A stretch of DNA of 64,000 nucleotides from NCBI RefSeq assembly GCF_015218165.1, contig NZ_CP048659.1:3100001-3164000 (forward strand), in the 5' to 3' direction. The notes beneath the pieces are model-generated. The model was not told where the DNA came from. It saw only the letters and a program-made list of their open reading frames with translations, and did not search any database. This DNA comes from Acinetobacter piscicola. Lineage in GTDB: Bacteria; Pseudomonadota; Gammaproteobacteria; Pseudomonadales; Moraxellaceae. Shown here piece by piece: positions 1-64,000 of the stretch (position 1 is its first letter; each line of letters starts with the position of its first letter). The translations under genes and the position numbers were made by a program.

Positions 1-1
1 T

Positions 2-289
2 AAAGCATTGGCAAAAGCTGGCTTAAGTATTGATGATATCGATTTGTTTGAAGTGAATGAAGCATTTGCATCGGTAGTCATGCGCTTTATGAATGAGCTG
101 AATGTTCCTGCTGAAAAAGTCAATGTGAATGGTGGTGCAATTGCTATGGGGCATCCATTGGGTGCAACAGGTGCAATGATCTTGGGTACATTGCTTGATG
201 AACTTGAACGTCAAGGCAAAAAACGTGGTTTAGCAACATTGTGTGTGGGTGGTGGCATGGGTATTGCGACCATTATTGAGTTGGTATAA
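2..289 (+). CDS. Acetyl-CoA acyltransferase (thiolase), C-terminal part
   Basis: This is the 3' end of a degradative thiolase, the last step of beta-oxidation, which cleaves 3-ketoacyl-CoA to acetyl-CoA. The 5' part lies outside the window, and the reading frame is open from base 2. Two thiolase signatures are visible: the [16 protein letters not shown] segment holding the active-site His, and the C-terminal CVGGGMG segment holding the acid/base Cys. The stop is only 11 bases before the next start, so the gene forms an operon with the downstream hydratase/dehydrogenase, as in fadAB-type operons. The first Met in view is internal and not a real start. The family is secure; substrate chain length is not. 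Confidence 0.93.
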
Positions 290-300
290 GGAGAATAAGA

Positions 301-2433
301 ATGAGCGCAATTCAATACGAAAAAAATGCGGACGGCATTGTTATTCTGACTTTAGACTCTCCGAATCAATCTGCAAACACCATGAATGCTGACTTTCAAA
401 AAGCACTCACTGAAACAGTTGAAAAATTAAAAGCTGAATCAGGCATTACAGGCATCATTTTCCGTTCTGCGAAAAAAACCTTTTTTGCGGGCGGTGATTT
501 GGATGATTTAATTCAAGCACGCCCTGAAGATGCCAAAGAATTCATGGCTGTGGTTGAACTGATGAAAAAAGAACTACGTTACATCGAAACTTTAGGTGTA
601 CCTGTGGTTGCAGCACTCAATGGCACAGCGCTTGGCGGGGGTTGGGAAATCGCGCTTGGCTGTCACGCCCGTATTGCCTTGAATGATCCGAAGTCTAAGT
701 TTGGTCTGCCGGAAGTGACTTTAGGTTTACTCCCAGGCGGTGGCGGCATCGTGCGTATGGTACGCCTGTTAGGTCTACAAAATGCATTCCCATTCCTAAT
801 GGAAGGCAAACAATTTGGTGTCGATAAAGCCAAATCTTTAGGTCTGATTCATGACACTGCGGACTCACTTGATGAGTTGCTGGAAAAATCCATCGCATGG
901 GTCAAAGCCAATCCAAAATCACAACAACCATTTGATGTAAAAGGCTATAAAATCCCAGGTGGTGATCCTAAAACCCCAGCAGTGGCACAGATTCTTGCGA
1001 TTGCCCCTGCAATGCTGCGTGACAAAACCAAAGGTTGCTACCCTGCGCCTGAAGCGATCATGGCAGCAGCGGTTGAAGGTGCTCAGGTCGATGTTGATAC
1101 AGCGCTCACCATCGAATCACGTTATTTCACTTACCTTGCAACAGGTCAAGTGGCGAAAAACATGATCGGTACGTTTTGGCATGGTCTAAATGCTATTAAA
1201 GCAGGTGCGAGCCGTCCGAAAGATGTCGCAAAATGGCAAGCGACTAAAGTCGGTGTATTGGGTGCAGGGATGATGGGGGCAGGTATTGCTTACTCAACGG
1301 CGACCAAAGGCATTGCTGTAGTACTCAAAGACGTTTCTGTTGAAAATGCAGAAAAAGGCAAAGCATATAGCCAAAAACTTTTGGACAAAAAAGTTTCACA
1401 AGGCCGTATGACTGCTGAGAAACGTGACCAAGTCTTAAGCCTAATCACTGCAACTGCTGATGCAGCCGATCTACAAGGCTGTGATTTGATCATTGAAGCT
1501 GTTTTTGAAAATCAAGAACTTAAAGCTAAAGTCACCCAAGAAGCGGAAGCTTTCCTCGCGGATAGTGGTATATTTGCTTCAAATACCTCGACATTGCCAA
1601 TTACAGGTCTAGCAAAAGCGTCTAAAGACGATAAAAACTTTATCGGTTTACACTTCTTTAGCCCAGTCGACAAAATGCAATTGGTTGAAATCATCAAAGG
1701 GAAAAATACCTCTGCTGAAACATTGGCCAAAGCCTACGATTACGTTCAGCAAATTGGCAAAACGCCAATCGTGGTCAATGACAGCCGTGGTTTCTTCACT
1801 AGCCGAGTCTTCGGTACATTTGTCAATGAAGGTCTACGCTTACTTGCTGAAGGTGTGCATCCTGCACGTATTGAAATGGCAGCACTTAAAGCAGGTATGC
1901 CTGTTGGTCCACTCGCCATTCAAGATGAAGTTGCATTGACGTTATCTGAACATGTCACCAATGAAACCCGTAAGGCACTCCAAGCGGCAGGCAAAGACTT
2001 GCCACACTCTCCTTCTGAAGATGTCTTGAAAACCATGATCCATGAGTTTAACCGTAAAGGTAAAGCGGCAGGTGCAGGTTTCTATGATTATCCAGAAGGC
2101 GGTAAAAAACATCTTTGGGAGGGTTTAAGCCATTGGAAAAAAGACGTTGATATTTCTGAACAAGAAATGATTGACCGTATTTTGTTTGTTCAGTCACTCG
2201 ATACTTTACGTTGCTACGAAGAAAACGTATTGGAGTCAGTAGTCGATGCCAACATCGGTTCGATTTTCGGCATCGGTTTTGCGCCATGGACTGGTGGTGC
2301 AATTCAGTTCTTAAATCAATACGGTTTAGACAAAGCCTTAGCTCGTGCCAATGAACTTGAAGCCAAATATGGCGAACGTTTTAAAGCACCACAAATGCTC
2401 AAAGACAAAGCTGCAAGTGGTAAAATTGACTGA
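301..2433 (+). CDS. Bifunctional enoyl-CoA hydratase / 3-hydroxyacyl-CoA dehydrogenase
   Basis: This 710-residue protein carries out two steps of beta-oxidation: hydration of enoyl-CoA and NAD-dependent oxidation of 3-hydroxyacyl-CoA. The N-terminal crotonase domain (about 1-190) has the glycine-rich oxyanion segment GTALGGGWEIALG and the LPEVTLGLLPGGGG segment, which supplies an active-site Glu. The dehydrogenase domain starts near residue 317 with the Rossmann motif VLGAGMMGAGIA and contains GLHFFSPVDKM near 450, which includes the catalytic His. The length fits the FadB/FadJ family. It is preceded by a ribosome site (AAGGAGAA) and follows the thiolase in one operon. FadB versus FadJ assignment cannot be decided by eye, so no symbol is given. 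Confidence 0.93.
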   Translation: MSAIQYEKNADGIVILTLDSPNQSANTMNADFQKALTETVEKLKAESGITGIIFRSAKKTFFAGGDLDDLIQARPEDAKEFMAVVELMKKELRYIETLGVPVVAALNGTALGGGWEIALGCHARIALNDPKSKFGLPEVTLGLLPGGGGIVRMVRLLGLQNAFPFLMEGKQFGVDKAKSLGLIHDTADSLDELLEKSIAWVKANPKSQQPFDVKGYKIPGGDPKTPAVAQILAIAPAMLRDKTKGCYPAPEAIMAAAVEGAQVDVDTALTIESRYFTYLATGQVAKNMIGTFWHGLNAIKAGASRPKDVAKWQATKVGVLGAGMMGAGIAYSTATKGIAVVLKDVSVENAEKGKAYSQKLLDKKVSQGRMTAEKRDQVLSLITATADAADLQGCDLIIEAVFENQELKAKVTQEAEAFLADSGIFASNTSTLPITGLAKASKDDKNFIGLHFFSPVDKMQLVEIIKGKNTSAETLAKAYDYVQQIGKTPIVVNDSRGFFTSRVFGTFVNEGLRLLAEGVHPARIEMAALKAGMPVGPLAIQDEVALTLSEHVTNETRKALQAAGKDLPHSPSEDVLKTMIHEFNRKGKAAGAGFYDYPEGGKKHLWEGLSHWKKDVDISEQEMIDRILFVQSLDTLRCYEENVLESVVDANIGSIFGIGFAPWTGGAIQFLNQYGLDKALARANELEAKYGERFKAPQMLKDKAASGKID

Positions 2434-2460
2434 TATTTAACACCATCGATTTAGAGAAAT

Positions 2461-2485
2461 AGAGGCAAATGTGCCTCTTTTCTTT
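2461..2485 (+). terminator. Intrinsic terminator after the fad operon
   Basis: A 7-bp stem, AGAGGCA (2461-2467) with TGCCTCT (2472-2478), has a 4-nt loop and is followed by TTTTCTTT. It lies 27 bases after the stop of the hydratase/dehydrogenase gene. Confidence 0.8.
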
Positions 2486-2618
2486 GCTCTAAATATTTAA
2501 TTTGTACTTTATATAACCATAATTTTATTAAGACTTTTACATGAAAAATATCGGAGATTAAACTTTTTTGTGTTATAACATTACATAGATTCTCATTTTT
2601 TCAATTTGGAATACTCCC

Positions 2619-2930
2619 ATGTCAAATGCTGTTGAGTCTCAAAAAGTAGCTGATGAAAAAAAAGGTTGGAAAGGGCTTTTAGTTGCTTTTATTTTAAGTG
2701 TGCTGTTTCTTGTAATTTTTTATCTTGCCATACAAAATGAGCCTGATTATATGCCAAGTAAGCAGCAAGAAACCAATCAAACTTCTTTTAAAAGCGCACC
2801 TGTAATGTCTCAAGAAGCTTTGGCAAATGCTGAACAAAAAAATCAAACAGCAAGTTCACACCACATGTCTGATGCTGAAATGAAGAATATGCAGCATGAT
2901 GAAACAAGTGAACATCACACACATGAATAA
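2619..2930 (+). CDS. Small single-pass membrane protein with His-rich tail
   Basis: This 103-residue protein is not recognised. Residues about 1-19 are charged and cytoplasmic-like, followed by one strongly hydrophobic helix (about 20-42, LLVAFILSVLFLVIFYLAI). The remainder is hydrophilic, presumably periplasmic, and ends in a segment rich in His, Met and acidic residues (HHMSDAEMKNMQHDE, then HHTHE), which could bind metal. It is a stand-alone gene between the fad terminator and a convergent HAD gene, and its own terminator lies within the HAD coding sequence. The clear ATG, coding-like composition and terminator support a real gene. Function is unknown. Confidence 0.7.
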   Translation: MSNAVESQKVADEKKGWKGLLVAFILSVLFLVIFYLAIQNEPDYMPSKQQETNQTSFKSAPVMSQEALANAEQKNQTASSHHMSDAEMKNMQHDETSEHHTHE

Positions 2931-2933
2931 TCA

Positions 2934-3638
2934 TTAACACTTAGGTTTTATATCAATTTTAGATATAAAACCTTTTGATTGTATTTTCTGAATAATCTCC
3001 CACAAATTTGCATAGTCATTTAAATTTGCATCGGCATCTGCTGAAACAATCTTGGCGTCAGGATTGAAAAAAATGCTTTTCATTCCCACTGCATTCGCAC
3101 CTCGAATATCTGCATTTTCATTATCACCAATAAAAATACACTGTTCTGCTTGTACTTTGAGTTTTTCACATGCCAAGTGAAAAATTGCCGCATCAGGTTT
3201 ACGCAAAGCAACTGCTTCAGACACCAACACTGTCGAAAAAAATTCTGCTAATCCTAAAGCCTGAAAATTATGTTCTTGAAATGGCGATTGACCATTTGAA
3301 ATTAAACCTAAGAGATACCCTGCTTGATGTAGTTTTAAAATAACACTGTCCACATCTGCGAAGCTGCAACAAAATTTATTAAAATCTTGTATATAAGATC
3401 GTAATAGCAACTGTTCGGTATATGTTTTAATGGCAAATTCTTGTATTAATTTCCGATAAACCACATCCTTCCAGACCGTACCATTTGCATCCAATTGTAT
3501 AAATTTTTCAATAAACTCAGACTTTTTTGCCTGTGGGACAAGCTGAAAAAAATTAACTTGCCAATTAATAAACTGCCTGAGCGAGTACGTTCGATCCAAT
3601 AAAGTCTGGTCTAAATCAAAAAGAATGGCTTTTATCAC
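2934..3638 (-). CDS. HAD-superfamily phosphatase (subfamily IA)
   Basis: This 234-residue haloacid-dehalogenase-type hydrolase is probably a cytoplasmic phosphatase for a small phosphorylated metabolite. All four HAD motifs are visible: DLDQT at the N terminus (nucleophile Asp8, general acid Asp10), the Ser of LISNGQS near 113, the Lys of LRKPDAAIF near 147, and the acidic pair of GDNENADIRGA near 170. A helical cap domain sits between motifs I and II, as in subfamily IA (YjjG/Gph-like). Its last codons also encode a terminator hairpin for the convergent upstream gene. The substrate cannot be deduced. Confidence 0.88.
   Translation of the reverse strand: MIKAILFDLDQTLLDRTYSLRQFINWQVNFFQLVPQAKKSEFIEKFIQLDANGTVWKDVVYRKLIQEFAIKTYTEQLLLRSYIQDFNKFCCSFADVDSVILKLHQAGYLLGLISNGQSPFQEHNFQALGLAEFFSTVLVSEAVALRKPDAAIFHLACEKLKVQAEQCIFIGDNENADIRGANAVGMKSIFFNPDAKIVSADADANLNDYANLWEIIQKIQSKGFISKIDIKPKC
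2943..2977 (+). terminator. Terminator for the small membrane protein, inside the HAD gene
   Basis: A perfect 12-bp inverted repeat (arms 2943-2954 and 2962-2973, 7-nt loop) is followed by TTTT on the plus strand. It lies entirely within the 3' coding end of the convergent HAD gene, whose stop codon is at 2934. Confidence 0.75.
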
Positions 3639-3711
3639 GGCTATTCTCCTTGTTCATATTTGAAAAACAGATTCGAATTTTTGCATAGTGTGTCAATTTT
3701 AAAACTTATCA

Positions 3712-4134
3712 TCAAGTCATCAAAAACATATCAACATGGGGAATTCCGCAATCTAAATAACGTTCACCTTTGACTTGAAAACCTAATTTTTCGTAAAAAC
3801 CAATCGCATGAACCTGTGCAGATAGTTTTAGAAAAGCACGCTGTTCTGTCGCTGCAACCATAATAATATACTGCATCAACTGCTGCCCTATGCCCTGTCC
3901 TCGGTAATTTTTGAGCACAGCAACGCGCCCAATGCTGTTATTTTTAAGCAATCGTGCAGTGGCAATGGCTTGTTGTTGATCATACATCACGAAATGTAGA
4001 GAGGTGTCATCTTCAGTATCCCATTCATCATGTTCAGCAATATTTTGTTCTTGGATAAAAACATCCGTACGAACCATTTTCGCCTCAGTGGCTAAAAGTA
4101 CCCAAGAACCACTACGAATGACATAATCTGACAT
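3712..4134 (-). CDS. GNAT-family N-acetyltransferase (ElaA/YitI-like)
   Basis: This 140-residue protein has the GNAT fold. The acetyl-CoA pyrophosphate loop is seen as RVAVLKNYRGQGIGQQLM (R/QxxGxG/A pattern), followed by the typical C-terminal HAIGFYEKLGFQVKGE segment. The ATG at 4134 is chosen because GGAG lies 5 bases upstream; a TTG one codon earlier is also possible. It stands alone between the HAD gene and a methyltransferase gene on the same strand, 70-odd bases from each. The acceptor substrate is unknown. Confidence 0.87.
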   Translation of the reverse strand: MSDYVIRSGSWVLLATEAKMVRTDVFIQEQNIAEHDEWDTEDDTSLHFVMYDQQQAIATARLLKNNSIGRVAVLKNYRGQGIGQQLMQYIIMVAATEQRAFLKLSAQVHAIGFYEKLGFQVKGERYLDCGIPHVDMFLMT

Positions 4135-4205
4135 CAACTCTCCACTATTTCATGATTAAATTTTTAAATAAAAGATGCATTGAGTCACACATCTTTTTCA
4201 TCCCA

Positions 4206-5420
4206 TTAACATTTACAACCAATCCCTTGTTGGTCCCATTGGTCATTCAGTAAAAGTTCTAAGGACTGTTGTTGAATACCATACATCTGTTTTAATGCCG
4301 CAATCTGTGCCAAAACATCCTTATCGGGCGCAGTAAATTTTTTACGTTTGGTTGCTAAAATCATTTTATTTTTACTGGTGTGTTCCAAAGCCACAAATTC
4401 AAAGACTTTGGTGTCATAGCCATAAGCATTGAGCAATAATGCACGAATGGTATCCGTCAACATTTCCGCTTGTTGCCCTGCATGAATGCCAAATTGCAAC
4501 ATCGGTGCAAGTACTTTCGGACTTTTTAACTGAGGACGTAATTCTTTATGACAACAAGGTGCGCACATGATCATCTGTGCATTTAAACGAATGCCAGTAT
4601 GAATGGCAAAGTCAGTTGCAACATCACAGGCATGTAACGCAATCATGACATCTAGTTTTTTAGGTGCATAAGTACGTACATCACCTTGGAAAAAATCCAA
4701 ATGTTGGAAATTTGCCTCAGTCGCAACTTTTTGACAAAACTCGACCATTTTAGGATTAAGTTCAACGCCTGTAACCTGAGGAATAAACTGATTTTTTGCT
4801 AAATAATCATAGAGTGCAAAGGTTAAATAACCTTTACCTAAGCCGAAGTCGACCACTTGTAAGGCTTGATCTTGATGATCAATTTTATCCAAAGCACCTG
4901 CAAAAATTTCAACAAATTTATTAATCTGTTTCCATTTTCGTGCCATGCTCGGAATAATTTGTGCTTTGCTGTCGGTAATGCCTAAAGGCTGTAAAAAATA
5001 GCTGTCCTGATCGACATAACGATGCTTTGATCGGTCATGTTGTTGTTCCTGTTGCTTCACTTGCGGTGTAACTTTACTATAAGTTAATAAGGCTTTTTTC
5101 TTATTTTTTTTCAGTTGAATTTCTTGTTCAGTACTAAATAGGTTCGCCTGTTTGCATTGTGAAAATAGTTCTTGAATGACCGTAAAACTTTCATCTATTG
5201 CATAATTTTTCGTGACATCTTGGGTTTTATAACGATATAGACAACTCATCATTGACTGATCTTGTAATGAAATAATACGAAAAGTCATTTTTTCAAGCTG
5301 CGCTAACTCACCTTTATATTGACTCAAAATTAAACGTTCAAAACTTTGTGTTTCAATGGCTTGCTGTACAGCATTGATAAATTTTTGTTCCTGCTCAGAC
5401 ATCAAAGCCACGTGTGACAT
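4206..5420 (-). CDS. Class I SAM-dependent methyltransferase (METTL25/RRNAD1-like)
   Basis: The 404-residue protein has a SAM-binding motif I, VVDFGLGKGYLTFALYDYL, near residue 190, then TGVELNPKMVEFC (motif II acidic residue), and a CAPCCHKELR Cys-rich segment after the LHACDVATD motif. The ALHACD...CCHK arrangement is that of the Methyltransf_32 group, related to METTL25. The N-terminal 130 residues are not recognised. Target is unknown; a nucleic acid or protein is possible. The gene is divergent from the hemolysin III gene. The family call is fairly secure; the exact subfamily is from memory of motif patterns. Confidence 0.82.
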   Translation of the reverse strand: MSHVALMSEQEQKFINAVQQAIETQSFERLILSQYKGELAQLEKMTFRIISLQDQSMMSCLYRYKTQDVTKNYAIDESFTVIQELFSQCKQANLFSTEQEIQLKKNKKKALLTYSKVTPQVKQQEQQHDRSKHRYVDQDSYFLQPLGITDSKAQIIPSMARKWKQINKFVEIFAGALDKIDHQDQALQVVDFGLGKGYLTFALYDYLAKNQFIPQVTGVELNPKMVEFCQKVATEANFQHLDFFQGDVRTYAPKKLDVMIALHACDVATDFAIHTGIRLNAQMIMCAPCCHKELRPQLKSPKVLAPMLQFGIHAGQQAEMLTDTIRALLLNAYGYDTKVFEFVALEHTSKNKMILATKRKKFTAPDKDVLAQIAALKQMYGIQQQSLELLLNDQWDQQGIGCKC

Positions 5421-5511
5421 AGTACAAACTCATATAGATACAAGTTGTCATTTTAAATGTTCTTACTTTAAAGGTAAAACTCCATTACTATACAGATGTA
5501 TTTTTAAAAAA

Positions 5512-6162
5512 ATGATACGTATGAATGCAAATTTGATTCAGACCTATGCACCACAAGAAGAACGTATTAATGCCATTAGCCATGCGATTGGCGCTGTCTG
5601 TGCTGCCATTGCAACTATTTTTATGCTCATCAAAGGCAGTTATTTACCTGCATGGCAATTTTTAGGCTTGTTGGTCTATGGTCTCAGCATGGTATTGCTA
5701 TTTTCTAGTTCTGCGATTTACCATTTTTCTGTCGATGAGACAAAGCGTCAATGGTATAAAAAACTCGATCATACGGCGATTTATTATTTGATTGCAGGAA
5801 CCTATACCCCTTTTCTTGCAATCGCTATTCCGACAGCTAAAGCCCATTACCTTTTAATTGCACTTTGGGTTATTGCAGCCATTGGTACACTCTTCAAGTT
5901 ATTTTTCATTCATCGTTTTCAGAAAATTTCGCTCATTGCTTATTTGGCAATGGGATGGCTCGCTGTACTGGTGATGGATGATATGCAACGCTTTTTAAAT
6001 AGCGGCGCACTCAAATTATTGGTCATTGGTGGGCTTGCTTATACGATTGGTGCATTGTTTTATGCCTTAAAAAGAGTAAGATACACCCATGCCATTTGGC
6101 ATATTTTTGTTTTGATCGGGGCAGGATCACATTTCTTTGCCATCTATCTTTACGTCATTTAA
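5512..6162 (+). CDS. Hemolysin III family (YqfA/PAQR-like) membrane protein
   Basis: This integral membrane protein of about 216 residues has seven hydrophobic segments. Family motifs are present: SSAIYHFS after TM2, LDHTAIYYLIAGTYTPF, and HAIWHIFVLIGAGSHFFAI at the C terminus. The conserved Ser, Asp and His residues belong to the CREST superfamily, proposed metal-dependent hydrolases. An in-frame ORF extends upstream to 5356, but that would overlap the divergent methyltransferase, and its first 50 residues do not look like the family. I therefore chose the ATG at 5512 (5521 is the other option). Physiological role is unclear despite the family name. Confidence 0.88.
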   Translation: MIRMNANLIQTYAPQEERINAISHAIGAVCAAIATIFMLIKGSYLPAWQFLGLLVYGLSMVLLFSSSAIYHFSVDETKRQWYKKLDHTAIYYLIAGTYTPFLAIAIPTAKAHYLLIALWVIAAIGTLFKLFFIHRFQKISLIAYLAMGWLAVLVMDDMQRFLNSGALKLLVIGGLAYTIGALFYALKRVRYTHAIWHIFVLIGAGSHFFAIYLYVI

Positions 6163-6232
6163 TCCTTAAATATTCATATATCAGTGACCCTGATCGAGTA
6201 AATTTGGATTAATCTCGTTGTTTTTTTAAGAA

Positions 6233-6259
6233 ATTACGCCTTTTTTAAAAAGATTACGC
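6233..6259 (+). promoter_or_regulatory. Direct repeats upstream of the MHS transporter
   Basis: ATTACGC occurs at 6233-6239 and again at 6253-6259, 20 bases apart (about two helical turns), within 70 bases of the transporter start. This could be a tandem regulator site. There is no independent support. Confidence 0.3.
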
Positions 6260-6301
6260 TTTAGAAAACTAGTTTTTACTTTTAAAAGTGTAAGGTTCAC
6301 C

Positions 6302-7615
6302 ATGGCGTCATCTAATACGACTCTGACTGACGAAGTTCAGACAAATTCAAAAACTCGTGTACTCTTTGCCAGCCTCGTAGGCACAACAATCGAGTTTTTT
6401 GACTTTTATATTTATGCAACTGCGGCAGTCATCATCTTCCCTCATTTGTTCTTCCCTGCAAGTACAGATCCGACCACAGCAACGATTCAGTCTCTTGCGA
6501 CTTTCGCCATTGCCTTTATTGCACGTCCAATTGGTGCGGCTTTATTTGGACATTTAGGCGACCGTATTGGTCGTAAAGCAACATTAGTTGCAGCCCTCCT
6601 GACCATGGGTATTTCAACCGTCTGTATCGGTTTACTGCCAACCTATCATCAAATTGGAATCATGGCACCGTTACTCCTCGCACTTTGTCGTTTAGGACAA
6701 GGGCTTGGCCTTGGCGGTGAATGGTCAGGTGCAGTACTACTTGCTACTGAAAATGCCCCTGAAGGTAAACGTGCATGGTACGGTATGTTCCCTCAACTCG
6801 GCGCACCGATTGGTTTTATTCTTGCAACAGGCTCATTCTTAACCCTTGGTGCTTTCATGTCTGAAGCTGAGTTTATGCAATGGGGTTGGCGTATTCCATT
6901 TATTGCCAGTGCTGCATTGGTAATCGTCGGTCTTTGGATTCGCTTGAAGTTACATGAAACACCTGCCTTCCAAAAAGTGTTAAATAAACAAAAAGAAGTG
7001 AACATTCCATTTAAAGAAGTGTTAACTAAACACTGGGGAATGCTCATTCTTGGTACAATCGCTGCGATTTGTACCTTTGTTGTGTTCTACTTAACGACAG
7101 TATTTGCTTTAAACTGGGGTACGACTAAACTCGGTTATTCTCGTGCAGAATTCCTAGAACTTCAATTACTTGCAACACTTTGCTTTGCTGCTTTCATTCC
7201 TCTTTCTGCAGTATTGGCAGAAAAATTTGGTCGTAAGGCAACGTCTATTGGTGTATGTGTTGTTTCTGCATTATTTGGTTTAGTGTTTTCAAGCATGTTG
7301 GAATCTGGTAATACCTTTGTCGTATTTCTCTTCTTATGTACGGGTCTTGCCATCATGGGTTTAACCTATGGTCCAATTGGTACGGTACTGTCTGAAATTT
7401 TCCCCACTTCAGTACGTTACACAGGTTCAGCTTTGACTTTTAACCTTGCAGGTATTTTTGGTGCATCTTTTGCCCCATTAATTGCAACGAAACTAGCAAC
7501 AACCTATGGTTTATATGCGGTGGGTTATTATTTAACGGCCGCATCGATTCTTTCACTGCTTGCTTTCTTAGCAATTCGTGAAACAAAAAATGATGACGTA
7601 AATAACCAAATCTAA
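6302..7615 (+). CDS. MFS transporter, metabolite:H+ symporter (MHS) family
   Basis: This 437-residue inner-membrane protein has about twelve transmembrane segments. The MHS signature is clear: VGTTIEFFDFYIYATAA in TM1, the MFS loop 2-3 motif GHLGDRIGRKATLV, and RLGQGLGLGGEWSGA in TM4. Family members such as ProP, ShiA and KgtP import organic acids or zwitterions with protons. Nothing in the sequence identifies the substrate. It is monocistronic, with a strong terminator right after it. Confidence 0.92.
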   Translation: MASSNTTLTDEVQTNSKTRVLFASLVGTTIEFFDFYIYATAAVIIFPHLFFPASTDPTTATIQSLATFAIAFIARPIGAALFGHLGDRIGRKATLVAALLTMGISTVCIGLLPTYHQIGIMAPLLLALCRLGQGLGLGGEWSGAVLLATENAPEGKRAWYGMFPQLGAPIGFILATGSFLTLGAFMSEAEFMQWGWRIPFIASAALVIVGLWIRLKLHETPAFQKVLNKQKEVNIPFKEVLTKHWGMLILGTIAAICTFVVFYLTTVFALNWGTTKLGYSRAEFLELQLLATLCFAAFIPLSAVLAEKFGRKATSIGVCVVSALFGLVFSSMLESGNTFVVFLFLCTGLAIMGLTYGPIGTVLSEIFPTSVRYTGSALTFNLAGIFGASFAPLIATKLATTYGLYAVGYYLTAASILSLLAFLAIRETKNDDVNNQI

Positions 7616-7631
7616 TCGCGTTACTCCAAAT

Positions 7632-7659
7632 AAAAAGCTTGCAACTATGCAGGCTTTTT
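7632..7659 (+). terminator. Terminator after the MHS transporter
   Basis: A 12-bp stem with one G-T pair (7632-7643 with 7648-7659) ends in a run of T. It begins 16 bases after the stop codon. Confidence 0.85.
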
Positions 7660-7890
7660 ATTTACTTTAATTTTTTTCAACTAAGATCATGAATAACAAA
7701 TAAGATAAAAAACACTCAATGCTGAATAAAATAAAAAATAACTTAGCTTTTAAATGATCTATTTAAGTCAACACCGAACGTCCTAACTTTCATGTTGTTG
7801 CTGCTTTTTAGTCTTTACACAACAAAATATTCTGCGACAAATTTCGGAGGATAATCCTGATCCAAACATTCTCTGCTAAAACTTTAGATA

Positions 7891-8901
7891 TTAACTCAAC
7901 TCAATAATATCAATGGTTGGCGGCACACAAAAACGAAAAGGCACGCCCACCATCCCCGTACCAACACTGACAAACACAGCTGCATTTTCATGCTGATACA
8001 AACCTCTTTTATGCCCCAAAATCGATACTTTTTTCATGATATAACTGGTCAGCCAAGGTAATTGCACCTGTCCCCCATGCGTATGCCCTGCTAGCATTAA
8101 AGGACGTGTGGGTAACTTGGGCACCATATCAACCGTATCAGGGTTATGTGACAAAATCAGCCAAGGTTTATCTTGTGGTAATAACGGCATACTGCGCATA
8201 TCGGTTTTACCTGCCCACAAATCCCCTACCCCAATCAAACGAAAATCGTCAAACTCAACCATCTGCCCTTCAATATCAATGACATTATTCACCTGTAAAG
8301 CATGGGCTAATAAATCTTGAATCGGTGGGCCAGGATATTGCTCATCATGATTACCATTGACTGAATAAATAGGGGCTTGAATCTCTTTCAAAACAGCCAA
8401 TTCTTCAGCGAGTTTATTTTCAGGCTCATACGTCCAATCACCTGCAACTACGACAATATCAGGCTGCTCTGCATTAATTTTTTTAACAATAATTTTGAGT
8501 TGACGCTCATGTCCTGAAAATAAACCAATATGTAAGTCTGCAATCAATGCCACTTTAAAAGGTCGTTGAAAAGCCTGATCAGGACTTAATTTATAATGTT
8601 GATAATCAACACGAACCAAATGTGGTTCAATAAAACGTGCATAAATCAATAAACTCGATAACAAGAAAACAAAAATACTTTCATGCAATGAGAAATATTC
8701 AACCCAACCTGCATACAAACTAAAAAAGAACAACGGAAATAATAAATAAGATAGGTAGAATGCGAGCAAATGGACGAAAGATTTAAAGGGATGAATCGTT
8801 TCGGTACGTGATTGACTAATCCAAGCCTGTGCCACCCCCCAAATTGCAACCAAGGCAAAGCAGAGGAAAAAGTAAAAAATGATTGAATCTGTCATCCACA
8901 T
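7891..8901 (-). CDS. Membrane-anchored calcineurin-like metallophosphoesterase (YaeI-like)
   Basis: A protein of about 336 residues. The first 100 residues hold three or so hydrophobic helices, followed by a metallophosphoesterase domain with the metal-binding motifs in order: ADLHIGLFSG, VVAGDWTYE, NGNHDE, ILSHNPD and LAGHTHGGQ. The arrangement matches YaeI/YkuE-type enzymes, which act on phosphorylated membrane lipids such as UDP-2,3-diacylglucosamine. The substrate here is inferred only by family. The ATG at 8901 is chosen; the longer reading starts at a TTG. The 275-base gap between this gene and the MHS transporter is AT-rich and, apart from that gene's terminator, shows nothing recognisable. 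Confidence 0.88.
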   Translation of the reverse strand: MWMTDSIIFYFFLCFALVAIWGVAQAWISQSRTETIHPFKSFVHLLAFYLSYLLFPLFFFSLYAGWVEYFSLHESIFVFLLSSLLIYARFIEPHLVRVDYQHYKLSPDQAFQRPFKVALIADLHIGLFSGHERQLKIIVKKINAEQPDIVVVAGDWTYEPENKLAEELAVLKEIQAPIYSVNGNHDEQYPGPPIQDLLAHALQVNNVIDIEGQMVEFDDFRLIGVGDLWAGKTDMRSMPLLPQDKPWLILSHNPDTVDMVPKLPTRPLMLAGHTHGGQVQLPWLTSYIMKKVSILGHKRGLYQHENAAVFVSVGTGMVGVPFRFCVPPTIDIIELS

Positions 8902-8997
8902 ACTGAATCTCAAAAAGGCGACTAACGCCGATTAACTTTATTTATCTTTTCAACATTGGCAATTATACTCTAGCTCTGTGAATTCTTAGATTAAATT

Positions 8998-10632
8998 ATG
9001 ACGCAAACCACAAATCCGATACGACAAAAGTACCAACAGCATCACAAACTTAAGATTTTTAATACAAAAATGGTGCTACTTTCTGCCATTATCGTATGTG
9101 GTTTGCCTGCGTGTAATACCCTACCTACACAGCAACACCCCATCACTCCCGTTTATGCTAAAGACACGCCGACAGATCAAACGACTTTGGCACAACTCAT
9201 TAACCCTTTAAAAGCACAAAATCCTGATCTCACAGGTTTTCATGTTTTATACGACCCTTTTGATGCGATTGCCGCACGTATTCATCTGATTGATAAAGCT
9301 GAAAAAACTTTAGATTTACAATATTATATTTGGGACAATGACAAGATCGGTTCATTGGCACTGTATAAAATCATTCAAGCTGCGGATCGGGGAGTCAAAG
9401 TTCGCTTATTGGTCGATGATAATAACGCACAAAACATGGAAGCGATTTATTTAGCACTCGACCAACACTCTAATATTGATGTCAAACTGTTTAACCCCTA
9501 CCGCTTTCGTTCATTTCGCCCACTTGACATGGTGATCGATTTAAAACGTATCAATCGCCGTATGCACAATAAAACCTTTACTGCCGACCAACAAATTAGT
9601 TTGATTGGTGGACGAAATATGAGTAACCAATATTACAATATCAGCGACAATTATCAGTTCTCTGATGTTGATGTCATGTTGGTCGGTAAAGCGGTTGAAG
9701 ATATTAATCACTCTTTTGATGAATATTGGAACCACGAATATGCTTTTCCTGTGCGTGACATTGTTAGCCACAAAAAATATACCTTGCGTTATGAAGGACT
9801 CAAACAACAACTGACCCAACATTATGAAGAAATCACCACGCAAAATTATATGAACCTCAGTTCACATTCTCATGATTTTGACAATTGGTTAAATCACCAC
9901 ATTCAGCTCGATTGGGTCAAAGCAGAAGTCATTAAAGATGCTCCTGACAAAATTAAATCTAAAGCAAAAAAAGAAGAACATCTCAACTTTCAAATGCTGA
10001 CGCATTTAGAAAAACCTGAACAAAGTGTAGATCTTGTTTCTGCTTATTTCGTGCCACAAAAAGAAGGTGAAGAGCGCCTGATTGAATTGGCACAAAAAGG
10101 CGTACAAGTTCGTGTACTCACCAATTCATTTAAAGCCAATGATGTTGCTTTAGTCCATGCATTCTATGCAAAATATCGAGAAAACTTACTGAAAAATGGT
10201 GTGGAGTTATATGAGTTTTTACCTGCAATTCCTGAACAAGAACTCGATGAAAATATTAAAAAGCTCTCCAAAGAAACCAAAGTGAGTTTAAAAGGTTTAA
10301 GTCGTTCTAGCCTACACGCCAAACTCATGGCATTAGATGATAAACAAGTCTTTATTGGTTCTTTTAATTTTGATCCACGCTCTGCCAATCTAAATACTGA
10401 AATTGGCGTGATTTTAAATAGTCCATCCTTAGCACAGGCTGTACATTCAACCATGGATAAAAACCTGACTAAATATGCCTATAAATTGGTGCTGAACTCG
10501 CAACAAAAAATTCACTGGGTTCGTACCACACCGACCGAAATTCGGACCATTCGTAAAGAACCAAAAATGAAATGGTGGCAAAAAGCAGGTGTGAAAATTA
10601 TTTCATGGTTGCCAATTGAAGGCTTCATGTAA
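8998..10632 (+). CDS. Phospholipase D family protein, ClsC/YmdC-like
   Basis: This 544-residue protein has two HKD catalytic motifs: HNKTFTADQQISLIGGRN near residue 190 and HAKLMALDDKQVFIGSFNFD near 440, as in cardiolipin synthases and related transphosphatidylases. The N terminus is basic, then hydrophobic (MVLLSAIIVCGLPAC), ending in Cys in a lipobox-like context (LPAC), so it may be a lipoprotein. The C-terminal region ends in an amphipathic segment. It probably makes or remodels cardiolipin in the envelope. A PlsC-like acyltransferase gene lies convergent and next to it, which fits a lipid role. Confidence 0.86.
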   Translation: MTQTTNPIRQKYQQHHKLKIFNTKMVLLSAIIVCGLPACNTLPTQQHPITPVYAKDTPTDQTTLAQLINPLKAQNPDLTGFHVLYDPFDAIAARIHLIDKAEKTLDLQYYIWDNDKIGSLALYKIIQAADRGVKVRLLVDDNNAQNMEAIYLALDQHSNIDVKLFNPYRFRSFRPLDMVIDLKRINRRMHNKTFTADQQISLIGGRNMSNQYYNISDNYQFSDVDVMLVGKAVEDINHSFDEYWNHEYAFPVRDIVSHKKYTLRYEGLKQQLTQHYEEITTQNYMNLSSHSHDFDNWLNHHIQLDWVKAEVIKDAPDKIKSKAKKEEHLNFQMLTHLEKPEQSVDLVSAYFVPQKEGEERLIELAQKGVQVRVLTNSFKANDVALVHAFYAKYRENLLKNGVELYEFLPAIPEQELDENIKKLSKETKVSLKGLSRSSLHAKLMALDDKQVFIGSFNFDPRSANLNTEIGVILNSPSLAQAVHSTMDKNLTKYAYKLVLNSQQKIHWVRTTPTEIRTIRKEPKMKWWQKAGVKIISWLPIEGFM

Positions 10633-10650
10633 AAATAAAAGATGTACTAA

Positions 10651-10684
10651 AAAAATCTGATTGAGCGATCAATCAGATTTTTTA
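10651..10684 (+). terminator. Bidirectional terminator between the PLD and acyltransferase genes
   Basis: A perfect 14-bp inverted repeat (10651-10664 with 10669-10682, 4-nt loop) has A-runs on one side and T-runs on the other. It serves two convergent genes. Confidence 0.9.
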
Positions 10685-10701
10685 ATCGCATGCGCTAAAA
10701 G

Positions 10702-11520
10702 CTAACCCAACACTTCTTTTTGCAACTGAGCCAAACCTTCTTGCATCTTTTCCTGAACCAATTTCGTCAAGGTTTCCACCGTATGCCCTTCCGTAGAAAT
10801 CAACGGTAACGCACGTAAATGTGCGGTCACTTTTGGCATTTCTAATACAGCTTGAACATTATCGATAAATGTTTCTTCGCCAATAAAGGGCACAACTGTG
10901 TCTAATTGACCTTGTTGATTTACATAACAAATCACACAAGCTTGCACAGGTTTTTGCGCTTCAATCGCTGCGCCCAAAATACGTCCATGCACTTTCTTTA
11001 CTCGTGTACCATCTGTTGTGGTCGCTTCAGGGAAAAATAACACAGGCACATTTTGACTTAAAAATTTTGCGATCTGTTCACGAATACGAATCGAATCGCC
11101 TGAACCACGCTTAATAAAGAGTGTGCCGCCCCCTTTTGCCAAAGTGCCCAAAATCGGCCAATTTTCAATTTCAGCCTTTGCCAAAAAGAACACCCGTGCA
11201 CCTGAGCCTAAAACGGCGATATCTAACCATGAAATATGATTACTTACCCATAAAGCAGGCTCGCGTGGAATTGTCCCATGCACATGAACATCGACATTAA
11301 AAACCTCGGCAAGACGGCGACAGAAATACTGCACATAACGTGTATTATTCGAATTATTGGGATCTTTATAGAGTTGATGGCGAAAAACCAAATAGAAACC
11401 TTCTGAGACAACTGCTGTGCCTTTGATGAGTTTTTTGCTATATAAAAAAGTTTTCGAAAATAGATTTAATTTCTTAGTTGCGTCTGACGGTAAGGTCATA
11501 TTTGTCTGTTGTTGCGGCAT
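10702..11520 (-). CDS. 1-acyl-glycerol-3-phosphate acyltransferase (PlsC-like)
   Basis: This 272-residue membrane-associated acyltransferase of phospholipid synthesis has the catalytic NHISWLD (NHx4D) near residue 92, the GSGDSIRIREQI block near 140, and the acceptor-binding FFPEATTTDG near 165, where the family commonly has EGT. PlsC enzymes acylate lysophosphatidic acid; relatives acylate ornithine lipids, so the acceptor is not certain. It is monocistronic and convergent with the PLD gene. Confidence 0.88.
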   Translation of the reverse strand: MPQQQTNMTLPSDATKKLNLFSKTFLYSKKLIKGTAVVSEGFYLVFRHQLYKDPNNSNNTRYVQYFCRRLAEVFNVDVHVHGTIPREPALWVSNHISWLDIAVLGSGARVFFLAKAEIENWPILGTLAKGGGTLFIKRGSGDSIRIREQIAKFLSQNVPVLFFPEATTTDGTRVKKVHGRILGAAIEAQKPVQACVICYVNQQGQLDTVVPFIGEETFIDNVQAVLEMPKVTAHLRALPLISTEGHTVETLTKLVQEKMQEGLAQLQKEVLG

Positions 11521-11699
11521 AGTTGCTCACTAAAATCAGTATTAATCAAATTCATTTGTACGTATTGTATACCACATATACAAGAAGTTGCATTGATCAT
11601 ATAAACACAACAATTAGATAACTTAAGCTCATTTTTATCTACACCTGTTTATTCTAAAATTCAACCATTAAGTGATCAAAAAGAAGGCATAAAAAGCAA

Positions 11700-11834
11700 A
11701 TGCAACTCAGTAAAAATAGCACTATTTCACAGCATCTTGACCTCAAATTTTCATTTAGAAAACTACTGGGTTATGTTGTTTTATATTGTGGCAGTTTGGT
11801 TCTACTCTCTAAAATTTTTATTGCACTTCTTTGA
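11700..11834 (+). CDS. Putative 44-residue membrane peptide
   Basis: In the 387-base gap between the acyltransferase and hflX there is a short ORF from ATG at 11700 to TGA at 11834. Its second half (LLGYVVLYCGSLVLLSKIFI) is one hydrophobic helix preceded by Lys/Arg residues, a typical small membrane protein layout. AAGAAGG lies about 12 bases upstream of the ATG, slightly far for a ribosome site. There is no homology knowledge behind this call. The rest of the gap is AT-rich with nothing else recognisable. Confidence 0.35.
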   Translation: MQLSKNSTISQHLDLKFSFRKLLGYVVLYCGSLVLLSKIFIALL

Positions 11835-11907
11835 CAATAACTGCATTTTTTATCAGAAATTACTTTAGAATGGATTGAAATCAATCTATTTGAGAGTCTA
11901 AATATCT

Positions 11908-13239
11908 GTGGAATATGCAAATCGAACACCAATCAATGAACGAACAATCTTAGTCAGTGTCGCCGTACAAATTTTAGATGATATCGATCATGAGGAATTT
12001 CGATTATTAGCCAAATCCGCAGGTGCAGAAATTTTAGAACATTTGCATGTGCAACGCATTAAACCTGACCCTAAGTTCTTTATCGGCTCAGGCAAAGCTG
12101 AAGAAATTGCAGTACAAGTTGAAGCTTTAGACATTGAATTGGTCATTTTTGATCATGCCCTTTCCCCTGCACAAGAACGTAATTTAGAAAATATTTTAAA
12201 ATGTCGTGTGATTGACCGCACAGGTCTAATCTTAGATATTTTTGCACAACGTGCCCGTACCCATGAAGGCAAACTCCAAGTTGAATTGGCTCAGCTTGAT
12301 CACCTTTCATCTCGCCTTGTTCGCCGTCACAGTAACCTCGACAGTCAAAAAGGGGGGATCGGGCTGCGTGGTCCAGGTGAAACGATTTTAGAAACAGATC
12401 GCCGTTTATTACGTATTCGTATGGATCAACTCAAAGATCGTTTAGAAAAAGTGCGTAAAACACGTAGCCAAGGACGAGCAGCACGACAAAAAGCAGCTAT
12501 TCCAACCGTGTCTTTGGTCGGCTATACCAATGCAGGAAAATCGACATTATTCAATATTCTAGCAAATAGCGATGTCTATGCTGCAGACCAATTATTTGCC
12601 ACCCTTGACCCGACACTCCGACGCTTAGATTGGGATGGCATCGGGACATTAGTCCTTGCTGATACCGTAGGTTTTGTCCGTAATCTTGCTCATGCCCTCG
12701 TTGAATCTTTTAAAGCGACCCTCGAAGAAACCTTACAAGCCAGTCTACTGCTGCATGTGATTGATTCGAGTAGCCCTGATATGCTTGAGCAAATTGAGGC
12801 GGTAGAAATTGTACTCAAAGAAATTGGCGTCGATGTCCCTATTTTAAAAGTGTATAACAAAATTGACCAATCGGGTGAAGATGCCAAAATCATTTATGCG
12901 CGACCTCACCAACCTGACCGAGTGTATGTCTCTGCACATACAGGACAAGGTTTAGACTTACTGCGTAAAGCGGTACAAGAATGTTTAATGGGACAGCTCC
13001 AAAATTTTCACCTTGTCCTGAAACCTGAATATGGCAAATTACGTAATCAACTTTATGCCCTGAATGTAATTCAATCTGAAAATTACGATGAAAATGGTCA
13101 ATTACTTTTAGAAGTAAATATTGCACCCTATAAACTTGAACAACTCATTAAACAAGCACATTTACCAATCGATCAAATTTTAGGTGATAAAGCACAACAG
13201 TTTGCAAGACCTTTAGAAGAATTTGAAATTAAGCGCTGA
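11908..13239 (+). CDS. hflX: Ribosome-associated GTPase HflX
   Basis: This 443-residue protein has an N-terminal HflX domain with the glycine-rich GGIGLRGPGETILETDRR linker, then a GTPase domain: G1 GYTNAGKST near residue 205, G3 DTVGF, and G4 NKID. HflX splits stalled or heat-damaged ribosomes into subunits. The start is GTG at 11908, as no in-frame ATG lies near the family N terminus. In many proteobacteria hflX follows hfq; here hfq is not adjacent and the gene seems to have its own promoter. Length fits the family. Confidence 0.95.
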   Translation: MEYANRTPINERTILVSVAVQILDDIDHEEFRLLAKSAGAEILEHLHVQRIKPDPKFFIGSGKAEEIAVQVEALDIELVIFDHALSPAQERNLENILKCRVIDRTGLILDIFAQRARTHEGKLQVELAQLDHLSSRLVRRHSNLDSQKGGIGLRGPGETILETDRRLLRIRMDQLKDRLEKVRKTRSQGRAARQKAAIPTVSLVGYTNAGKSTLFNILANSDVYAADQLFATLDPTLRRLDWDGIGTLVLADTVGFVRNLAHALVESFKATLEETLQASLLLHVIDSSSPDMLEQIEAVEIVLKEIGVDVPILKVYNKIDQSGEDAKIIYARPHQPDRVYVSAHTGQGLDLLRKAVQECLMGQLQNFHLVLKPEYGKLRNQLYALNVIQSENYDENGQLLLEVNIAPYKLEQLIKQAHLPIDQILGDKAQQFARPLEEFEIKR

Positions 13240-13284
13240 ATGAGTTAAAACGTGAAAGATAAATTAAGTTGATTAAAAAATAGC

Positions 13285-13656
13285 ATGGACTTGTTCAAAA
13301 ATATAGATTGGCTCGCATGGATCGCCACCATCGCCCTGATCATTTTCTTTCGAGAAGCCTCAGTGTGGATCATGAGGCAATTTAATCATCCTGAACTCGG
13401 CAACCTCACAGGCTTACTGAGTCTTTTACTGATTCTCATCATTTGGCGTCGATTTAAAAAAATTCCATCTCGCTTAGTTGACACCAACAACAAACTCATG
13501 AAGGAAAGTGGTTTTGCTTTTCTACCCATTTGTGCAGGTTCATTACTGATGCTTGTGAGCATGGGCAAAGAAATCCCTTTATTTTTATTAGTCATGTTTG
13601 TCAGTACCCTTATTCCACTTTGGGTCTATGCAAAAATGGCAAAAAAATGGTTATAA
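13285..13656 (+). CDS. CidA/LrgA family holin-like protein
   Basis: A 123-residue protein with four hydrophobic segments and the family middle motif RLVDTNNKLMKESGFAFLP. CidA/LrgA proteins are small membrane proteins linked to autolysis or, in recent work, to pyruvate transport. It precedes an LrgB-type partner by 10 bases, the usual two-gene arrangement. Function in gram-negative bacteria is not well established. Confidence 0.88.
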   Translation: MDLFKNIDWLAWIATIALIIFFREASVWIMRQFNHPELGNLTGLLSLLLILIIWRRFKKIPSRLVDTNNKLMKESGFAFLPICAGSLLMLVSMGKEIPLFLLVMFVSTLIPLWVYAKMAKKWL

Positions 13657-13666
13657 GGAGATGACA

Positions 13667-14335
13667 ATGCTCAGTATTTTAACAGGATTTTTGATTACGC
13701 TTACCGCATATTTGGCAGCTAAACCAATCAACAAAAAATTTCCACAAGTCCCTTTATTGGTCATTGCCATGTTCTTTGTCATTGGTATTTTAATGATCTT
13801 TAAAATTCCGTATGAACAATATAATACCCAAATGAATGGGATTTTCAGTCATCTGTTAGGTTATGTCACTGTTGCGCTTGCCATCCCTTTAGCAGCCATG
13901 CGTTATGATGACTTACCGATTAAATCTGTCGTAGGCATTTTGGTTTTTGCGAGTATCAGTGCTGTGGCTTTACCTATGGGTTTAGCGTATTTACTCCACA
14001 TGTCTGAACCCACCATCATGGCATTTGCAACACGTGCAGTGACCACCCCTATTGCCATTAATATTGCTACACTTCTACATTCACCTGTGTCCATGGTAAT
14101 TTTGATTGTGATTTTATCTGGGGTGATTGGGGCTGCATTTTCCTCAATTATCCTTCGCAATATCAATGATGAGCGTGCATCTGGCTTAGCACTCGGCTTG
14201 GCTGCACACGCGATTGGAACAGCGCAAGCTTGGCAACGTGGCGCAGTTGCTGGTCGATATGCTGCCTTTGGTATGGCAGTGAATGCAGTCTTCACTGCCA
14301 TTTGGCTACCTAGTTTTATCTTATTTATTCAATAA
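13667..14335 (+). CDS. LrgB/CidB family membrane protein
   Basis: A 222-residue polytopic membrane protein, the usual partner of CidA/LrgA. Family features are FATRAVTTPIAINIA near the middle and LGLAAHAIGTAQAWQ in the C-terminal third. The start at 13667 is decided by AAGGAG at 13655-13660, six bases upstream; a longer in-frame reading from 13598 would overlap the CidA gene by 59 bases. It ends before a good terminator. Confidence 0.9.
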   Translation: MLSILTGFLITLTAYLAAKPINKKFPQVPLLVIAMFFVIGILMIFKIPYEQYNTQMNGIFSHLLGYVTVALAIPLAAMRYDDLPIKSVVGILVFASISAVALPMGLAYLLHMSEPTIMAFATRAVTTPIAINIATLLHSPVSMVILIVILSGVIGAAFSSIILRNINDERASGLALGLAAHAIGTAQAWQRGAVAGRYAAFGMAVNAVFTAIWLPSFILFIQ

Positions 14336-14350
14336 TGAATAATTCATTTA

Positions 14351-14380
14351 AAAGAGATTGTTTCTATACAATCTCTTTTT
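14351..14380 (+). terminator. Terminator after the CidA/LrgB pair
   Basis: An 11-bp stem (14351-14361 with 14368-14378) is followed by T residues. Confidence 0.85.
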
Positions 14381-14558
14381 TTACGTTCGTTTTCATTTTT
14401 ATAAATTAACAAAAAATGTCACTTTTGATAAAATATTGTGAAATAAATCATATTTTTTAAATAGTAATTGCTCAATATTTAATAAATATGGCAAACTCAC
14501 CCTATAAATTGTGTCTTTATTCAACAATTGAAAATACAATGTAAAAGAGAAAAATATC

Positions 14559-15008
14559 ATGAAAAATACAGTAAATTGGATTGCAGCGTGTCTTCTAACT
14601 TGTCTAAGTAGCACAATTTTTGCACAAGATATTACAGGGTCTTGGCAAAGCATTGACGATAAAACAGGCTCGCCTAAAGGCATTGTAGAAATTAAAAAAG
14701 ATCAAAATGGCACATATTACGGCATCATTACCAAAGTGACGCCACGTGTCGGTTATCAACCTAAAGAAATATGCGTCAACTGCCCTGCACCCTATACCAA
14801 CAAGCCTATTTTGGGTCTGAAAGCAATTACCAACTTAAAACGTATCAATGACTATGAATATGAAAATGGCAAAATTTTAGATCCAAACAGTGGTCGTTTA
14901 TACAGCCTAAAAGCAAAGCTTTCACAAAATGGAAGTAAGTTGAATATTCGTGGCTATTATGGCTTTTCGACCATTGGACGTAGTCAAACATGGATACGTA
15001 TAAATTAA
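14559..15008 (+). CDS. DUF2147 periplasmic protein, copy 1
   Basis: This 149-residue secreted protein has a signal peptide (about 1-22, cleavage after IFA before QDITGSW). The mature part is a DUF2147 domain: DITGSWQSIDD at the start, the CVNCPAPYTNKPILGL segment with two Cys two residues apart, the GKILDPNSGRLY segment, and RGYYGFSTIGRSQTW near the end. Copy 2 follows downstream at the same length. No enzymatic function is known for the family; a small lipocalin-like barrel is plausible. Confidence 0.85.
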   Translation: MKNTVNWIAACLLTCLSSTIFAQDITGSWQSIDDKTGSPKGIVEIKKDQNGTYYGIITKVTPRVGYQPKEICVNCPAPYTNKPILGLKAITNLKRINDYEYENGKILDPNSGRLYSLKAKLSQNGSKLNIRGYYGFSTIGRSQTWIRIN

Positions 15009-15285
15009 TCTTGCAGGTTCTATCAAGCAGCAAAAGTAGTTAAACATTATTTTTTAAATCCATATAAACAAGGATATTTATATGGATCGTTTACTTTCAT
15101 ATTATTCAACTCAAAATAATAGTGACTACCTTTTATATCAATTCTTCATCCTATATTCATTTCGTACTTTCATTGGCAACTTCAATATATTTTAGTGTAC
15201 TTTCAACACTTGAAATATACACAAAAAATTGCTGAAATATCGTGGGATATTTACATCAATGAATTTTTATATCAAGGAAAGTAAG

Positions 15286-15735
15286 ATGAAAATTCAAATA
15301 AAAATTGCTGCACTATTAATCGGACTTTGCACCCACTCTAGCCTCTTTGCACAGGATATTACAGGCATATGGCAACAAATTGATGATCAGTCAGGTGAAG
15401 CCAAAGCACAAATTGCATTTAAAAAAGACAGTACTGGTGCTTATACGGGAACGATTATTAAAATTACACCTCGACCTGGTTATACACCAAAAGAATTATG
15501 TGTGAACTGTCCTGCACCCTATACCAATAAACCTGTATTAGGTTTAAACCTCATTACAGGGTTAAAACATATTCAAGACAAAGATTATGATCAGGGTAAA
15601 ATCATTGATCCTTTAACAGGAAAAGTATATCGCCTAAAAGCCAAATTAAACCAAACTGGTAAAATGTTACGCTTAAGAGGTTACTTAGGAACATCTATTT
15701 TAGGACGTAGTCAAACTTGGGTACGTGTTGAATAA
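15286..15735 (+). CDS. DUF2147 periplasmic protein, copy 2
   Basis: This is a paralog of the preceding gene, also 149 residues, with a signal peptide (cleavage after LFA before QDITGIW) and the same landmarks: CVNCPAPYTNKPVLGL, GKIIDPLTGKVY and RGYLGTSILGRSQTW. The start at 15286 follows AAGGAAAGTAAG; an in-frame extension to 15229 lacks a signal-peptide layout. The two copies are separated by 277 bases of AT-rich sequence, long enough for a separate promoter, and copy 2 ends at a strong terminator. Confidence 0.85.
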   Translation: MKIQIKIAALLIGLCTHSSLFAQDITGIWQQIDDQSGEAKAQIAFKKDSTGAYTGTIIKITPRPGYTPKELCVNCPAPYTNKPVLGLNLITGLKHIQDKDYDQGKIIDPLTGKVYRLKAKLNQTGKMLRLRGYLGTSILGRSQTWVRVE

Positions 15736-15749
15736 TCATACTTAAAAAT

Positions 15750-15785
15750 AAAATGAAGCCATCTCAAAAGATGGCTTCATTTTTT
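15750..15785 (+). terminator. Bidirectional terminator after DUF2147 copy 2
   Basis: A stem of about 14 bp (15751-15764 with 15769-15782) has A-runs and T-runs on either side, between two convergent transcription units. Confidence 0.9.
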
Positions 15786-15808
15786 CATTTTGATCTGATT
15801 AATTGTGG

Positions 15809-16666
15809 TTAAAACATTGGATTATCAACTTTAAAGCTTTGTTTATCTTCCAAACGATAAGCAATTAATTGATGCCCCCAAACACAACCACCATCTACAT
15901 TTTGAATCTGTTTCTGATTGGGTTGACTGATGGTTTTACCTTGTAATGCAGCCCAATGCCCAAAAATGATTTGATGTGTTTGCGCAGCCTTTGACGCATA
16001 GTCAAACCAAGGTTGAAAACCTTTAGGCATCGGCTCATCCAAAGCATCTTTAAAACTAAACTCTAAACGTCCTTGTACGTCAGTTAAACGCATACGAGTC
16101 AAATAATTGGTGATACAACGTAGGCGAGCTTGACCTTGTAAATCCTCTGACCAGACATCAGGTTCAGCGCCATACATCTCTTGTAAGAACGCATCTAAAA
16201 CAGCAAAATCCTCATGCGAAATTACCGCCTCAACTTCTTTGGCATATTGAGCTGTTTGAGCTGCATCCCAAATATGTGGAATTCCTGCATGAGTTAAAAT
16301 GGTCTGATCATTCGGAAATAAACACAAAGGTTGTCGTCGTAACCATTCAATCAACTCATCACTTTCAAGCGCATGAATCACATCGTCAATACGATCTTTT
16401 TCTTTGAGTTTTTTAATGCCACGTGCGACAGCCAAAAGATTTAGATCATGATTTCCCAATACTGTTGCAGCTGCACCACGCTCACACAATTTCTTGATAA
16501 AACGAATCGCACCCACTGAGTTTTCACCACGTGCAATCAGATCACCTGCGAACCAAATAAAATCTTGATCTGAATCAAATTGGATTTCTTTTAGCAACAT
16601 TTTCAAAGCTTCAAAACAGCCTTGTACATCACCAATCACATAGTTATATCGAATTGCACGGGTCAT
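15809..16666 (-). CDS. apaH: Symmetrical bis(5'-nucleosyl)-tetraphosphatase
   Basis: This 285-residue enzyme hydrolyses Ap4A to two ADP. Metallophosphoesterase motifs are GDVQGC near the N terminus, FAGDLIARGENS, and VLGNHDLNLLA. The downstream ILTHAGIPHIWD and IFGHWAALQGK segments match ApaH. It is the last gene of pdxA-ksgA-apaH on the minus strand, three bases from ksgA; the same grouping is found in many gammaproteobacteria. Length is close to the usual 280. Confidence 0.95.
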   Translation of the reverse strand: MTRAIRYNYVIGDVQGCFEALKMLLKEIQFDSDQDFIWFAGDLIARGENSVGAIRFIKKLCERGAAATVLGNHDLNLLAVARGIKKLKEKDRIDDVIHALESDELIEWLRRQPLCLFPNDQTILTHAGIPHIWDAAQTAQYAKEVEAVISHEDFAVLDAFLQEMYGAEPDVWSEDLQGQARLRCITNYLTRMRLTDVQGRLEFSFKDALDEPMPKGFQPWFDYASKAAQTHQIIFGHWAALQGKTISQPNQKQIQNVDGGCVWGHQLIAYRLEDKQSFKVDNPMF

Positions 16667-16669
16667 CAG

Positions 16670-17482
16670 TTAAGCCACCATTTGATCAGACAAAGCAACG
16701 AATTGTGCCAATGTTAAAGTTTCAGGGCGCGCCATTGGATCTACACCTGCATTTTCAAAACCATTTTCAACAAGCATACCTTTTAAACTATTACGTAAAG
16801 TTTTACGGCGCTGAGTAAAGACATGAGAAACTAAACGAGCCAATGCTTTTTCATTTTTCGCCACAATTGGTTTATTGGCATAAGGTTCCAAACGAAATAC
16901 CGCAGAGGTGACTTTAGGTGGTGGATTGAATGAACCTGGCGGCACTTCAAATAAAAATGTTGGCTTACAAAAATACTGAATCATGACAGACAAACGTCCA
17001 TATTCTTTCGTATTTGGCGAAGCAGTAATACGATCAACCACTTCTTTTTGCAGCATAAAATGCATGTCTTTGACTTTGTCACCAAACTCTAAGAGATGGA
17101 ATAAAAGCGGAGTTGAAATATTATAAGGGAGATTCCCCACCACGCGTAAAGGACGATTTTCCTGAAAAAGTTCAGTGAAATCATATTTCAAGGCATCAGT
17201 TTCAATAATGGTCAAACGTTCAGGATGAGGTACTCGACCCGGTAAACCTGCCGCCAAATCACGGTCAAGCTCAACCACAGTCAAAGCATCGCATTCACCA
17301 ATCAAAGGCGATGTTAATGCCGCAAGACCGGGACCAATTTCAACAATATTGTCCCCTGAACGCGGTGCAACAGAACGTACAATTTTGGCAATCACACGTT
17401 GGTCGTGTAAAAAGTTTTGTCCAAAACGCTTCCGCGTGTGATGCCCTTCATCTTTTGGGTTTAAGGCATTAATTTGATACAT
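16670..17482 (-). CDS. rsmA: 16S rRNA A1518/A1519 dimethyltransferase
   Basis: This 270-residue enzyme (KsgA) dimethylates two adenines near the 3' end of 16S rRNA during small-subunit assembly. Visible motifs are RKRFGQNFLHD at the N terminus, VEIGPGLAALT (SAM site), and NLPYNISTPLLFHLL, which contains the NLPY catalytic motif. The C terminus has HVFTQRRKTLRNSLK. It lies 20 bases downstream of pdxA and 3 bases before apaH, in one operon. Confidence 0.96.
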   Translation of the reverse strand: MYQINALNPKDEGHHTRKRFGQNFLHDQRVIAKIVRSVAPRSGDNIVEIGPGLAALTSPLIGECDALTVVELDRDLAAGLPGRVPHPERLTIIETDALKYDFTELFQENRPLRVVGNLPYNISTPLLFHLLEFGDKVKDMHFMLQKEVVDRITASPNTKEYGRLSVMIQYFCKPTFLFEVPPGSFNPPPKVTSAVFRLEPYANKPIVAKNEKALARLVSHVFTQRRKTLRNSLKGMLVENGFENAGVDPMARPETLTLAQFVALSDQMVA

Positions 17483-17502
17483 AAAATATTTTCCAACGTG
17501 AA

Positions 17503-18477
17503 TTAGTGTCTTGCCAAATCAAGTGCAAGGTCAACAGCAACATTTAAGCTAGAACTTTTTGCCTGTCCTGTGCCTGCAAGGGAGAGTGCTGTACCGTGAT
17601 CGACAGAGGTACGAATAAATGGTAAGCCTAAAGTAATATTAATCGCTTCACCGAATCCTTGTGATTTTAACACAGGTAAACCCTGATCGTGATACATTGC
17701 CAATACTGCATCAGCATCTTTTAAATGCTCAGGGGTAAATAAAGTATCAGCAGGTAGACTTAAACTCATGTTGACACCCTGTAGCCGATAGCTTTCAAGC
17801 ACAGGGTTAATCGTATCTATTTCTTCATGCCCTAAATACCCGCCCTCACCTGCATGGGGATTAAGCCCACACACCAGAATATTAGGATGTTCAATTTTAA
17901 ATTTGGTTTTTAAATCATGAATCAAAATGTCGATTACTTGATGTAATCTTTCTTTGGTAATCGCATCTGCAACGTCACGCAGTGCTAAATGGGTTGTTGC
18001 CAATGCCACACGTAATGTTTTAGTGGCTAACATCATCACGACACGGTCAACTTCTGCACATTCTTGATAATACTCAGTATGACCACTGAAATGAATCCCA
18101 GCATCATTGATCACTGACTTTTGTACAGGTGCAGTGGCTACCCCAACGCTTTGACCTTGTAGAGCATAATAGGCTGAACGATGTAATTGTTCTAATACAT
18201 AGGCTGAATTTTTAGGATTTAATTGTCCGAGTACAACATCTTCATATAAAGGCACATGCTCAACATAGAGTTGACCTTGCGTGGATGAATCTTTTTGCCC
18301 CATATATTCAATGATCTGTATCTCTTGTTTTAAAATTTCGGCACGATCACGCAACATATTGATATCCGCCAATACTACAATTGGTCGCTCATCAACACGC
18401 TCTGCAAGACTCAGACAAATATCAGGACCAATGCCTGCAGGCTCACCACTAGTGATATATAAAGGAAGCATTTTCAT
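17503..18477 (-). CDS. pdxA: 4-hydroxythreonine-4-phosphate dehydrogenase
   Basis: This protein of about 324 residues acts in pyridoxal-5'-phosphate synthesis, oxidising 4-phosphohydroxy-threonine. Motifs are TSGEPAGIGPD at the N terminus, HFSGHTEYYQ with a metal-binding His, CGLNPHAGEGGYLG, and AMYHDQGLPVLK. Four in-frame starts lie within 18 bases (18486, 18477 and 18471 are ATG-type options); 18477 is chosen because the family begins a few residues before the TSGEPAG segment. A TATAAT sits close upstream on the minus strand (near 18503), so transcription could start very near the first codon. It heads the pdxA-ksgA-apaH operon. Confidence 0.93.
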   Translation of the reverse strand: MKMLPLYITSGEPAGIGPDICLSLAERVDERPIVVLADINMLRDRAEILKQEIQIIEYMGQKDSSTQGQLYVEHVPLYEDVVLGQLNPKNSAYVLEQLHRSAYYALQGQSVGVATAPVQKSVINDAGIHFSGHTEYYQECAEVDRVVMMLATKTLRVALATTHLALRDVADAITKERLHQVIDILIHDLKTKFKIEHPNILVCGLNPHAGEGGYLGHEEIDTINPVLESYRLQGVNMSLSLPADTLFTPEHLKDADAVLAMYHDQGLPVLKSQGFGEAINITLGLPFIRTSVDHGTALSLAGTGQAKSSSLNVAVDLALDLARH

Positions 18478-18709
18478 TACACCCATTGCATTTGCTTTAT
18501 TATAAGCGGGAAAAGTATTTTCATTTGAAAATTTTACTTTATTGATCTATTCCATCTAGATCACTATGACTAGCAACGTATTGATTTGAATGTCAGTCTA
18601 AATTTTTTAATTCAGCTCAATATTTTATCTAAAAATATTCATCCTTCCTAAAGGCATGCCAAATACATTCTTTCACAATGAACATGTACAAAATACCTTG
18701 AACTAAGCT

Positions 18710-18738
18710 TTGCATTTTTAATCAGCACTCAATATAAT
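18710..18738 (+). promoter_or_regulatory. Sigma-70 promoter of rplM-rpsI
   Basis: A -35 of TTGCAT (18710-18715) and a -10 of TATAAT (18733-18738) are spaced by 17 bases. The start of transcription would be near 18745, giving a leader of about 110 bases. Confidence 0.75.
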
Positions 18739-18807
18739 AATGCGCTTGAAATATTAGATTTCGATTGTGGATTCTTCAGGTTTCAGGTAGAATTCGCGCT
18801 CCTTTTG

Positions 18808-18853
18808 TTTGGACAGATTCCATAGTCCAAACCAACTATAATAGGTAGTGGTT
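18808..18853 (+). promoter_or_regulatory. Structured rplM leader, possible L13 autoregulatory site
   Basis: Two overlapping hairpins precede the rplM start. The first pairs TTTGGAC (18808-18814) with GTCCAAA (18825-18831). The second pairs AACCA (18830-18834) and CTA (18836-18838) with TAG (18846-18848) and TGGTT (18849-18853), with one bulged A. The ribosome site AGG lies in and next to the second hairpin. They share two bases, so they may compete. Escherichia coli L13 represses its own operon; the parallel is an inference. Confidence 0.5.
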
Positions 18854-18855
18854 TA

Positions 18856-19284
18856 ATGAAAACTCTCAGCGCTAAGCCTGCTGAAGTTCAACACGACTGG
18901 TACGTTGTTGATGCTTCTGGCAAAACTTTAGGTCGCCTTGCGACTGAAATCGCTCGTCGTTTACGCGGTAAACACAAAACTTCTTATACTCCTCACGTTG
19001 ACACTGGTGACTACATCGTTGTGATCAATGCTGAACAAGTACAAGTGACTGGTAAAAAATCACTTGATAAGAAATACTATCGCCACACTGGTTTCCCTGG
19101 TGGTATCCGTGAAACTAATTTCGAAAAATTAGTTGCTCACAAACCAGAAGAAATCTTTGAACGTGCTGTAAAAGGCATGTTGCCAAAAGGTCCTCTTGGT
19201 TATGCAATGATCAAGAAGATGAAAGTGTACGCTGGTACTGAGCATCCACATACTGCTCAACAGCCACAAGTTTTGGACATCTAA
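18856..19284 (+). CDS. rplM: 50S ribosomal protein L13
   Basis: This 142-residue large-subunit protein is the full family length and is recognisable from [19 protein letters not shown] at the N terminus, the [11 protein letters not shown] segment, and the [12 protein letters not shown] motif. It heads the rplM-rpsI operon, 12 bases before rpsI, as in most bacteria. The promoter and leader are described separately. Confidence 0.98.
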
Positions 19285-19296
19285 GGGATACAGCAC

Positions 19297-19683
19297 ATGG
19301 CTACTAATTATGGTACAGGTCGCCGTAAGACCGCAACTGCACGTGTTTTCCTATCAGCTGGTACTGGTAAACTCGTAATCAACAACCGTACTCTTGAACA
19401 GTACTTTGGTCGTGAAACTGCACGTATGGTTGTTAACCAACCACTTGAGCTTTTAGAAGCGACTAACAAATATGACCTTTACATCACTGTTGCTGGTGGT
19501 GGTATCGGTGGTCAAGCTGGCGCAATCCGTCACGGTATTACTCGTGCATTGATCGCTGCTGACGAAACTTTAAAACCTGCTCTTCGTCAAGCTGGTTTCG
19601 TTACTCGTGATGCTCGTGAAGTTGAACGTAAGAAACTTGGTTTACGTAAAGCGCGTAAACGTCCTCAATTCTCTAAACGTTAA
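19297..19683 (+). CDS. rpsI: 30S ribosomal protein S9
   Basis: This 128-residue protein of the small subunit begins with the typical [14 protein letters not shown] segment. It contains [15 protein letters not shown], and the basic tail ends in ...RKRPQFSKR, whose last residues contact P-site tRNA in the ribosome. It is cotranscribed with rplM and followed by a strong terminator. Confidence 0.98.
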
Positions 19684-19702
19684 TTCGTTTACCGAATCGG
19701 AC

Positions 19703-19733
19703 AAAAAACCTCGGCTTATGCCGAGGTTTTTTT
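19703..19733 (+). terminator. Terminator after rpsI
   Basis: A 13-bp stem (19703-19715 with 19720-19732), including a GC-rich CCTCGGC segment, is followed by T residues. Confidence 0.93.
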
Positions 19734-19890
19734 ATGGTCATTATGAGTCTAATCATGACCTTTGCTTTCATTTAAATTTCCGTTTTATTCATTTTTTAAA
19801 AGCGATAAAATAATGCATGATAAAAGTATCCGTGATTTTATTGCTTATTTTTAGTATCCTATCCTATTCACGCAGCTCAGTTTTTGGAAT

Positions 19891-20544
19891 ATGAACCTCG
19901 AAAACACACAATTGCAAGGGATTACACTTTATAGTCATGCAGATGATTTTCGCTCGCATTGGGTACGCTTTGTTCTGACCGAAAAACAAATTAAACATAA
20001 TCTGATTATTGTTGACGAGGATGATGAAGATTTAGCCAGCTTAAATCCTTATAATCAATTGCCCATGCTCATTGAAAATGATTTAAAACTGTTTAATACG
20101 GCGATTATTTCTGAATATATTGATGACCGTTATCGTCAAAATAAATTGTATGCAGATGCACCCGCTCCGCGTTCTGAACAACGTCAATATATTTGGCGTT
20201 TTGAGCAAGATTGGCTCAAACTCGCAGACATTATGCTGCGCCATCCAGACACCTTAAATATAGATGCACAGAAAAAAGCACAAAAACAATTGCGTGATAC
20301 ATTGATTTCATTAACGCCTCTGTTTCAGCATTTTCCATATTTTATGTCTGAACACTTTACAATTTTAGATTGCATGTTAGCACCAATTTTCATACGGTTA
20401 AGACAAATGGGAATTGAGTTACCAAAGCAGCAATGCCGTCCAATTTTATTATATTGCCAAAGAATTTTTAATCGACCTAGTTTTTTGAAGTCCATGACCC
20501 TTCAAGAAAAGAATCGCTTTCAAGAATTTTTAGCCAAAGAATAG
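19891..20544 (+). CDS. sspA: Stringent starvation protein A
   Basis: This 217-residue protein of the glutathione S-transferase fold binds RNA polymerase in E. coli and helps the acid and starvation response. The N-terminal thioredoxin-like domain contains ITLYSHADDFRSHWVRFVL and LNPYNQLPMLIEND (cis-Pro motif), followed by a helical GST C-domain. The GST catalytic residue is not evident, as is usual for SspA. It is 12 bases upstream of sspB, which is the usual arrangement. Confidence 0.92.
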   Translation: MNLENTQLQGITLYSHADDFRSHWVRFVLTEKQIKHNLIIVDEDDEDLASLNPYNQLPMLIENDLKLFNTAIISEYIDDRYRQNKLYADAPAPRSEQRQYIWRFEQDWLKLADIMLRHPDTLNIDAQKKAQKQLRDTLISLTPLFQHFPYFMSEHFTILDCMLAPIFIRLRQMGIELPKQQCRPILLYCQRIFNRPSFLKSMTLQEKNRFQEFLAKE

Positions 20545-20556
20545 AGTAAATTTCTC

Positions 20557-20997
20557 ATGTCTGAACCAGAATTAAACTTAACCCCCACTCGCCCATATCT
20601 TGCACGTGCGATTTATGAGTGGATTTGTGATAATCATCTAACACCTTATCTGTTAGTGGATGCAACACAACCCTATACCGATGTCCCAACTCAATTTGTA
20701 CAAGATGGTCAAATTGTCCTGAATATCGTGCCACACGCTGTACATATGCTTAATATGAGCAATGATGCCGTCACATTCTCCGCACGTTTTGGTGGTGTGC
20801 CTAAAGATATTTATGTACCCATGAATGCAGTATTAGGTTTGTATGCTCGCGAAAATGGACAAGGTTTATTCTTTGATCCTGACGAATATGCCAATGTGCA
20901 AATTAATGAAGATGCTTTAAAATCAAATACTACAGAGACATCCGAAACAACTGACGAAACACCAAAGAAAAAACCAAGTTTAAGAATTTTAGAATAG
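20557..20997 (+). CDS. sspB: ClpXP adaptor SspB
   Basis: This 146-residue adaptor delivers ssrA-tagged proteins to ClpXP. The N-terminal substrate-binding domain starts with TRPYLARAIYEWICDNHLTPYLLVDA. A flexible acidic, Thr-rich linker follows, and the protein ends with KKPSLRILE, the short motif that docks on the ClpX zinc-binding domain. The two-part layout is complete. It is in an operon with sspA. Confidence 0.94.
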   Translation: MSEPELNLTPTRPYLARAIYEWICDNHLTPYLLVDATQPYTDVPTQFVQDGQIVLNIVPHAVHMLNMSNDAVTFSARFGGVPKDIYVPMNAVLGLYARENGQGLFFDPDEYANVQINEDALKSNTTETSETTDETPKKKPSLRILE

Positions 20998-21013
20998 AAT
21001 AAAGGAGCATTCG

Positions 21014-21673
21014 ATGGCTTTTGATCTCGTACAATACTTTGCTGAGCAGATTAAGATTCAAAAGCCTCAGCTTTTAAACCAGTATCCTCCTGAAGAAAGA
21101 AAGAATTATTTATTAGAAATTAATGCATTAACTTTAGGAAAATTAGTTAATCTTTGGGAACAAAAAGAGGATGTGGTCTATCAAGAAATTCAAAATGTGG
21201 ATCATTTATATCTGCAAGAAATTGCACGGCATTTGACAACATCCTCACATAATCAATCACAACTCACGAAACCTGACCTAGAACATGCCACAATTGAAAT
21301 TTTGGAGTTACAACTCAAAGAGTTAAAACAGTTAGATGAAACGGGTAGTTTTGGCAAAAGAGGTCTACGTGAATTAATCTTAGGTCAAATAGAACATCTC
21401 TCAGGTCAAGCCGAAGATTGGGTTTGGTCAACCAATAACCTAAAAGTGCTCATAGGTTCTAAACCTATCATGCAAGAAGAGCTATCATTAGATGAGACAA
21501 TGAAGGAGTTTAATCAAATGGTGAATACGCAAAAAGAGCACACTCAGGCTGAAGTTTTAGCTGTAAAACCTGCGACAACAATCAATCCAACTTGGGCAAA
21601 AGTCTGTGAACCAATTGTTGCATTGGTGGTACTTTGGATTTTATTTGAAGCACTACAATCCGCATTTGCTTAA
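21014..21673 (+). CDS. Uncharacterised protein with C-terminal membrane anchor
   Basis: This 219-residue protein is not recognised. Residues 1-180 are soluble, mostly helical and charged. The final helix (about 199-219, CEPIVALVVLWILFEALQSA) is hydrophobic and ends at the C terminus, so the protein looks tail-anchored with the bulk in the cytoplasm. It starts 16 bases after sspB with AAGGAG upstream, so it is probably cotranscribed with sspAB. The gene is followed by a hairpin. It may be Acinetobacter-specific. Confidence 0.75.
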   Translation: MAFDLVQYFAEQIKIQKPQLLNQYPPEERKNYLLEINALTLGKLVNLWEQKEDVVYQEIQNVDHLYLQEIARHLTTSSHNQSQLTKPDLEHATIEILELQLKELKQLDETGSFGKRGLRELILGQIEHLSGQAEDWVWSTNNLKVLIGSKPIMQEELSLDETMKEFNQMVNTQKEHTQAEVLAVKPATTINPTWAKVCEPIVALVVLWILFEALQSAFA

Positions 21674-21704
21674 TTGAGTTCTTTTTACAGGACTTCAGAA
21701 ATAT

Positions 21705-21752
21705 ACAACTGCAATATTTTCTATTTCAGCATTGCAGTTGTTATATTTATTT
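21705..21752 (+). terminator. Hairpin after the tail-anchored protein gene
   Basis: An 11-bp perfect stem (21705-21715 with 21731-21741, 15-nt loop) is followed by an AT-rich, T-containing tract. It is a likely terminator of the sspAB transcript. Confidence 0.6.
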
Positions 21753-22030
21753 TACAATTGTATTTTTTCAAAAATTGGTTATGTTTGCGGCAAAAATATT
21801 TTGGAATATTTTAAAATATTGAGTTTATCTAAAATAAAAAAAGACATTACTCAGTTAAACTGAAAAATAAAAAAATAGTCAGTAAATTTTATTGCTTTAA
21901 ATACTATATTCAATATAATAAATACATATTATATCTTTGATTTTTAAATAAATGTAGCTTAAGATCACATACTGCAAAGAAACGTGACTTAAAACACAAA
22001 ATAAAACATTGACACATTAACAATGCTTTG

Positions 22031-22114
22031 GTTGGTTAAACGGTTAGAAAAGAAACTATTCTCTTAAATAAGTTTATATTTATTTAAATGAGAATATTTG
22101 TTGGTAAACGGTTT
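22031..22114. repeat. Long inverted repeat flanked by direct repeats
   Basis: An interrupted palindrome pairs TATTCTC (22057-22063) with GAGAATA (22090-22096) and TTAAATAA (22064-22071) with TTATTTAA (22080-22087). The two outer arms are joined through a two-base bulge, with an 8-nt loop. Near-identical direct repeats of the form TTGGTTAAACGGTT (22032-22045) and TTGGTAAACGGTT (22101-22113) flank it. The element ends about 60 bases before the first gene of the GTPase module. It may be an operator, a leader hairpin or a small inserted element. Confidence 0.55.
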
Positions 22115-22174
22115 TATCACTATTTTAGATTTCAAGATATTGTACGTTTTTTAACTTTTCCTTAAAGTGATATT

Positions 22175-23152
22175 ATGAATAAAGCTCGTATCAATATCGC
22201 AATTTCAGGTCTTGGCTTAATTACAACTGAAAAACTAAAAGCAAAATTACGTGAAGTCATTCCATCATCTATTGACATCCATTGGGGTAAAATGAATGAC
22301 CCTGAGATTCACCTTGTCTTTATTCATGAATTTTTTTTTGAAACTGAAAACATCCAGAAAATTATTTTTTCCAATAATTTAGCATATTTAAAAATATCTA
22401 AAGATAATCTGACCCAAGGCTCAATTCAAGACAATACTTTATTTTTACCTGTACAAGATTCGCAGATTTTAAAGAATTGGATTCAAACTCATGTTTTAGA
22501 TCGACACAATATTGTTGTGGAAGCGCCTTTAGAAACAAACGAAACTCTAGTACCTTTACGGCATGATTTTCCTCTTTTAAATGTGCAATATATTGCTGAA
22601 ATTTATCATGATTTACAAAGAAAAGTACATCTTTTCGATCAGCTTGGTAGCTTAGCAGTGATTGATCATCATATGCATGTTGCTTGGATTAACCCAAAGC
22701 GGATGCTTCCACATACCGATGGCTCATTGCAATATGCATCCGCAACGATTGAGGATTTTTCGGCTGTTTCACGTAAACAACAACTGAATTTAGAAAATTG
22801 GCTCTTTGAATTACTGTGGAATTCGACAGACTTATGTATACTTCCTCACGCATCCGCACATTTCAAGCTTAAATTTTGGCCTCAGCCTACACGTACAGAT
22901 CGTAAATTAATTTTGCAGCTTTCTGCCTGTTTTATTCAAGGTGCGGAAGTACAACACGTGGCAAATAAATTGGGAATCGATATCCAAATTGTCCAACGTT
23001 TCATCAATGCCAATCTGGCAATACATAATGCTGAGCTGGTCAATGCTAAGGCATGCCAATTTGATCAAACAACAAAGAATGAAACTCAGCAACAAGACGT
23101 GAATGGTTTACGTAGCTTTTTCGGTAAATTAAAACGTCGATTCGGCTTTTAG
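22175..23152 (+). CDS. Uncharacterised protein, first gene of a GTPase/Roadblock module
   Basis: This 325-residue protein is not recognised. The N-terminal 110 residues have an alternating beta/alpha pattern (RINIAISGLGLITTEKLKA, then VFIHEFFF) that resembles a receiver-like fold but lacks a clear phospho-acceptor. The middle (about 150-220) contains LGSLAVIDHHMHVAWINP, reminiscent of a sensory beta-sheet. The C-terminal third (about 235-290) is helical, with AEVQHVANKLGIDIQIVQRF, which looks like a winged-helix element. The tail is basic (GKLKRRFGF). It is 11 bases upstream of the GTPase gene and cotranscribed with it. A regulator or scaffold for the GTPase is my guess. Confidence 0.7.
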   Translation: MNKARINIAISGLGLITTEKLKAKLREVIPSSIDIHWGKMNDPEIHLVFIHEFFFETENIQKIIFSNNLAYLKISKDNLTQGSIQDNTLFLPVQDSQILKNWIQTHVLDRHNIVVEAPLETNETLVPLRHDFPLLNVQYIAEIYHDLQRKVHLFDQLGSLAVIDHHMHVAWINPKRMLPHTDGSLQYASATIEDFSAVSRKQQLNLENWLFELLWNSTDLCILPHASAHFKLKFWPQPTRTDRKLILQLSACFIQGAEVQHVANKLGIDIQIVQRFINANLAIHNAELVNAKACQFDQTTKNETQQQDVNGLRSFFGKLKRRFGF

Positions 23153-23163
23153 GAACATCACCG

Positions 23164-23697
23164 ATGATTATTCAAAAATATAAAATTGTTTTTGCAGGTT
23201 CAATGGGGGCAGGAAAAACCGAAGCGATCAAAGCATTATCTGAAATTCCTGTTTTAGCGACCGAAGCATATAATACTGACCAAGAACGCCATCAGAAACT
23301 TAATACTACCGTAGGTATTGATTATGGTGAGATTACCCTTGAAGATGGGAACAAAATTGGGTTATATGGCACACCTGGGCAAGGTCGCTTTGACTTTATG
23401 TGGGGCGTCATCTGTCAAGGTGCGATAGGCACCATTATTTTGATTGACCATAGCAACCCTAACAGCCTTGAAGAACTTCAATATTATGTCGATATTTTCA
23501 AAAAATATGATGATAACATTGTGATTGGTATTAGTCATTTAGATAAAAATACAGACATTTCTAGCCACAAATACCGCACTTGGCTCATCGAAAACAATTT
23601 GAATTATCCATTATTTTTTGTCGATGCTCGCCAAAAAGATGATGTGCTCATGTTACTTGAAACCGTTATTACCACGTTAGAAATTAAATATTTATAG
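23164..23697 (+). CDS. Small Ras/MglA-like GTPase
   Basis: This 177-residue GTPase belongs to the group found next to Roadblock proteins (MglA or conservon CvnD-like). The P-loop is GSMGAGKT at residues 12-19. Switch I probably includes TTVGIDYGE (48-56). The G3 region is GTPGQGRF (69-76), with Thr-Pro-Gly-Gln in place of the DxxG motif, as is typical of this branch. The G4 motif is SHLD (125-128) instead of NKxD, and G5 appears as VDARQ. Substitution at G4 may alter nucleotide specificity. It lies between the unknown protein and a Roadblock gene. Confidence 0.88.
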   Translation: MIIQKYKIVFAGSMGAGKTEAIKALSEIPVLATEAYNTDQERHQKLNTTVGIDYGEITLEDGNKIGLYGTPGQGRFDFMWGVICQGAIGTIILIDHSNPNSLEELQYYVDIFKKYDDNIVIGISHLDKNTDISSHKYRTWLIENNLNYPLFFVDARQKDDVLMLLETVITTLEIKYL

Positions 23698-23707
23698 AGA
23701 GAATAGA

Positions 23708-24121
23708 ATGCTGAATATCGCTGAACAACGTAGTGCGCCAGATGAATTAATCGATTTTACCAAAGCCGAAATTCATGATGTTTTAATGAATGTAAAAGGA
23801 ATTGATTTCATTATGGCATGTTCAACCGATGGTTTTGAATTATGCTCGGTGTATCGCAAAAACACCTATAACTCAAGCAAACTTGCAGCTGTCAGTAGTT
23901 CTATTTTAGCCATGGTAAGCGCTTTTTTAGGTGAAATCGAATTGGTCGGTTGTAATAGTATTACGCTTGATGCAGAAAATGGTAAAGCAGTTTTAACTGC
24001 TGTCCCTGCTGCAAAACATCCCATGGTTTTAGTCACTTTAGCCGCAAAAGATATTTTATTAGGACAATTACTTTATAATCTAAAAACAGCGAGCAATAAT
24101 ATTGCAGCACATAGTTCATAA
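23708..24121 (+). CDS. Roadblock/LC7 domain protein (MglB-like)
   Basis: This 137-residue protein fits the Roadblock/LC7 fold: a long helix near residues 13-28, strands around IDFIMACSTDGFELCSVY, a helix SSKLAAVSSSILAMVSAFL, then strands SITLDAENGKAVLTAVPA and PMVLVTLAAK. Such proteins dimerise and act as GTPase-activating or docking partners for small GTPases. It is 10 bases downstream of the GTPase gene, and a terminator follows, so the three genes form one unit. Confidence 0.85.
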   Translation: MLNIAEQRSAPDELIDFTKAEIHDVLMNVKGIDFIMACSTDGFELCSVYRKNTYNSSKLAAVSSSILAMVSAFLGEIELVGCNSITLDAENGKAVLTAVPAAKHPMVLVTLAAKDILLGQLLYNLKTASNNIAAHSS

Positions 24122-24130
24122 ATCATTTTT

Positions 24131-24162
24131 AAAAGCCATTTCAAGTGAAATGGCTTTTATTT
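24131..24162 (+). terminator. Terminator of the GTPase module, between convergent units
   Basis: A perfect 12-bp inverted repeat (24131-24142 with 24147-24158, 4-nt loop) is followed by ATTTT. It also has an A/T-rich side that could serve the convergent atuF gene. Confidence 0.9.
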
Positions 24163-24179
24163 TGCGCTTCGATCAATCT

Positions 24180-26129
24180 TTATTGTGTAGCAAATGCAAT
24201 ATTTAGTAAAACTTGGCGCTTTTTCACCTGTTGACCAATTTGTGCAATGATTTCCTCAACAACACCATCACCATCTGATTTAATCTGTTGCTGAATTTTC
24301 ATCGCTTCTAATACAATTAAAGTCTGACCTTTTGTTACCGTATCACCAACATTCACCAAAATATTAATCATTGAACCATCCATCGGCGCACGGATCTTGC
24401 CATCCCCTGCCACATCAGAGGTTTCAGGTACAGCATAAGTAACATTTTCAATACTAATATTGCCATTGACTGCATCTAAATACAGACGATGACCATCCAA
24501 AACATAGTCAATTGAACGGCGTACACCATTTGCAGTGTAAATCAATTTTTGTGCAGTTTGCTCAAGAACTTGGATTGTAAAAATCTGACCGCAAATTTCA
24601 ACTTCAACCTGATTTTGATCACGTTTCACCAAAAGCTGTAATTGTTGATCATCATGTTTGAGCTTTAATGGCAACGACAAAGCGATCCCTGTATTCCAAC
24701 TACGATTGCTTGAGGCATTGGTGAATAATGCTGCGCTCACCGCCAAATGCTCTAAGCCCAAAGTTTGCTTATGTAAGCTTACATCATCTTGAAAATATTC
24801 TTGGATAAAAGCGGTATTGGTATCGCCTTGGACAATAATGGGATGCTTTAATAAATTCACCAAAAATTGCTTATTGCTATTTACCCCCAACAACACACAA
24901 TCATTGACTGCTCGTGCCAAAAGACGAATCGCATCCTGACGAGTTTTTCCATAAGCAATGACTTTTGCCACCATCGGATCATAGAATGGGCTGATTTCAT
25001 CTTGGCTCAATAAACCATGATCAATTCGGACATTCGGTAAATGCGCAGGCAACCAACGCTGTACTTGCCCTGTTTGTGGTAAAAAGTCCTGACGTGGATC
25101 TTCGGCATATAAACGCACTTCTATCGCATGACCTGTCAACGTCAACTCAGATTGTTGTAAGGGTAATGTCTCACCATTAGCAACACGCAATTGCCACTCG
25201 ACTAGATCAAGCCCTGTAATCAGTTCTGTTACAGGATGCTCAACCTGTAAGCGAGTATTCATTTCTAAAAAATAAAATTCACCTGATTGGTCAAGTAAAA
25301 ACTCAACTGTTCCTGCACCGACATAATCACATGAACGCGCTGCGGCAACGGCTGCCTCGCCCATTTGCTGACGTAAAGTTTCAGTCATGACAGGACACGG
25401 TGCTTCTTCAACAACTTTTTGATGACGACGTTGAATCGAACAATCACGCTCAAAGAGATAGACATAATTACCATGCGTATCACCAAAGACTTGAATTTCC
25501 ACATGACGTGGTGCGATCACCGCTTTTTCAAGAATGAGCTCACCTGAACCAAAGGCATTTTCTGCTTCAGAACGTGCTGTTTTCAATGCTTCGACGATGT
25601 CCGCTGAGCTTTGTACCAAACGCATGCCTCGCCCGCCACCGCCTGCCGAGGCTTTGACCATCAATGGATAACCAATTTGATTAGCTTGTTGTTCTAAATG
25701 CTCAATCTTTTGCTGATCGCCCTCATAACCGGGGACGCATGGCACACCTGCTTGAATCATCGCGATTTTTGAAAGACGCTTACTGCCCATCAATTCAATT
25801 GCAGGCGCGGGTGGTCCAATAAAGGTGATGCCATTTTCAGCACATGCGGCTGCAAATTCTGTATTTTCAGACAAAAATCCATAACCAGGATGGACTGCAT
25901 CAGCACCTGTTTTTTTACAGGCATCGATAATATTTTGAATCGACAGATAAGATTCTGAAACTTTTGAAGCTCCGATATATACAGCTTCATCGGCAACTTG
26001 CACATGACGTGCATGACGGTCTGCATCGGAATACACCGCTACAGTTTCATAACCCATTGCCCGTGCTGTTTTCATTACGCGAACAGCAATTTCACCACGA
26101 TTCGCCACCAATACTTTTGAAAATGCCAT
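24180..26129 (-). CDS. atuF: Geranyl-CoA carboxylase alpha subunit (biotin carboxylase/BCCP)
   Basis: This 649-residue biotin-dependent carboxylase subunit has a biotin carboxylase N-terminal domain (VLVANRGEIAVRVMKTA), the ATP-grasp segment KASAGGGGRGM, RDCSIQRRHQKVVEEAPCP, and the EMNTRLQVEHPVTE motif. The C-terminal BCCP domain has its biotinylated Lys in EAMKI (Lys near 609). The family includes methylcrotonyl-CoA (LiuD), propionyl-CoA and geranyl-CoA carboxylases. The AtuF assignment rests on gene order (atuABCDEF) with the beta subunit AtuC here. A methylcrotonyl-CoA specificity cannot be excluded by eye. Confidence 0.8.
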   Translation of the reverse strand: MAFSKVLVANRGEIAVRVMKTARAMGYETVAVYSDADRHARHVQVADEAVYIGASKVSESYLSIQNIIDACKKTGADAVHPGYGFLSENTEFAAACAENGITFIGPPAPAIELMGSKRLSKIAMIQAGVPCVPGYEGDQQKIEHLEQQANQIGYPLMVKASAGGGGRGMRLVQSSADIVEALKTARSEAENAFGSGELILEKAVIAPRHVEIQVFGDTHGNYVYLFERDCSIQRRHQKVVEEAPCPVMTETLRQQMGEAAVAAARSCDYVGAGTVEFLLDQSGEFYFLEMNTRLQVEHPVTELITGLDLVEWQLRVANGETLPLQQSELTLTGHAIEVRLYAEDPRQDFLPQTGQVQRWLPAHLPNVRIDHGLLSQDEISPFYDPMVAKVIAYGKTRQDAIRLLARAVNDCVLLGVNSNKQFLVNLLKHPIIVQGDTNTAFIQEYFQDDVSLHKQTLGLEHLAVSAALFTNASSNRSWNTGIALSLPLKLKHDDQQLQLLVKRDQNQVEVEICGQIFTIQVLEQTAQKLIYTANGVRRSIDYVLDGHRLYLDAVNGNISIENVTYAVPETSDVAGDGKIRAPMDGSMINILVNVGDTVTKGQTLIVLEAMKIQQQIKSDGDGVVEEIIAQIGQQVKKRQVLLNIAFATQ

Positions 26130-26183
26130 TCTCGTTTTCCCTATTCTTGGTTTTATATTTTGTTCTATAAGTTTGGATGTGAA

Positions 26184-27026
26184 TTACCCACCATCAAACC
26201 AACTTGGATTGCGTTTTTGAATAAATGCCATGGTACCTTCCATGCCTTCTTCACTACCTACCGCATTGGCAAATTGTTGCGCGGCATCATCCAACAAACT
26301 GTTGAGTGGCTCATTCAATGTACGATGCAATAACGCTTTGGTAACACGAGAAGCATGCGGTGCTGTGCGTTTGATTTGCTGAATGGTTTCAGCCAATAAA
26401 ATTTCTAAATCGGCAAGATGATCTGCCACTTCATGCACCACCCCCACTTTAAGCGCTGTCTGTCCTTCAAAGCGATTGCCCAATAATGCCAAACGACGTG
26501 CTTGCGTTAAACCGATGCGTTTCACCACAAAAGGCGCAATCTGTGCAGGAATGACGCCCAAACCTGTTTCGGGCAAACCAAACTTTGCATCAGTAAGACT
26601 AATGGCGATATCAGACACACATGCCAAACCAAAACCACCACCCAAAACCGCACCTTCAAGCACAGCCACCACTGTTTGTGGTGCTTGATCAACCTGTTCA
26701 ATCATATAGCCAAATTGACGGTTAAAATCTGCATAAGGTTGGTTTGAACCTGCACTGGCAGCTTCGCCACGCAGTTGCGCCATGTCTTTGATGTCACCCC
26801 CTGCGCAAAAATGTCCACCTTTACCACGTAGAATCACCGCACGGATCGACAGATCATTTTCAATGGCTTTAAACACTTGTTGAATAGTTTTGACCATATT
26901 TAAACTCATGGCATTACGACTTTCTGGTCGGTTGAGCCACACGCTTAAAATACTTCCCTCTTGTTCCAATTCAATACTGTCATCAAATTGTTGTGAAGTG
27001 AGAGCGGCTGAAAGTGTCATACGCAT
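26184..27026 (-). CDS. atuE: Isohexenylglutaconyl-CoA hydratase
   Basis: This 280-residue crotonase-family protein has the oxyanion segments RGKGGHFCAGGDIKDM and LEGAVLGGGFGLACV, and the KFGLPETGLGVIPAQIAPFV segment, the PETxLG region often carrying an active-site Glu. It would hydrate isohexenylglutaconyl-CoA in acyclic terpene breakdown. The LiuC-like methylglutaconyl-CoA hydratase is the close alternative. The start lies 5 bases after the atuD stop, so the two are cotranscribed. The call depends on the cluster. Confidence 0.8.
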   Translation of the reverse strand: MRMTLSAALTSQQFDDSIELEQEGSILSVWLNRPESRNAMSLNMVKTIQQVFKAIENDLSIRAVILRGKGGHFCAGGDIKDMAQLRGEAASAGSNQPYADFNRQFGYMIEQVDQAPQTVVAVLEGAVLGGGFGLACVSDIAISLTDAKFGLPETGLGVIPAQIAPFVVKRIGLTQARRLALLGNRFEGQTALKVGVVHEVADHLADLEILLAETIQQIKRTAPHASRVTKALLHRTLNEPLNSLLDDAAQQFANAVGSEEGMEGTMAFIQKRNPSWFDGG

Positions 27027-27031
27027 TCTCC

Positions 27032-28189
27032 TTATTTACGCTTTGACGGCAAAATATCCATCAATTTACAAATAATGCCGAGCATGATTTCATCTGCACC
27101 ACCACCAATTGAACCTAAACGACCATCACGATACAGTTGCGACGCAGGGTTATCCCACATAAAACCATTACCCCCCCAAAACTGTAAGCAACTATCAGCC
27201 ACTTCACGGGTTAAACGCCCTGCTTTGAGTTTTGCCATAGATGCAATCTCAGTGGCATTGCCACCTTCCAAATGAATCTGACAGGCACGATAGGTCAAGG
27301 CACGTAAAGCTTCGACTTCCGTCATCATTTCTGCAAAACGGAAATGTACATATTGGTTATTAATCAATGGCTGACCAAAAGTAGCTCGCTCTTTGGTATA
27401 TTCAATGGTTTGTTTAATCACATGCTCCAAACCACCAATGGCATTCGCTGCTGCCCACATACGTTCCTCTTGGAATTGCATCATCTGCATCATAAAGCCC
27501 ATGCCTTCAGCACCCACCAAGTTACGTTGTGGAACACGGACATTGTCAAAATAGACTTGAGCAGTTGTGGTTGAACGCATTCCCAATTTATTTAATGGCT
27601 CTGAAAAACTGATCCCAGCACTTTTTGCAGGGACAATAATCATCGATTTATTGACATGCGGTTTATCGTCAGATGTATTCGCAAGTAAACAGAAGAAATC
27701 TGCTTGCAGTGAATTGGTGATCCACATCTTGCTTCCGTTGATGATGTAATCATCACCGTCTTTTTTTGCTGTGGTTTTGATGGCTGCAACGTCTGAACCT
27801 GCATGCACTTCTGAAACTGCAATCGAAGCGACATATTCACCCGCAATGGCAGGCGTTAAAAATTCATCTCGTAATTCTTTACTGCCAAAACGTGCTAAAG
27901 CAGGTGTTGCCATATCAGTTTGCACACCAATCGCAAGCGGTACACCACCACATGCTGCTCGTCCCAACTCTTCTGCAACCACGAGGTTATAAGAATAATC
28001 CAAACCTAAACCACCATTTTCTTCAGGCTTACAAATGCCCAATAAACCCAAATCTGACATTTTTTTAAATACATCGTGAATCGGGAAAATCCCTTCCGCT
28101 TCCCATGTTGGAATGAATGGATTCAGTTCAGTTTCTACAAACTGGCGTGTGGTACGGCGTAGTGCTTCATGTTCTGGAGTAAATTTCAT
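27032..28189 (-). CDS. atuD: Citronellyl-CoA dehydrogenase-like acyl-CoA dehydrogenase
   Basis: This 385-residue FAD-dependent acyl-CoA dehydrogenase has the flavin-region motifs ASIAVSEVHAGSDVAAI and KMWITNSLQADFFCLL, and ends with GSIGGGADEIMLGIICK. The stretch ALARFGSKELR and MQFQEERMWAAANAIGG resembles Pseudomonas AtuD as I remember it. It would oxidise citronellyl-CoA to geranyl-CoA. It sits between atuC and atuE in the expected order. Isovaleryl-CoA dehydrogenase (LiuA) is the main alternative. Confidence 0.8.
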   Translation of the reverse strand: MKFTPEHEALRRTTRQFVETELNPFIPTWEAEGIFPIHDVFKKMSDLGLLGICKPEENGGLGLDYSYNLVVAEELGRAACGGVPLAIGVQTDMATPALARFGSKELRDEFLTPAIAGEYVASIAVSEVHAGSDVAAIKTTAKKDGDDYIINGSKMWITNSLQADFFCLLANTSDDKPHVNKSMIIVPAKSAGISFSEPLNKLGMRSTTTAQVYFDNVRVPQRNLVGAEGMGFMMQMMQFQEERMWAAANAIGGLEHVIKQTIEYTKERATFGQPLINNQYVHFRFAEMMTEVEALRALTYRACQIHLEGGNATEIASMAKLKAGRLTREVADSCLQFWGGNGFMWDNPASQLYRDGRLGSIGGGADEIMLGIICKLMDILPSKRK

Positions 28190-28254
28190 TGTTTTGTCCT
28201 AAATTTATTTTTAATGTTCCATATCATCGTTTTTCAACGATCAATTTTTGATTT

Positions 28255-29868
28255 TTAAAATCTGGATACGCCAAATTTTGATGCATTCAATTGACGGGCT
28301 CTTGACTCATAAATTGTTTTAAATAGAAAAATAAGTACTTTACGTGTGTCTCGTGGGTCAATAATGCCATCATCATGCAGCATGGCCGTATTAAATAAAG
28401 CCGTAGATTGCTGCTCTAATTTGACCGCTGTACTTTGTTCTAGAAAATCTAACATTTGTGCATTGGGTTCCATACCCGCAGCTTTTTGCTTTTCTTCAGC
28501 CACAATACGTAGAACCTTACCTGCCTGTGCAGAACCCATCACGGCGACATGAGAATTTGGCCATGCAAAAATAAAGTCTGGATCTAAAGGGCGACCACAC
28601 ATCGCATAGTTTCCTGCACCATAAGAACCATGCGCGACTATAGATACTTTTGGAACGGTACAATTAGCTACTGCTTGGATCAATTTCGAACCATGTTTAA
28701 TAATACCGTTCTGCTCCGCATCTGTTCCCACCATAAAACCTGTGGTGTTATGCAAAAATAATAACGGTCGCTGTGTCTGCTCACAAAGATGAATAAATTG
28801 TGCCGCCTTTGCCGCACCTTGTGTGGTAATTGGACCATTGTTAGTTATGATCCCGACATTCAAGCCACCGATTTTTGACCATCCACATACCGTATGTGAG
28901 TCGTATTCTTGTTTAAACTCGAGAAAGTCTGAATCATCAACCAGACGGGCAATAATCTCTTTCATCTCTAAAGGTTGCTTTGGATCAGTGGGAATAATGC
29001 CCAGTAGTTCTTCAATGGCATAACGCGGTTCTTTATAACTTTCACTCAGTGAATGCGTTTGTTCCTTCCAATTCAAATGTTCAAGAACTTCACGCGCGAT
29101 TCGTAAACCATCAGCATCATTTTCAGCTAAATATTCTGCAGTACCTGCAACTTGAGCATGCATTTCAGCACCACCCAATTCTTCAGCACTTGCCACTTCA
29201 CCTGTTGCAGCCAATAACAAAGGTGGTCCAGCTAAAAACATCTCGGTCTTTTTACGCACTGAAATGACGTAATCCGATAAACCCGGTTGGTAGGCACCGC
29301 CTGCTGTAGCATTACCATGTACCACAGAAATCTGCGGAATACCCATTGCTGACATACGTGCTTGATTGGCAAAGGTCTTACCACCATCAGTAAATACTTC
29401 TGCCGCATAGGTTAGGTTTGCCCCACCACTTTCAGTTAAAGCCACGACAGGAAGTTTCTGCTTCATGGCAATTTCTTGGATACGTAGCGTTTTACGGACA
29501 CCCATCGGGGAAATTGTGCCCCCTTTAATTGCACTATTGCTTGCTGTGACTAAACAGCGTACACCACTGACAAAACCAATGCCTGCAAGAATTCCCCCAC
29601 CTGCATCAGAACCATCTTTATCATCATGCATGCCATAGCCGACCAAACCGCATAGTTCTACAAAAGGTGAATCTGCATCTAAAATAAGGCGAACACGTTC
29701 ATGCGGTAAAATTTTACCGCGTTTATCAAACTTCGGTTTGGCGGCATAAGATTTTTCAATACTCTTATTTTGCACAGCACGAACTTCGGCAATTTGAGCT
29801 AAAAGTGTTGCCTTATTTTGTTCATATTGTTCACTACCCACAGCAATTTCAGATTGGAGAATCGTCAT
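28255..29868 (-). CDS. atuC: Geranyl-CoA carboxylase beta subunit (carboxyltransferase)
   Basis: This 537-residue acyl-CoA carboxyltransferase contains GSDAGGGILAGIGFVSG and, near residue 186, VVHGNATAGGAYQPGLSDYV. I remember the GNATAGGAYQPG motif from AtuC, where methylcrotonyl-CoA carboxylase beta has GSCTAGGAYVP. The C-terminal domain has FLHNTTGFMVGTDAEQ and CGRPLDPDFIFAWPN. It partners AtuF to carboxylate geranyl-CoA. The start codon overlaps the end of atuB (ATGA at 29865-29868), showing translational coupling. Confidence 0.83.
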   Translation of the reverse strand: MTILQSEIAVGSEQYEQNKATLLAQIAEVRAVQNKSIEKSYAAKPKFDKRGKILPHERVRLILDADSPFVELCGLVGYGMHDDKDGSDAGGGILAGIGFVSGVRCLVTASNSAIKGGTISPMGVRKTLRIQEIAMKQKLPVVALTESGGANLTYAAEVFTDGGKTFANQARMSAMGIPQISVVHGNATAGGAYQPGLSDYVISVRKKTEMFLAGPPLLLAATGEVASAEELGGAEMHAQVAGTAEYLAENDADGLRIAREVLEHLNWKEQTHSLSESYKEPRYAIEELLGIIPTDPKQPLEMKEIIARLVDDSDFLEFKQEYDSHTVCGWSKIGGLNVGIITNNGPITTQGAAKAAQFIHLCEQTQRPLLFLHNTTGFMVGTDAEQNGIIKHGSKLIQAVANCTVPKVSIVAHGSYGAGNYAMCGRPLDPDFIFAWPNSHVAVMGSAQAGKVLRIVAEEKQKAAGMEPNAQMLDFLEQSTAVKLEQQSTALFNTAMLHDDGIIDPRDTRKVLIFLFKTIYESRARQLNASKFGVSRF

Positions 29869-30815
29869 GAATTTTCCCCTGTAGATTTATTGTGTTGTGT
29901 TTGCTTCTGCTCTTGCGCTTGGGTAGAGCGTTGCTCTACTTTTCCAAGCTCATCTTTTAATACATCTGGTATAAAGGCACGATGGAAACCATTGAACGAG
30001 ACACTATTGGTTGCATCAGCCAGTGGATACATTCGTGTACCTTGTGAAGCTGCACCATCCACTCGTAGTGTTACCCCTGAAATAAAACCTGCTGCTTCTG
30101 AAAGTAAATAAACAATTGCCGATGAAATTTCTGACTCCGTACCCATACGTTTTAAAGGCACATTACCAGCAAGACTTGGAATAATAAATTTGGCAAAATC
30201 ACCCGAATAATTGTCCATACCCGATGATACAATCCAACCCGGTGCAACACAGTTGACTCGAACACCTGAACGTCCCCATTCCACCGCAGCCGTTTTTGTT
30301 AAATTATCCACGCCTGAACGTGCCGCACCTGAATGCCCCATCCCCGGCATTCCGCCCCACATGTCTGCTGCCATATTGACAATGCTACCGCCATGTTTTG
30401 CCATCCATTGGTTATAGGCTTCTTTCATTAAGTAAAATGTTGAATGCAGGTTATTACGTACCACTGCATCAAAACCATTTGCTGAGATGCCTTCTAAATT
30501 TGACGGAAATTGACCGCCCGCGTTATTCACCAAGCCATCGAGCTTGCCGAATTTTTCAAGCACTTCGGCAATCATGTTTTTGACTTGCTGTTCTTCACGG
30601 TTATCACAAACGATAAAATGAACCTTGCCACCATCTTCCGTGATTTCAGCACTGACTTTTTCCAATTTTTCAATTTTGCGTCCTGTGATCACCACTTGCG
30701 CGCCCAATGCTGCTAACTCATGTGAGGTACACCGCCCGATGCCTGAGCCACCACCTGTCACAATCACGACTTTGTCCTGAAAAGCATTTGATCTAAATAT
30801 TGAGTGATAATGCAT
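29865..30815 (-). CDS. atuB: Short-chain dehydrogenase/reductase
   Basis: This 316-residue SDR has the coenzyme motif VTGGGSGIGRC, the NNAG motif (DGLVNNAGG), and downstream VNCVAPGWIVSSG. The usual catalytic Tyr-x-x-x-Lys is not obvious: at the expected place the sequence reads GHSGAARSGVDNLTK, where an Ala or Ser replaces Tyr. This atypical centre resembles enoyl-CoA reductase-type SDRs. A Gln/Glu-rich tail follows. The protein corresponds to AtuB by position. Its biochemical step in terpene use is not established. Confidence 0.77.
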   Translation of the reverse strand: MHYHSIFRSNAFQDKVVIVTGGGSGIGRCTSHELAALGAQVVITGRKIEKLEKVSAEITEDGGKVHFIVCDNREEQQVKNMIAEVLEKFGKLDGLVNNAGGQFPSNLEGISANGFDAVVRNNLHSTFYLMKEAYNQWMAKHGGSIVNMAADMWGGMPGMGHSGAARSGVDNLTKTAAVEWGRSGVRVNCVAPGWIVSSGMDNYSGDFAKFIIPSLAGNVPLKRMGTESEISSAIVYLLSEAAGFISGVTLRVDGAASQGTRMYPLADATNSVSFNGFHRAFIPDVLKDELGKVEQRSTQAQEQKQTQHNKSTGENS

Positions 30816-30840
30816 TTTTTATTTCCAATTTATTTTCTTA

Positions 30841-31030
30841 AATCCCCTCTCCTCTTAGGAGAGGGTCAGGGAAAGGTTATTTCCAATGTGTTTTCTTTGA
30901 CTTCCTAAAAGCCCCTCATCCCCTTGCGGACTTTCAGTCCTCATCCCAAAGGGAGAAGGAGTTTTCCATTACGAAAATGATTGGAAAGATCTCCCTCTCC
31001 TTTCAGGAGAGGGTTAGGGAGAGGTGTTTT
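30841..31030. repeat. Cluster of short palindromic (REP-like) repeats between atuA and atuB
   Basis: Two units have 9-bp stems CCCTCTCCT/AGGAGAGGG with 3-nt loops at 30845-30865 and 30993-31013, each followed by a G-rich tail (AGGGA). A third unit lies in the opposite orientation at about 30911-30960. The outer units carry the inverted words TTTCCAAT and ATTGGAAA. The same architecture recurs at 61972. It is probably a mobile or structural repeat typical of Acinetobacter intergenic regions. Confidence 0.75.
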
Positions 31031-31059
31031 TAAATAAAAATCCCCCCTTTAAAAAGGGG
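31031..31059 (-). terminator. Terminator of atuA within the cluster
   Basis: On the minus strand CCCC (from 31059) pairs with GGGG (to 31044) around an AT-rich loop, followed by TTTTTATTT (31041 to 31033). It lies 20-odd bases after the atuA stop and before atuB. Confidence 0.6.
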
Positions 31060-31077
31060 AAATTTCATCTTTCCATA

Positions 31078-32868
31078 TCAATTACCAACTAATCCTTTCG
31101 GCACTTTCACAGGCATATCCAACAACTGCTGTGCAAAAGCTTTGCCCTGTGGATCAATACGCAGACTCGCAATACCACCACCACCTAAAGCATTTTCCAA
31201 TAGAATGTTTAAGGCACTAAAACCTTCAATCTCATAGCGAATGACTTTGCTTGTTTCAGGATTCAGCACGTGTTGCATATATTTCGCGACATTTTCAGAG
31301 GTCAAATTGGCGCGAATCCATGGTAAAAATTCAGGCTGACGTGCGATAACCCCGATATTGCTGTGATTACCTTTATCACCACTGCGTGCATGGGCAATAT
31401 CCACCAATGCCATTTCGACTTCATCGCCAGTAAATTGTGCGGTTTCACCCACCTCAAGTTGTGTAAATGATTGATCTGTTGAACCTTGCGGAATCTCTAC
31501 ATTTTGACGCTGACCATTGATGTCTATTTCAACATTGAGCTTGGATTTATCAACAAGGAAAGAGAACAGTTTGATCACAGGTGAAGCTTTGGGACGACCA
31601 CCAACAATCCCTGCCAATGCAGGTGCCATGCCTGTAGAGGCTTGTGCAATTTCCGAAGCAAAGAACATACAAGCTTCTTTAAACATGTGTTTCACTGCGA
31701 TTTTCACCACAACTTCACGGCTTTCGGTATGTCGGGCATTTGCCCCATAGGTACTTTCTATACCCAAAATTTCAACCGATTTTTCTTGAAATGGTGGAAC
31801 AGAACGCAAAGCTAAAACGCGTTCACATTTATTTAAAATGGCGTCGGCAATGACTTGTGCCTTTTCAGGTGCTTCACGCCCTGCAATCAGGAAACTCACC
31901 AAGACCCGATAACCATCAGGATAAGTGGCACTGACTTTATACTGCTGTGTCGGTGCACGCCCTGTTGCCCCTGTCACTAACACTCGGTGCTCAGCGACTT
32001 GTTCTAATTTGACCTGACTGAAATCACAGCTTACATCAGGTAATAAATAAGCTTGCGGATTGCCAATTTCATAGACAATCTGCTCGGCAACCGTTGCTGT
32101 TGAAACCAAACCACCTGTGCCTTTGGGTTTCGTGACAATAAAAGAGGCATCTTCTTTGACTTCAACGATGGGAAAACCCATATTGTCAAAGCCTTCAACC
32201 AAACGCCAATCGGTAAAATTTCCGCCTGTACATTGCGCACCACATTCAATGATATGTCCTGCCAATGAACCCTGCGCAAGCTTGTCATAATCATCAACTG
32301 ACCACTGATATTCATGCATCAAAGGTGCAAGCACAACGGCTGAATCGACCACACGCCCTGTAATCACAATATCTGCACCTGCTGCCAATGCATCACGAAT
32401 TGGAATCGCACCAAGATAAGCATTACAACTTGCTAAATGACTTGGCAACTCTTCACCACTGAACATTTCCTTAATGTTTTGGCTTTTTAATTCAGCCAAA
32501 TTCGGCATCAGGTCATCCCCCAACACCACAGCCACTTTTAAATTCAGACCCTGTGCTTCAATGACTTTTTGTAAAGCATCACGACATGCTAATGGATTTA
32601 CCCCACCCGCATTGCTGATCACTTTAATGTTTTTTTCACTGATTTTTTTCAGCAATGGCGTTATGACACGACTGACAAAATCAAGCGCATAGCCGTGTTC
32701 GGGATTGGTCATCATGGCTTTTGCCATAATGGACATGGTGATTTCTGAAAGATAATCAAAGACTAAATAATTGATATCGGATAAATGTACCAATTGGAAT
32801 GCGGCGGTATTGGTATCTCCCCAAAAACCAGAAGCACATCCAATTTTGACTATACGTTGATCTTCCAT
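31078..32868 (-). CDS. atuA: Acyclic terpene utilisation family protein AtuA
   Basis: This 596-residue cytoplasmic protein matches the AtuA family: VKIGCASGFWGDTNTAAFQL at the N terminus, ISNAGGVNPLACRDAL, DIVITGRVVDSAVVLAPL, IECGAQCTGGNFTDW, and ARSGDKGNHSNIGVIARQP near the C terminus. In Pseudomonas it is required for growth on citronellol and geraniol; its biochemical step is not known. It is the first gene of the minus-strand cluster, divergent from a TetR gene, with a likely operator in between. Confidence 0.93.
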   Translation of the reverse strand: MEDQRIVKIGCASGFWGDTNTAAFQLVHLSDINYLVFDYLSEITMSIMAKAMMTNPEHGYALDFVSRVITPLLKKISEKNIKVISNAGGVNPLACRDALQKVIEAQGLNLKVAVVLGDDLMPNLAELKSQNIKEMFSGEELPSHLASCNAYLGAIPIRDALAAGADIVITGRVVDSAVVLAPLMHEYQWSVDDYDKLAQGSLAGHIIECGAQCTGGNFTDWRLVEGFDNMGFPIVEVKEDASFIVTKPKGTGGLVSTATVAEQIVYEIGNPQAYLLPDVSCDFSQVKLEQVAEHRVLVTGATGRAPTQQYKVSATYPDGYRVLVSFLIAGREAPEKAQVIADAILNKCERVLALRSVPPFQEKSVEILGIESTYGANARHTESREVVVKIAVKHMFKEACMFFASEIAQASTGMAPALAGIVGGRPKASPVIKLFSFLVDKSKLNVEIDINGQRQNVEIPQGSTDQSFTQLEVGETAQFTGDEVEMALVDIAHARSGDKGNHSNIGVIARQPEFLPWIRANLTSENVAKYMQHVLNPETSKVIRYEIEGFSALNILLENALGGGGIASLRIDPQGKAFAQQLLDMPVKVPKGLVGN

Positions 32869-32931
32869 TTTCGCACCCTTTCCACAGCTCGATTATTTTC
32901 ATTGTTGTGAATAAAATTTATACTTTAATCT

Positions 32932-32949
32932 ACCAAGCAAGCGCTTGGT
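32932..32949. promoter_or_regulatory. Candidate TetR (AtuR) operator
   Basis: An 18-base inverted repeat of two 7-base arms, ACCAAGC and GCTTGGT, with a 4-base centre, contains the perfect 10-base palindrome CAAGCGCTTG. It lies between atuA and the TetR gene, 60-odd bases from the atuA start and about 90 from the TetR start, next to a TATAAA-like -10 for atuA. Confidence 0.65.
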
Positions 32950-33040
32950 TTGTAAAGTACAAAATGTTATGCTGAATTGGCAAATGTGTTTATTTTGCTA
33001 TAAAAAAACATAAGCCATTCATTTATTTGGAAAAATACCG

Positions 33041-33640
33041 ATGACCGCCTGTTCTATAAATGAAATTCAACCGATTGCCTGCTTCGATGCAAGTGCTCGT
33101 GGGCGTTTATTACAAGGCGCTGCCTATTTGTTTCATAAGCAAGGTTATGAAAAAACCACGGTGCGTGAGTTGGCAAATTTTATTGGCATTCAGTCAGGTA
33201 GTTTGTTTCATCATTTTAAAAGTAAGGATGATATTCTTGCCAATGTGATGCACGAAACGATCATTTATAACCATGCACGTTTGTTGGATGCAACTGCACA
33301 ATCGGATGATGCTGAGCAACAATTGAAGCATTTAATCAAAGCAGAATTGACCTCCATTACAGGCGATACAGGTTCGGCAATGGCAGTTTTGGTCTATGAA
33401 TGGTTTGCACTGTCGAAAGAGCGTCAGGATGAATTGTTGAAACTGCGTCATGATTATGAGCAAATTTGGCTCAATGTGATTGAACAATTACGCCTACAAA
33501 ATAAAATTCAGCATGATGCTTTTATTTGGCGACGTTTACTCGGTGGTGCGATTGCCTGGACGGTGACGTGGTATAACCCCAATGGCAAAATTTCTTTGGA
33601 GCAATTGACGGAAATGGTTTGGGAAATGGTGATGAGATAA
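33041..33640 (+). CDS. atuR: TetR/AcrR regulator of the atu cluster
   Basis: This 199-residue repressor has the TetR helix-turn-helix in TTVRELANFIGIQSGSLFHH, followed by FKSKDDILANVM, and a larger ligand-binding helical domain. It is divergent from atuA, as AtuR is in Pseudomonas aeruginosa. It probably represses the atu genes until a terpenoid acyl-CoA binds; ligand identity is an inference. The candidate operator is in the shared promoter region. Confidence 0.8.
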   Translation: MTACSINEIQPIACFDASARGRLLQGAAYLFHKQGYEKTTVRELANFIGIQSGSLFHHFKSKDDILANVMHETIIYNHARLLDATAQSDDAEQQLKHLIKAELTSITGDTGSAMAVLVYEWFALSKERQDELLKLRHDYEQIWLNVIEQLRLQNKIQHDAFIWRRLLGGAIAWTVTWYNPNGKISLEQLTEMVWEMVMR

Positions 33641-33773
33641 ATTAAATTAAGACCATTGAACCCAATTAAATAAAAAACTAAACGACATGACTTAACGCAG
33701 CCAATTTAAAAGTTATTTTTATTGTCATTCATTTTTGCTAATCTACTGACTTTAAAACAATTAAACTAGAACA

Positions 33774-34391
33774 ATGAATCCAGTCCAACATGCTCAAATT
33801 TCACAAAAACGCAGAGGTGGCGAACTCGAAGATTATATCGATATTCACGCCTTAATCGACAGCACCAAAATGCTCTGTACCGACAACCGTCATCGAATTT
33901 TGCATACTTTTTGGGGTGTGCAAGAAGTCATTATTCCAATTTTTGGTCATCATTTTCAAAACAGTGCAGGCTCAAGTATTGAAGTCAAAGACCTTTGTGA
34001 AAAAGATCATTTATTGGTGGATTTTCATCATCGTTTTATTCCAACTTTGGGCGATTTTGTGGCAGCAATGCAAGATATTCCAACCGAAGGTTTAGCCAAA
34101 CGCTTAGAAAAATTCCATACCGAAGTCATTGATGACCCAAAACTTTCAGCCACTCTACTTTCCCCCTTGTCAGTGACAGGTCAGCTCAAGTCTTTACTCA
34201 TCACACATAACAGTTGGTTTATTAACACCATTTTACCCATGATGGGCAAAAGTGAAGCCAAGTTCATCGAGTTTGATATCACCCCTGCCATGTTTTTCAA
34301 TCCGATGCGTTTTGAACTTTGGATGGACAATGGCACGGTTGTTCCACCAAGTGCATTAAAACTTCAAGAATTGAAAACAAAAATTGCTTAA
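33774..34391 (+). CDS. Uncharacterised 205-residue protein, DUF6915-like N terminus
   Basis: This protein is not functionally recognised. Its N terminus (VQHAQISQKRRGGELEDYID then IHALIDSTKMLCTDNRHRIL) resembles the DUF6915 pattern of small proteins: HA..S...GG...DY..IH..iD.sK....RHR...H. The remainder is soluble, with GHHF, DFHHRFIPT and many His residues that might bind metal. It ends 28 bases before the next gene and is probably cotranscribed with the two paralogs. The DUF6915 match is from memory of motif shape. Confidence 0.7.
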   Translation: MNPVQHAQISQKRRGGELEDYIDIHALIDSTKMLCTDNRHRILHTFWGVQEVIIPIFGHHFQNSAGSSIEVKDLCEKDHLLVDFHHRFIPTLGDFVAAMQDIPTEGLAKRLEKFHTEVIDDPKLSATLLSPLSVTGQLKSLLITHNSWFINTILPMMGKSEAKFIEFDITPAMFFNPMRFELWMDNGTVVPPSALKLQELKTKIA

Positions 34392-34419
34392 TTCTATTTT
34401 TAGAAAAGGAAAAAATACT

Positions 34420-35169
34420 ATGACCACTCAATACGTCATCCGCCACAATGACTTTGCCTATAATGATGAATGGTATCAAACCCACACCCCAATTTTAGGC
34501 GCAATACAAGCAGTTTATACAGATAAATCGGAAGCCGAAACAGCCTATAAACAGCTGATTGTTGAGGCTTTATATCATAATGATGACCTGAGTAATTATG
34601 ATATTGGCAACGGCTATGCTGATGACGCAACCTATGAAAATTTAGAAGCCTTTGTACTAGAAAAAACAGGCGAAGAATTTGACACCGATGATGAAATTCC
34701 AGAAATGGAACTTGAGGATGCTTTTCAATTTGCGCAAATTGCAGGAATTTTACATTACCAACTGATTGAAATTGATCAAACTCAGCCCATTCATATCCTT
34801 TGGTCAAACACACAAAATGATTATCTCAAAGGAGAATATAACAATACTTTTGATAGTCTCGACGAAAATTTTGCGGATCGAGAGGATTTAGATCTGTATA
34901 TTTTTGAAGATGATTTTACTCAAGATGTCATTGGGCACGACTTAAATGAATTAAGTGATAGTCCTGAATTATTAAAAAATCTTATCCATACCCTTTCAGA
35001 CATCACCTATGATGTTGATACAAATAGCATCACTGAGATTGATTGGTACAACCTTGCTTTCACCGACTTAAAATCACTCAATGCATTACTCAAACAATCC
35101 ATTTTTGAAGTGAGACAAATTAGCTTAGAACAACTCAATAAAATCAGCAATGGAGAAGAAAATGAGTAA
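34420..35169 (+). CDS. Acidic uncharacterised protein, paralog 1
   Basis: This 249-residue acidic protein has no recognised domain. It opens with TTQYVIRHNDFAYNDEWYQ and contains EKTGEEFDTDDEIPEMELED, AGILHYQLIEID and SLNALLKQSIFEVRQISLEQ. These stretches recur in the next gene, so the two are paralogs. The ATG at 34420 follows AAGGA at a 9-base spacing; the longer in-frame reading begins in the previous gene and is unlikely. No signal peptide or membrane helix is seen. It overlaps the next ORF by 8 bases. Confidence 0.75.
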   Translation: MTTQYVIRHNDFAYNDEWYQTHTPILGAIQAVYTDKSEAETAYKQLIVEALYHNDDLSNYDIGNGYADDATYENLEAFVLEKTGEEFDTDDEIPEMELEDAFQFAQIAGILHYQLIEIDQTQPIHILWSNTQNDYLKGEYNNTFDSLDENFADREDLDLYIFEDDFTQDVIGHDLNELSDSPELLKNLIHTLSDITYDVDTNSITEIDWYNLAFTDLKSLNALLKQSIFEVRQISLEQLNKISNGEENE

Positions 35170-35920
35170 TAACAAATATGTGATTCGCCATCAATCATTT
35201 GGTTATAATGATGAATGGTATGTGCTTGATTGGGCAATGCAAGGGGCAATTAAAGCGGTCTACAGTGATCAACGTGAAGCTGAAGAGCAGTATAAAAAAT
35301 TGATTGTACGTGCCTTATATCAAGATGATTACTATAATTTTTCCATTGCAAATGGCGAAGGTGATGACCAACAATATGCAGCCATTGCAGCCTTTATCTT
35401 AGAAAAAACGGGCGAAGAATTTGATGGTGAATTGATTCCCGAAATGAATGAAGATGATGCTTTTGAGTTTGCTAAACTTTCAGGCATTTTGCATTATCAG
35501 CTCATTGAAATTGATGATTCATTACCGAATTACGTACTTTTCAACCCAGCAACCCAAAGCTATGTCTATGCCTCTACACCTGAAGAATCCGTACTCTTAA
35601 CAGGTCAAAATGAACTATTTTTATTTGATGGTAAAAACTATGTTGATGATTATTGGCAAGAACAAACCATTAACGATTTTTTTGCTGATCTAAAACTTGA
35701 ATTGAATGGTACATTAGAAGAACTGAGTGATTCACCGACATTATTGCAACAACTCATTGATGATAATTTTTGGCTCAGTTATGAAAATCAACAATTAAAA
35801 GTCAAAAGTTTTGCTGACCAAGACTCATTTAATTGGATCAAGTCACTCAATGCTTTGCTGAAAGACCCGATTTTTGAAATTCGTCAGGTGACATTAGAAG
35901 AACTCGCAACACTCAATTAA
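35162..35920 (+). CDS. Acidic uncharacterised protein, paralog 2
   Basis: This 252-residue paralog of the preceding gene shares the opening NKYVIRHQSFGYNDEWYVLD, the EKTGEEFDG...IPEMNEDDAFEFAKLSGILHYQLIEID block, and the SLNALLKDPIFEIRQVTLEEL end. The middle portion (about 125-200) differs in both sequence and length. It starts inside the previous gene with GGAG 6 bases upstream, so the two are translationally coupled. Function is unknown. Confidence 0.75.
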   Translation: MSNNKYVIRHQSFGYNDEWYVLDWAMQGAIKAVYSDQREAEEQYKKLIVRALYQDDYYNFSIANGEGDDQQYAAIAAFILEKTGEEFDGELIPEMNEDDAFEFAKLSGILHYQLIEIDDSLPNYVLFNPATQSYVYASTPEESVLLTGQNELFLFDGKNYVDDYWQEQTINDFFADLKLELNGTLEELSDSPTLLQQLIDDNFWLSYENQQLKVKSFADQDSFNWIKSLNALLKDPIFEIRQVTLEELATLN

Positions 35921-35943
35921 ACATTTCTTAATATCACAGATGA

Positions 35944-35969
35944 AATGCGGTGAAAATTTTCACCGCATT
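35944..35969. terminator. 26-base perfect palindrome between convergent genes
   Basis: AATGCGGTGAAAA and its reverse complement meet at 35956/35957 with no loop. There is no clear T-run after it on either side. It lies between the paralog locus and a convergent acyl-CoA dehydrogenase gene and is most likely a bidirectional terminator of atypical form. Confidence 0.55.
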
Positions 35970-35990
35970 GATTCTAAAGCTTCCAGCAAA

Positions 35991-37154
35991 CTAGTACCCT
36001 AACTGACGACTTGCCAAATCTTTCATGATTTCTTCAGCGCCACCACCGATCATATTTACTTTGACGTCACGGTAAATACGCTCAGATTTTGTGCCACGCA
36101 TGAAGCCCATGCCACCCAGTGTTTGCACTGCTGCATCTGCACAAAACTGCATGGTTTGTGTTGCAACATTTTTTAGCATACAAATCTGTGCAATCAATTC
36201 ATTGCCTTGTAACTCAGGTCGTCCCAAACGATAAGCTGTATCTTCAAGTAAAGCGCGTGTCGTGGTTAAACGTGTTGCCATATCGACCAATTTATGACGT
36301 ACAACTTGATGATCGACCAAGCGCTTACCAAAAGTCTTACGCTCTTTTGCCCATTCTAAAGCTTCTTCATAACAGGTCAAAGCAAAACCATAACTACTGG
36401 CTGCAAGAAAGAAACGCTCCATGTTGAAGTTATTCATAATGACAAGAAAGCCCATATTTTCAACACCCAACAAATTTTTTACAGGGACACGGACATTGTC
36501 AAAATGTAAATGTGCGGTATCTGAAGCCCACCAGCCCATTTTATCGAGCTTAGATTTGCTGATCCCTTCACTATGTGCATCAATCAACAACATGGAAATG
36601 CCATTCGGACCTTTGGCATCGGGGTCAGTACGCACTGCAACCGTATAATAATCTGCTCGCATTCCCGAAGTAATAAAGGTCTTTTCCCCACTGACAATGT
36701 AATCATCTCCATCCCGAAAAGCTTTGGTTTTTAATGCTGCGACATCTGAGCCGCCAGTGGGTTCTGTAATTGCTAAAGCAGATATTTTTTCACCTGCCAA
36801 TATTTTCGTTAAAACCGTTTCTTTAATTTCAGCAGATGCAAAATGATTAATCGGTGGGGCACCAATGGAGTGCGAAAGCAATGATGCGCACAAACCACCT
36901 GAACCTGTTTTGGCTAATTCGATCGAAGACAATAAAACATGAAATGCATCGGTCTGTGCAATACCCCCATAAGTTTCATCAAACCCTAATCCAAGTAATC
37001 CAATATCAGCTGCTTTTTTATAAAGTTCACGTGGAAAAGTTTCAGCATCTTCCCATTCATTTACATAAGGCAGCATTTCCTTTTGTACAAATCTTCGTAC
37101 TGAATCGGAAAATTCAAAATGTTGCGGGCTATAGTAAATTGGATTCGGCTTCAT
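35991..37154 (-). CDS. Acyl-CoA dehydrogenase
   Basis: This 387-residue flavoprotein dehydrogenase contains KISALAITEPTGGSDVAAL, EKTFITSGMRADYYTV, the C-terminal FCADAAVQTLGGMGFMRG, and VNMIGGGAEEIMKDL. The GGGAEE ending is shared with AtuD and with isovaleryl-CoA-type dehydrogenases. It stands alone, 2 kb from the atu cluster, and could oxidise another branched-chain or terpenoid acyl-CoA. Substrate is unknown. A ribosome site (AAGGAAG) precedes the ATG at 37154. Confidence 0.9.
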   Translation of the reverse strand: MKPNPIYYSPQHFEFSDSVRRFVQKEMLPYVNEWEDAETFPRELYKKAADIGLLGLGFDETYGGIAQTDAFHVLLSSIELAKTGSGGLCASLLSHSIGAPPINHFASAEIKETVLTKILAGEKISALAITEPTGGSDVAALKTKAFRDGDDYIVSGEKTFITSGMRADYYTVAVRTDPDAKGPNGISMLLIDAHSEGISKSKLDKMGWWASDTAHLHFDNVRVPVKNLLGVENMGFLVIMNNFNMERFFLAASSYGFALTCYEEALEWAKERKTFGKRLVDHQVVRHKLVDMATRLTTTRALLEDTAYRLGRPELQGNELIAQICMLKNVATQTMQFCADAAVQTLGGMGFMRGTKSERIYRDVKVNMIGGGAEEIMKDLASRQLGY

Positions 37155-37356
37155 TTTTATACACTTCCTTATTAATTTTCAAACTTATAGTGACAGATTT
37201 TTAAGCTTTTCAATGTGCTAAAAGCATCATTTAAACCCGAAAGTCATGATCTTTTCAGCCAAAACATAACTTTCATTTGACTCACAAATATTGATTTTTT
37301 ATGACAGCAAAATCCTTTACAATCTTGAACTATTTGCTTTTTATTATGATGTACCG

Positions 37357-40300
37357 ATGATCACACTGTCTCAATTTTTATCTCGTTTTAGCACTGTCAC
37401 TCTTCAACGCAGTCTAAATTATGTAAAAAAAATTGACGTGGCAAATTTAGAAACACATCTTGACAATAACCGCTTGGACATTGAAGCACAAATTGAAGGC
37501 AATGATTGGTATGATACTTTTATTCGTGTTGACCTCAACAAGAGCAGCATCATAGATAATGAATGCAGTTGCCCTGTCGGTTTTAATTGTAAACATGCAG
37601 CAGCATTAGCACATTATTATTATAATCATCAACATGAAAAGCCATTCAAAAAACGATCAGATTACCATCCTCATCAATCTCATAAAAATACAGCAACGCA
37701 TTCAGTACATCATCAATCAAATCACGCCACACATGACACTGCCAAAGCATGGCTGGAGCAGTTCCGCCAACAATTAGCCCTTGAAAAATCGACACAAATC
37801 TTAAAACATCACCAACTCATCTATATTTTTGAACCGAAGAAAAATTCAAAAAAATTACAATTAACAGTCAATAAAGCACGTCGCATTAAAGATGGTAGTA
37901 TCAGTAGAACAGAGCATTATACTAGTTATGACAATGTGCCTAATGGCCGCTTAAAAGTATCCAATGAAGATAAAAATATTTTTAATCATCTCTATTTTTT
38001 TGCAAAACTAAACTTCAACCATGCAAATATATATAACTATCCACCCACGTGGGACATTTCAGGTATTTACCAAGAACAACTCAAAATGGTGATTCAAAAA
38101 GGTGTTTGTTATCATCTAAATACCCTCAATTCTGCACTCACATGGTCTGATGAACTTTATCAACTTGAATTTAATTGGCATGCACAGCCTGCACAAAAAA
38201 CTGAAAAATTAAAAGCACAATTTTTTGACCAAAGTCATCAAAAATTAGATGCTGAGCATAACCAACAGATTTATATTATTCATTCACATCCTTTGAGTTA
38301 CCTTGATGCTGTTAAAAATCAGGTGGGCGTATTAGAGTCGTCTTATTCAAGTGAAATGATTGAAGAATTAATCAATATGCCGCAACTTCCTGCGGATCTT
38401 TTAGCTGAGTTTGAACAAGTCATTCAACCCTATTCTGCTTTTGGAGATTTGCCCCAAACACAATTTTCACAAAACTTAGAAACGATTCAAGGTCAACCGA
38501 TTCCGATTATACGTTTTGGTGGATTTCCACAATATCATCGTTTAAGCGATATGTATCACTATGCCATTGCTGAAATTGAATTTGAATATCCATCAGGACG
38601 AATCAAAGCAGGCGTCACTGAGGAATATGTCATTCAAATTTTGAATGAAAAAGCAGTCAAACAACAACGTGATTTAAAATTTGAAAAACAACAAGTTGAA
38701 TCTTTAAAAAAATTAATCCCCTCTTTTCAATGGCTCGCACAAATCAATAAAAACAAACGCCCTGCGTTTGACACAATGACTGAAAACTCAATTATTTGTG
38801 CTGATCCAAAAGATTGGATTCATCACCTGATTCCTGCCAATAAAATTGAACAATTAGGATGGAAAGTTGAACATACACCCGACAGCTTATTTCAATTATT
38901 AGCAACACAAAATTTTCAATTAAATTTAGTGGAGTCAACAAAAAAACAAAATTGGTTTGAAGTCGGTGCAACAGTTCAAGACCTTGAGGGTAACACATAT
39001 GATGTCATCCAACTTTTAGCACATCTTGTTGCTAAAATGCCCACCATGTTAGATCCTGAATTCATTGAAGAATTAGAAGATGATGGCTACTTTATCGTAA
39101 ATTTAGGTGATCAAAAACCACAATTGACCTTAAAAGTACAAGAAATAAAACCTATTTTTATTTATCTTAAAGAGATCTTGCAACATCCTGATTCAGCAGG
39201 ATTTGATCGCTATGATGCAGCACAACTTATTGATTTAAAACATACTTTAGGTATGCCATGGCAAAGTTCAGAACCTTTATACCAATTTGCCCATAAACTC
39301 AATCAATGCTACCAACAACAAATTGCAACGCCTCAAGGCTTTCGAGGTGAATTACGTCCTTATCAACAACAAGGCTTAGGTTGGTTACAATTTTTACGTG
39401 AAACCCACCATGGCGGTATTCTTGCTGATGATATGGGTTTAGGCAAAACAGCTCAGACCTTGGCACATTTATTGATCGAAAAACAAGCGGGAAGACTTGA
39501 TGAGCGTCCTGCCTTAATTATTGCACCGACATCATTAATGCAAAATTGGCGTAAAGAAGCAGAAAAATTTGCACCTGAATTAAAAGTTTTAATTTTACAG
39601 GGGCAAAATCGTCTTGAGCATTTCGAAAATATTCCACATGCAGATCTTATTCTCAGTACCTACCCACTTTTAGTGCGTGATGAAGAATATATTTTGAAAT
39701 ATCAATATCATATTCTAATTTTGGATGAAGCTCAAAATATCAAAAACCCACGTGCAAAAGCGGCTCAAGTGGTGAGACAAATTCAAGCTCAGCATCGCCT
39801 GTGCTTAACAGGCACGCCAATAGAAAACCATTTAGGCGAACTTTGGTCATTATTCCACTTTTTAATGCCAGGGTTCTTATATACACAGGATGTATTTAAT
39901 AAAAAGTATCGTACGCCGATTGAAAAAGAAGGCGATACAATGATCAAAAATCGCTTAGTTGCTCGTATTAAACCTTTTATGTTACGCCGTTTAAAAACTG
40001 ATGTTGCTCAAGAACTGCCAGAAAAAACAACAATTGAAGTGAATATTGACATGAATGAACAGCAGTCAAAACTATATGAAGCTGTTCGAGCAACCATGCA
40101 AAAAGATATTCGCGAACTTATTGCAGCTCGGGGCTTTAAACGTAGCCAAATTCAAATTTTAAGTGCATTATTAAAACTCAGACAAATCTGCTGTCATCCT
40201 CATCTGTTACAGCTAGACTATCTTAAAGATGATAATATTCAGTCTGCAAAATTAGATCAACTGATTGAAATGCTGACCAATATGGTCGAAGAAGGACGTA

Positions 40301-40746
40301 AAATTTTAGTTTTTTCACAATTTACAAGCATGTTGCAACTTATTGAAAATCAATTAAATACTCTAAAAATAAAGCATACCAAATTAACTGGAAAAACAAA
40401 AAAACGAGATGAAGTGATTACAGCCTTTCAATCTGGCGATATCCCAGTATTTTTAATCAGTTTAAAAGCTGGAGGGGTTGGCTTAAATCTGACAGCAGCT
40501 GATACTGTAATTCATTATGATCCATGGTGGAATCCGGCTGCTGAAGATCAGGCATCTGACCGAGCTTGGCGAATTGGTCAAGACAAACCTGTGTTTGTTT
40601 ATAAACTAATTACAAATCAAAGTATAGAAGAAAAAATTTTAGCTTTGCAGAAAAATAAAGCCCAATTAACCCAATCAATTCTCAGCACAGACTATGAACA
40701 TGAAGTAAAATTAACTGAAGAAGATGTAATGAAATTACTTGAATAA
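37357..40746 (+). CDS. SWIM/SNF2 DEAD/DEAH-box helicase
   Basis: This 1129-residue SF2 ATPase of the SNF2 family has an N-terminal SWIM zinc finger (CSCPVGFNCKH near residue 70), a long central region, and a C-terminal motor. The motor includes motif I ADDMGLGKT near 695, motif II LDEAQN, LTGTPIENH (motif III), FSQFTSMLQ, and SLKAGGVGLNL and HYDPWWNPAAEDQASDRAWR (V-VI). SNF2 proteins remodel nucleic-acid-protein complexes; its bacterial role is unclear. The ORF can be read from a TTG at 37291, but the first ATG at 37357 begins a normal N terminus. The FkbM gene lies 78 bases downstream. Confidence 0.88.
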   Translation: MITLSQFLSRFSTVTLQRSLNYVKKIDVANLETHLDNNRLDIEAQIEGNDWYDTFIRVDLNKSSIIDNECSCPVGFNCKHAAALAHYYYNHQHEKPFKKRSDYHPHQSHKNTATHSVHHQSNHATHDTAKAWLEQFRQQLALEKSTQILKHHQLIYIFEPKKNSKKLQLTVNKARRIKDGSISRTEHYTSYDNVPNGRLKVSNEDKNIFNHLYFFAKLNFNHANIYNYPPTWDISGIYQEQLKMVIQKGVCYHLNTLNSALTWSDELYQLEFNWHAQPAQKTEKLKAQFFDQSHQKLDAEHNQQIYIIHSHPLSYLDAVKNQVGVLESSYSSEMIEELINMPQLPADLLAEFEQVIQPYSAFGDLPQTQFSQNLETIQGQPIPIIRFGGFPQYHRLSDMYHYAIAEIEFEYPSGRIKAGVTEEYVIQILNEKAVKQQRDLKFEKQQVESLKKLIPSFQWLAQINKNKRPAFDTMTENSIICADPKDWIHHLIPANKIEQLGWKVEHTPDSLFQLLATQNFQLNLVESTKKQNWFEVGATVQDLEGNTYDVIQLLAHLVAKMPTMLDPEFIEELEDDGYFIVNLGDQKPQLTLKVQEIKPIFIYLKEILQHPDSAGFDRYDAAQLIDLKHTLGMPWQSSEPLYQFAHKLNQCYQQQIATPQGFRGELRPYQQQGLGWLQFLRETHHGGILADDMGLGKTAQTLAHLLIEKQAGRLDERPALIIAPTSLMQNWRKEAEKFAPELKVLILQGQNRLEHFENIPHADLILSTYPLLVRDEEYILKYQYHILILDEAQNIKNPRAKAAQVVRQIQAQHRLCLTGTPIENHLGELWSLFHFLMPGFLYTQDVFNKKYRTPIEKEGDTMIKNRLVARIKPFMLRRLKTDVAQELPEKTTIEVNIDMNEQQSKLYEAVRATMQKDIRELIAARGFKRSQIQILSALLKLRQICCHPHLLQLDYLKDDNIQSAKLDQLIEMLTNMVEEGRKILVFSQFTSMLQLIENQLNTLKIKHTKLTGKTKKRDEVITAFQSGDIPVFLISLKAGGVGLNLTAADTVIHYDPWWNPAAEDQASDRAWRIGQDKPVFVYKLITNQSIEEKILALQKNKAQLTQSILSTDYEHEVKLTEEDVMKLLE

Positions 40747-40824
40747 AAATTGCATTATGTATCTATCACATTGTATTTTAAACAAACACATCGCAATTCT
40801 TTTTTTTCATTTGGAATAAAATAG

Positions 40825-41664
40825 ATGGAAAATAATTTAGAACAACAAAACAAACATTCATTGAATGTAAAATTATATCCTGTAGAAAATTTACAATTTT
40901 TACTGACTGCAGGACCTGATTTAATCAGTACACAAATCAAAAAAGGACAATATTGGGATCAATTGATTTTAGTTTTATCAGAGCACTTTTTAAAAGATAT
41001 AGATCATCCCATATTTATTGATATTGGTGCCAATTTAGGTGCTATTTCCATTCCAATTGCGAAACACATTCAACCACGACAAGGTATCGTGCATAGCTTT
41101 GAAGCACAACGAGCGGTATTTTATCAACTCTGTGGCAATATTTTTGCTAATCATCTTACACAAACTTGTCATGCTCATCACTTAGCGATTGGAAATAAAC
41201 AAGGCACCATTCAAGTACCCATTTTAGATTTACATACCGACATCAATGTTGGTGCATTGTCTTTAGATGCCGAAATTCGGGCTGAACAAAGCGAACACCA
41301 GTTTGCTCATCATCATGATAAAAAATATGAGTCTGTAGATTTACAAAAAATAGATCATTTAACACTCCCCTCCGCGGACCTTATTAAAATTGACGTCGAA
41401 GGTATGGAGCTAGATGTCATTAAAGGAGCAAAAAAGTGGTTAAAATACAGTAATTACCCTCCGATTTTTCTTGAAGTATGGGGTGACTATATGAAAAAAC
41501 AAAAAACTAAAAAAGAAAAATTAATTAAATATCTAACAACTAATCTTGGTTATGAATTATTTTTTATAGATGAACTTTGCATTGCCCAACATGTAACACG
41601 TAAAAAATATAATATCATTTTGAATGATCAAAATAGACAAATTTATTTAGAAAAACTAGCATAA
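40825..41664 (+). CDS. FkbM family methyltransferase
   Basis: This 279-residue SAM-dependent methyltransferase has the SAM motif IFIDIGANLGAISIPIA near residue 70, HSFEAQRAVFYQL, and LIKIDVEGMELDVIKGA, typical of FkbM O-methyltransferases. The acceptor is unknown; FkbM enzymes act on sugars or polyketides. The C terminus is rich in Lys and Tyr. It may be cotranscribed with the SNF2 gene, and a terminator hairpin follows (41712-41738). Confidence 0.87.
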   Translation: MENNLEQQNKHSLNVKLYPVENLQFLLTAGPDLISTQIKKGQYWDQLILVLSEHFLKDIDHPIFIDIGANLGAISIPIAKHIQPRQGIVHSFEAQRAVFYQLCGNIFANHLTQTCHAHHLAIGNKQGTIQVPILDLHTDINVGALSLDAEIRAEQSEHQFAHHHDKKYESVDLQKIDHLTLPSADLIKIDVEGMELDVIKGAKKWLKYSNYPPIFLEVWGDYMKKQKTKKEKLIKYLTTNLGYELFFIDELCIAQHVTRKKYNIILNDQNRQIYLEKLA

Positions 41665-41711
41665 TGCTCTAGAAAACATGCAAGAAGACAATTAAATCAA
41701 TAAAATATAAC

Positions 41712-41743
41712 AAGGAATAATTGAAATAATTATTCCTTATTTA
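41712..41743 (+). terminator. Terminator after the FkbM gene
   Basis: An 11-bp stem (41712-41722 with 41728-41738, 5-nt loop) is followed by ATTTAT. Confidence 0.75.
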
Positions 41744-41771
41744 TAAATACTATTTTCCCACCCGCCATAAA

Positions 41772-41803
41772 AAACACCCCCAACCTTTCAGTTGAGGGTG
41801 TTT
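41772..41803 (-). terminator. Terminator of the rrn operon
   Basis: On the minus strand the arms AACACCCTCAAC and GTTGGGGGTGTT form a 12-bp stem with one wobble pair, followed by TTTT, just beyond the 5S gene. Confidence 0.9.
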
Positions 41804-41812
41804 AAATTTAAA

Positions 41813-41927
41813 AGCTGGCGATGACTTACTCTCACATGGGTAATCCCACACTACCATCAGCGCTAAGAGGTTTCACTTCTGAGTTCGGGAAGGGATCAGG
41901 TGGTTCACTCTTGCTATTGTCGCCAGC
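41813..41927 (-). rRNA. rrf: 5S ribosomal RNA
   Basis: The minus strand reads GCTGGCGACAATAGCAAGAG at the 5' end and closes with CATCGCCAGC. The ends pair in the 5S helix I. The internal AACCACCTGATCCCTTCCCG and CCGAACTCAGAAGTGAAAC segments are the standard 5S core. Length about 115 is normal. Confidence 0.95.
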
Positions 41928-42070
41928 AAACTGTTATGGATACTCGCTATGGTCTTATTTAGATGCCACGGCTTTCAACCAAATGAGTTATTAACAGGAT
42001 AATTTGAGTTGCTATTGTAACTAGCTTTTGAACTAAATCAAGCATTTTGCTTTGAATTCATTGAAACATA

Positions 42071-44979
<2,909 letters not shown>

Positions 44980-44998
<19 letters not shown>

Positions 44999-45342
44999 CG
45001 TTCATCCCTACAAGTAGGATAACCAACATTACAGTTTGAAGTACTGTGTATCTAAACACCGTACAGCTTCAATCTAAATTCATATACCAAAACGCTTGAT
45101 TCAGTTTTATCGCTAGTAACTCATTTCTTGTAGTTGCCTACTTGAAACGAGTATGAACAATTTATTTCAACTCAAATATATTCTGTTAATGATTCACTAC
45201 GTCTTCGTCAGATCGCAGTCAACTGTGATAAATCACAGAGCTTAATAACAATGCAGCGTATTATACGCTTCTTTATCACTAAGCTCTATAAGCTATCATT
45301 TTATTTGCTTGTTTATTAGCTAGTTAACATTCCGTAAGAATG
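44980..45342 (-). other. Internal spacer, 23S to tRNA-Ala
   Basis: This spacer of 363 bases is AT-rich with the 3' half of the pre-23S stem at its left end and no other gene. Similar leader/spacer words, such as the RNase III stem arms, are listed separately. Confidence 0.7.
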
Positions 45343-45418
45343 TGGTGGAGACTAGGAGAGTCGAACTCCTGACCTCCTGCGTGCAAAGCAGGCGCTCTAC
45401 CAACTAAGCTAAGTCCCC
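45343..45418 (-). tRNA. tRNA-Ala (TGC)
   Basis: A 76-base cloverleaf on the minus strand starts GGGGACTTAGCTTAGTTGG and ends in CCA. The anticodon loop TTTGCAC contains TGC. It sits between 23S and tRNA-Ile in the rrn spacer. Confidence 0.97.
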
Positions 45419-45492
45419 AGCTTAAGATCTAAAATATCTAATTCCCTGTACTCAATATTTAATTTTTCAATTAAATAATGTGTTCGTCAGAA

Positions 45493-45569
<77 letters not shown>

Positions 45570-45581
45570 TCAGATACTTCA

Positions 45582-47319
<1,738 letters not shown>

Positions 47320-47370
47320 ATTCTCTTAATGATCTTCTTAATGCTTCGTCAGCATCAAGCTAGGTCGGCT

Positions 47371-47398
47371 ATATTACTCTCTATCTCTAGAAAGTCAA
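47371..47398 (-). promoter_or_regulatory. Promoter of the rrn operon
   Basis: On the minus strand, TTGACT (47398-47393) and TAATAT (47376-47371) are spaced 16 bases. The bases after the -10 are GC-rich (AGCCGACC), as in stringently controlled rRNA promoters, and the upstream side is AT-rich. Confidence 0.75.
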
Positions 47399-47714
47399 CA
47401 TGTAATGAAAATTATTTTTAATCCTTCCTTCTAAAACCCAACTTAATCAATTCAACCAAGTCATTGTTTTATCAGAAGTTTTAATCTTCATCACCGCCGA
47501 TGGATGTGCATTCTACAGCATTTCAGATACGACGCAACCCCTTTTTTTATCTTTTCCTATTTTTTTTACTCATTCGCTACCTTTTTAAGCAATTTTTTAT
47601 GTTGTTTTTAACTTTTAAGGTGATTTGAGTTAAATACATACTGTCGAACTGCTGTTAGAATAGCGCCATGATTGTCACAAGTTCGTTCCTTGTAACTTAC
47701 ATTTAGGACTTTAT

Positions 47715-48644
47715 ATGCATCGTTTTAATTTTTTATGGGCAAGTATGCTGTGCATAGGCTTGACCTCAACTGCATTTGCTCAAGATGCATCTTCAGAATC
47801 TCTTGTTCAGGAAAGCGAGAAGGCTACCCAAACAACAGAGAATACTGAAGCTGTTACAATAGAAAATGCAACTATAGATAGTAAGCATCCACGTTTTGAT
47901 GCTTTAAAAGAATTAAAGTATGTCAAAGTTGAAAACTTAAAAGTGAATGCTAATGCTGCTCAAGCGGATGATGTAAAAGATCCATTACAACCATTAAATC
48001 GTGAAATCTTTGCATTTAATGATATGTTAGATCGTAATGTTGCACGTCCACTTGCTGTGCAATATTCAGAAAAAGTGCCTGAAGATGTACGTGGCTCTTA
48101 TAGCTCATTCCGTAAAAATTTGAGTGAGCCGTGGAATGCGGTCAATCAATTAGCACAAGGTCGTTTTAGCCGTGCCGCAAAAACATTAGGTCGTTTTACG
48201 ATTAATACAGTGACTTCTTTAGGTTTTGCAGATCCTGCAAAACGTTTAGGTATGCCAAATGAAGATGAATCATTGGGTACAACTTTAGGTTATTATGGTG
48301 TTCCAAGTGGTCCTTATTTAATGTTGCCACTTTTTGGACCAAGCACTTTACGTAATTCTTTAGATTATGTTGCTGAAAGTTATGCAAACCCACTGACTTA
48401 TACAGTAGATAATGCAGATCAGTCAGGTTATATCTGGGGAAATCGTCTAATGGGGGGTATTAATGCCCGTTCACGCTTATTAGAGTTTGAAGGTGCTTTA
48501 CAAGGTGATAGATATGCTGCGATTCGTGATATTTATTTACAACGTCAAAGTTATAATATTGCCAAGAAAAAAGGGTTAGATAGCGAAGCTATTTCCTTTG
48601 TTGATGATGTAGATGAAGATACTTCAACAGATGCCGAGCAATAA
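47715..48644 (+). CDS. mlaA: MlaA/VacJ family outer-membrane lipid-transport protein
   Basis: This 309-residue protein acts in retrograde phospholipid transport from the outer membrane (Mla pathway). MlaA motifs are DPLQPLNREIFAFNDMLDRN, a long amphipathic region, and LGYYGVPSGPYLMLPLFGPS. The N terminus is a signal peptide that appears to be cut at AFA-QD; no canonical lipobox Cys is seen at its end, unlike the E. coli lipoprotein. The mature N-terminal 70 residues are an extra acidic, Glu-rich region. Confidence 0.92.
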   Translation: MHRFNFLWASMLCIGLTSTAFAQDASSESLVQESEKATQTTENTEAVTIENATIDSKHPRFDALKELKYVKVENLKVNANAAQADDVKDPLQPLNREIFAFNDMLDRNVARPLAVQYSEKVPEDVRGSYSSFRKNLSEPWNAVNQLAQGRFSRAAKTLGRFTINTVTSLGFADPAKRLGMPNEDESLGTTLGYYGVPSGPYLMLPLFGPSTLRNSLDYVAESYANPLTYTVDNADQSGYIWGNRLMGGINARSRLLEFEGALQGDRYAAIRDIYLQRQSYNIAKKKGLDSEAISFVDDVDEDTSTDAEQ

Positions 48645-48793
48645 TTTAAATCCACCTTTTTCACATATTTTGTAAAAAATTATCTGATATTGGCATATCC
48701 TCGGATGTGTCAATATCTCTTGGTTATCTATTTTACATCGTCTAACATATATTCAGACATATACGCTTTATAGCAGGATTATTGAATCACTTT

Positions 48794-49762
48794 ATGTATT
48801 TCATTCAGCCCACTCGTACCATACCCAATTTAGACCAAGTACTAAATGCCCTTCCGAGTCTGCAAATGATCAATATTGAAGATATTCATTTGTATGATCC
48901 TACAGTCATTGCCATTGCAGATGTACAAGACTATTTACAACACCAGTGGAACTTACCGACAGTTGCTATTGCATTTGAAAATGAAGGTACAGCGCTTTCC
49001 CAAGCTTGGGAACTTGGTGCTTTAGCAGGTTGGATTTGGACACGTTTGCCTGCACACCCTGAACATTCATTATTAAAAATAGACGCACAATATAAACGTA
49101 ATCAAGACAGTCGTGATTTACCGTCTGCTGCAGAATTACAAAAAAAACTACTGCCAAATCCAATTGAACTACAGAACTATAAAGTAGAAACTTTATTTAA
49201 GCCTTCAGCATATTTGTCTGGAGATTGGTACGATTATTGGAAAATTAGCGATAAAGAAATCATTTTTTATCTTGCTGATGTTTCAGGACATGGCGTTACT
49301 AGCTCTTTGCTAACATCATGGATGGCAGCGTTTCATGGGCGTTCTAAAACACCTAGAGAATTGATTAAAAAACTCAATGGAATGTTGGTGCAGGAAAATA
49401 TCGAAAAGCACATTACCATGATTGCAGGGATTTTAAACTTAGAAACCCATGCTTTAAAATGGTCAAGTGCAGGACACTATCCTCCTCCGATTATTTTTGA
49501 ACCGAACCAAGCACCTCGTGTTTTAAATACCAGTAGTTTTCCTTTAGGGTTAACCGAAGACCTTGAAGTTGAAGAGTTTGATTTGGTATTAAATCGCCAT
49601 GCACGTTTTATTATTTGCTCAGATGGTGCGCTTGAACCTTATACAGGTGGCTTAAACGAACAGTTTTCACAACTCGTCTATCATTTGCAAAATCAATCAT
49701 TCCAAACCCCAAATCACGTTGCTGATGATATTGCCATCCTCAGTTTAAGAAGAATGAATTAG
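48794..49762 (+). CDS. gigA: GigA-like PP2C/SpoIIE-type Ser phosphatase
   Basis: This protein of about 322 residues has a C-terminal SpoIIE/RsbU-type phosphatase: LSGDWYDYWKIS, LADVSGHGVTSSLLTSWMA, KWSSAGHYPPPI, and ICSDGALEP, with the metal-binding Asp residues. The N-terminal about 110 residues are not clearly a receiver domain; a degenerate one is possible. In Acinetobacter baumannii the gigA/gigB pair controls stress and antibiotic tolerance. The start is uncertain: ATG 48794 is used, but a TTG at 48782 lies just 3 bases after an AGGA. Confidence 0.8.
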   Translation: MYFIQPTRTIPNLDQVLNALPSLQMINIEDIHLYDPTVIAIADVQDYLQHQWNLPTVAIAFENEGTALSQAWELGALAGWIWTRLPAHPEHSLLKIDAQYKRNQDSRDLPSAAELQKKLLPNPIELQNYKVETLFKPSAYLSGDWYDYWKISDKEIIFYLADVSGHGVTSSLLTSWMAAFHGRSKTPRELIKKLNGMLVQENIEKHITMIAGILNLETHALKWSSAGHYPPPIIFEPNQAPRVLNTSSFPLGLTEDLEVEEFDLVLNRHARFIICSDGALEPYTGGLNEQFSQLVYHLQNQSFQTPNHVADDIAILSLRRMN

Positions 49763-49875
49763 CATATTATTCAAAAACTTAATTCAATATAGACTATTCT
49801 CTAACGCGTCAATACTTGAGTATAGAGTTGCGCTATGTGATAATTTTCCCATCCTTCTCTGCAAATGGCATTTAT

Positions 49876-50406
49876 ATGTCAACAGGTCATGTTGAATATG
49901 CAAGCTTGAATGGAACGCATATTTTCAAACTTATTGGTGAAGTGCGAGCCCAATCTTGTATAAGCTTAGATAAACTTTTGGCGCGGATTGAACAGCAAAA
50001 AAACGTCATTGGCGCTATTGTTGATTTAACCCAAACCACATTTATAGATAGTACAGTTTTAGGTGTACTGGCAAAGTTAGGCTTAAAGCTGAAACAAATC
50101 CATCATATCCAAGCTGTAATGCTATCCACAAATCCCGATATTACAACGCTTGCCAATAGCATGGGCTTAGGGCAGGTTTTTGTCATCCTCAATTATTGTG
50201 GTGATCCGAATGTCTGCACTCAGGCATTACTCGATGATAATGTCAATCATAGTACGATGTTAACCACGGTTTTAGATGCGCATAAAACATTAATGAAGCT
50301 CAATGAAAACAATCAAAATATGTTCGAGCCATTGGTAAAACAGCTTGAAAAACAGCAAGATGACATGGAATGTGTATCTCAAAGTGTGCCACAGCATAAC
50401 GCTTAG
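49876..50406 (+). CDS. gigB: GigB-like STAS domain anti-sigma antagonist
   Basis: This 176-residue protein carries a STAS domain: FKLIGEVRAQSCISLDKLL, then GAIVDLTQTTFIDSTVLGVLAKL, where the Ser of DST is the likely phosphorylation site. After about residue 100 there is a C-terminal extension of unknown fold. Its partner phosphatase is directly upstream. The ATG at 49876 is preferred over an in-frame TTG at 49816, as the family starts near HVEYASLNGTHIFKL. It would be a phospho-switch in the Gig stress pathway. Confidence 0.8.
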   Translation: MSTGHVEYASLNGTHIFKLIGEVRAQSCISLDKLLARIEQQKNVIGAIVDLTQTTFIDSTVLGVLAKLGLKLKQIHHIQAVMLSTNPDITTLANSMGLGQVFVILNYCGDPNVCTQALLDDNVNHSTMLTTVLDAHKTLMKLNENNQNMFEPLVKQLEKQQDDMECVSQSVPQHNA

Positions 50407-50426
50407 CATTAAAATAAGGAAAAATC

Positions 50427-51251
50427 ATGACTTTACTTTCTGTTGTTCAAATGAACTCTCAAAATGACATTGAGGCCAACTTTAGTGTGATTGAGTCGTT
50501 GATTCAACAAAGTAAAGCAAATGGTGCTTCTTTAATTGTTTTTCCTGAAAATTTTGTCTGTTTTGCTGCAGGTAAACAGCGTGAAACAGCTGAACGCTTT
50601 GAAGAGTTTCAACAGCGTTTAGAGCGTCTTGCAGTGCAATATCAAATCTGGATTGTTGCAGGCACCTTGCCTTGCCCTTTCCGCCCCGACGGTTCGACGA
50701 TTTCAGATGGTCGTGTTCGTACAGTAAGCCTGTGTATCAGCCCTGAACGGACTGAAGCACGTTATGACAAAATTCATTTGTTTGATGTGCAAGTCGGTGA
50801 TTCGGTGGGGGGCTATCAAGAGTCAAAATTCTTTGAACCTGGTACAGATGTGGTTGTAGCAAAAACACCTTTTGGCAATATTGGCTTAATGGTCTGTTAT
50901 GACTTACGTTTTCCTGAACTTGCTTTAACCTTGAGATCGCAAGGTGCCAATATTTTGACTGCGCCTGCTGCATTTACCTATACCACTGGCGAAATGCATT
51001 GGCAGTTATTGCTTCAAGCACGTGCCATGGACAGTCAATGTCAGGTTTTAGGTGCAGCGCAACAAGGTTGGCATGGTGAAAAGCGTCAAACTTGGGGGCA
51101 TGCAGGCGCAAGCAATAGTCGTGGTCAGATTTTAGAGATCACCAATCAAGAAGGTGCGCAGCTTTTGACTGTACCTTTTGATTTAGCAGAGCAGGAAGCC
51201 ATTCGTGCTTCTATGCCTTTGATGCAACATCGTATTTTAGTGCAATACTGA
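50427..51251 (+). CDS. Nitrilase-family carbon-nitrogen hydrolase
   Basis: This 274-residue amidase is probably a Nit/deaminated-glutathione-type repair enzyme. The catalytic triad is visible: Glu41 in VFPENF, Lys near 113 in YDKIHLFD, and Cys near 156 in MVCYDLRFPELAL. A further LQARAMDSQCQVLGA segment matches the Nit1 branch. It lies 20 bases after gigB on the same strand and may be cotranscribed. The substrate is inferred from family alone. Confidence 0.87.
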   Translation: MTLLSVVQMNSQNDIEANFSVIESLIQQSKANGASLIVFPENFVCFAAGKQRETAERFEEFQQRLERLAVQYQIWIVAGTLPCPFRPDGSTISDGRVRTVSLCISPERTEARYDKIHLFDVQVGDSVGGYQESKFFEPGTDVVVAKTPFGNIGLMVCYDLRFPELALTLRSQGANILTAPAAFTYTTGEMHWQLLLQARAMDSQCQVLGAAQQGWHGEKRQTWGHAGASNSRGQILEITNQEGAQLLTVPFDLAEQEAIRASMPLMQHRILVQY

Positions 51252-51369
51252 ACATCATTTTGCATTGCATCTCACTTTTCAATCCCTGATAAATTTACAA
51301 AAACACTGCTTATTCTTTTCTCACTTTCAGACAGGATAATGGTTCAAATAACATACACAGGGATTTACC

Positions 51370-51795
51370 ATGTCTTTAGAAAAAGTTGTTTATACCGCAC
51401 ATGCAAAAGCTACAGGCGGTCGTGATGGTCGTGCTACTTCCTCAGATAATATTTTAGATGTAAAACTCGCAGTACCTACAGAAATGGGAGGTGCAGGTGG
51501 TGGAACCAATCCTGAACAGCTTTTTGCTGCGGGTTATTCTGCATGTTTCTTAGGTGAAATGAAGTTTGTGGCGAATCGTGATCACATCAAAATTCCACAT
51601 GATGCTTTTATTGAAGGCAATGTCGGCATTGGTCCAATTCCTACAGGTTTCGGCATCGAAGTGAAACTTGATATTCATTTGGAAGGTTTAGAGCAAGCTG
51701 AAGCACAAAAATTGGTAGACGCTGCACATATTGTTTGTCCTTATTCAAATGCAACACGTGGTAATATTGATGTGACGTTAAATGTGATTGTTTAA
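51370..51795 (+). CDS. ohr: Organic hydroperoxide resistance protein
   Basis: This 141-residue OsmC/Ohr thiol peroxidase reduces organic hydroperoxides. The catalytic Cys is at 59 (AAGYSACFLGEM), with Arg18 (TGGRDGR) and Glu49 (TNPEQLF) in the usual active site, and the second Cys near 124 (HIVCPYSNATRG). Usually an OhrR gene lies next to it; none is here. The upstream region has no OhrR-like palindrome I could see. Confidence 0.95.
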   Translation: MSLEKVVYTAHAKATGGRDGRATSSDNILDVKLAVPTEMGGAGGGTNPEQLFAAGYSACFLGEMKFVANRDHIKIPHDAFIEGNVGIGPIPTGFGIEVKLDIHLEGLEQAEAQKLVDAAHIVCPYSNATRGNIDVTLNVIV

Positions 51796-51991
51796 AACGT
51801 TGTATAAGTAAAATCAACCTGAAGGATATAAATTTTCTTTGGGTTGTATTTCAATATAAATTAAAACATGCTCTATTCTTTTTAAAATACGTCATTGTTA
51901 AAAAAATTATTATGATGATTCAGCTTCAAATGACTTAAAACATCATGAAACGTTTTAATTAGGCTAATCCTATAAAAGCTATGAATAATTT

Positions 51992-52663
51992 TTAGTTATC
52001 TCCCCAAATGAGCAGTTTACCAATATCATCTATATGAAGCTTATGCATATGATTCATTTTTTCTAATCGCTGTTCAAAAATTTCTAATTCTTTTTTCGCT
52101 AATTCAACGGCATTTTCCAAATCAGAACGATAAAAATGGATCGGATCTTGTGCAGGTGGTGGAAAAAATCCTTCATCATGCTCATCAACTGTAAAATCAA
52201 ACGTTATCTGCTCACCTTAAATTTTAATTTGTGGCTCAGGATGCCCCTCATAAAAAAATGCCTTATTCGTTGCTAAATTTTCCCAATACTGAATATCAGA
52301 AAGAGTGCCACAGCATTGTGGAAAATATTGATCAGTCCCATTTATTTGTAAAACATAACCGCCAAAAAATGCGACTACTTGAGACCGTTCGTATATTCCT
52401 TCTCTCAAATCTTGCGTATGATCAATGATTATTTTGATCAAATTACGTTCTGAAATTTCTAAAATTTTACAAATTGATGACCCTGGGCTATAAGGCTTAA
52501 AATCATCTAAAAAACCCGCTTTTTTATAACAGTCAGCATGATATTGATTCCATAAATGAGCATAATCCCAATATGGATATTGATCAGGAGGTGAAATGCC
52601 TTGATTGTTATACCCCAATTCAATAACAGGTATTAGCGCTAAGGTTATCATCCATTCGTCCAT
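51992..52663 (-). pseudogene. Uncharacterised gene interrupted by one in-frame TAA
   Basis: An ORF starts at ATG 52663 and stops at TAA 52217-52219, giving 148 residues ending in GHPEPQIKI. Directly after the stop, in the same frame and with no shift, the sequence continues open for 74 codons (GEQITFDFTVDEHDEGFFPP... to ...IDDIGKLLIWGDN) to TAA at 51992-51994. Joined, this makes a protein of about 223 residues with coding-like composition throughout. TAA may have replaced a Tyr codon (TAT/TAC). The family is not recognised; the GGYVLQINGTDQYFPQCCG stretch is distinctive. A short truncated protein may still be made. Confidence 0.7.
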
Positions 52664-52681
52664 AAAAATAAATGCAAAATT

Positions 52682-52906
52682 TTAAGGACCATGCCCACCA
52701 TGACATGAACGCCCTTCTTGATACTTTGAAGCGATACGAAAGCACTTATTTCGCGCACCTTCCGCATTACCTTTATAACTGCCTAAACATGTTTGATAAC
52801 ACTGTTCACGTTCAGGCTCATCAAATTTTGCTTTTGGCGGTGTGACATTACGATGACATCCGCACAGTGCTAAAGCTAAAAAACCGAGCAAGAATAATAT
52901 TCTCAT
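52682..52906 (-). CDS. Small Cys-rich lipoprotein coupled to gspE
   Basis: This 74-residue protein has a lipoprotein signal: hydrophobic LFLLGFLALALCGC with Cys preceded by LCG. The mature part has Cys residues in CYQTC and later C's, plus charged residues, and ends in His/Gly (GHGP). Its ATG overlaps the TGA of gspE by one base (TGATG), so translation is coupled. It may serve the secretion system or simply be expressed with it. No family is recognised. Confidence 0.75.
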   Translation of the reverse strand: MRILFLLGFLALALCGCHRNVTPPKAKFDEPEREQCYQTCLGSYKGNAEGARNKCFRIASKYQEGRSCHGGHGP

Positions 52907-54393
52907 CACTCTGCTGCTTCATTCGTCACACGTAAAACCTCTTCCATCGTAGTTTTACCTGCCAAGACTTTACGCAAACCATCATCACGAATCGAACCTG
53001 CATCACGACGTGCATATTCCTCAAGTTCATACTCAGCCGCATTGCCATGAATCAAACGACGCATTTGCTCATCAATAGGCACAATTTCATAAATTGCGGT
53101 ACGACCTGTAAAACCAGTATGCGAACAATGGTCACAGCCTTGTGGTACAGGAAGTTTTAAATCAACTGCGTTAGAAACAGGCTTAAAAATAGCTTTTTCA
53201 AAATCATCCGCTTCACGCCATGTATGACATTGCGAACAGATTGTTCTCACCAAACGCTGCGCAATCACCCCAATCAAGGAACTCGATAATAAAAACGGTT
53301 CAATTCCCATATCTTTTAAACGTGTCACTGCACCAATTGCGGTATTGGTATGTAGCGTAGATAAAACCAAGTGACCTGTTAATGAGGCTTGCACGGCAAT
53401 TTCTGCGGTTTCAAGATCACGAATCTCACCCACCATCACCACATCAGGGTCTTGACGAAGCATGGCTTTTAAAGCACGGGCAAAAGTCATATCCACTTTA
53501 CTATTGACTTGTGTCTGTCCAATCCCTTCAAGCTGATACTCAATCGGGTCTTCGGCAGTCAAAATATTTTTAGAACCATCATTTAAGTCAGAAAGCGCAG
53601 CATACAGCGTGGTGGTTTTACCCGAACCCGTAGGCCCTGTCACAAGGATAATGCCGTGCGGACGATGAACCAAAGTTGTTAAACGCTCATAATCACTTGG
53701 CATTAAACCTAAATGGGTCATGTTCAAACGCCCTGCTTGCTTATCCAGCAAACGCATCACCACACGTTCACCATGCGAGGAGGGTAAAGTTGAAACACGA
53801 ACATCGACTTCACGTCCTGCAAGACGCAAAGAAATACGACCATCTTGCGGAATACGCTTTTCAGCAATATCAAGTTTTGCCATGACTTTGATACGAGAAA
53901 CCAAAAGTGGTGCAAGTTCACGGCGTGGTTGGACGATTTCACGTAACTGACCATCAACCCGTAAACGTACAGAAAGTTTCTTTTCAAAAGCTTCAATATG
54001 AATATCGGATGCGCCTACACGAATGGCTTCGGAGAGTAAGGCATTAATTAGGCGAACAATCGGTGCATCATCTTCCTGATCCATTAAATCTTCTGTTTCA
54101 GGAACTTGATCTGCTAAACTCAATAAATCAGGATGGTCTTCTAAGCCTGCTGCAACTTGTTGAGACTCACCTGTTTCACCCGCATAACTTGACGTGAGTA
54201 ATTGATTAAACTCAGTTTCGGTAGAAAGTTGATGCTGTGCAGGACGACCTAAATAACGGCGGGCTTCTTGAATGGCAATCTGTGTGGTATTTTCACGACG
54301 GACAATAAAAACTTGGTCGCCTTCGTAACGCAATAGCACTCCATGCCGTTTCGCAAAACTATAAGGTATTTGTAATTGTTTAAGAACTTGCAT
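52906..54393 (-). CDS. gspE: Type II secretion system ATPase GspE
   Basis: This 495-residue cytoplasmic ATPase powers type II secretion. It has an N-terminal domain for docking, Walker A GPTGSGKTTTLYA near residue 255, the Asp box LTAEDPIEYQLEG, Walker B (DPDVVMVGEIRDLETAEIA), the His box TLHTNTAIGAVTRL, and a tetracysteine zinc motif, CSQC near 385 and CDHC near 420. The zinc motif is typical of GspE. Other T2SS genes are absent from the window; in Acinetobacter they are dispersed. The start at 54393 is the first ATG. Confidence 0.93.
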   Translation of the reverse strand: MQVLKQLQIPYSFAKRHGVLLRYEGDQVFIVRRENTTQIAIQEARRYLGRPAQHQLSTETEFNQLLTSSYAGETGESQQVAAGLEDHPDLLSLADQVPETEDLMDQEDDAPIVRLINALLSEAIRVGASDIHIEAFEKKLSVRLRVDGQLREIVQPRRELAPLLVSRIKVMAKLDIAEKRIPQDGRISLRLAGREVDVRVSTLPSSHGERVVMRLLDKQAGRLNMTHLGLMPSDYERLTTLVHRPHGIILVTGPTGSGKTTTLYAALSDLNDGSKNILTAEDPIEYQLEGIGQTQVNSKVDMTFARALKAMLRQDPDVVMVGEIRDLETAEIAVQASLTGHLVLSTLHTNTAIGAVTRLKDMGIEPFLLSSSLIGVIAQRLVRTICSQCHTWREADDFEKAIFKPVSNAVDLKLPVPQGCDHCSHTGFTGRTAIYEIVPIDEQMRRLIHGNAAEYELEEYARRDAGSIRDDGLRKVLAGKTTMEEVLRVTNEAAE

Positions 54394-54491
54394 TACAACT
54401 TATATTAATGATTAAAATTGTTTTGAGTGTACTCTAAGCGCATGACAGCGTGAAGTCTGTTTTCAACAAATGATCAGAGGAATAATGAGCT

Positions 54492-55313
54492 TTGTCGATC
54501 AAAAATGAACATCTAGAACCAGAGCTTCCTGATCTAAAATGGTGGGGAGAACAAAAATTTGAGCTAAATCAAGCCAAAGCATGGCAATTTGGCTCATTAA
54601 TGATGCGTCTAACTCGAGGACTCCAAGAATGGCGCTTGGAATATTATCGCCCACAAATGCAATATGACTATGAGCAACAATGGAGTTGTATTCAAGATGT
54701 CAATTTTGGCTTTCCACAGCCTGTGCATGTTGAACGCTATATGTTTAGAGAAACCCATAATCATTTTCAACTGATGCCACGCTTAGCGGATCGTTCAGTG
54801 GTGATTCGCCCTGTAGATCCCATTTATATTCCTGCAGGGCAACGTGGAACTTTATATATTAGCACCCCACTTTGGGTGGCAGGTTTTGTACAAGCGCAGA
54901 AAGAACCCCTATTTGATATTCCCGTCATTTTGCCCAAAGATACATGGTTTGGCCCTGACCATCGTACTGGTGAAATGTGTTATGCCACTTCAGTAGATGG
55001 ACGTACCGAACTTAATCTATTACGTCCTCGTGCCTTTCGTGCTGTCACGCCGATTGTTTTTCATAATATTAGTCATCATCAATTACGTTTTGATCGTATG
55101 AATGTACCTGTACCGGCATTACCGTTATTTTATAGTGAAAGTACAGGACGGCTTTGGACATCGCAAATTAAAGTCATTTATGAAGGTGATGACCGCCCTG
55201 CACGAATTAAAATTGAAAATCGCACGCCGCCTTTGGCAGGTGAAGTCAGTTATGTACATCCACCACGTTCGCCAGGTGGTGCGCTATTTAATATGTTTGA
55301 TTCATTCTTCTAA
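54492..55313 (+). CDS. DUF432 domain protein
   Basis: This 273-residue soluble protein matches the DUF432 pattern: KWWGEQKFELNQAKAWQFGS, then PIYIPAGQRGTLYISTPLWV, and RRAFRAVTPIVFHN-like RPRAFRAVTPIVFHN. Function is not known. No in-frame ATG lies near the start; a TTG at 54492 preceded by AGAGG is the likely start. The gene ends 9 bases before an MscS channel gene, and the pairing suggests a shared role in osmotic response. Confidence 0.82.
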   Translation: MSIKNEHLEPELPDLKWWGEQKFELNQAKAWQFGSLMMRLTRGLQEWRLEYYRPQMQYDYEQQWSCIQDVNFGFPQPVHVERYMFRETHNHFQLMPRLADRSVVIRPVDPIYIPAGQRGTLYISTPLWVAGFVQAQKEPLFDIPVILPKDTWFGPDHRTGEMCYATSVDGRTELNLLRPRAFRAVTPIVFHNISHHQLRFDRMNVPVPALPLFYSESTGRLWTSQIKVIYEGDDRPARIKIENRTPPLAGEVSYVHPPRSPGGALFNMFDSFF

Positions 55314-55322
55314 GAGGTCAGC

Positions 55323-56261
55323 ATGGCAGACAGTAATATTCCCAAAGACATTGCTGATAATTTAAAAGGTATTTTCACCAATATTAATACTGACCGACTC
55401 AGTGAAATTGTGGTCGCAATTGTACTGTGTTTTGTGGGTTTTTTATTGGCACGAATCATTTCCAATACTTTTATTCGAACCATTGGTGCCAAGTTTAATG
55501 CACATCAACGCTTGGTATGGCGACGAGGGATTTTTTATTTTATTTTCATGATTTTTGTGATGGCGAGTTTAAAAGAAGCAGGCTTTAAACTCAGTGTCTT
55601 TTTAGGTGCAGCAGGGATTTTGACCGTTGCTTTGGGTTTTGCCTCACAAACGTCAGCCTCAAATTTAATTAGTGGTTTGTTCTTGATTGGCGAAGGCTCT
55701 TTTGAAATTGGCGATACCATTCAGATCACCTTAATCCGTGGGCATACTATTGAAGGTGAAGTGATTTCGATTGATTTACTTTCTGTCAAACTGCTCACTT
55801 GGGATAATGTGTATGTACGTTTACCGAATGAGCAACTCATTCGGGCACCTGTACATAATTTATCAAAGTTTCCGATACGGCGCATCTTGATCACTTTGGC
55901 AATTAATTTTAATGAAGATATCAACAAAGTACGTGAAGTGTTGTTAGACCTTGCCAATGATTATCCTTTGGTTTTAGCTGACCCTAAACCACGTTTAAGT
56001 GTGACCTCTTTTGGTGAATCTTCAATTGAGTTGCATTATGCGTTGTGGTGTAAACAAAGCAATTATATGCAAGTCAAAGATGAAATCCATGAACAAATTC
56101 GCAATCGTTTTGTTGAAAATCAGATTGAAATTCCTGTGCCTAAAATTGGTTTTGTAGATCGTCCCATAACCCAACATAGCGCATTAGCCAATGAAGATGT
56201 GGATGCCTATGCAAATGCGCAAGAACTCAAAATGCAAAAAGATCAAGATAAGCATTTATAA
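55323..56261 (+). CDS. MscS-type mechanosensitive channel
   Basis: This 312-residue inner-membrane protein has three transmembrane helices, about 24-46, 63-82 and 90-115. The pore helix is GAAGILTVALGFASQTSASN, then the beta domain with GEGSFEIGDTIQI and TWDNVYVRLPNEQLI. MscS channels release solutes on osmotic downshock. It is cotranscribed with the DUF432 gene (9 bases apart). Confidence 0.93.
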   Translation: MADSNIPKDIADNLKGIFTNINTDRLSEIVVAIVLCFVGFLLARIISNTFIRTIGAKFNAHQRLVWRRGIFYFIFMIFVMASLKEAGFKLSVFLGAAGILTVALGFASQTSASNLISGLFLIGEGSFEIGDTIQITLIRGHTIEGEVISIDLLSVKLLTWDNVYVRLPNEQLIRAPVHNLSKFPIRRILITLAINFNEDINKVREVLLDLANDYPLVLADPKPRLSVTSFGESSIELHYALWCKQSNYMQVKDEIHEQIRNRFVENQIEIPVPKIGFVDRPITQHSALANEDVDAYANAQELKMQKDQDKHL

Positions 56262-56293
56262 ACACGCACAATTTCAATTAAAAATTGCGATAG

Positions 56294-56324
56294 AAAAAAC
56301 CCTCTAATCTCTAGAGGGTTTTTT
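56294..56324. terminator. Bidirectional terminator between the MscS and DUF2339 genes
   Basis: A perfect 13-bp inverted repeat (56294-56306 with 56312-56324, 5-nt loop) has A-runs and T-runs at its ends. It serves the convergent pair. Confidence 0.92.
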
Positions 56325-56328
56325 ATTT

Positions 56329-59037
56329 CTAATGATTTAACGCTTTTGTTTCAGGAATAGGGGCAATATAAGCAATGATCAGCATGACAAAACCTGCGCC
56401 TAAAAAAGAAATAACCCGTGTTAATGTGCCGATATGTGAGAGGTCAAGTAAGACTAATTTTAAGGTCACAAGCATTAAAATACTGCCGCCTAAAATCCAT
56501 AAAGCGCGCATATTTTTCTTTGTTGCATAACTCATGGTAATAAAAGCCAAACTCACCCAAAGCAAAGTAAAACTCAATTGAATTGTCGCGTTTTGCCAAA
56601 TCGCAAGCGTATTATATGGTGTAGACAAATAGACATGTAATGCCCGTAAAATCACATAACTACTCAACCAAAGTAAACTTAAAACTGACAACACAGCCAC
56701 AATTCCACGATCCATTCCCTGTTTAAGTTGCAAACTCAACATCCAAATAAAACCAAATAAAATCGCAATACTGATCAAGTCAAAAGGATTGAATACAGGA
56801 AGTAGATAAAACTGAAAAGGTTGTTGTGAAAATAATTGTGAACATACAATCCAGATAAGCATCAAAACCAAGCTACTTCGTGTTTGCCAAAACATTGTCC
56901 AATTCAAATTTTCTTTTTGACTAAAACACCATGCACAGAATACTAAAGGTAGAATCACCACACTGATATAAGGCAGCGCAGGCAAAATACTCAAACTCAT
57001 CAAGCTTAAGCTCAACAAAGTTCCCAAACTCACCCATTCTTTTTCAAGTTTTAAACCAATAGCCGGACGCAACCATAACCCTGTCAACAGTGCACCACTA
57101 AAGAAAATGCCTGCTTGCTCAATCGTATTTAACCAGAGGATACTGCCATTTTCACTACGATGAATGACGAAGAATAATGCAAAAATATAAAGTGGGATCA
57201 CCCCAATCCATTTTGGAATCAGCCATGACCATGATGCTTTACGCCATAACATCACGCGATTTAAAATGACATATAAGCCACTCATCAATATTAAAGTGAC
57301 AATATACTGAGATGGTCCTTCAAGATAATCCACCCACAAAAACAATTGCATAGCGGTTGCCGACAGCAACAACATACTCAAAAAAGTAATACTGCTATAG
57401 GTTAATTGTTGTTGAAACTTTTCATAGGCATTAGCAAGTAAAACCACAGCAAAATAGCTGATACTCAGCACCCAATACATCAAACTTGGAAAATGTGCAG
57501 ATTCAAATAAATAATATAAGCTCGACAAGCCCGCAACCAGTAATAAAGCACTCGCCAGATAACGACTCACTGTAGATTTTTTATATAAAGCAAATACAAA
57601 AATCAGTACACCTTCCACCGCCCATCCCATCACACTCCATTCATCTTGTAAAAGAAGTGGCGGAATTAATGTGATAAAAATCAACATTAAACTAAAATAG
57701 CTTTGTGAAATAATTTTGACGGCTTGATTGCGCTTCGCCAATAGATACAGCACCGCAAATAACACCGCAAATGCTAGACTCAGACTGGCTTGCCAAACTG
57801 TTTTTTCAAAATAAATCAAATATAAAAAAGTATAAGCAACCAATGGCGCACCAAAAATGAGGGCGATGTCTAAAGCAGGTTTTAACTGAAATTGTTGTAC
57901 ATCTTTTTGTGCGATCAACTGACTAAAACGAAACCCTAACCAAATAAAAATGGCTGTATGTGCAAGCACCAAAAATGCCAAAGCATCATGTTGCTGCGTT
58001 TGCCCATGAATAAAGGCATAGCTTCCTGCAACAATCACCGTCATTAAAAATGCGATTTGATTGAGAATTTTCCACGGGCGCAAGGTCGTTAAAATCGCGA
58101 CACAGAAATTAATGACCCAATAATATGCAACAAATTCTACTGCTGTTGCTGCCCGCACAGGCAAAGTAAAAGGTGCTGCGGCGGCAACGACCATTGCCAT
58201 TAAAGCCAATTCAATACTCTGCTGTTTTAAACTTAAAGTCAGCGTGAGTGCCATGACCATAGCAAAACAGATACTCGCAACATAAATATTCGGAATGACA
58301 TGATTGTAATAAGCAAAAAATAGCGTTAAAAATAGTCCCGCCAATCCAAGTCCTTCAAGTGCTAAAGCAAAACTTCTATTTTTATTCTGTAGAAAAATAC
58401 CAATCCCTGTAAGCACGAAGCTTAGTATTGCAACGATTGCCAATTTTAAAGATAAACTGACCTGCCAATGTTCCGTTGCAAAACGCAGTAATAAAATAAT
58501 CCCAATGACCAATACAACAGTTGCGGCTTTTAAGACAGGATTGCCTTGAAAAATCCATTGTTTAATTTGCTGGATTAAACTCATTTCAGGATGAGTTTCA
58601 GATAACTGTTGGGTCGAATTTGAAATAGCCGCAGCATTGTTTTCTGGTGTGATAGATTGTTGCTGCACATGGTTCAGCTTTTCTTGTAATTGCTGTACAG
58701 AACGCTCTAAACGTCTTAGCCACCTTAGAAAAAAGAAAATCCAACAGGTTAAACCCAAGCCTATTAGCCAACCCCATTGCAGGCTCATGCCCACAACCGC
58801 AAGCAACGAGGAAATATAAAGCGGTACTTTAGAGGTGAACCGTAAAGTCAGATGTTGTTGCGCTGAAAGATCAAGCAAAGGCTTTTGCAAAACATCGACA
58901 TAATGCATTACGCTCATCACAAATGCCAAAGCGCAGACATAGGTCACGACTTCCGTCTTTAAAAACCACGCTGAAACCGCAACAATCGTTAAGACCATTA
59001 ACCAAATAATACGAATCTCACTCTGCCCTTTGAGCAT
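56329..59037 (-). CDS. DUF2339 multi-pass membrane protein
   Basis: This very hydrophobic protein of 902 residues has a short N-terminal membrane stretch, a charged segment with a coiled-coil-like region (about 85-150, QQLQEKLNHVQQQ), then 20 or more predicted transmembrane helices. PVLKAATVVLVIGIILLLRF near residue 180 and LALEGLGLAGLFLTL are typical of DUF2339. Function is unknown. The ATG at 59037 is chosen, since the longer ORF uses a TTG 45 bases upstream. Confidence 0.82.
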   Translation of the reverse strand: MLKGQSEIRIIWLMVLTIVAVSAWFLKTEVVTYVCALAFVMSVMHYVDVLQKPLLDLSAQQHLTLRFTSKVPLYISSLLAVVGMSLQWGWLIGLGLTCWIFFFLRWLRRLERSVQQLQEKLNHVQQQSITPENNAAAISNSTQQLSETHPEMSLIQQIKQWIFQGNPVLKAATVVLVIGIILLLRFATEHWQVSLSLKLAIVAILSFVLTGIGIFLQNKNRSFALALEGLGLAGLFLTLFFAYYNHVIPNIYVASICFAMVMALTLTLSLKQQSIELALMAMVVAAAAPFTLPVRAATAVEFVAYYWVINFCVAILTTLRPWKILNQIAFLMTVIVAGSYAFIHGQTQQHDALAFLVLAHTAIFIWLGFRFSQLIAQKDVQQFQLKPALDIALIFGAPLVAYTFLYLIYFEKTVWQASLSLAFAVLFAVLYLLAKRNQAVKIISQSYFSLMLIFITLIPPLLLQDEWSVMGWAVEGVLIFVFALYKKSTVSRYLASALLLVAGLSSLYYLFESAHFPSLMYWVLSISYFAVVLLANAYEKFQQQLTYSSITFLSMLLLSATAMQLFLWVDYLEGPSQYIVTLILMSGLYVILNRVMLWRKASWSWLIPKWIGVIPLYIFALFFVIHRSENGSILWLNTIEQAGIFFSGALLTGLWLRPAIGLKLEKEWVSLGTLLSLSLMSLSILPALPYISVVILPLVFCAWCFSQKENLNWTMFWQTRSSLVLMLIWIVCSQLFSQQPFQFYLLPVFNPFDLISIAILFGFIWMLSLQLKQGMDRGIVAVLSVLSLLWLSSYVILRALHVYLSTPYNTLAIWQNATIQLSFTLLWVSLAFITMSYATKKNMRALWILGGSILMLVTLKLVLLDLSHIGTLTRVISFLGAGFVMLIIAYIAPIPETKALNH

Positions 59038-59091
59038 ATTTCTCTGTCTCTCTCCTGAGTATTTGGATGATACAACAGTCAAACGCTGAGT

Positions 59092-59109
59092 TCTGATGAA
59101 TTCATCAGA
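59092..59109. promoter_or_regulatory. 18-base perfect palindrome upstream of polA
   Basis: TCTGATGAATTCATCAGA sits between divergent polA and the DUF2339 gene, 90 bases from the polA start. It may be a regulator site. No family assignment is offered. Confidence 0.4.
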
Positions 59110-59199
59110 TATTCGGTAACTATCGTTCTACATCATGATGCTATGCTCCTTTCCAAAATCACGTACAATACTGCTATTAATTGAATTAGGAATGTTGCA

Positions 59200-61959
59200 A
59201 TGCCACCATTTGTTTTGGTCGATGGGTCATACTTTTTATTTCGTGCCTTTCATGCACTACCACCATTAACCACCTCAACAGGTTTACAAACCAATGCAAT
59301 TCGTGGTGCTATTTCTGCAATTCAAAAGTTAATGCGCCGTGTTCAACCTACGCATATGGCCGTGATTTTCGACACACCAGAACCTACTTTTCGTCATCAA
59401 CTTTCACCGATTTATAAAGGTGATCGTCCAAGTATGCCTGACGAACTTGCTCAACAAATTCCTTATTTACATGCCTTAATTCGTGCGCTAGGGATTCCAC
59501 TTCATATGCTACCTGGTGCCGAAGCGGATGATATTATTGGTACTTTAGCCAAACGTGCTGAAGCTGCAGGTCATCAAGTCCTGATCTCAACAGGCGACAA
59601 AGACATGGCGCAATTGGTCACTGAAAAAGTGACGCTCGAAGACAGCTTTAAAGATAAACCCATGAATATTGAAGGGGTCATTGAAAAGTTTGGTGTCCGT
59701 CCAGATCAGATCATTGATTATTTAACATTGATGGGCGATGCCTCAGACGGCATTAAAGGTGTCCCTGGCGTCGGTGCAAAAACAGCAGCCAAGCTTTTAA
59801 ATGAATATGGTAATTTACAAAACATTATTGCCAATGTTGACAATATTAAAGGTAAAGTTGGTTTAAGTATTAAAGAAAACCAAGACGGTATTAAACTTGA
59901 TCACCAACTTGCAAGTATTATTATCGACCTTGATATGGGTTTGACCTATGATGATTTGAAACTGACAGACCCGAATGTCGAAGAATTACGTCATTTGTAT
60001 ACTGAGTTAGAATTCCGTAATCAATTACAATCGTTAGATCATCCCAATAATCCAAACAGTGCTGCGTATAAACAGACCTCAAAACAAATCGAAAAAACCG
60101 CACAAAATACTGAAAATAACAATGATCAAGCCATTTCAAGTAGTATTGATGATCAACTTGGACAAGCAACTTACCACACTATTTTAACTCAGGCGGATTG
60201 GGAGCAGTTTTTCAAGCGTTTAAGTACAGAAAAGCGTTTTGCCATTGATACTGAAACCACCAGTTTAGATTATCGTGTTGCAGAAATGGTGGGTTTTTCA
60301 GTTGCTTTTGATGCGAAAGATGCCTATTACATTCCACTTGCACATGATTATGAAGGTGCACCTGAACAACTGAATCGTGATGTTATTCTTCAACACATTA
60401 AACCTATTTTAGAAGATGTAACTGTTGAAAAAATTGGACATCATTTAAAATATGATGCACATATCTTTGAAAATCATGGTATCCATTTGCAAGGTTGGTA
60501 TTTCGATACCATGTTGGCATCTTATGTCCTCAACTCAGTGGCGACGCGTCACGGTATGGATGATGTTGCACGTGTTTATTTAAGTCACTTGACCACAAGC
60601 TTTGAACAAATTGCAGGCAAAGGCGCGAAGCAAAAAACTTTCAATCAAATTGAGCTTGAAACAGCTGCACATTATGCCGCTGAAGATGCACATGTGACCT
60701 ATCGTTTATATGAAGTACTCGATCGTAAGCTAAAAGAAATTCCTGAACTCAGCAATATTTTGCACAATATTGAAATGCCTGTTGCTCGTGTTCTCACGAT
60801 AATGGAAGAAAATGGCATTGCGTTAAATCTGGCATTTTTAGACCAACTTAGTGTAGATTTTACTGAAACTATTCAAAACCTTGAAAATCAAATTATTGAA
60901 ATTGCAGGCGAATCTTTTAATGTCGGTTCACCAAAGCAAGTGGGTGAAGTCCTATTTGAAAAATTAGGTTTAAAAGGTGGCAAGAAAACAGCTACAGGTC
61001 AATACAGCACGTCTGAAGCTATTTTAGAAAAAATTGATCATCCAATTACCTCATTAATTATTGAATATCGTGGTTTAACCAAGCTGAAAAGTACTTATAC
61101 CGAAGGTTTAAGCAAACAAGCCAATAATGAAACGCATCGTGTACACACCAGTTATCATCAAGCATTAACGGCGACAGGTCGCTTATCTTCGACCGATCCA
61201 AACTTACAAAATATTCCTGTTCGTGAAGAGATTGGACGTCAAATTCGTAAAGCATTTATTGCGCCGCAAGGTCGTGTATTGCTTGCAGCCGATTATTCAC
61301 AAATTGAACTGCGTTTAATGGCACATTTTTCCCAAGATGAAGCGTTAGTTCATGCTTTTAATCATGGGCAAGATGTACACCGTCGTACAGCATCAGAAGT
61401 TTTGGGTGTTGCACTTGAAGATGTCACCAATGATCAACGTCGCCAAGCCAAAGCCGTTAACTTTGGTTTGCTTTATGGTATGTCTGAATTTGGTTTGATT
61501 CGTCAACTTGGCTTTACCCGTGAAGAATCACAAAACTATATCAAACAATATTTCCATCGCTATCCTGGCATTTATGAGTATATGCAACGTACTCGCCAAG
61601 TGGCTTTGGAACAAGGCTTCGTGGAAACGATTACAGGTCGCCGTCTTTACACACCTGATATTGATGCTCGTAATATGATGGTGCGTAAAGCGGCTGAACG
61701 TGCAGCAATCAATGCACCACTACAAGGTTCTGCTGCTGAAATCATTAAAATGGCCATGATTGAAGTTGATAAAATCTTACCGAAAGATCAAGCCAAACTT
61801 CTACTCCAAGTTCACGATGAATTAGTCTTTGAAGTCGATGAAGCGATTGCTGATGAATTAGCAAAACAGATTCAGGACGTCATGCAAAAAGTGTGTACCT
61901 TGTCTGTGCCTTTGTTGGTTGAAGTCGGCAAAGGCAACAATTGGGATGAAGCACATTAA
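59200..61959 (+). CDS. polA: DNA polymerase I
   Basis: This 919-residue enzyme has all three domains: the 5'-3' nuclease (VDGSYFLFRAFHAL at the N terminus, GDKDMAQLV, LTLMGDASDGIKGVPGVG), the 3'-5' exonuclease (FAIDTETTSLDYRVAEMVG near 350, with the metal-binding Asp-Glu retained), and the polymerase (LLAADYSQIELRLMAHFSQD, RRQAKAVNFGLLYGMSEFGL, LLQVHDELVFEV). It fills gaps in repair and replaces RNA primers. It ends before a REP-like repeat and a terminator. Confidence 0.97.
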   Translation: MPPFVLVDGSYFLFRAFHALPPLTTSTGLQTNAIRGAISAIQKLMRRVQPTHMAVIFDTPEPTFRHQLSPIYKGDRPSMPDELAQQIPYLHALIRALGIPLHMLPGAEADDIIGTLAKRAEAAGHQVLISTGDKDMAQLVTEKVTLEDSFKDKPMNIEGVIEKFGVRPDQIIDYLTLMGDASDGIKGVPGVGAKTAAKLLNEYGNLQNIIANVDNIKGKVGLSIKENQDGIKLDHQLASIIIDLDMGLTYDDLKLTDPNVEELRHLYTELEFRNQLQSLDHPNNPNSAAYKQTSKQIEKTAQNTENNNDQAISSSIDDQLGQATYHTILTQADWEQFFKRLSTEKRFAIDTETTSLDYRVAEMVGFSVAFDAKDAYYIPLAHDYEGAPEQLNRDVILQHIKPILEDVTVEKIGHHLKYDAHIFENHGIHLQGWYFDTMLASYVLNSVATRHGMDDVARVYLSHLTTSFEQIAGKGAKQKTFNQIELETAAHYAAEDAHVTYRLYEVLDRKLKEIPELSNILHNIEMPVARVLTIMEENGIALNLAFLDQLSVDFTETIQNLENQIIEIAGESFNVGSPKQVGEVLFEKLGLKGGKKTATGQYSTSEAILEKIDHPITSLIIEYRGLTKLKSTYTEGLSKQANNETHRVHTSYHQALTATGRLSSTDPNLQNIPVREEIGRQIRKAFIAPQGRVLLAADYSQIELRLMAHFSQDEALVHAFNHGQDVHRRTASEVLGVALEDVTNDQRRQAKAVNFGLLYGMSEFGLIRQLGFTREESQNYIKQYFHRYPGIYEYMQRTRQVALEQGFVETITGRRLYTPDIDARNMMVRKAAERAAINAPLQGSAAEIIKMAMIEVDKILPKDQAKLLLQVHDELVFEVDEAIADELAKQIQDVMQKVCTLSVPLLVEVGKGNNWDEAH

Positions 61960-61971
61960 TCGCTTTTAGTA

Positions 61972-62007
61972 CCTTCCTCCTTCTAGGAGGAAGGCTAGGA
62001 TGGAGGT
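61972..62007. repeat. REP-like palindrome downstream of polA
   Basis: A 10-bp stem (CCTTCCTCCT 61972-61981 with AGGAGGAAGG 61985-61994) with a 3-nt loop is followed by TAGGATGGAGGT. It has the same architecture and tail as the units between atuA and atuB. Confidence 0.7.
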
Positions 62008-62069
62008 CGTTTTCAAACATCAAAAGAAAGATCACAATTTCTTTAATTTGAATGAAAACTACAGTGCAT

Positions 62070-62097
62070 AAAAAAGGACTCAATTGAGTCCTTTTTT
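62070..62097. terminator. Bidirectional terminator between polA and yggT
   Basis: A perfect 28-base palindrome, AAAAAAGGACTCAA joined to its complement, with T-runs at both ends. It lies between convergent genes. Confidence 0.9.
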
Positions 62098-62113
62098 ATT
62101 TTCAATTAATAAA

Positions 62114-62683
62114 TTACAAACCTGTTAATAAAACTTTTGCAACTTCATTCATTAGAATTTCAGCAATATACAATGCAAGGAAGGCCAAAATCGGAGAAAG
62201 ATCAATCATTCCCATGTTTGGCATAATTTTACGAAATGGGGCTAATAAAGGCTCAGCGAGTTCTTGGATCACTTCAATATAAGGTGAACGAGATTGGGTA
62301 AACATCACTACCCAACTTAAAATAATCGTTGCAAAAATTAAATAACGACAGAAGCGAATCAAATCCTGAATCATGGTGACAAAAGTTAAAATCAAAAGAT
62401 GTAAAGGGCTATTTGGCATAGCACCTTGCAAATACATGATTCCAAAAATTTTCAATAAATATAGAATAATCAATAATGCCAATGCAGCCGTATTCACACG
62501 TCCTTTAGCAACGGTTGGGAAGATGCGACTAAAAACATCTACAATTTTGGTCGCTTTCACTGTAGACAATACAACTGGATTATATGGACTCACCATTGCC
62601 AATTGCATTAAAAAACGAAAGAATACAAGCAAAATTGCGACGTTAATAATAATGCCAAAAATCTGCGCAGAATTTGCACCCAT
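62114..62683 (-). CDS. YggT family membrane protein
   Basis: This 189-residue protein has two YggT repeats, each a pair of transmembrane helices. The conserved motif ...VSPYNPVVLSTVKATK... is in the first repeat, and SRSPYIEVIQELAEPLLAPFRKIMPNMGMIDLSP in the second is split across the two halves. YggT proteins are linked to cell division or osmotic tolerance. It follows proC on the same strand, 38 bases apart, a common neighbour arrangement. Confidence 0.9.
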   Translation of the reverse strand: MGANSAQIFGIIINVAILLVFFRFLMQLAMVSPYNPVVLSTVKATKIVDVFSRIFPTVAKGRVNTAALALLIILYLLKIFGIMYLQGAMPNSPLHLLILTFVTMIQDLIRFCRYLIFATIILSWVVMFTQSRSPYIEVIQELAEPLLAPFRKIMPNMGMIDLSPILAFLALYIAEILMNEVAKVLLTGL

Positions 62684-62721
62684 ATCGGAATATTCCTAAA
62701 TAAAATCAATAATTAAATTAA

Positions 62722-63552
62722 TTATTTCGTGCTATCACTTAATTCTTGTGCTAACTCTTGACTACGCTTTTGTGCCGCAGCCAAGGCAGTTTGAATATTT
62801 TGTGAAATGTGTGCACGATCAAAAACTTCTAATGCCGCTTGTGTTGTACCATTTGGAGAAGTCACATTTTTGCGTAATTCAGCAGGCGTATTTGAGCTAG
62901 TAATTGCCATTTGTGCAGCACCCAAAGCCGTTTGTAACGTCAATGCCGTCGCCACTTTTTCATCCAAGCCCATGTTTTTGCCTGCACGAATCATACTTTC
63001 CATCATATAGAAGAAGTACGCAGGACCCGAACCTGAGACCGCAGTGACTGCATCAATTTGTGCTTCAGCACTCACCCAAATGGTTAAACCTGTCGCGGCT
63101 AAAACTTGGCTCGCTAAATCACGATCTTCACGAACAACATTATCTTGTGCAAACAAACCATGTGCACCTGTTTGTACCAATGCAGGCGTATTTGGCATGA
63201 CACGAACAATACGTTCAGACCCTGTTAACGCTGCAATCGTTGCAATTTCAGCACCTGCTACAATCGAAATAATCAGTTTATTTTTAAACAAACCATTTAA
63301 CGGTTTTAGCAAAGCCCCTAACACCTGTGGTTTTACGGCTAAAACAACAACATCTGCATTTTCAATTGCAACAACATTATCATCGGTGACGTGTACATCT
63401 TTCTCTTGTAATAGTTCACGTATTTTTTCTACAGGATCAGACACTGTAATCCGTGTTGCTGGGAGTCCACGGGTAATCAAGCCCCCTATCAGGGCTTGTG
63501 CCATATTGCCACCACCAATGAAAGTAATATTACAATTTAAAGCTGCACTCAT
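62722..63552 (-). CDS. proC: Pyrroline-5-carboxylate reductase
   Basis: This 276-residue enzyme makes the last step of proline synthesis. The NAD(P) motif ITFIGGGNMAQALIGGL is at the N terminus, VRVMPNTPALVQTGA is in the middle, and SGSGPAYFFYMMESMI and VTSPNGTTQAALEVF are the C-terminal P5CR signatures. The start at 63552 follows an upstream gene by 28 bases; yggT follows downstream. Confidence 0.96.
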   Translation of the reverse strand: MSAALNCNITFIGGGNMAQALIGGLITRGLPATRITVSDPVEKIRELLQEKDVHVTDDNVVAIENADVVVLAVKPQVLGALLKPLNGLFKNKLIISIVAGAEIATIAALTGSERIVRVMPNTPALVQTGAHGLFAQDNVVREDRDLASQVLAATGLTIWVSAEAQIDAVTAVSGSGPAYFFYMMESMIRAGKNMGLDEKVATALTLQTALGAAQMAITSSNTPAELRKNVTSPNGTTQAALEVFDRAHISQNIQTALAAAQKRSQELAQELSDSTK

Positions 63553-63580
63553 GAATTACGCTCGTTTAACTTTTTGCTCG

Positions 63581-64000
63581 CTAAGACATTAAATTTGGCT
63601 GCCAACCATCGACTTCAACATAGTCCGATTGTGCTAACCAAAAACCTTTCGGTGTAAAAACACCAAGCATAACATTATCTATGCTTAATATTTGAATTGT
63701 ATGACGCAACCACGGAAAAATTTGCTGATTTTGGATGGCTTTTTTTAACGGCCATGCCCCAACTCGTCCATACAAATGAATTTTTTCTCCGCCAACGCGA
63801 TATTGCAAAGTCAGATTTGTGTTCAGCAACCTTGCCGATAGACCCATTTTTTCTGTTTGAATCTGAAAATGACCTGCTGCCACAGTCAAATGTTGCCCCA
63901 TTTCATAACAAACTTCTGTCATATTTTGCTCAGGTACTTGCTTACTTGCAAGATAAACCTCAGCAGTTAAACGATATAAAACATTTTGAAATCGTAAATA
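63581..64000 (-). CDS. Partial uncharacterised protein at the window edge
   Basis: This ORF on the minus strand ends at TAA-type stop 63581 and is open to the window edge at 64000 (about 139 residues seen); the start is outside. Recognised domains are lacking. Readable text includes LTAEVYLASKQVPEQNMTEV, RVGGEKIHLYGRVGAWPLK and FTPKGFWLAQSDYVEVDGW, suggesting mixed alpha/beta. It precedes proC on the same strand and may be cotranscribed. Confidence 0.7.
   Translation of the reverse strand, partial: YLRFQNVLYRLTAEVYLASKQVPEQNMTEVCYEMGQHLTVAAGHFQIQTEKMGLSARLLNTNLTLQYRVGGEKIHLYGRVGAWPLKKAIQNQQIFPWLRHTIQILSIDNVMLGVFTPKGFWLAQSDYVEVDGWQPNLMS

Follow-up and report, generated by a model that had tools for sequence, protein, structure and literature searches.

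A Group 3 MglA-type GTPase unit in Acinetobacter piscicola whose receiver/winged-helix protein probably carries a C-terminal membrane anchor

The MglA/MglB/RomR system of Myxococcus (Group 1) unites a Ras-like GTPase, a Roadblock protein and a partner with a receiver domain, as does the unit described here; to our knowledge, RomR has no winged helix. Group 1 GTPases carry TVPGQ and an intrinsic Arg finger, and the Streptomyces conservons (Group 2) likewise display a GTPase and a Roadblock gene in one operon, with an aberrant G4 and GTPGQ in the GTPase (PMC4316618, in the portions available). Group 3 MglA systems, defined for the beta/gamma-Proteobacteria and predicted from genomes ten years ago, comprise a protein with a receiver start and a winged-helix end and no assigned role, an MglA homolog with an aberrant G4, and one or two MglB proteins. 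According to the same portions of text (PMC4316618), their GTPases are marked by GTPGQ, DAR, a Thr in G2 and no Lys in G4, and an Asp-Gly pair marks the MglB proteins of Groups 2–5. In Snodgrassella, whose mglA was assigned to Group 3, a point mutation in an orphan mglB gave motile flares on soft agar and favoured the mutant in colonising a non-native host (PMC11112851, available portions). The mgl locus concerned contains mglA, coupled mglB and a distant orphan mglB, as here, but has two coupled mglB genes where our unit has one, and the available portions make no mention of an X protein (PMC11112851).

The window, a 64,000-nucleotide stretch of the Acinetobacter piscicola genome (3.10–3.16 Mb of a 3.86-Mb contig; genome 4.28 Mb), contains a three-gene unit encoding a protein called X here, a small GTPase and a Roadblock protein:

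22175..23152, + strand: X gene, 325 aa, from the ORF list; pseudo-receiver, middle alpha/beta domain, winged helix and C-terminal helix
22187..22507, + strand: receiver fold, X residues 5–111; fold from model, residues from sequence alignment
22577..22864, + strand: alpha/beta domain, X residues 135–230, confidently modelled
22877..23050, + strand: Trp-Pro motif followed by the winged helix, X residues 235–292; alignment, with fold from model
23108..23140, + strand: predicted basic amphipathic C-terminal helix, X residues 312–322; tail analysis and model
23164..23697, + strand: MglA-type (Group 3) small GTPase gene, 177 aa; ORF, Pfam and alignment
23197..23220, + strand: G1/P-loop, GSMGAGKT; sequence and alignment
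23305..23310, + strand: G2, Thr48-Thr49, with Thr replacing the Group 1 arginine finger; invariant in 22/22 rows
23368..23382, + strand: G3, GTPGQ; GTPGQ in 16/22 rows
23623..23631, + strand: G5, DAR; DAR in 13/22 rows
23708..24121, + strand: MglB-type Roadblock protein gene, 137 aa; ORF, Pfam and Asp-Gly pair
23828..23833, + strand: Asp41-Gly42 of the Roadblock protein, the pair typical of MglB of Groups 2–5
24130..24159, no strand assigned: hairpin terminator, separating the unit from the convergent gene at 24180

Reading frames, short intergenic distances (11 and 10 bases, taken directly from the sequence) and a strong hairpin terminator, the features from which a single operon had originally been predicted, were all found again. 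The hairpin comprises 13 pairs at −16.4 kcal/mol (z −5.1; 0/200 shuffles as good) and is absent from the output of a simple terminator scan. Upstream neighbours include sspB (PF04386) and a 219-aa protein with no family in a Pfam scan, along with genes that we take, by sequence recognition, to be rplM, rpsI and an SspA-like gene. The convergent downstream gene is presumably biotin-carboxylase-like. A conservon was considered and rejected, given that the histidine kinase CvnA and CvnC are not among these neighbours. By eye, the convergent genes at 24180–30815 encode acyl-CoA carboxylase, enoyl-CoA hydratase, acyl-CoA dehydrogenase and reductase functions and resemble a leucine or terpenoid breakdown cluster.

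The predicted pairing of a Ras-like GTPase with a Roadblock protein was borne out by Pfam for the GTPase, with both Ras and ATP_bind_1 over cut-off; the Roadblock family (PF03259) scored 19.2 bits (E 0.001) where its cut-off requires 23, and a paralog in the same genome scores above that curated cut-off. At 177 aa and with a P-loop, the GTPase falls within the size of a small GTPase (<240 aa), and SHLD, without Lys, occupies the place of NKxD in G4. Motif conservation was read from an alignment of 22 rows, the window GTPase and 21 relatives; the nearest GTPases, 95% and 88% identical among the matches listed, are from Acinetobacter, within the beta/gamma-Proteobacteria. Together with one coupled MglB bearing Asp-Gly and a coupled protein with a modelled receiver start and winged-helix end, these features make the unit, by every motif tested, a member of the Group 3 MglA systems, with which it shares make-up, GTPGQ, DAR and the G2 Thr; nothing was found that excludes membership. 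A Group 1, polarity-type MglA was ruled out by GTPGQ and Thr-Thr. The original prediction had called the unit the best candidate for an undescribed signalling system; because the Group 3 motifs and the Asp-Gly pair are present, the arrangement is instead one already known, defined in the available portions of PMC4316618, and the window holds a further member. The receiver-like start and winged-helix end proposed for the first protein persist in the models, and the protein, which could not be placed then, is the X of Group 3. The unit differs from the published description in a receiver without phosphorylation residues and in a second-type Roadblock gene located elsewhere in the genome.

Protein X matches no Pfam family over cut-off, the best being YqeH-like_C at E 0.09. 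By sequence alignment, its receiver places His51 at the phospho-Asp position and Leu91-Pro92 at Lys-Pro, so the Asp and Lys of a phosphorylated receiver are both missing from the window copy. Across 74 aligned relatives, the phospho-Asp place is filled by Asn or His in 50 rows and by Asp in 15, and Lys is found at its place in 15. The alignment thus indicates that the phosphorylation residues of the X receiver are lost in Acinetobacter, which is new here. The middle domain lay outside the structure matches and gave no Roadblock profile match. It is followed by the Trp-Pro motif, with W235 in 74/74 rows and P236 in 68/74. Among 50 representatives of X alone, the recognition helix of the winged helix has a median net charge of 0 and a mean of 0.8 Lys/Arg per 17 residues.

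The C-terminal helix is modelled only modestly (pLDDT ~63–66), and its tail was analysed separately. Removal of 7 fragments from 100 entries left 93, reduced to 54 representatives of <50% identity. A net charge of at least +3 in the last 20 residues was found in 49/54 X representatives vs 37/256 flanking ORFs, the latter being naive calls of at least 150 aa, some of which are possibly not genes. The mean hydrophobic moment was 0.64 in X vs 0.43 in flanking ORFs, and charge of +3 and median moment coincided in 27/54 vs 6/256. Compared with shuffled versions of these tails, the excess in moment was modest (mean z 0.79; z >1 in 24/54). Five of the 54 do not reach +3, and two (loci L025 and L166) are negative. 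The motif in the window, SFFGKLKRRFGF, is reminiscent of the amphipathic helices by which MinD and FtsY attach to membranes; FtsY profile hits reached E 0.64 and 1.5. Taken with the model, the tails suggest that the C-terminal helix is probably a membrane anchor. The basic, helical-looking tail, the near-uncharged recognition helix and the apparent likeness of the winged helix to those of GATOR1/SEA, all read from sequences and models, are new here.

In seven X proteins of six genomes of the order (L027–L032 and L036), the N-terminal domain is BLUF-like, and the Trp-Pro motif and basic tail are kept. The five scanned, L027 and L030 being left out, all passed the Pfam BLUF cut-off (L028, 5e-23; L031, 4e-22; L029, 5e-13; L032, 5e-11; L036, 2e-6). 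What we take to be the flavin-contact residues Tyr, Asn and Gln are kept in L028 and L031, which on sequence look light-competent; by eye, the remaining ones seem degenerate. In 5/5 aligned, the GTPase next to a BLUF-type X has GLPGQ or GVPGQ and DPR or DTR; this is a departure from the consensus of Group 3, so that the domain exchange may belong to a sister type. As read from these sequences, BLUF replaces the receiver in some distant relatives of X, an observation new here. Of the papers found to contain both BLUF and MglA, none names a fusion of this kind in its title or listed abstract.

Own genome included, the GTPase occurs in 93/149 Acinetobacter genomes and X in the identical 93; the Roadblock protein occurs in 91/149, all within the 93. 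The two genomes with X and GTPase only are G215, where both are distant, and G303, which is 64% complete; the unit is missing from 56/149. Co-occurrence of X, GTPase and Roadblock in the same genomes therefore argues that the unit is not due to chance. Beyond the genus, the GTPase was retrieved at E 1e-10 from 20/194 sampled genomes of the order, and X at E 1e-5 from 82/370 genomes of the class. Among the best 80 of 591 matches in named genomes, GTPase hosts include Acinetobacter, Moraxella, Psychrobacter, Cardiobacteriaceae, Beggiatoa, Thiomargarita, Thiothrix, Polaromonas, Rudaea, Pseudomonas matsuisoli, Methylomonas and others.

These 80 matches and 24 loci from the sampled genomes of the order gave 104 GTPase loci, and all counts in this paragraph include the best 80 of 591. 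The X family lies on the same stretch in 97/104, found with a profile built up iteratively on these loci, starting from the window protein, so that its relatives match partly by construction. X directly precedes the GTPase, in the same orientation and with a gap of −130 to 330 bases, in 84/104, among the matches listed from Acinetobacter, Moraxella, Cardiobacteriaceae, Beggiatoa, Thiomargarita, Polaromonas and Pseudomonas matsuisoli. A Roadblock gene (R) accompanies the GTPase in 88/104 loci and a second-type Roadblock (R3) in 57/104, in the orders R3-X-GTPase-R (26), X-GTPase-R (25), X-GTPase-R-R3 (17), X-GTPase (12), GTPase-R-X-R3 (5) and others (19); two more loci resemble GTPase-R-X-R3. 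X is missing from seven loci (L026, L035, L037, L146, L164, L165 and L167). L026, L035 and L037, from one genome (G177), encode three paralogous GTPases in frames of 329–343 aa with, by eye, a Roadblock-like C-terminus fused. In a further subset (L016, L025, L033, L034, L169, L171 and L175), the unit lies near a ~220-aa protein, with a weak Roadblock-like stretch in those scanned, and a PAS (Aer-like) sensor protein.

The genome of A. piscicola contains a second X–GTPase pair at C1:1325 kb, 32% (X) and 59% (GTPase) identical to the window copies. The frame of this X copy (L007 6165–7131) is interrupted close to residue 266, with the GTPase frame open, and since an X copy in a relative (G279) ends at approximately the same place, the break was probably inherited. 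Two second-type Roadblock copies are present altogether: one in a pair with the first type at C1:2411–2412 kb (L003 7314–8342), adjoined by a presumably AhpF-like gene, and another at C1:178 kb, both places lying apart from any GTPase of this kind. No ORF of at least 80 aa occurs in the 501 bases upstream of the unit. A weak Roadblock-like match to the window Roadblock (E 0.003, one stop inside) was also seen at C1:3238313–3238528.

Of 370 genomes sampled from the class, 78/82 X-positive and 214/288 X-negative ones contained a strong PilM match (E 1e-20 or better, threshold and list both set by eye; Fisher p 1.1e-5, kinship and genome size ignored). The family's own cut-off was passed by 281/370, X-positive and X-negative pooled, and among 14 control genomes a loose match was found in 9 and one over cut-off in 3. 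With kinship and small reduced genomes uncorrected, the association is weak support; together with the soft-agar flares of the Snodgrassella mglB mutant (PMC11112851), it weakly suggests a pilus output of the unit. No recurring pilus-like neighbour was seen by eye in the 1.5–3 kb flanks of the loci. The literature searched, as far as available, contained no study of an Acinetobacter copy.

The reading that we favour, at about even odds, is that X is not a transcription factor but a membrane-tethered input or scaffold protein that directs an MglA-type switch, with type IV pili as a possible target. The 177-aa GTPase would cycle between GTP and GDP forms, with a Roadblock dimer, perhaps joined by the second-type Roadblock, binding it and controlling hydrolysis or exchange. 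The amphipathic helix at its C-terminus would anchor X to the inner membrane, and X would take its signal through an exchangeable N-terminal domain, a pseudo-receiver here, which would act by binding and not by phosphorylation, and BLUF in some relatives. The signal might then be relayed via the middle domain and the winged helix, which would touch the GTPase or the Roadblock protein, and the output could be the place or timing of type IV pilus activity. Counting against this reading are the variable gene order among the loci, the departure of the BLUF-associated GTPases from the Group 3 motifs, and the lack of the unit in 56/149 Acinetobacter genomes.

X could instead be a DNA-binding response regulator, with transcription modulated by the GTPase pair, as has been proposed in print for Group 3 (PMC4316618, available portions). 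A receiver joined to a winged helix, as modelled for X, is the architecture of response regulators, and 15/74 relatives keep Asp and 15/74 keep Lys at the receiver places. The near-uncharged recognition helix speaks, indirectly, against DNA binding, and we regard this proposal as unlikely, less likely for the window copy than a membrane-tethered switch. Gene linkage would fit equally well if X were a downstream effector recruited to the membrane by the GTP-bound GTPase, with input through the Roadblock proteins, and the response regulators RomR and FrzS do partner MglA in Myxococcus (PMC4316618, available portions); the exchange of the N-terminus for a photoreceptor-type domain points instead to X as a sensor, which leaves the effector role improbable. 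Absence from 56 Acinetobacter genomes and the broken second X copy would suit a decaying accessory system of little importance, a view that three intact genes in the window, the strict co-occurrence of X and GTPase and the spread of X through the class render very unlikely.

GATOR1/SEA complexes are GAPs for Rag GTPases and act on small GTPases seated on the Ragulator Roadblock proteins. Among the chains compared, the modelled winged helix of X appears nearer to GATOR1/SEA winged helices than to DNA-binding ones, and closest to those of Npr2/Npr3, which are eukaryotic, have a longin domain and show GAP activity; X is likened to them by winged-helix fold only. A more speculative and decidedly doubtful extension sees in the unit a bacterial equivalent of the Rag GTPase/Roadblock/GATOR1 nutrient-sensing module, in which X, its winged helix homologous to that of Npr2/Npr3, would form a membrane-tied, signal-gated GAP or GEF platform for a GTPase seated on Roadblock dimers, light-controlled in those relatives that have the BLUF form.

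Group 3 MglA systems are widespread, yet almost nothing on their function was found in the available literature searched. The basic tail, a receiver stripped of its phosphorylation residues, a recognition helix with almost no charge and the exchange for BLUF all bear on whether the unit is a membrane switch or acts on DNA. Through the BLUF form, light may become a means of controlling a bacterial switch of the Ras type, and the GATOR1 fold likeness, if it holds, bears on the origin of eukaryotic GTPase regulators.
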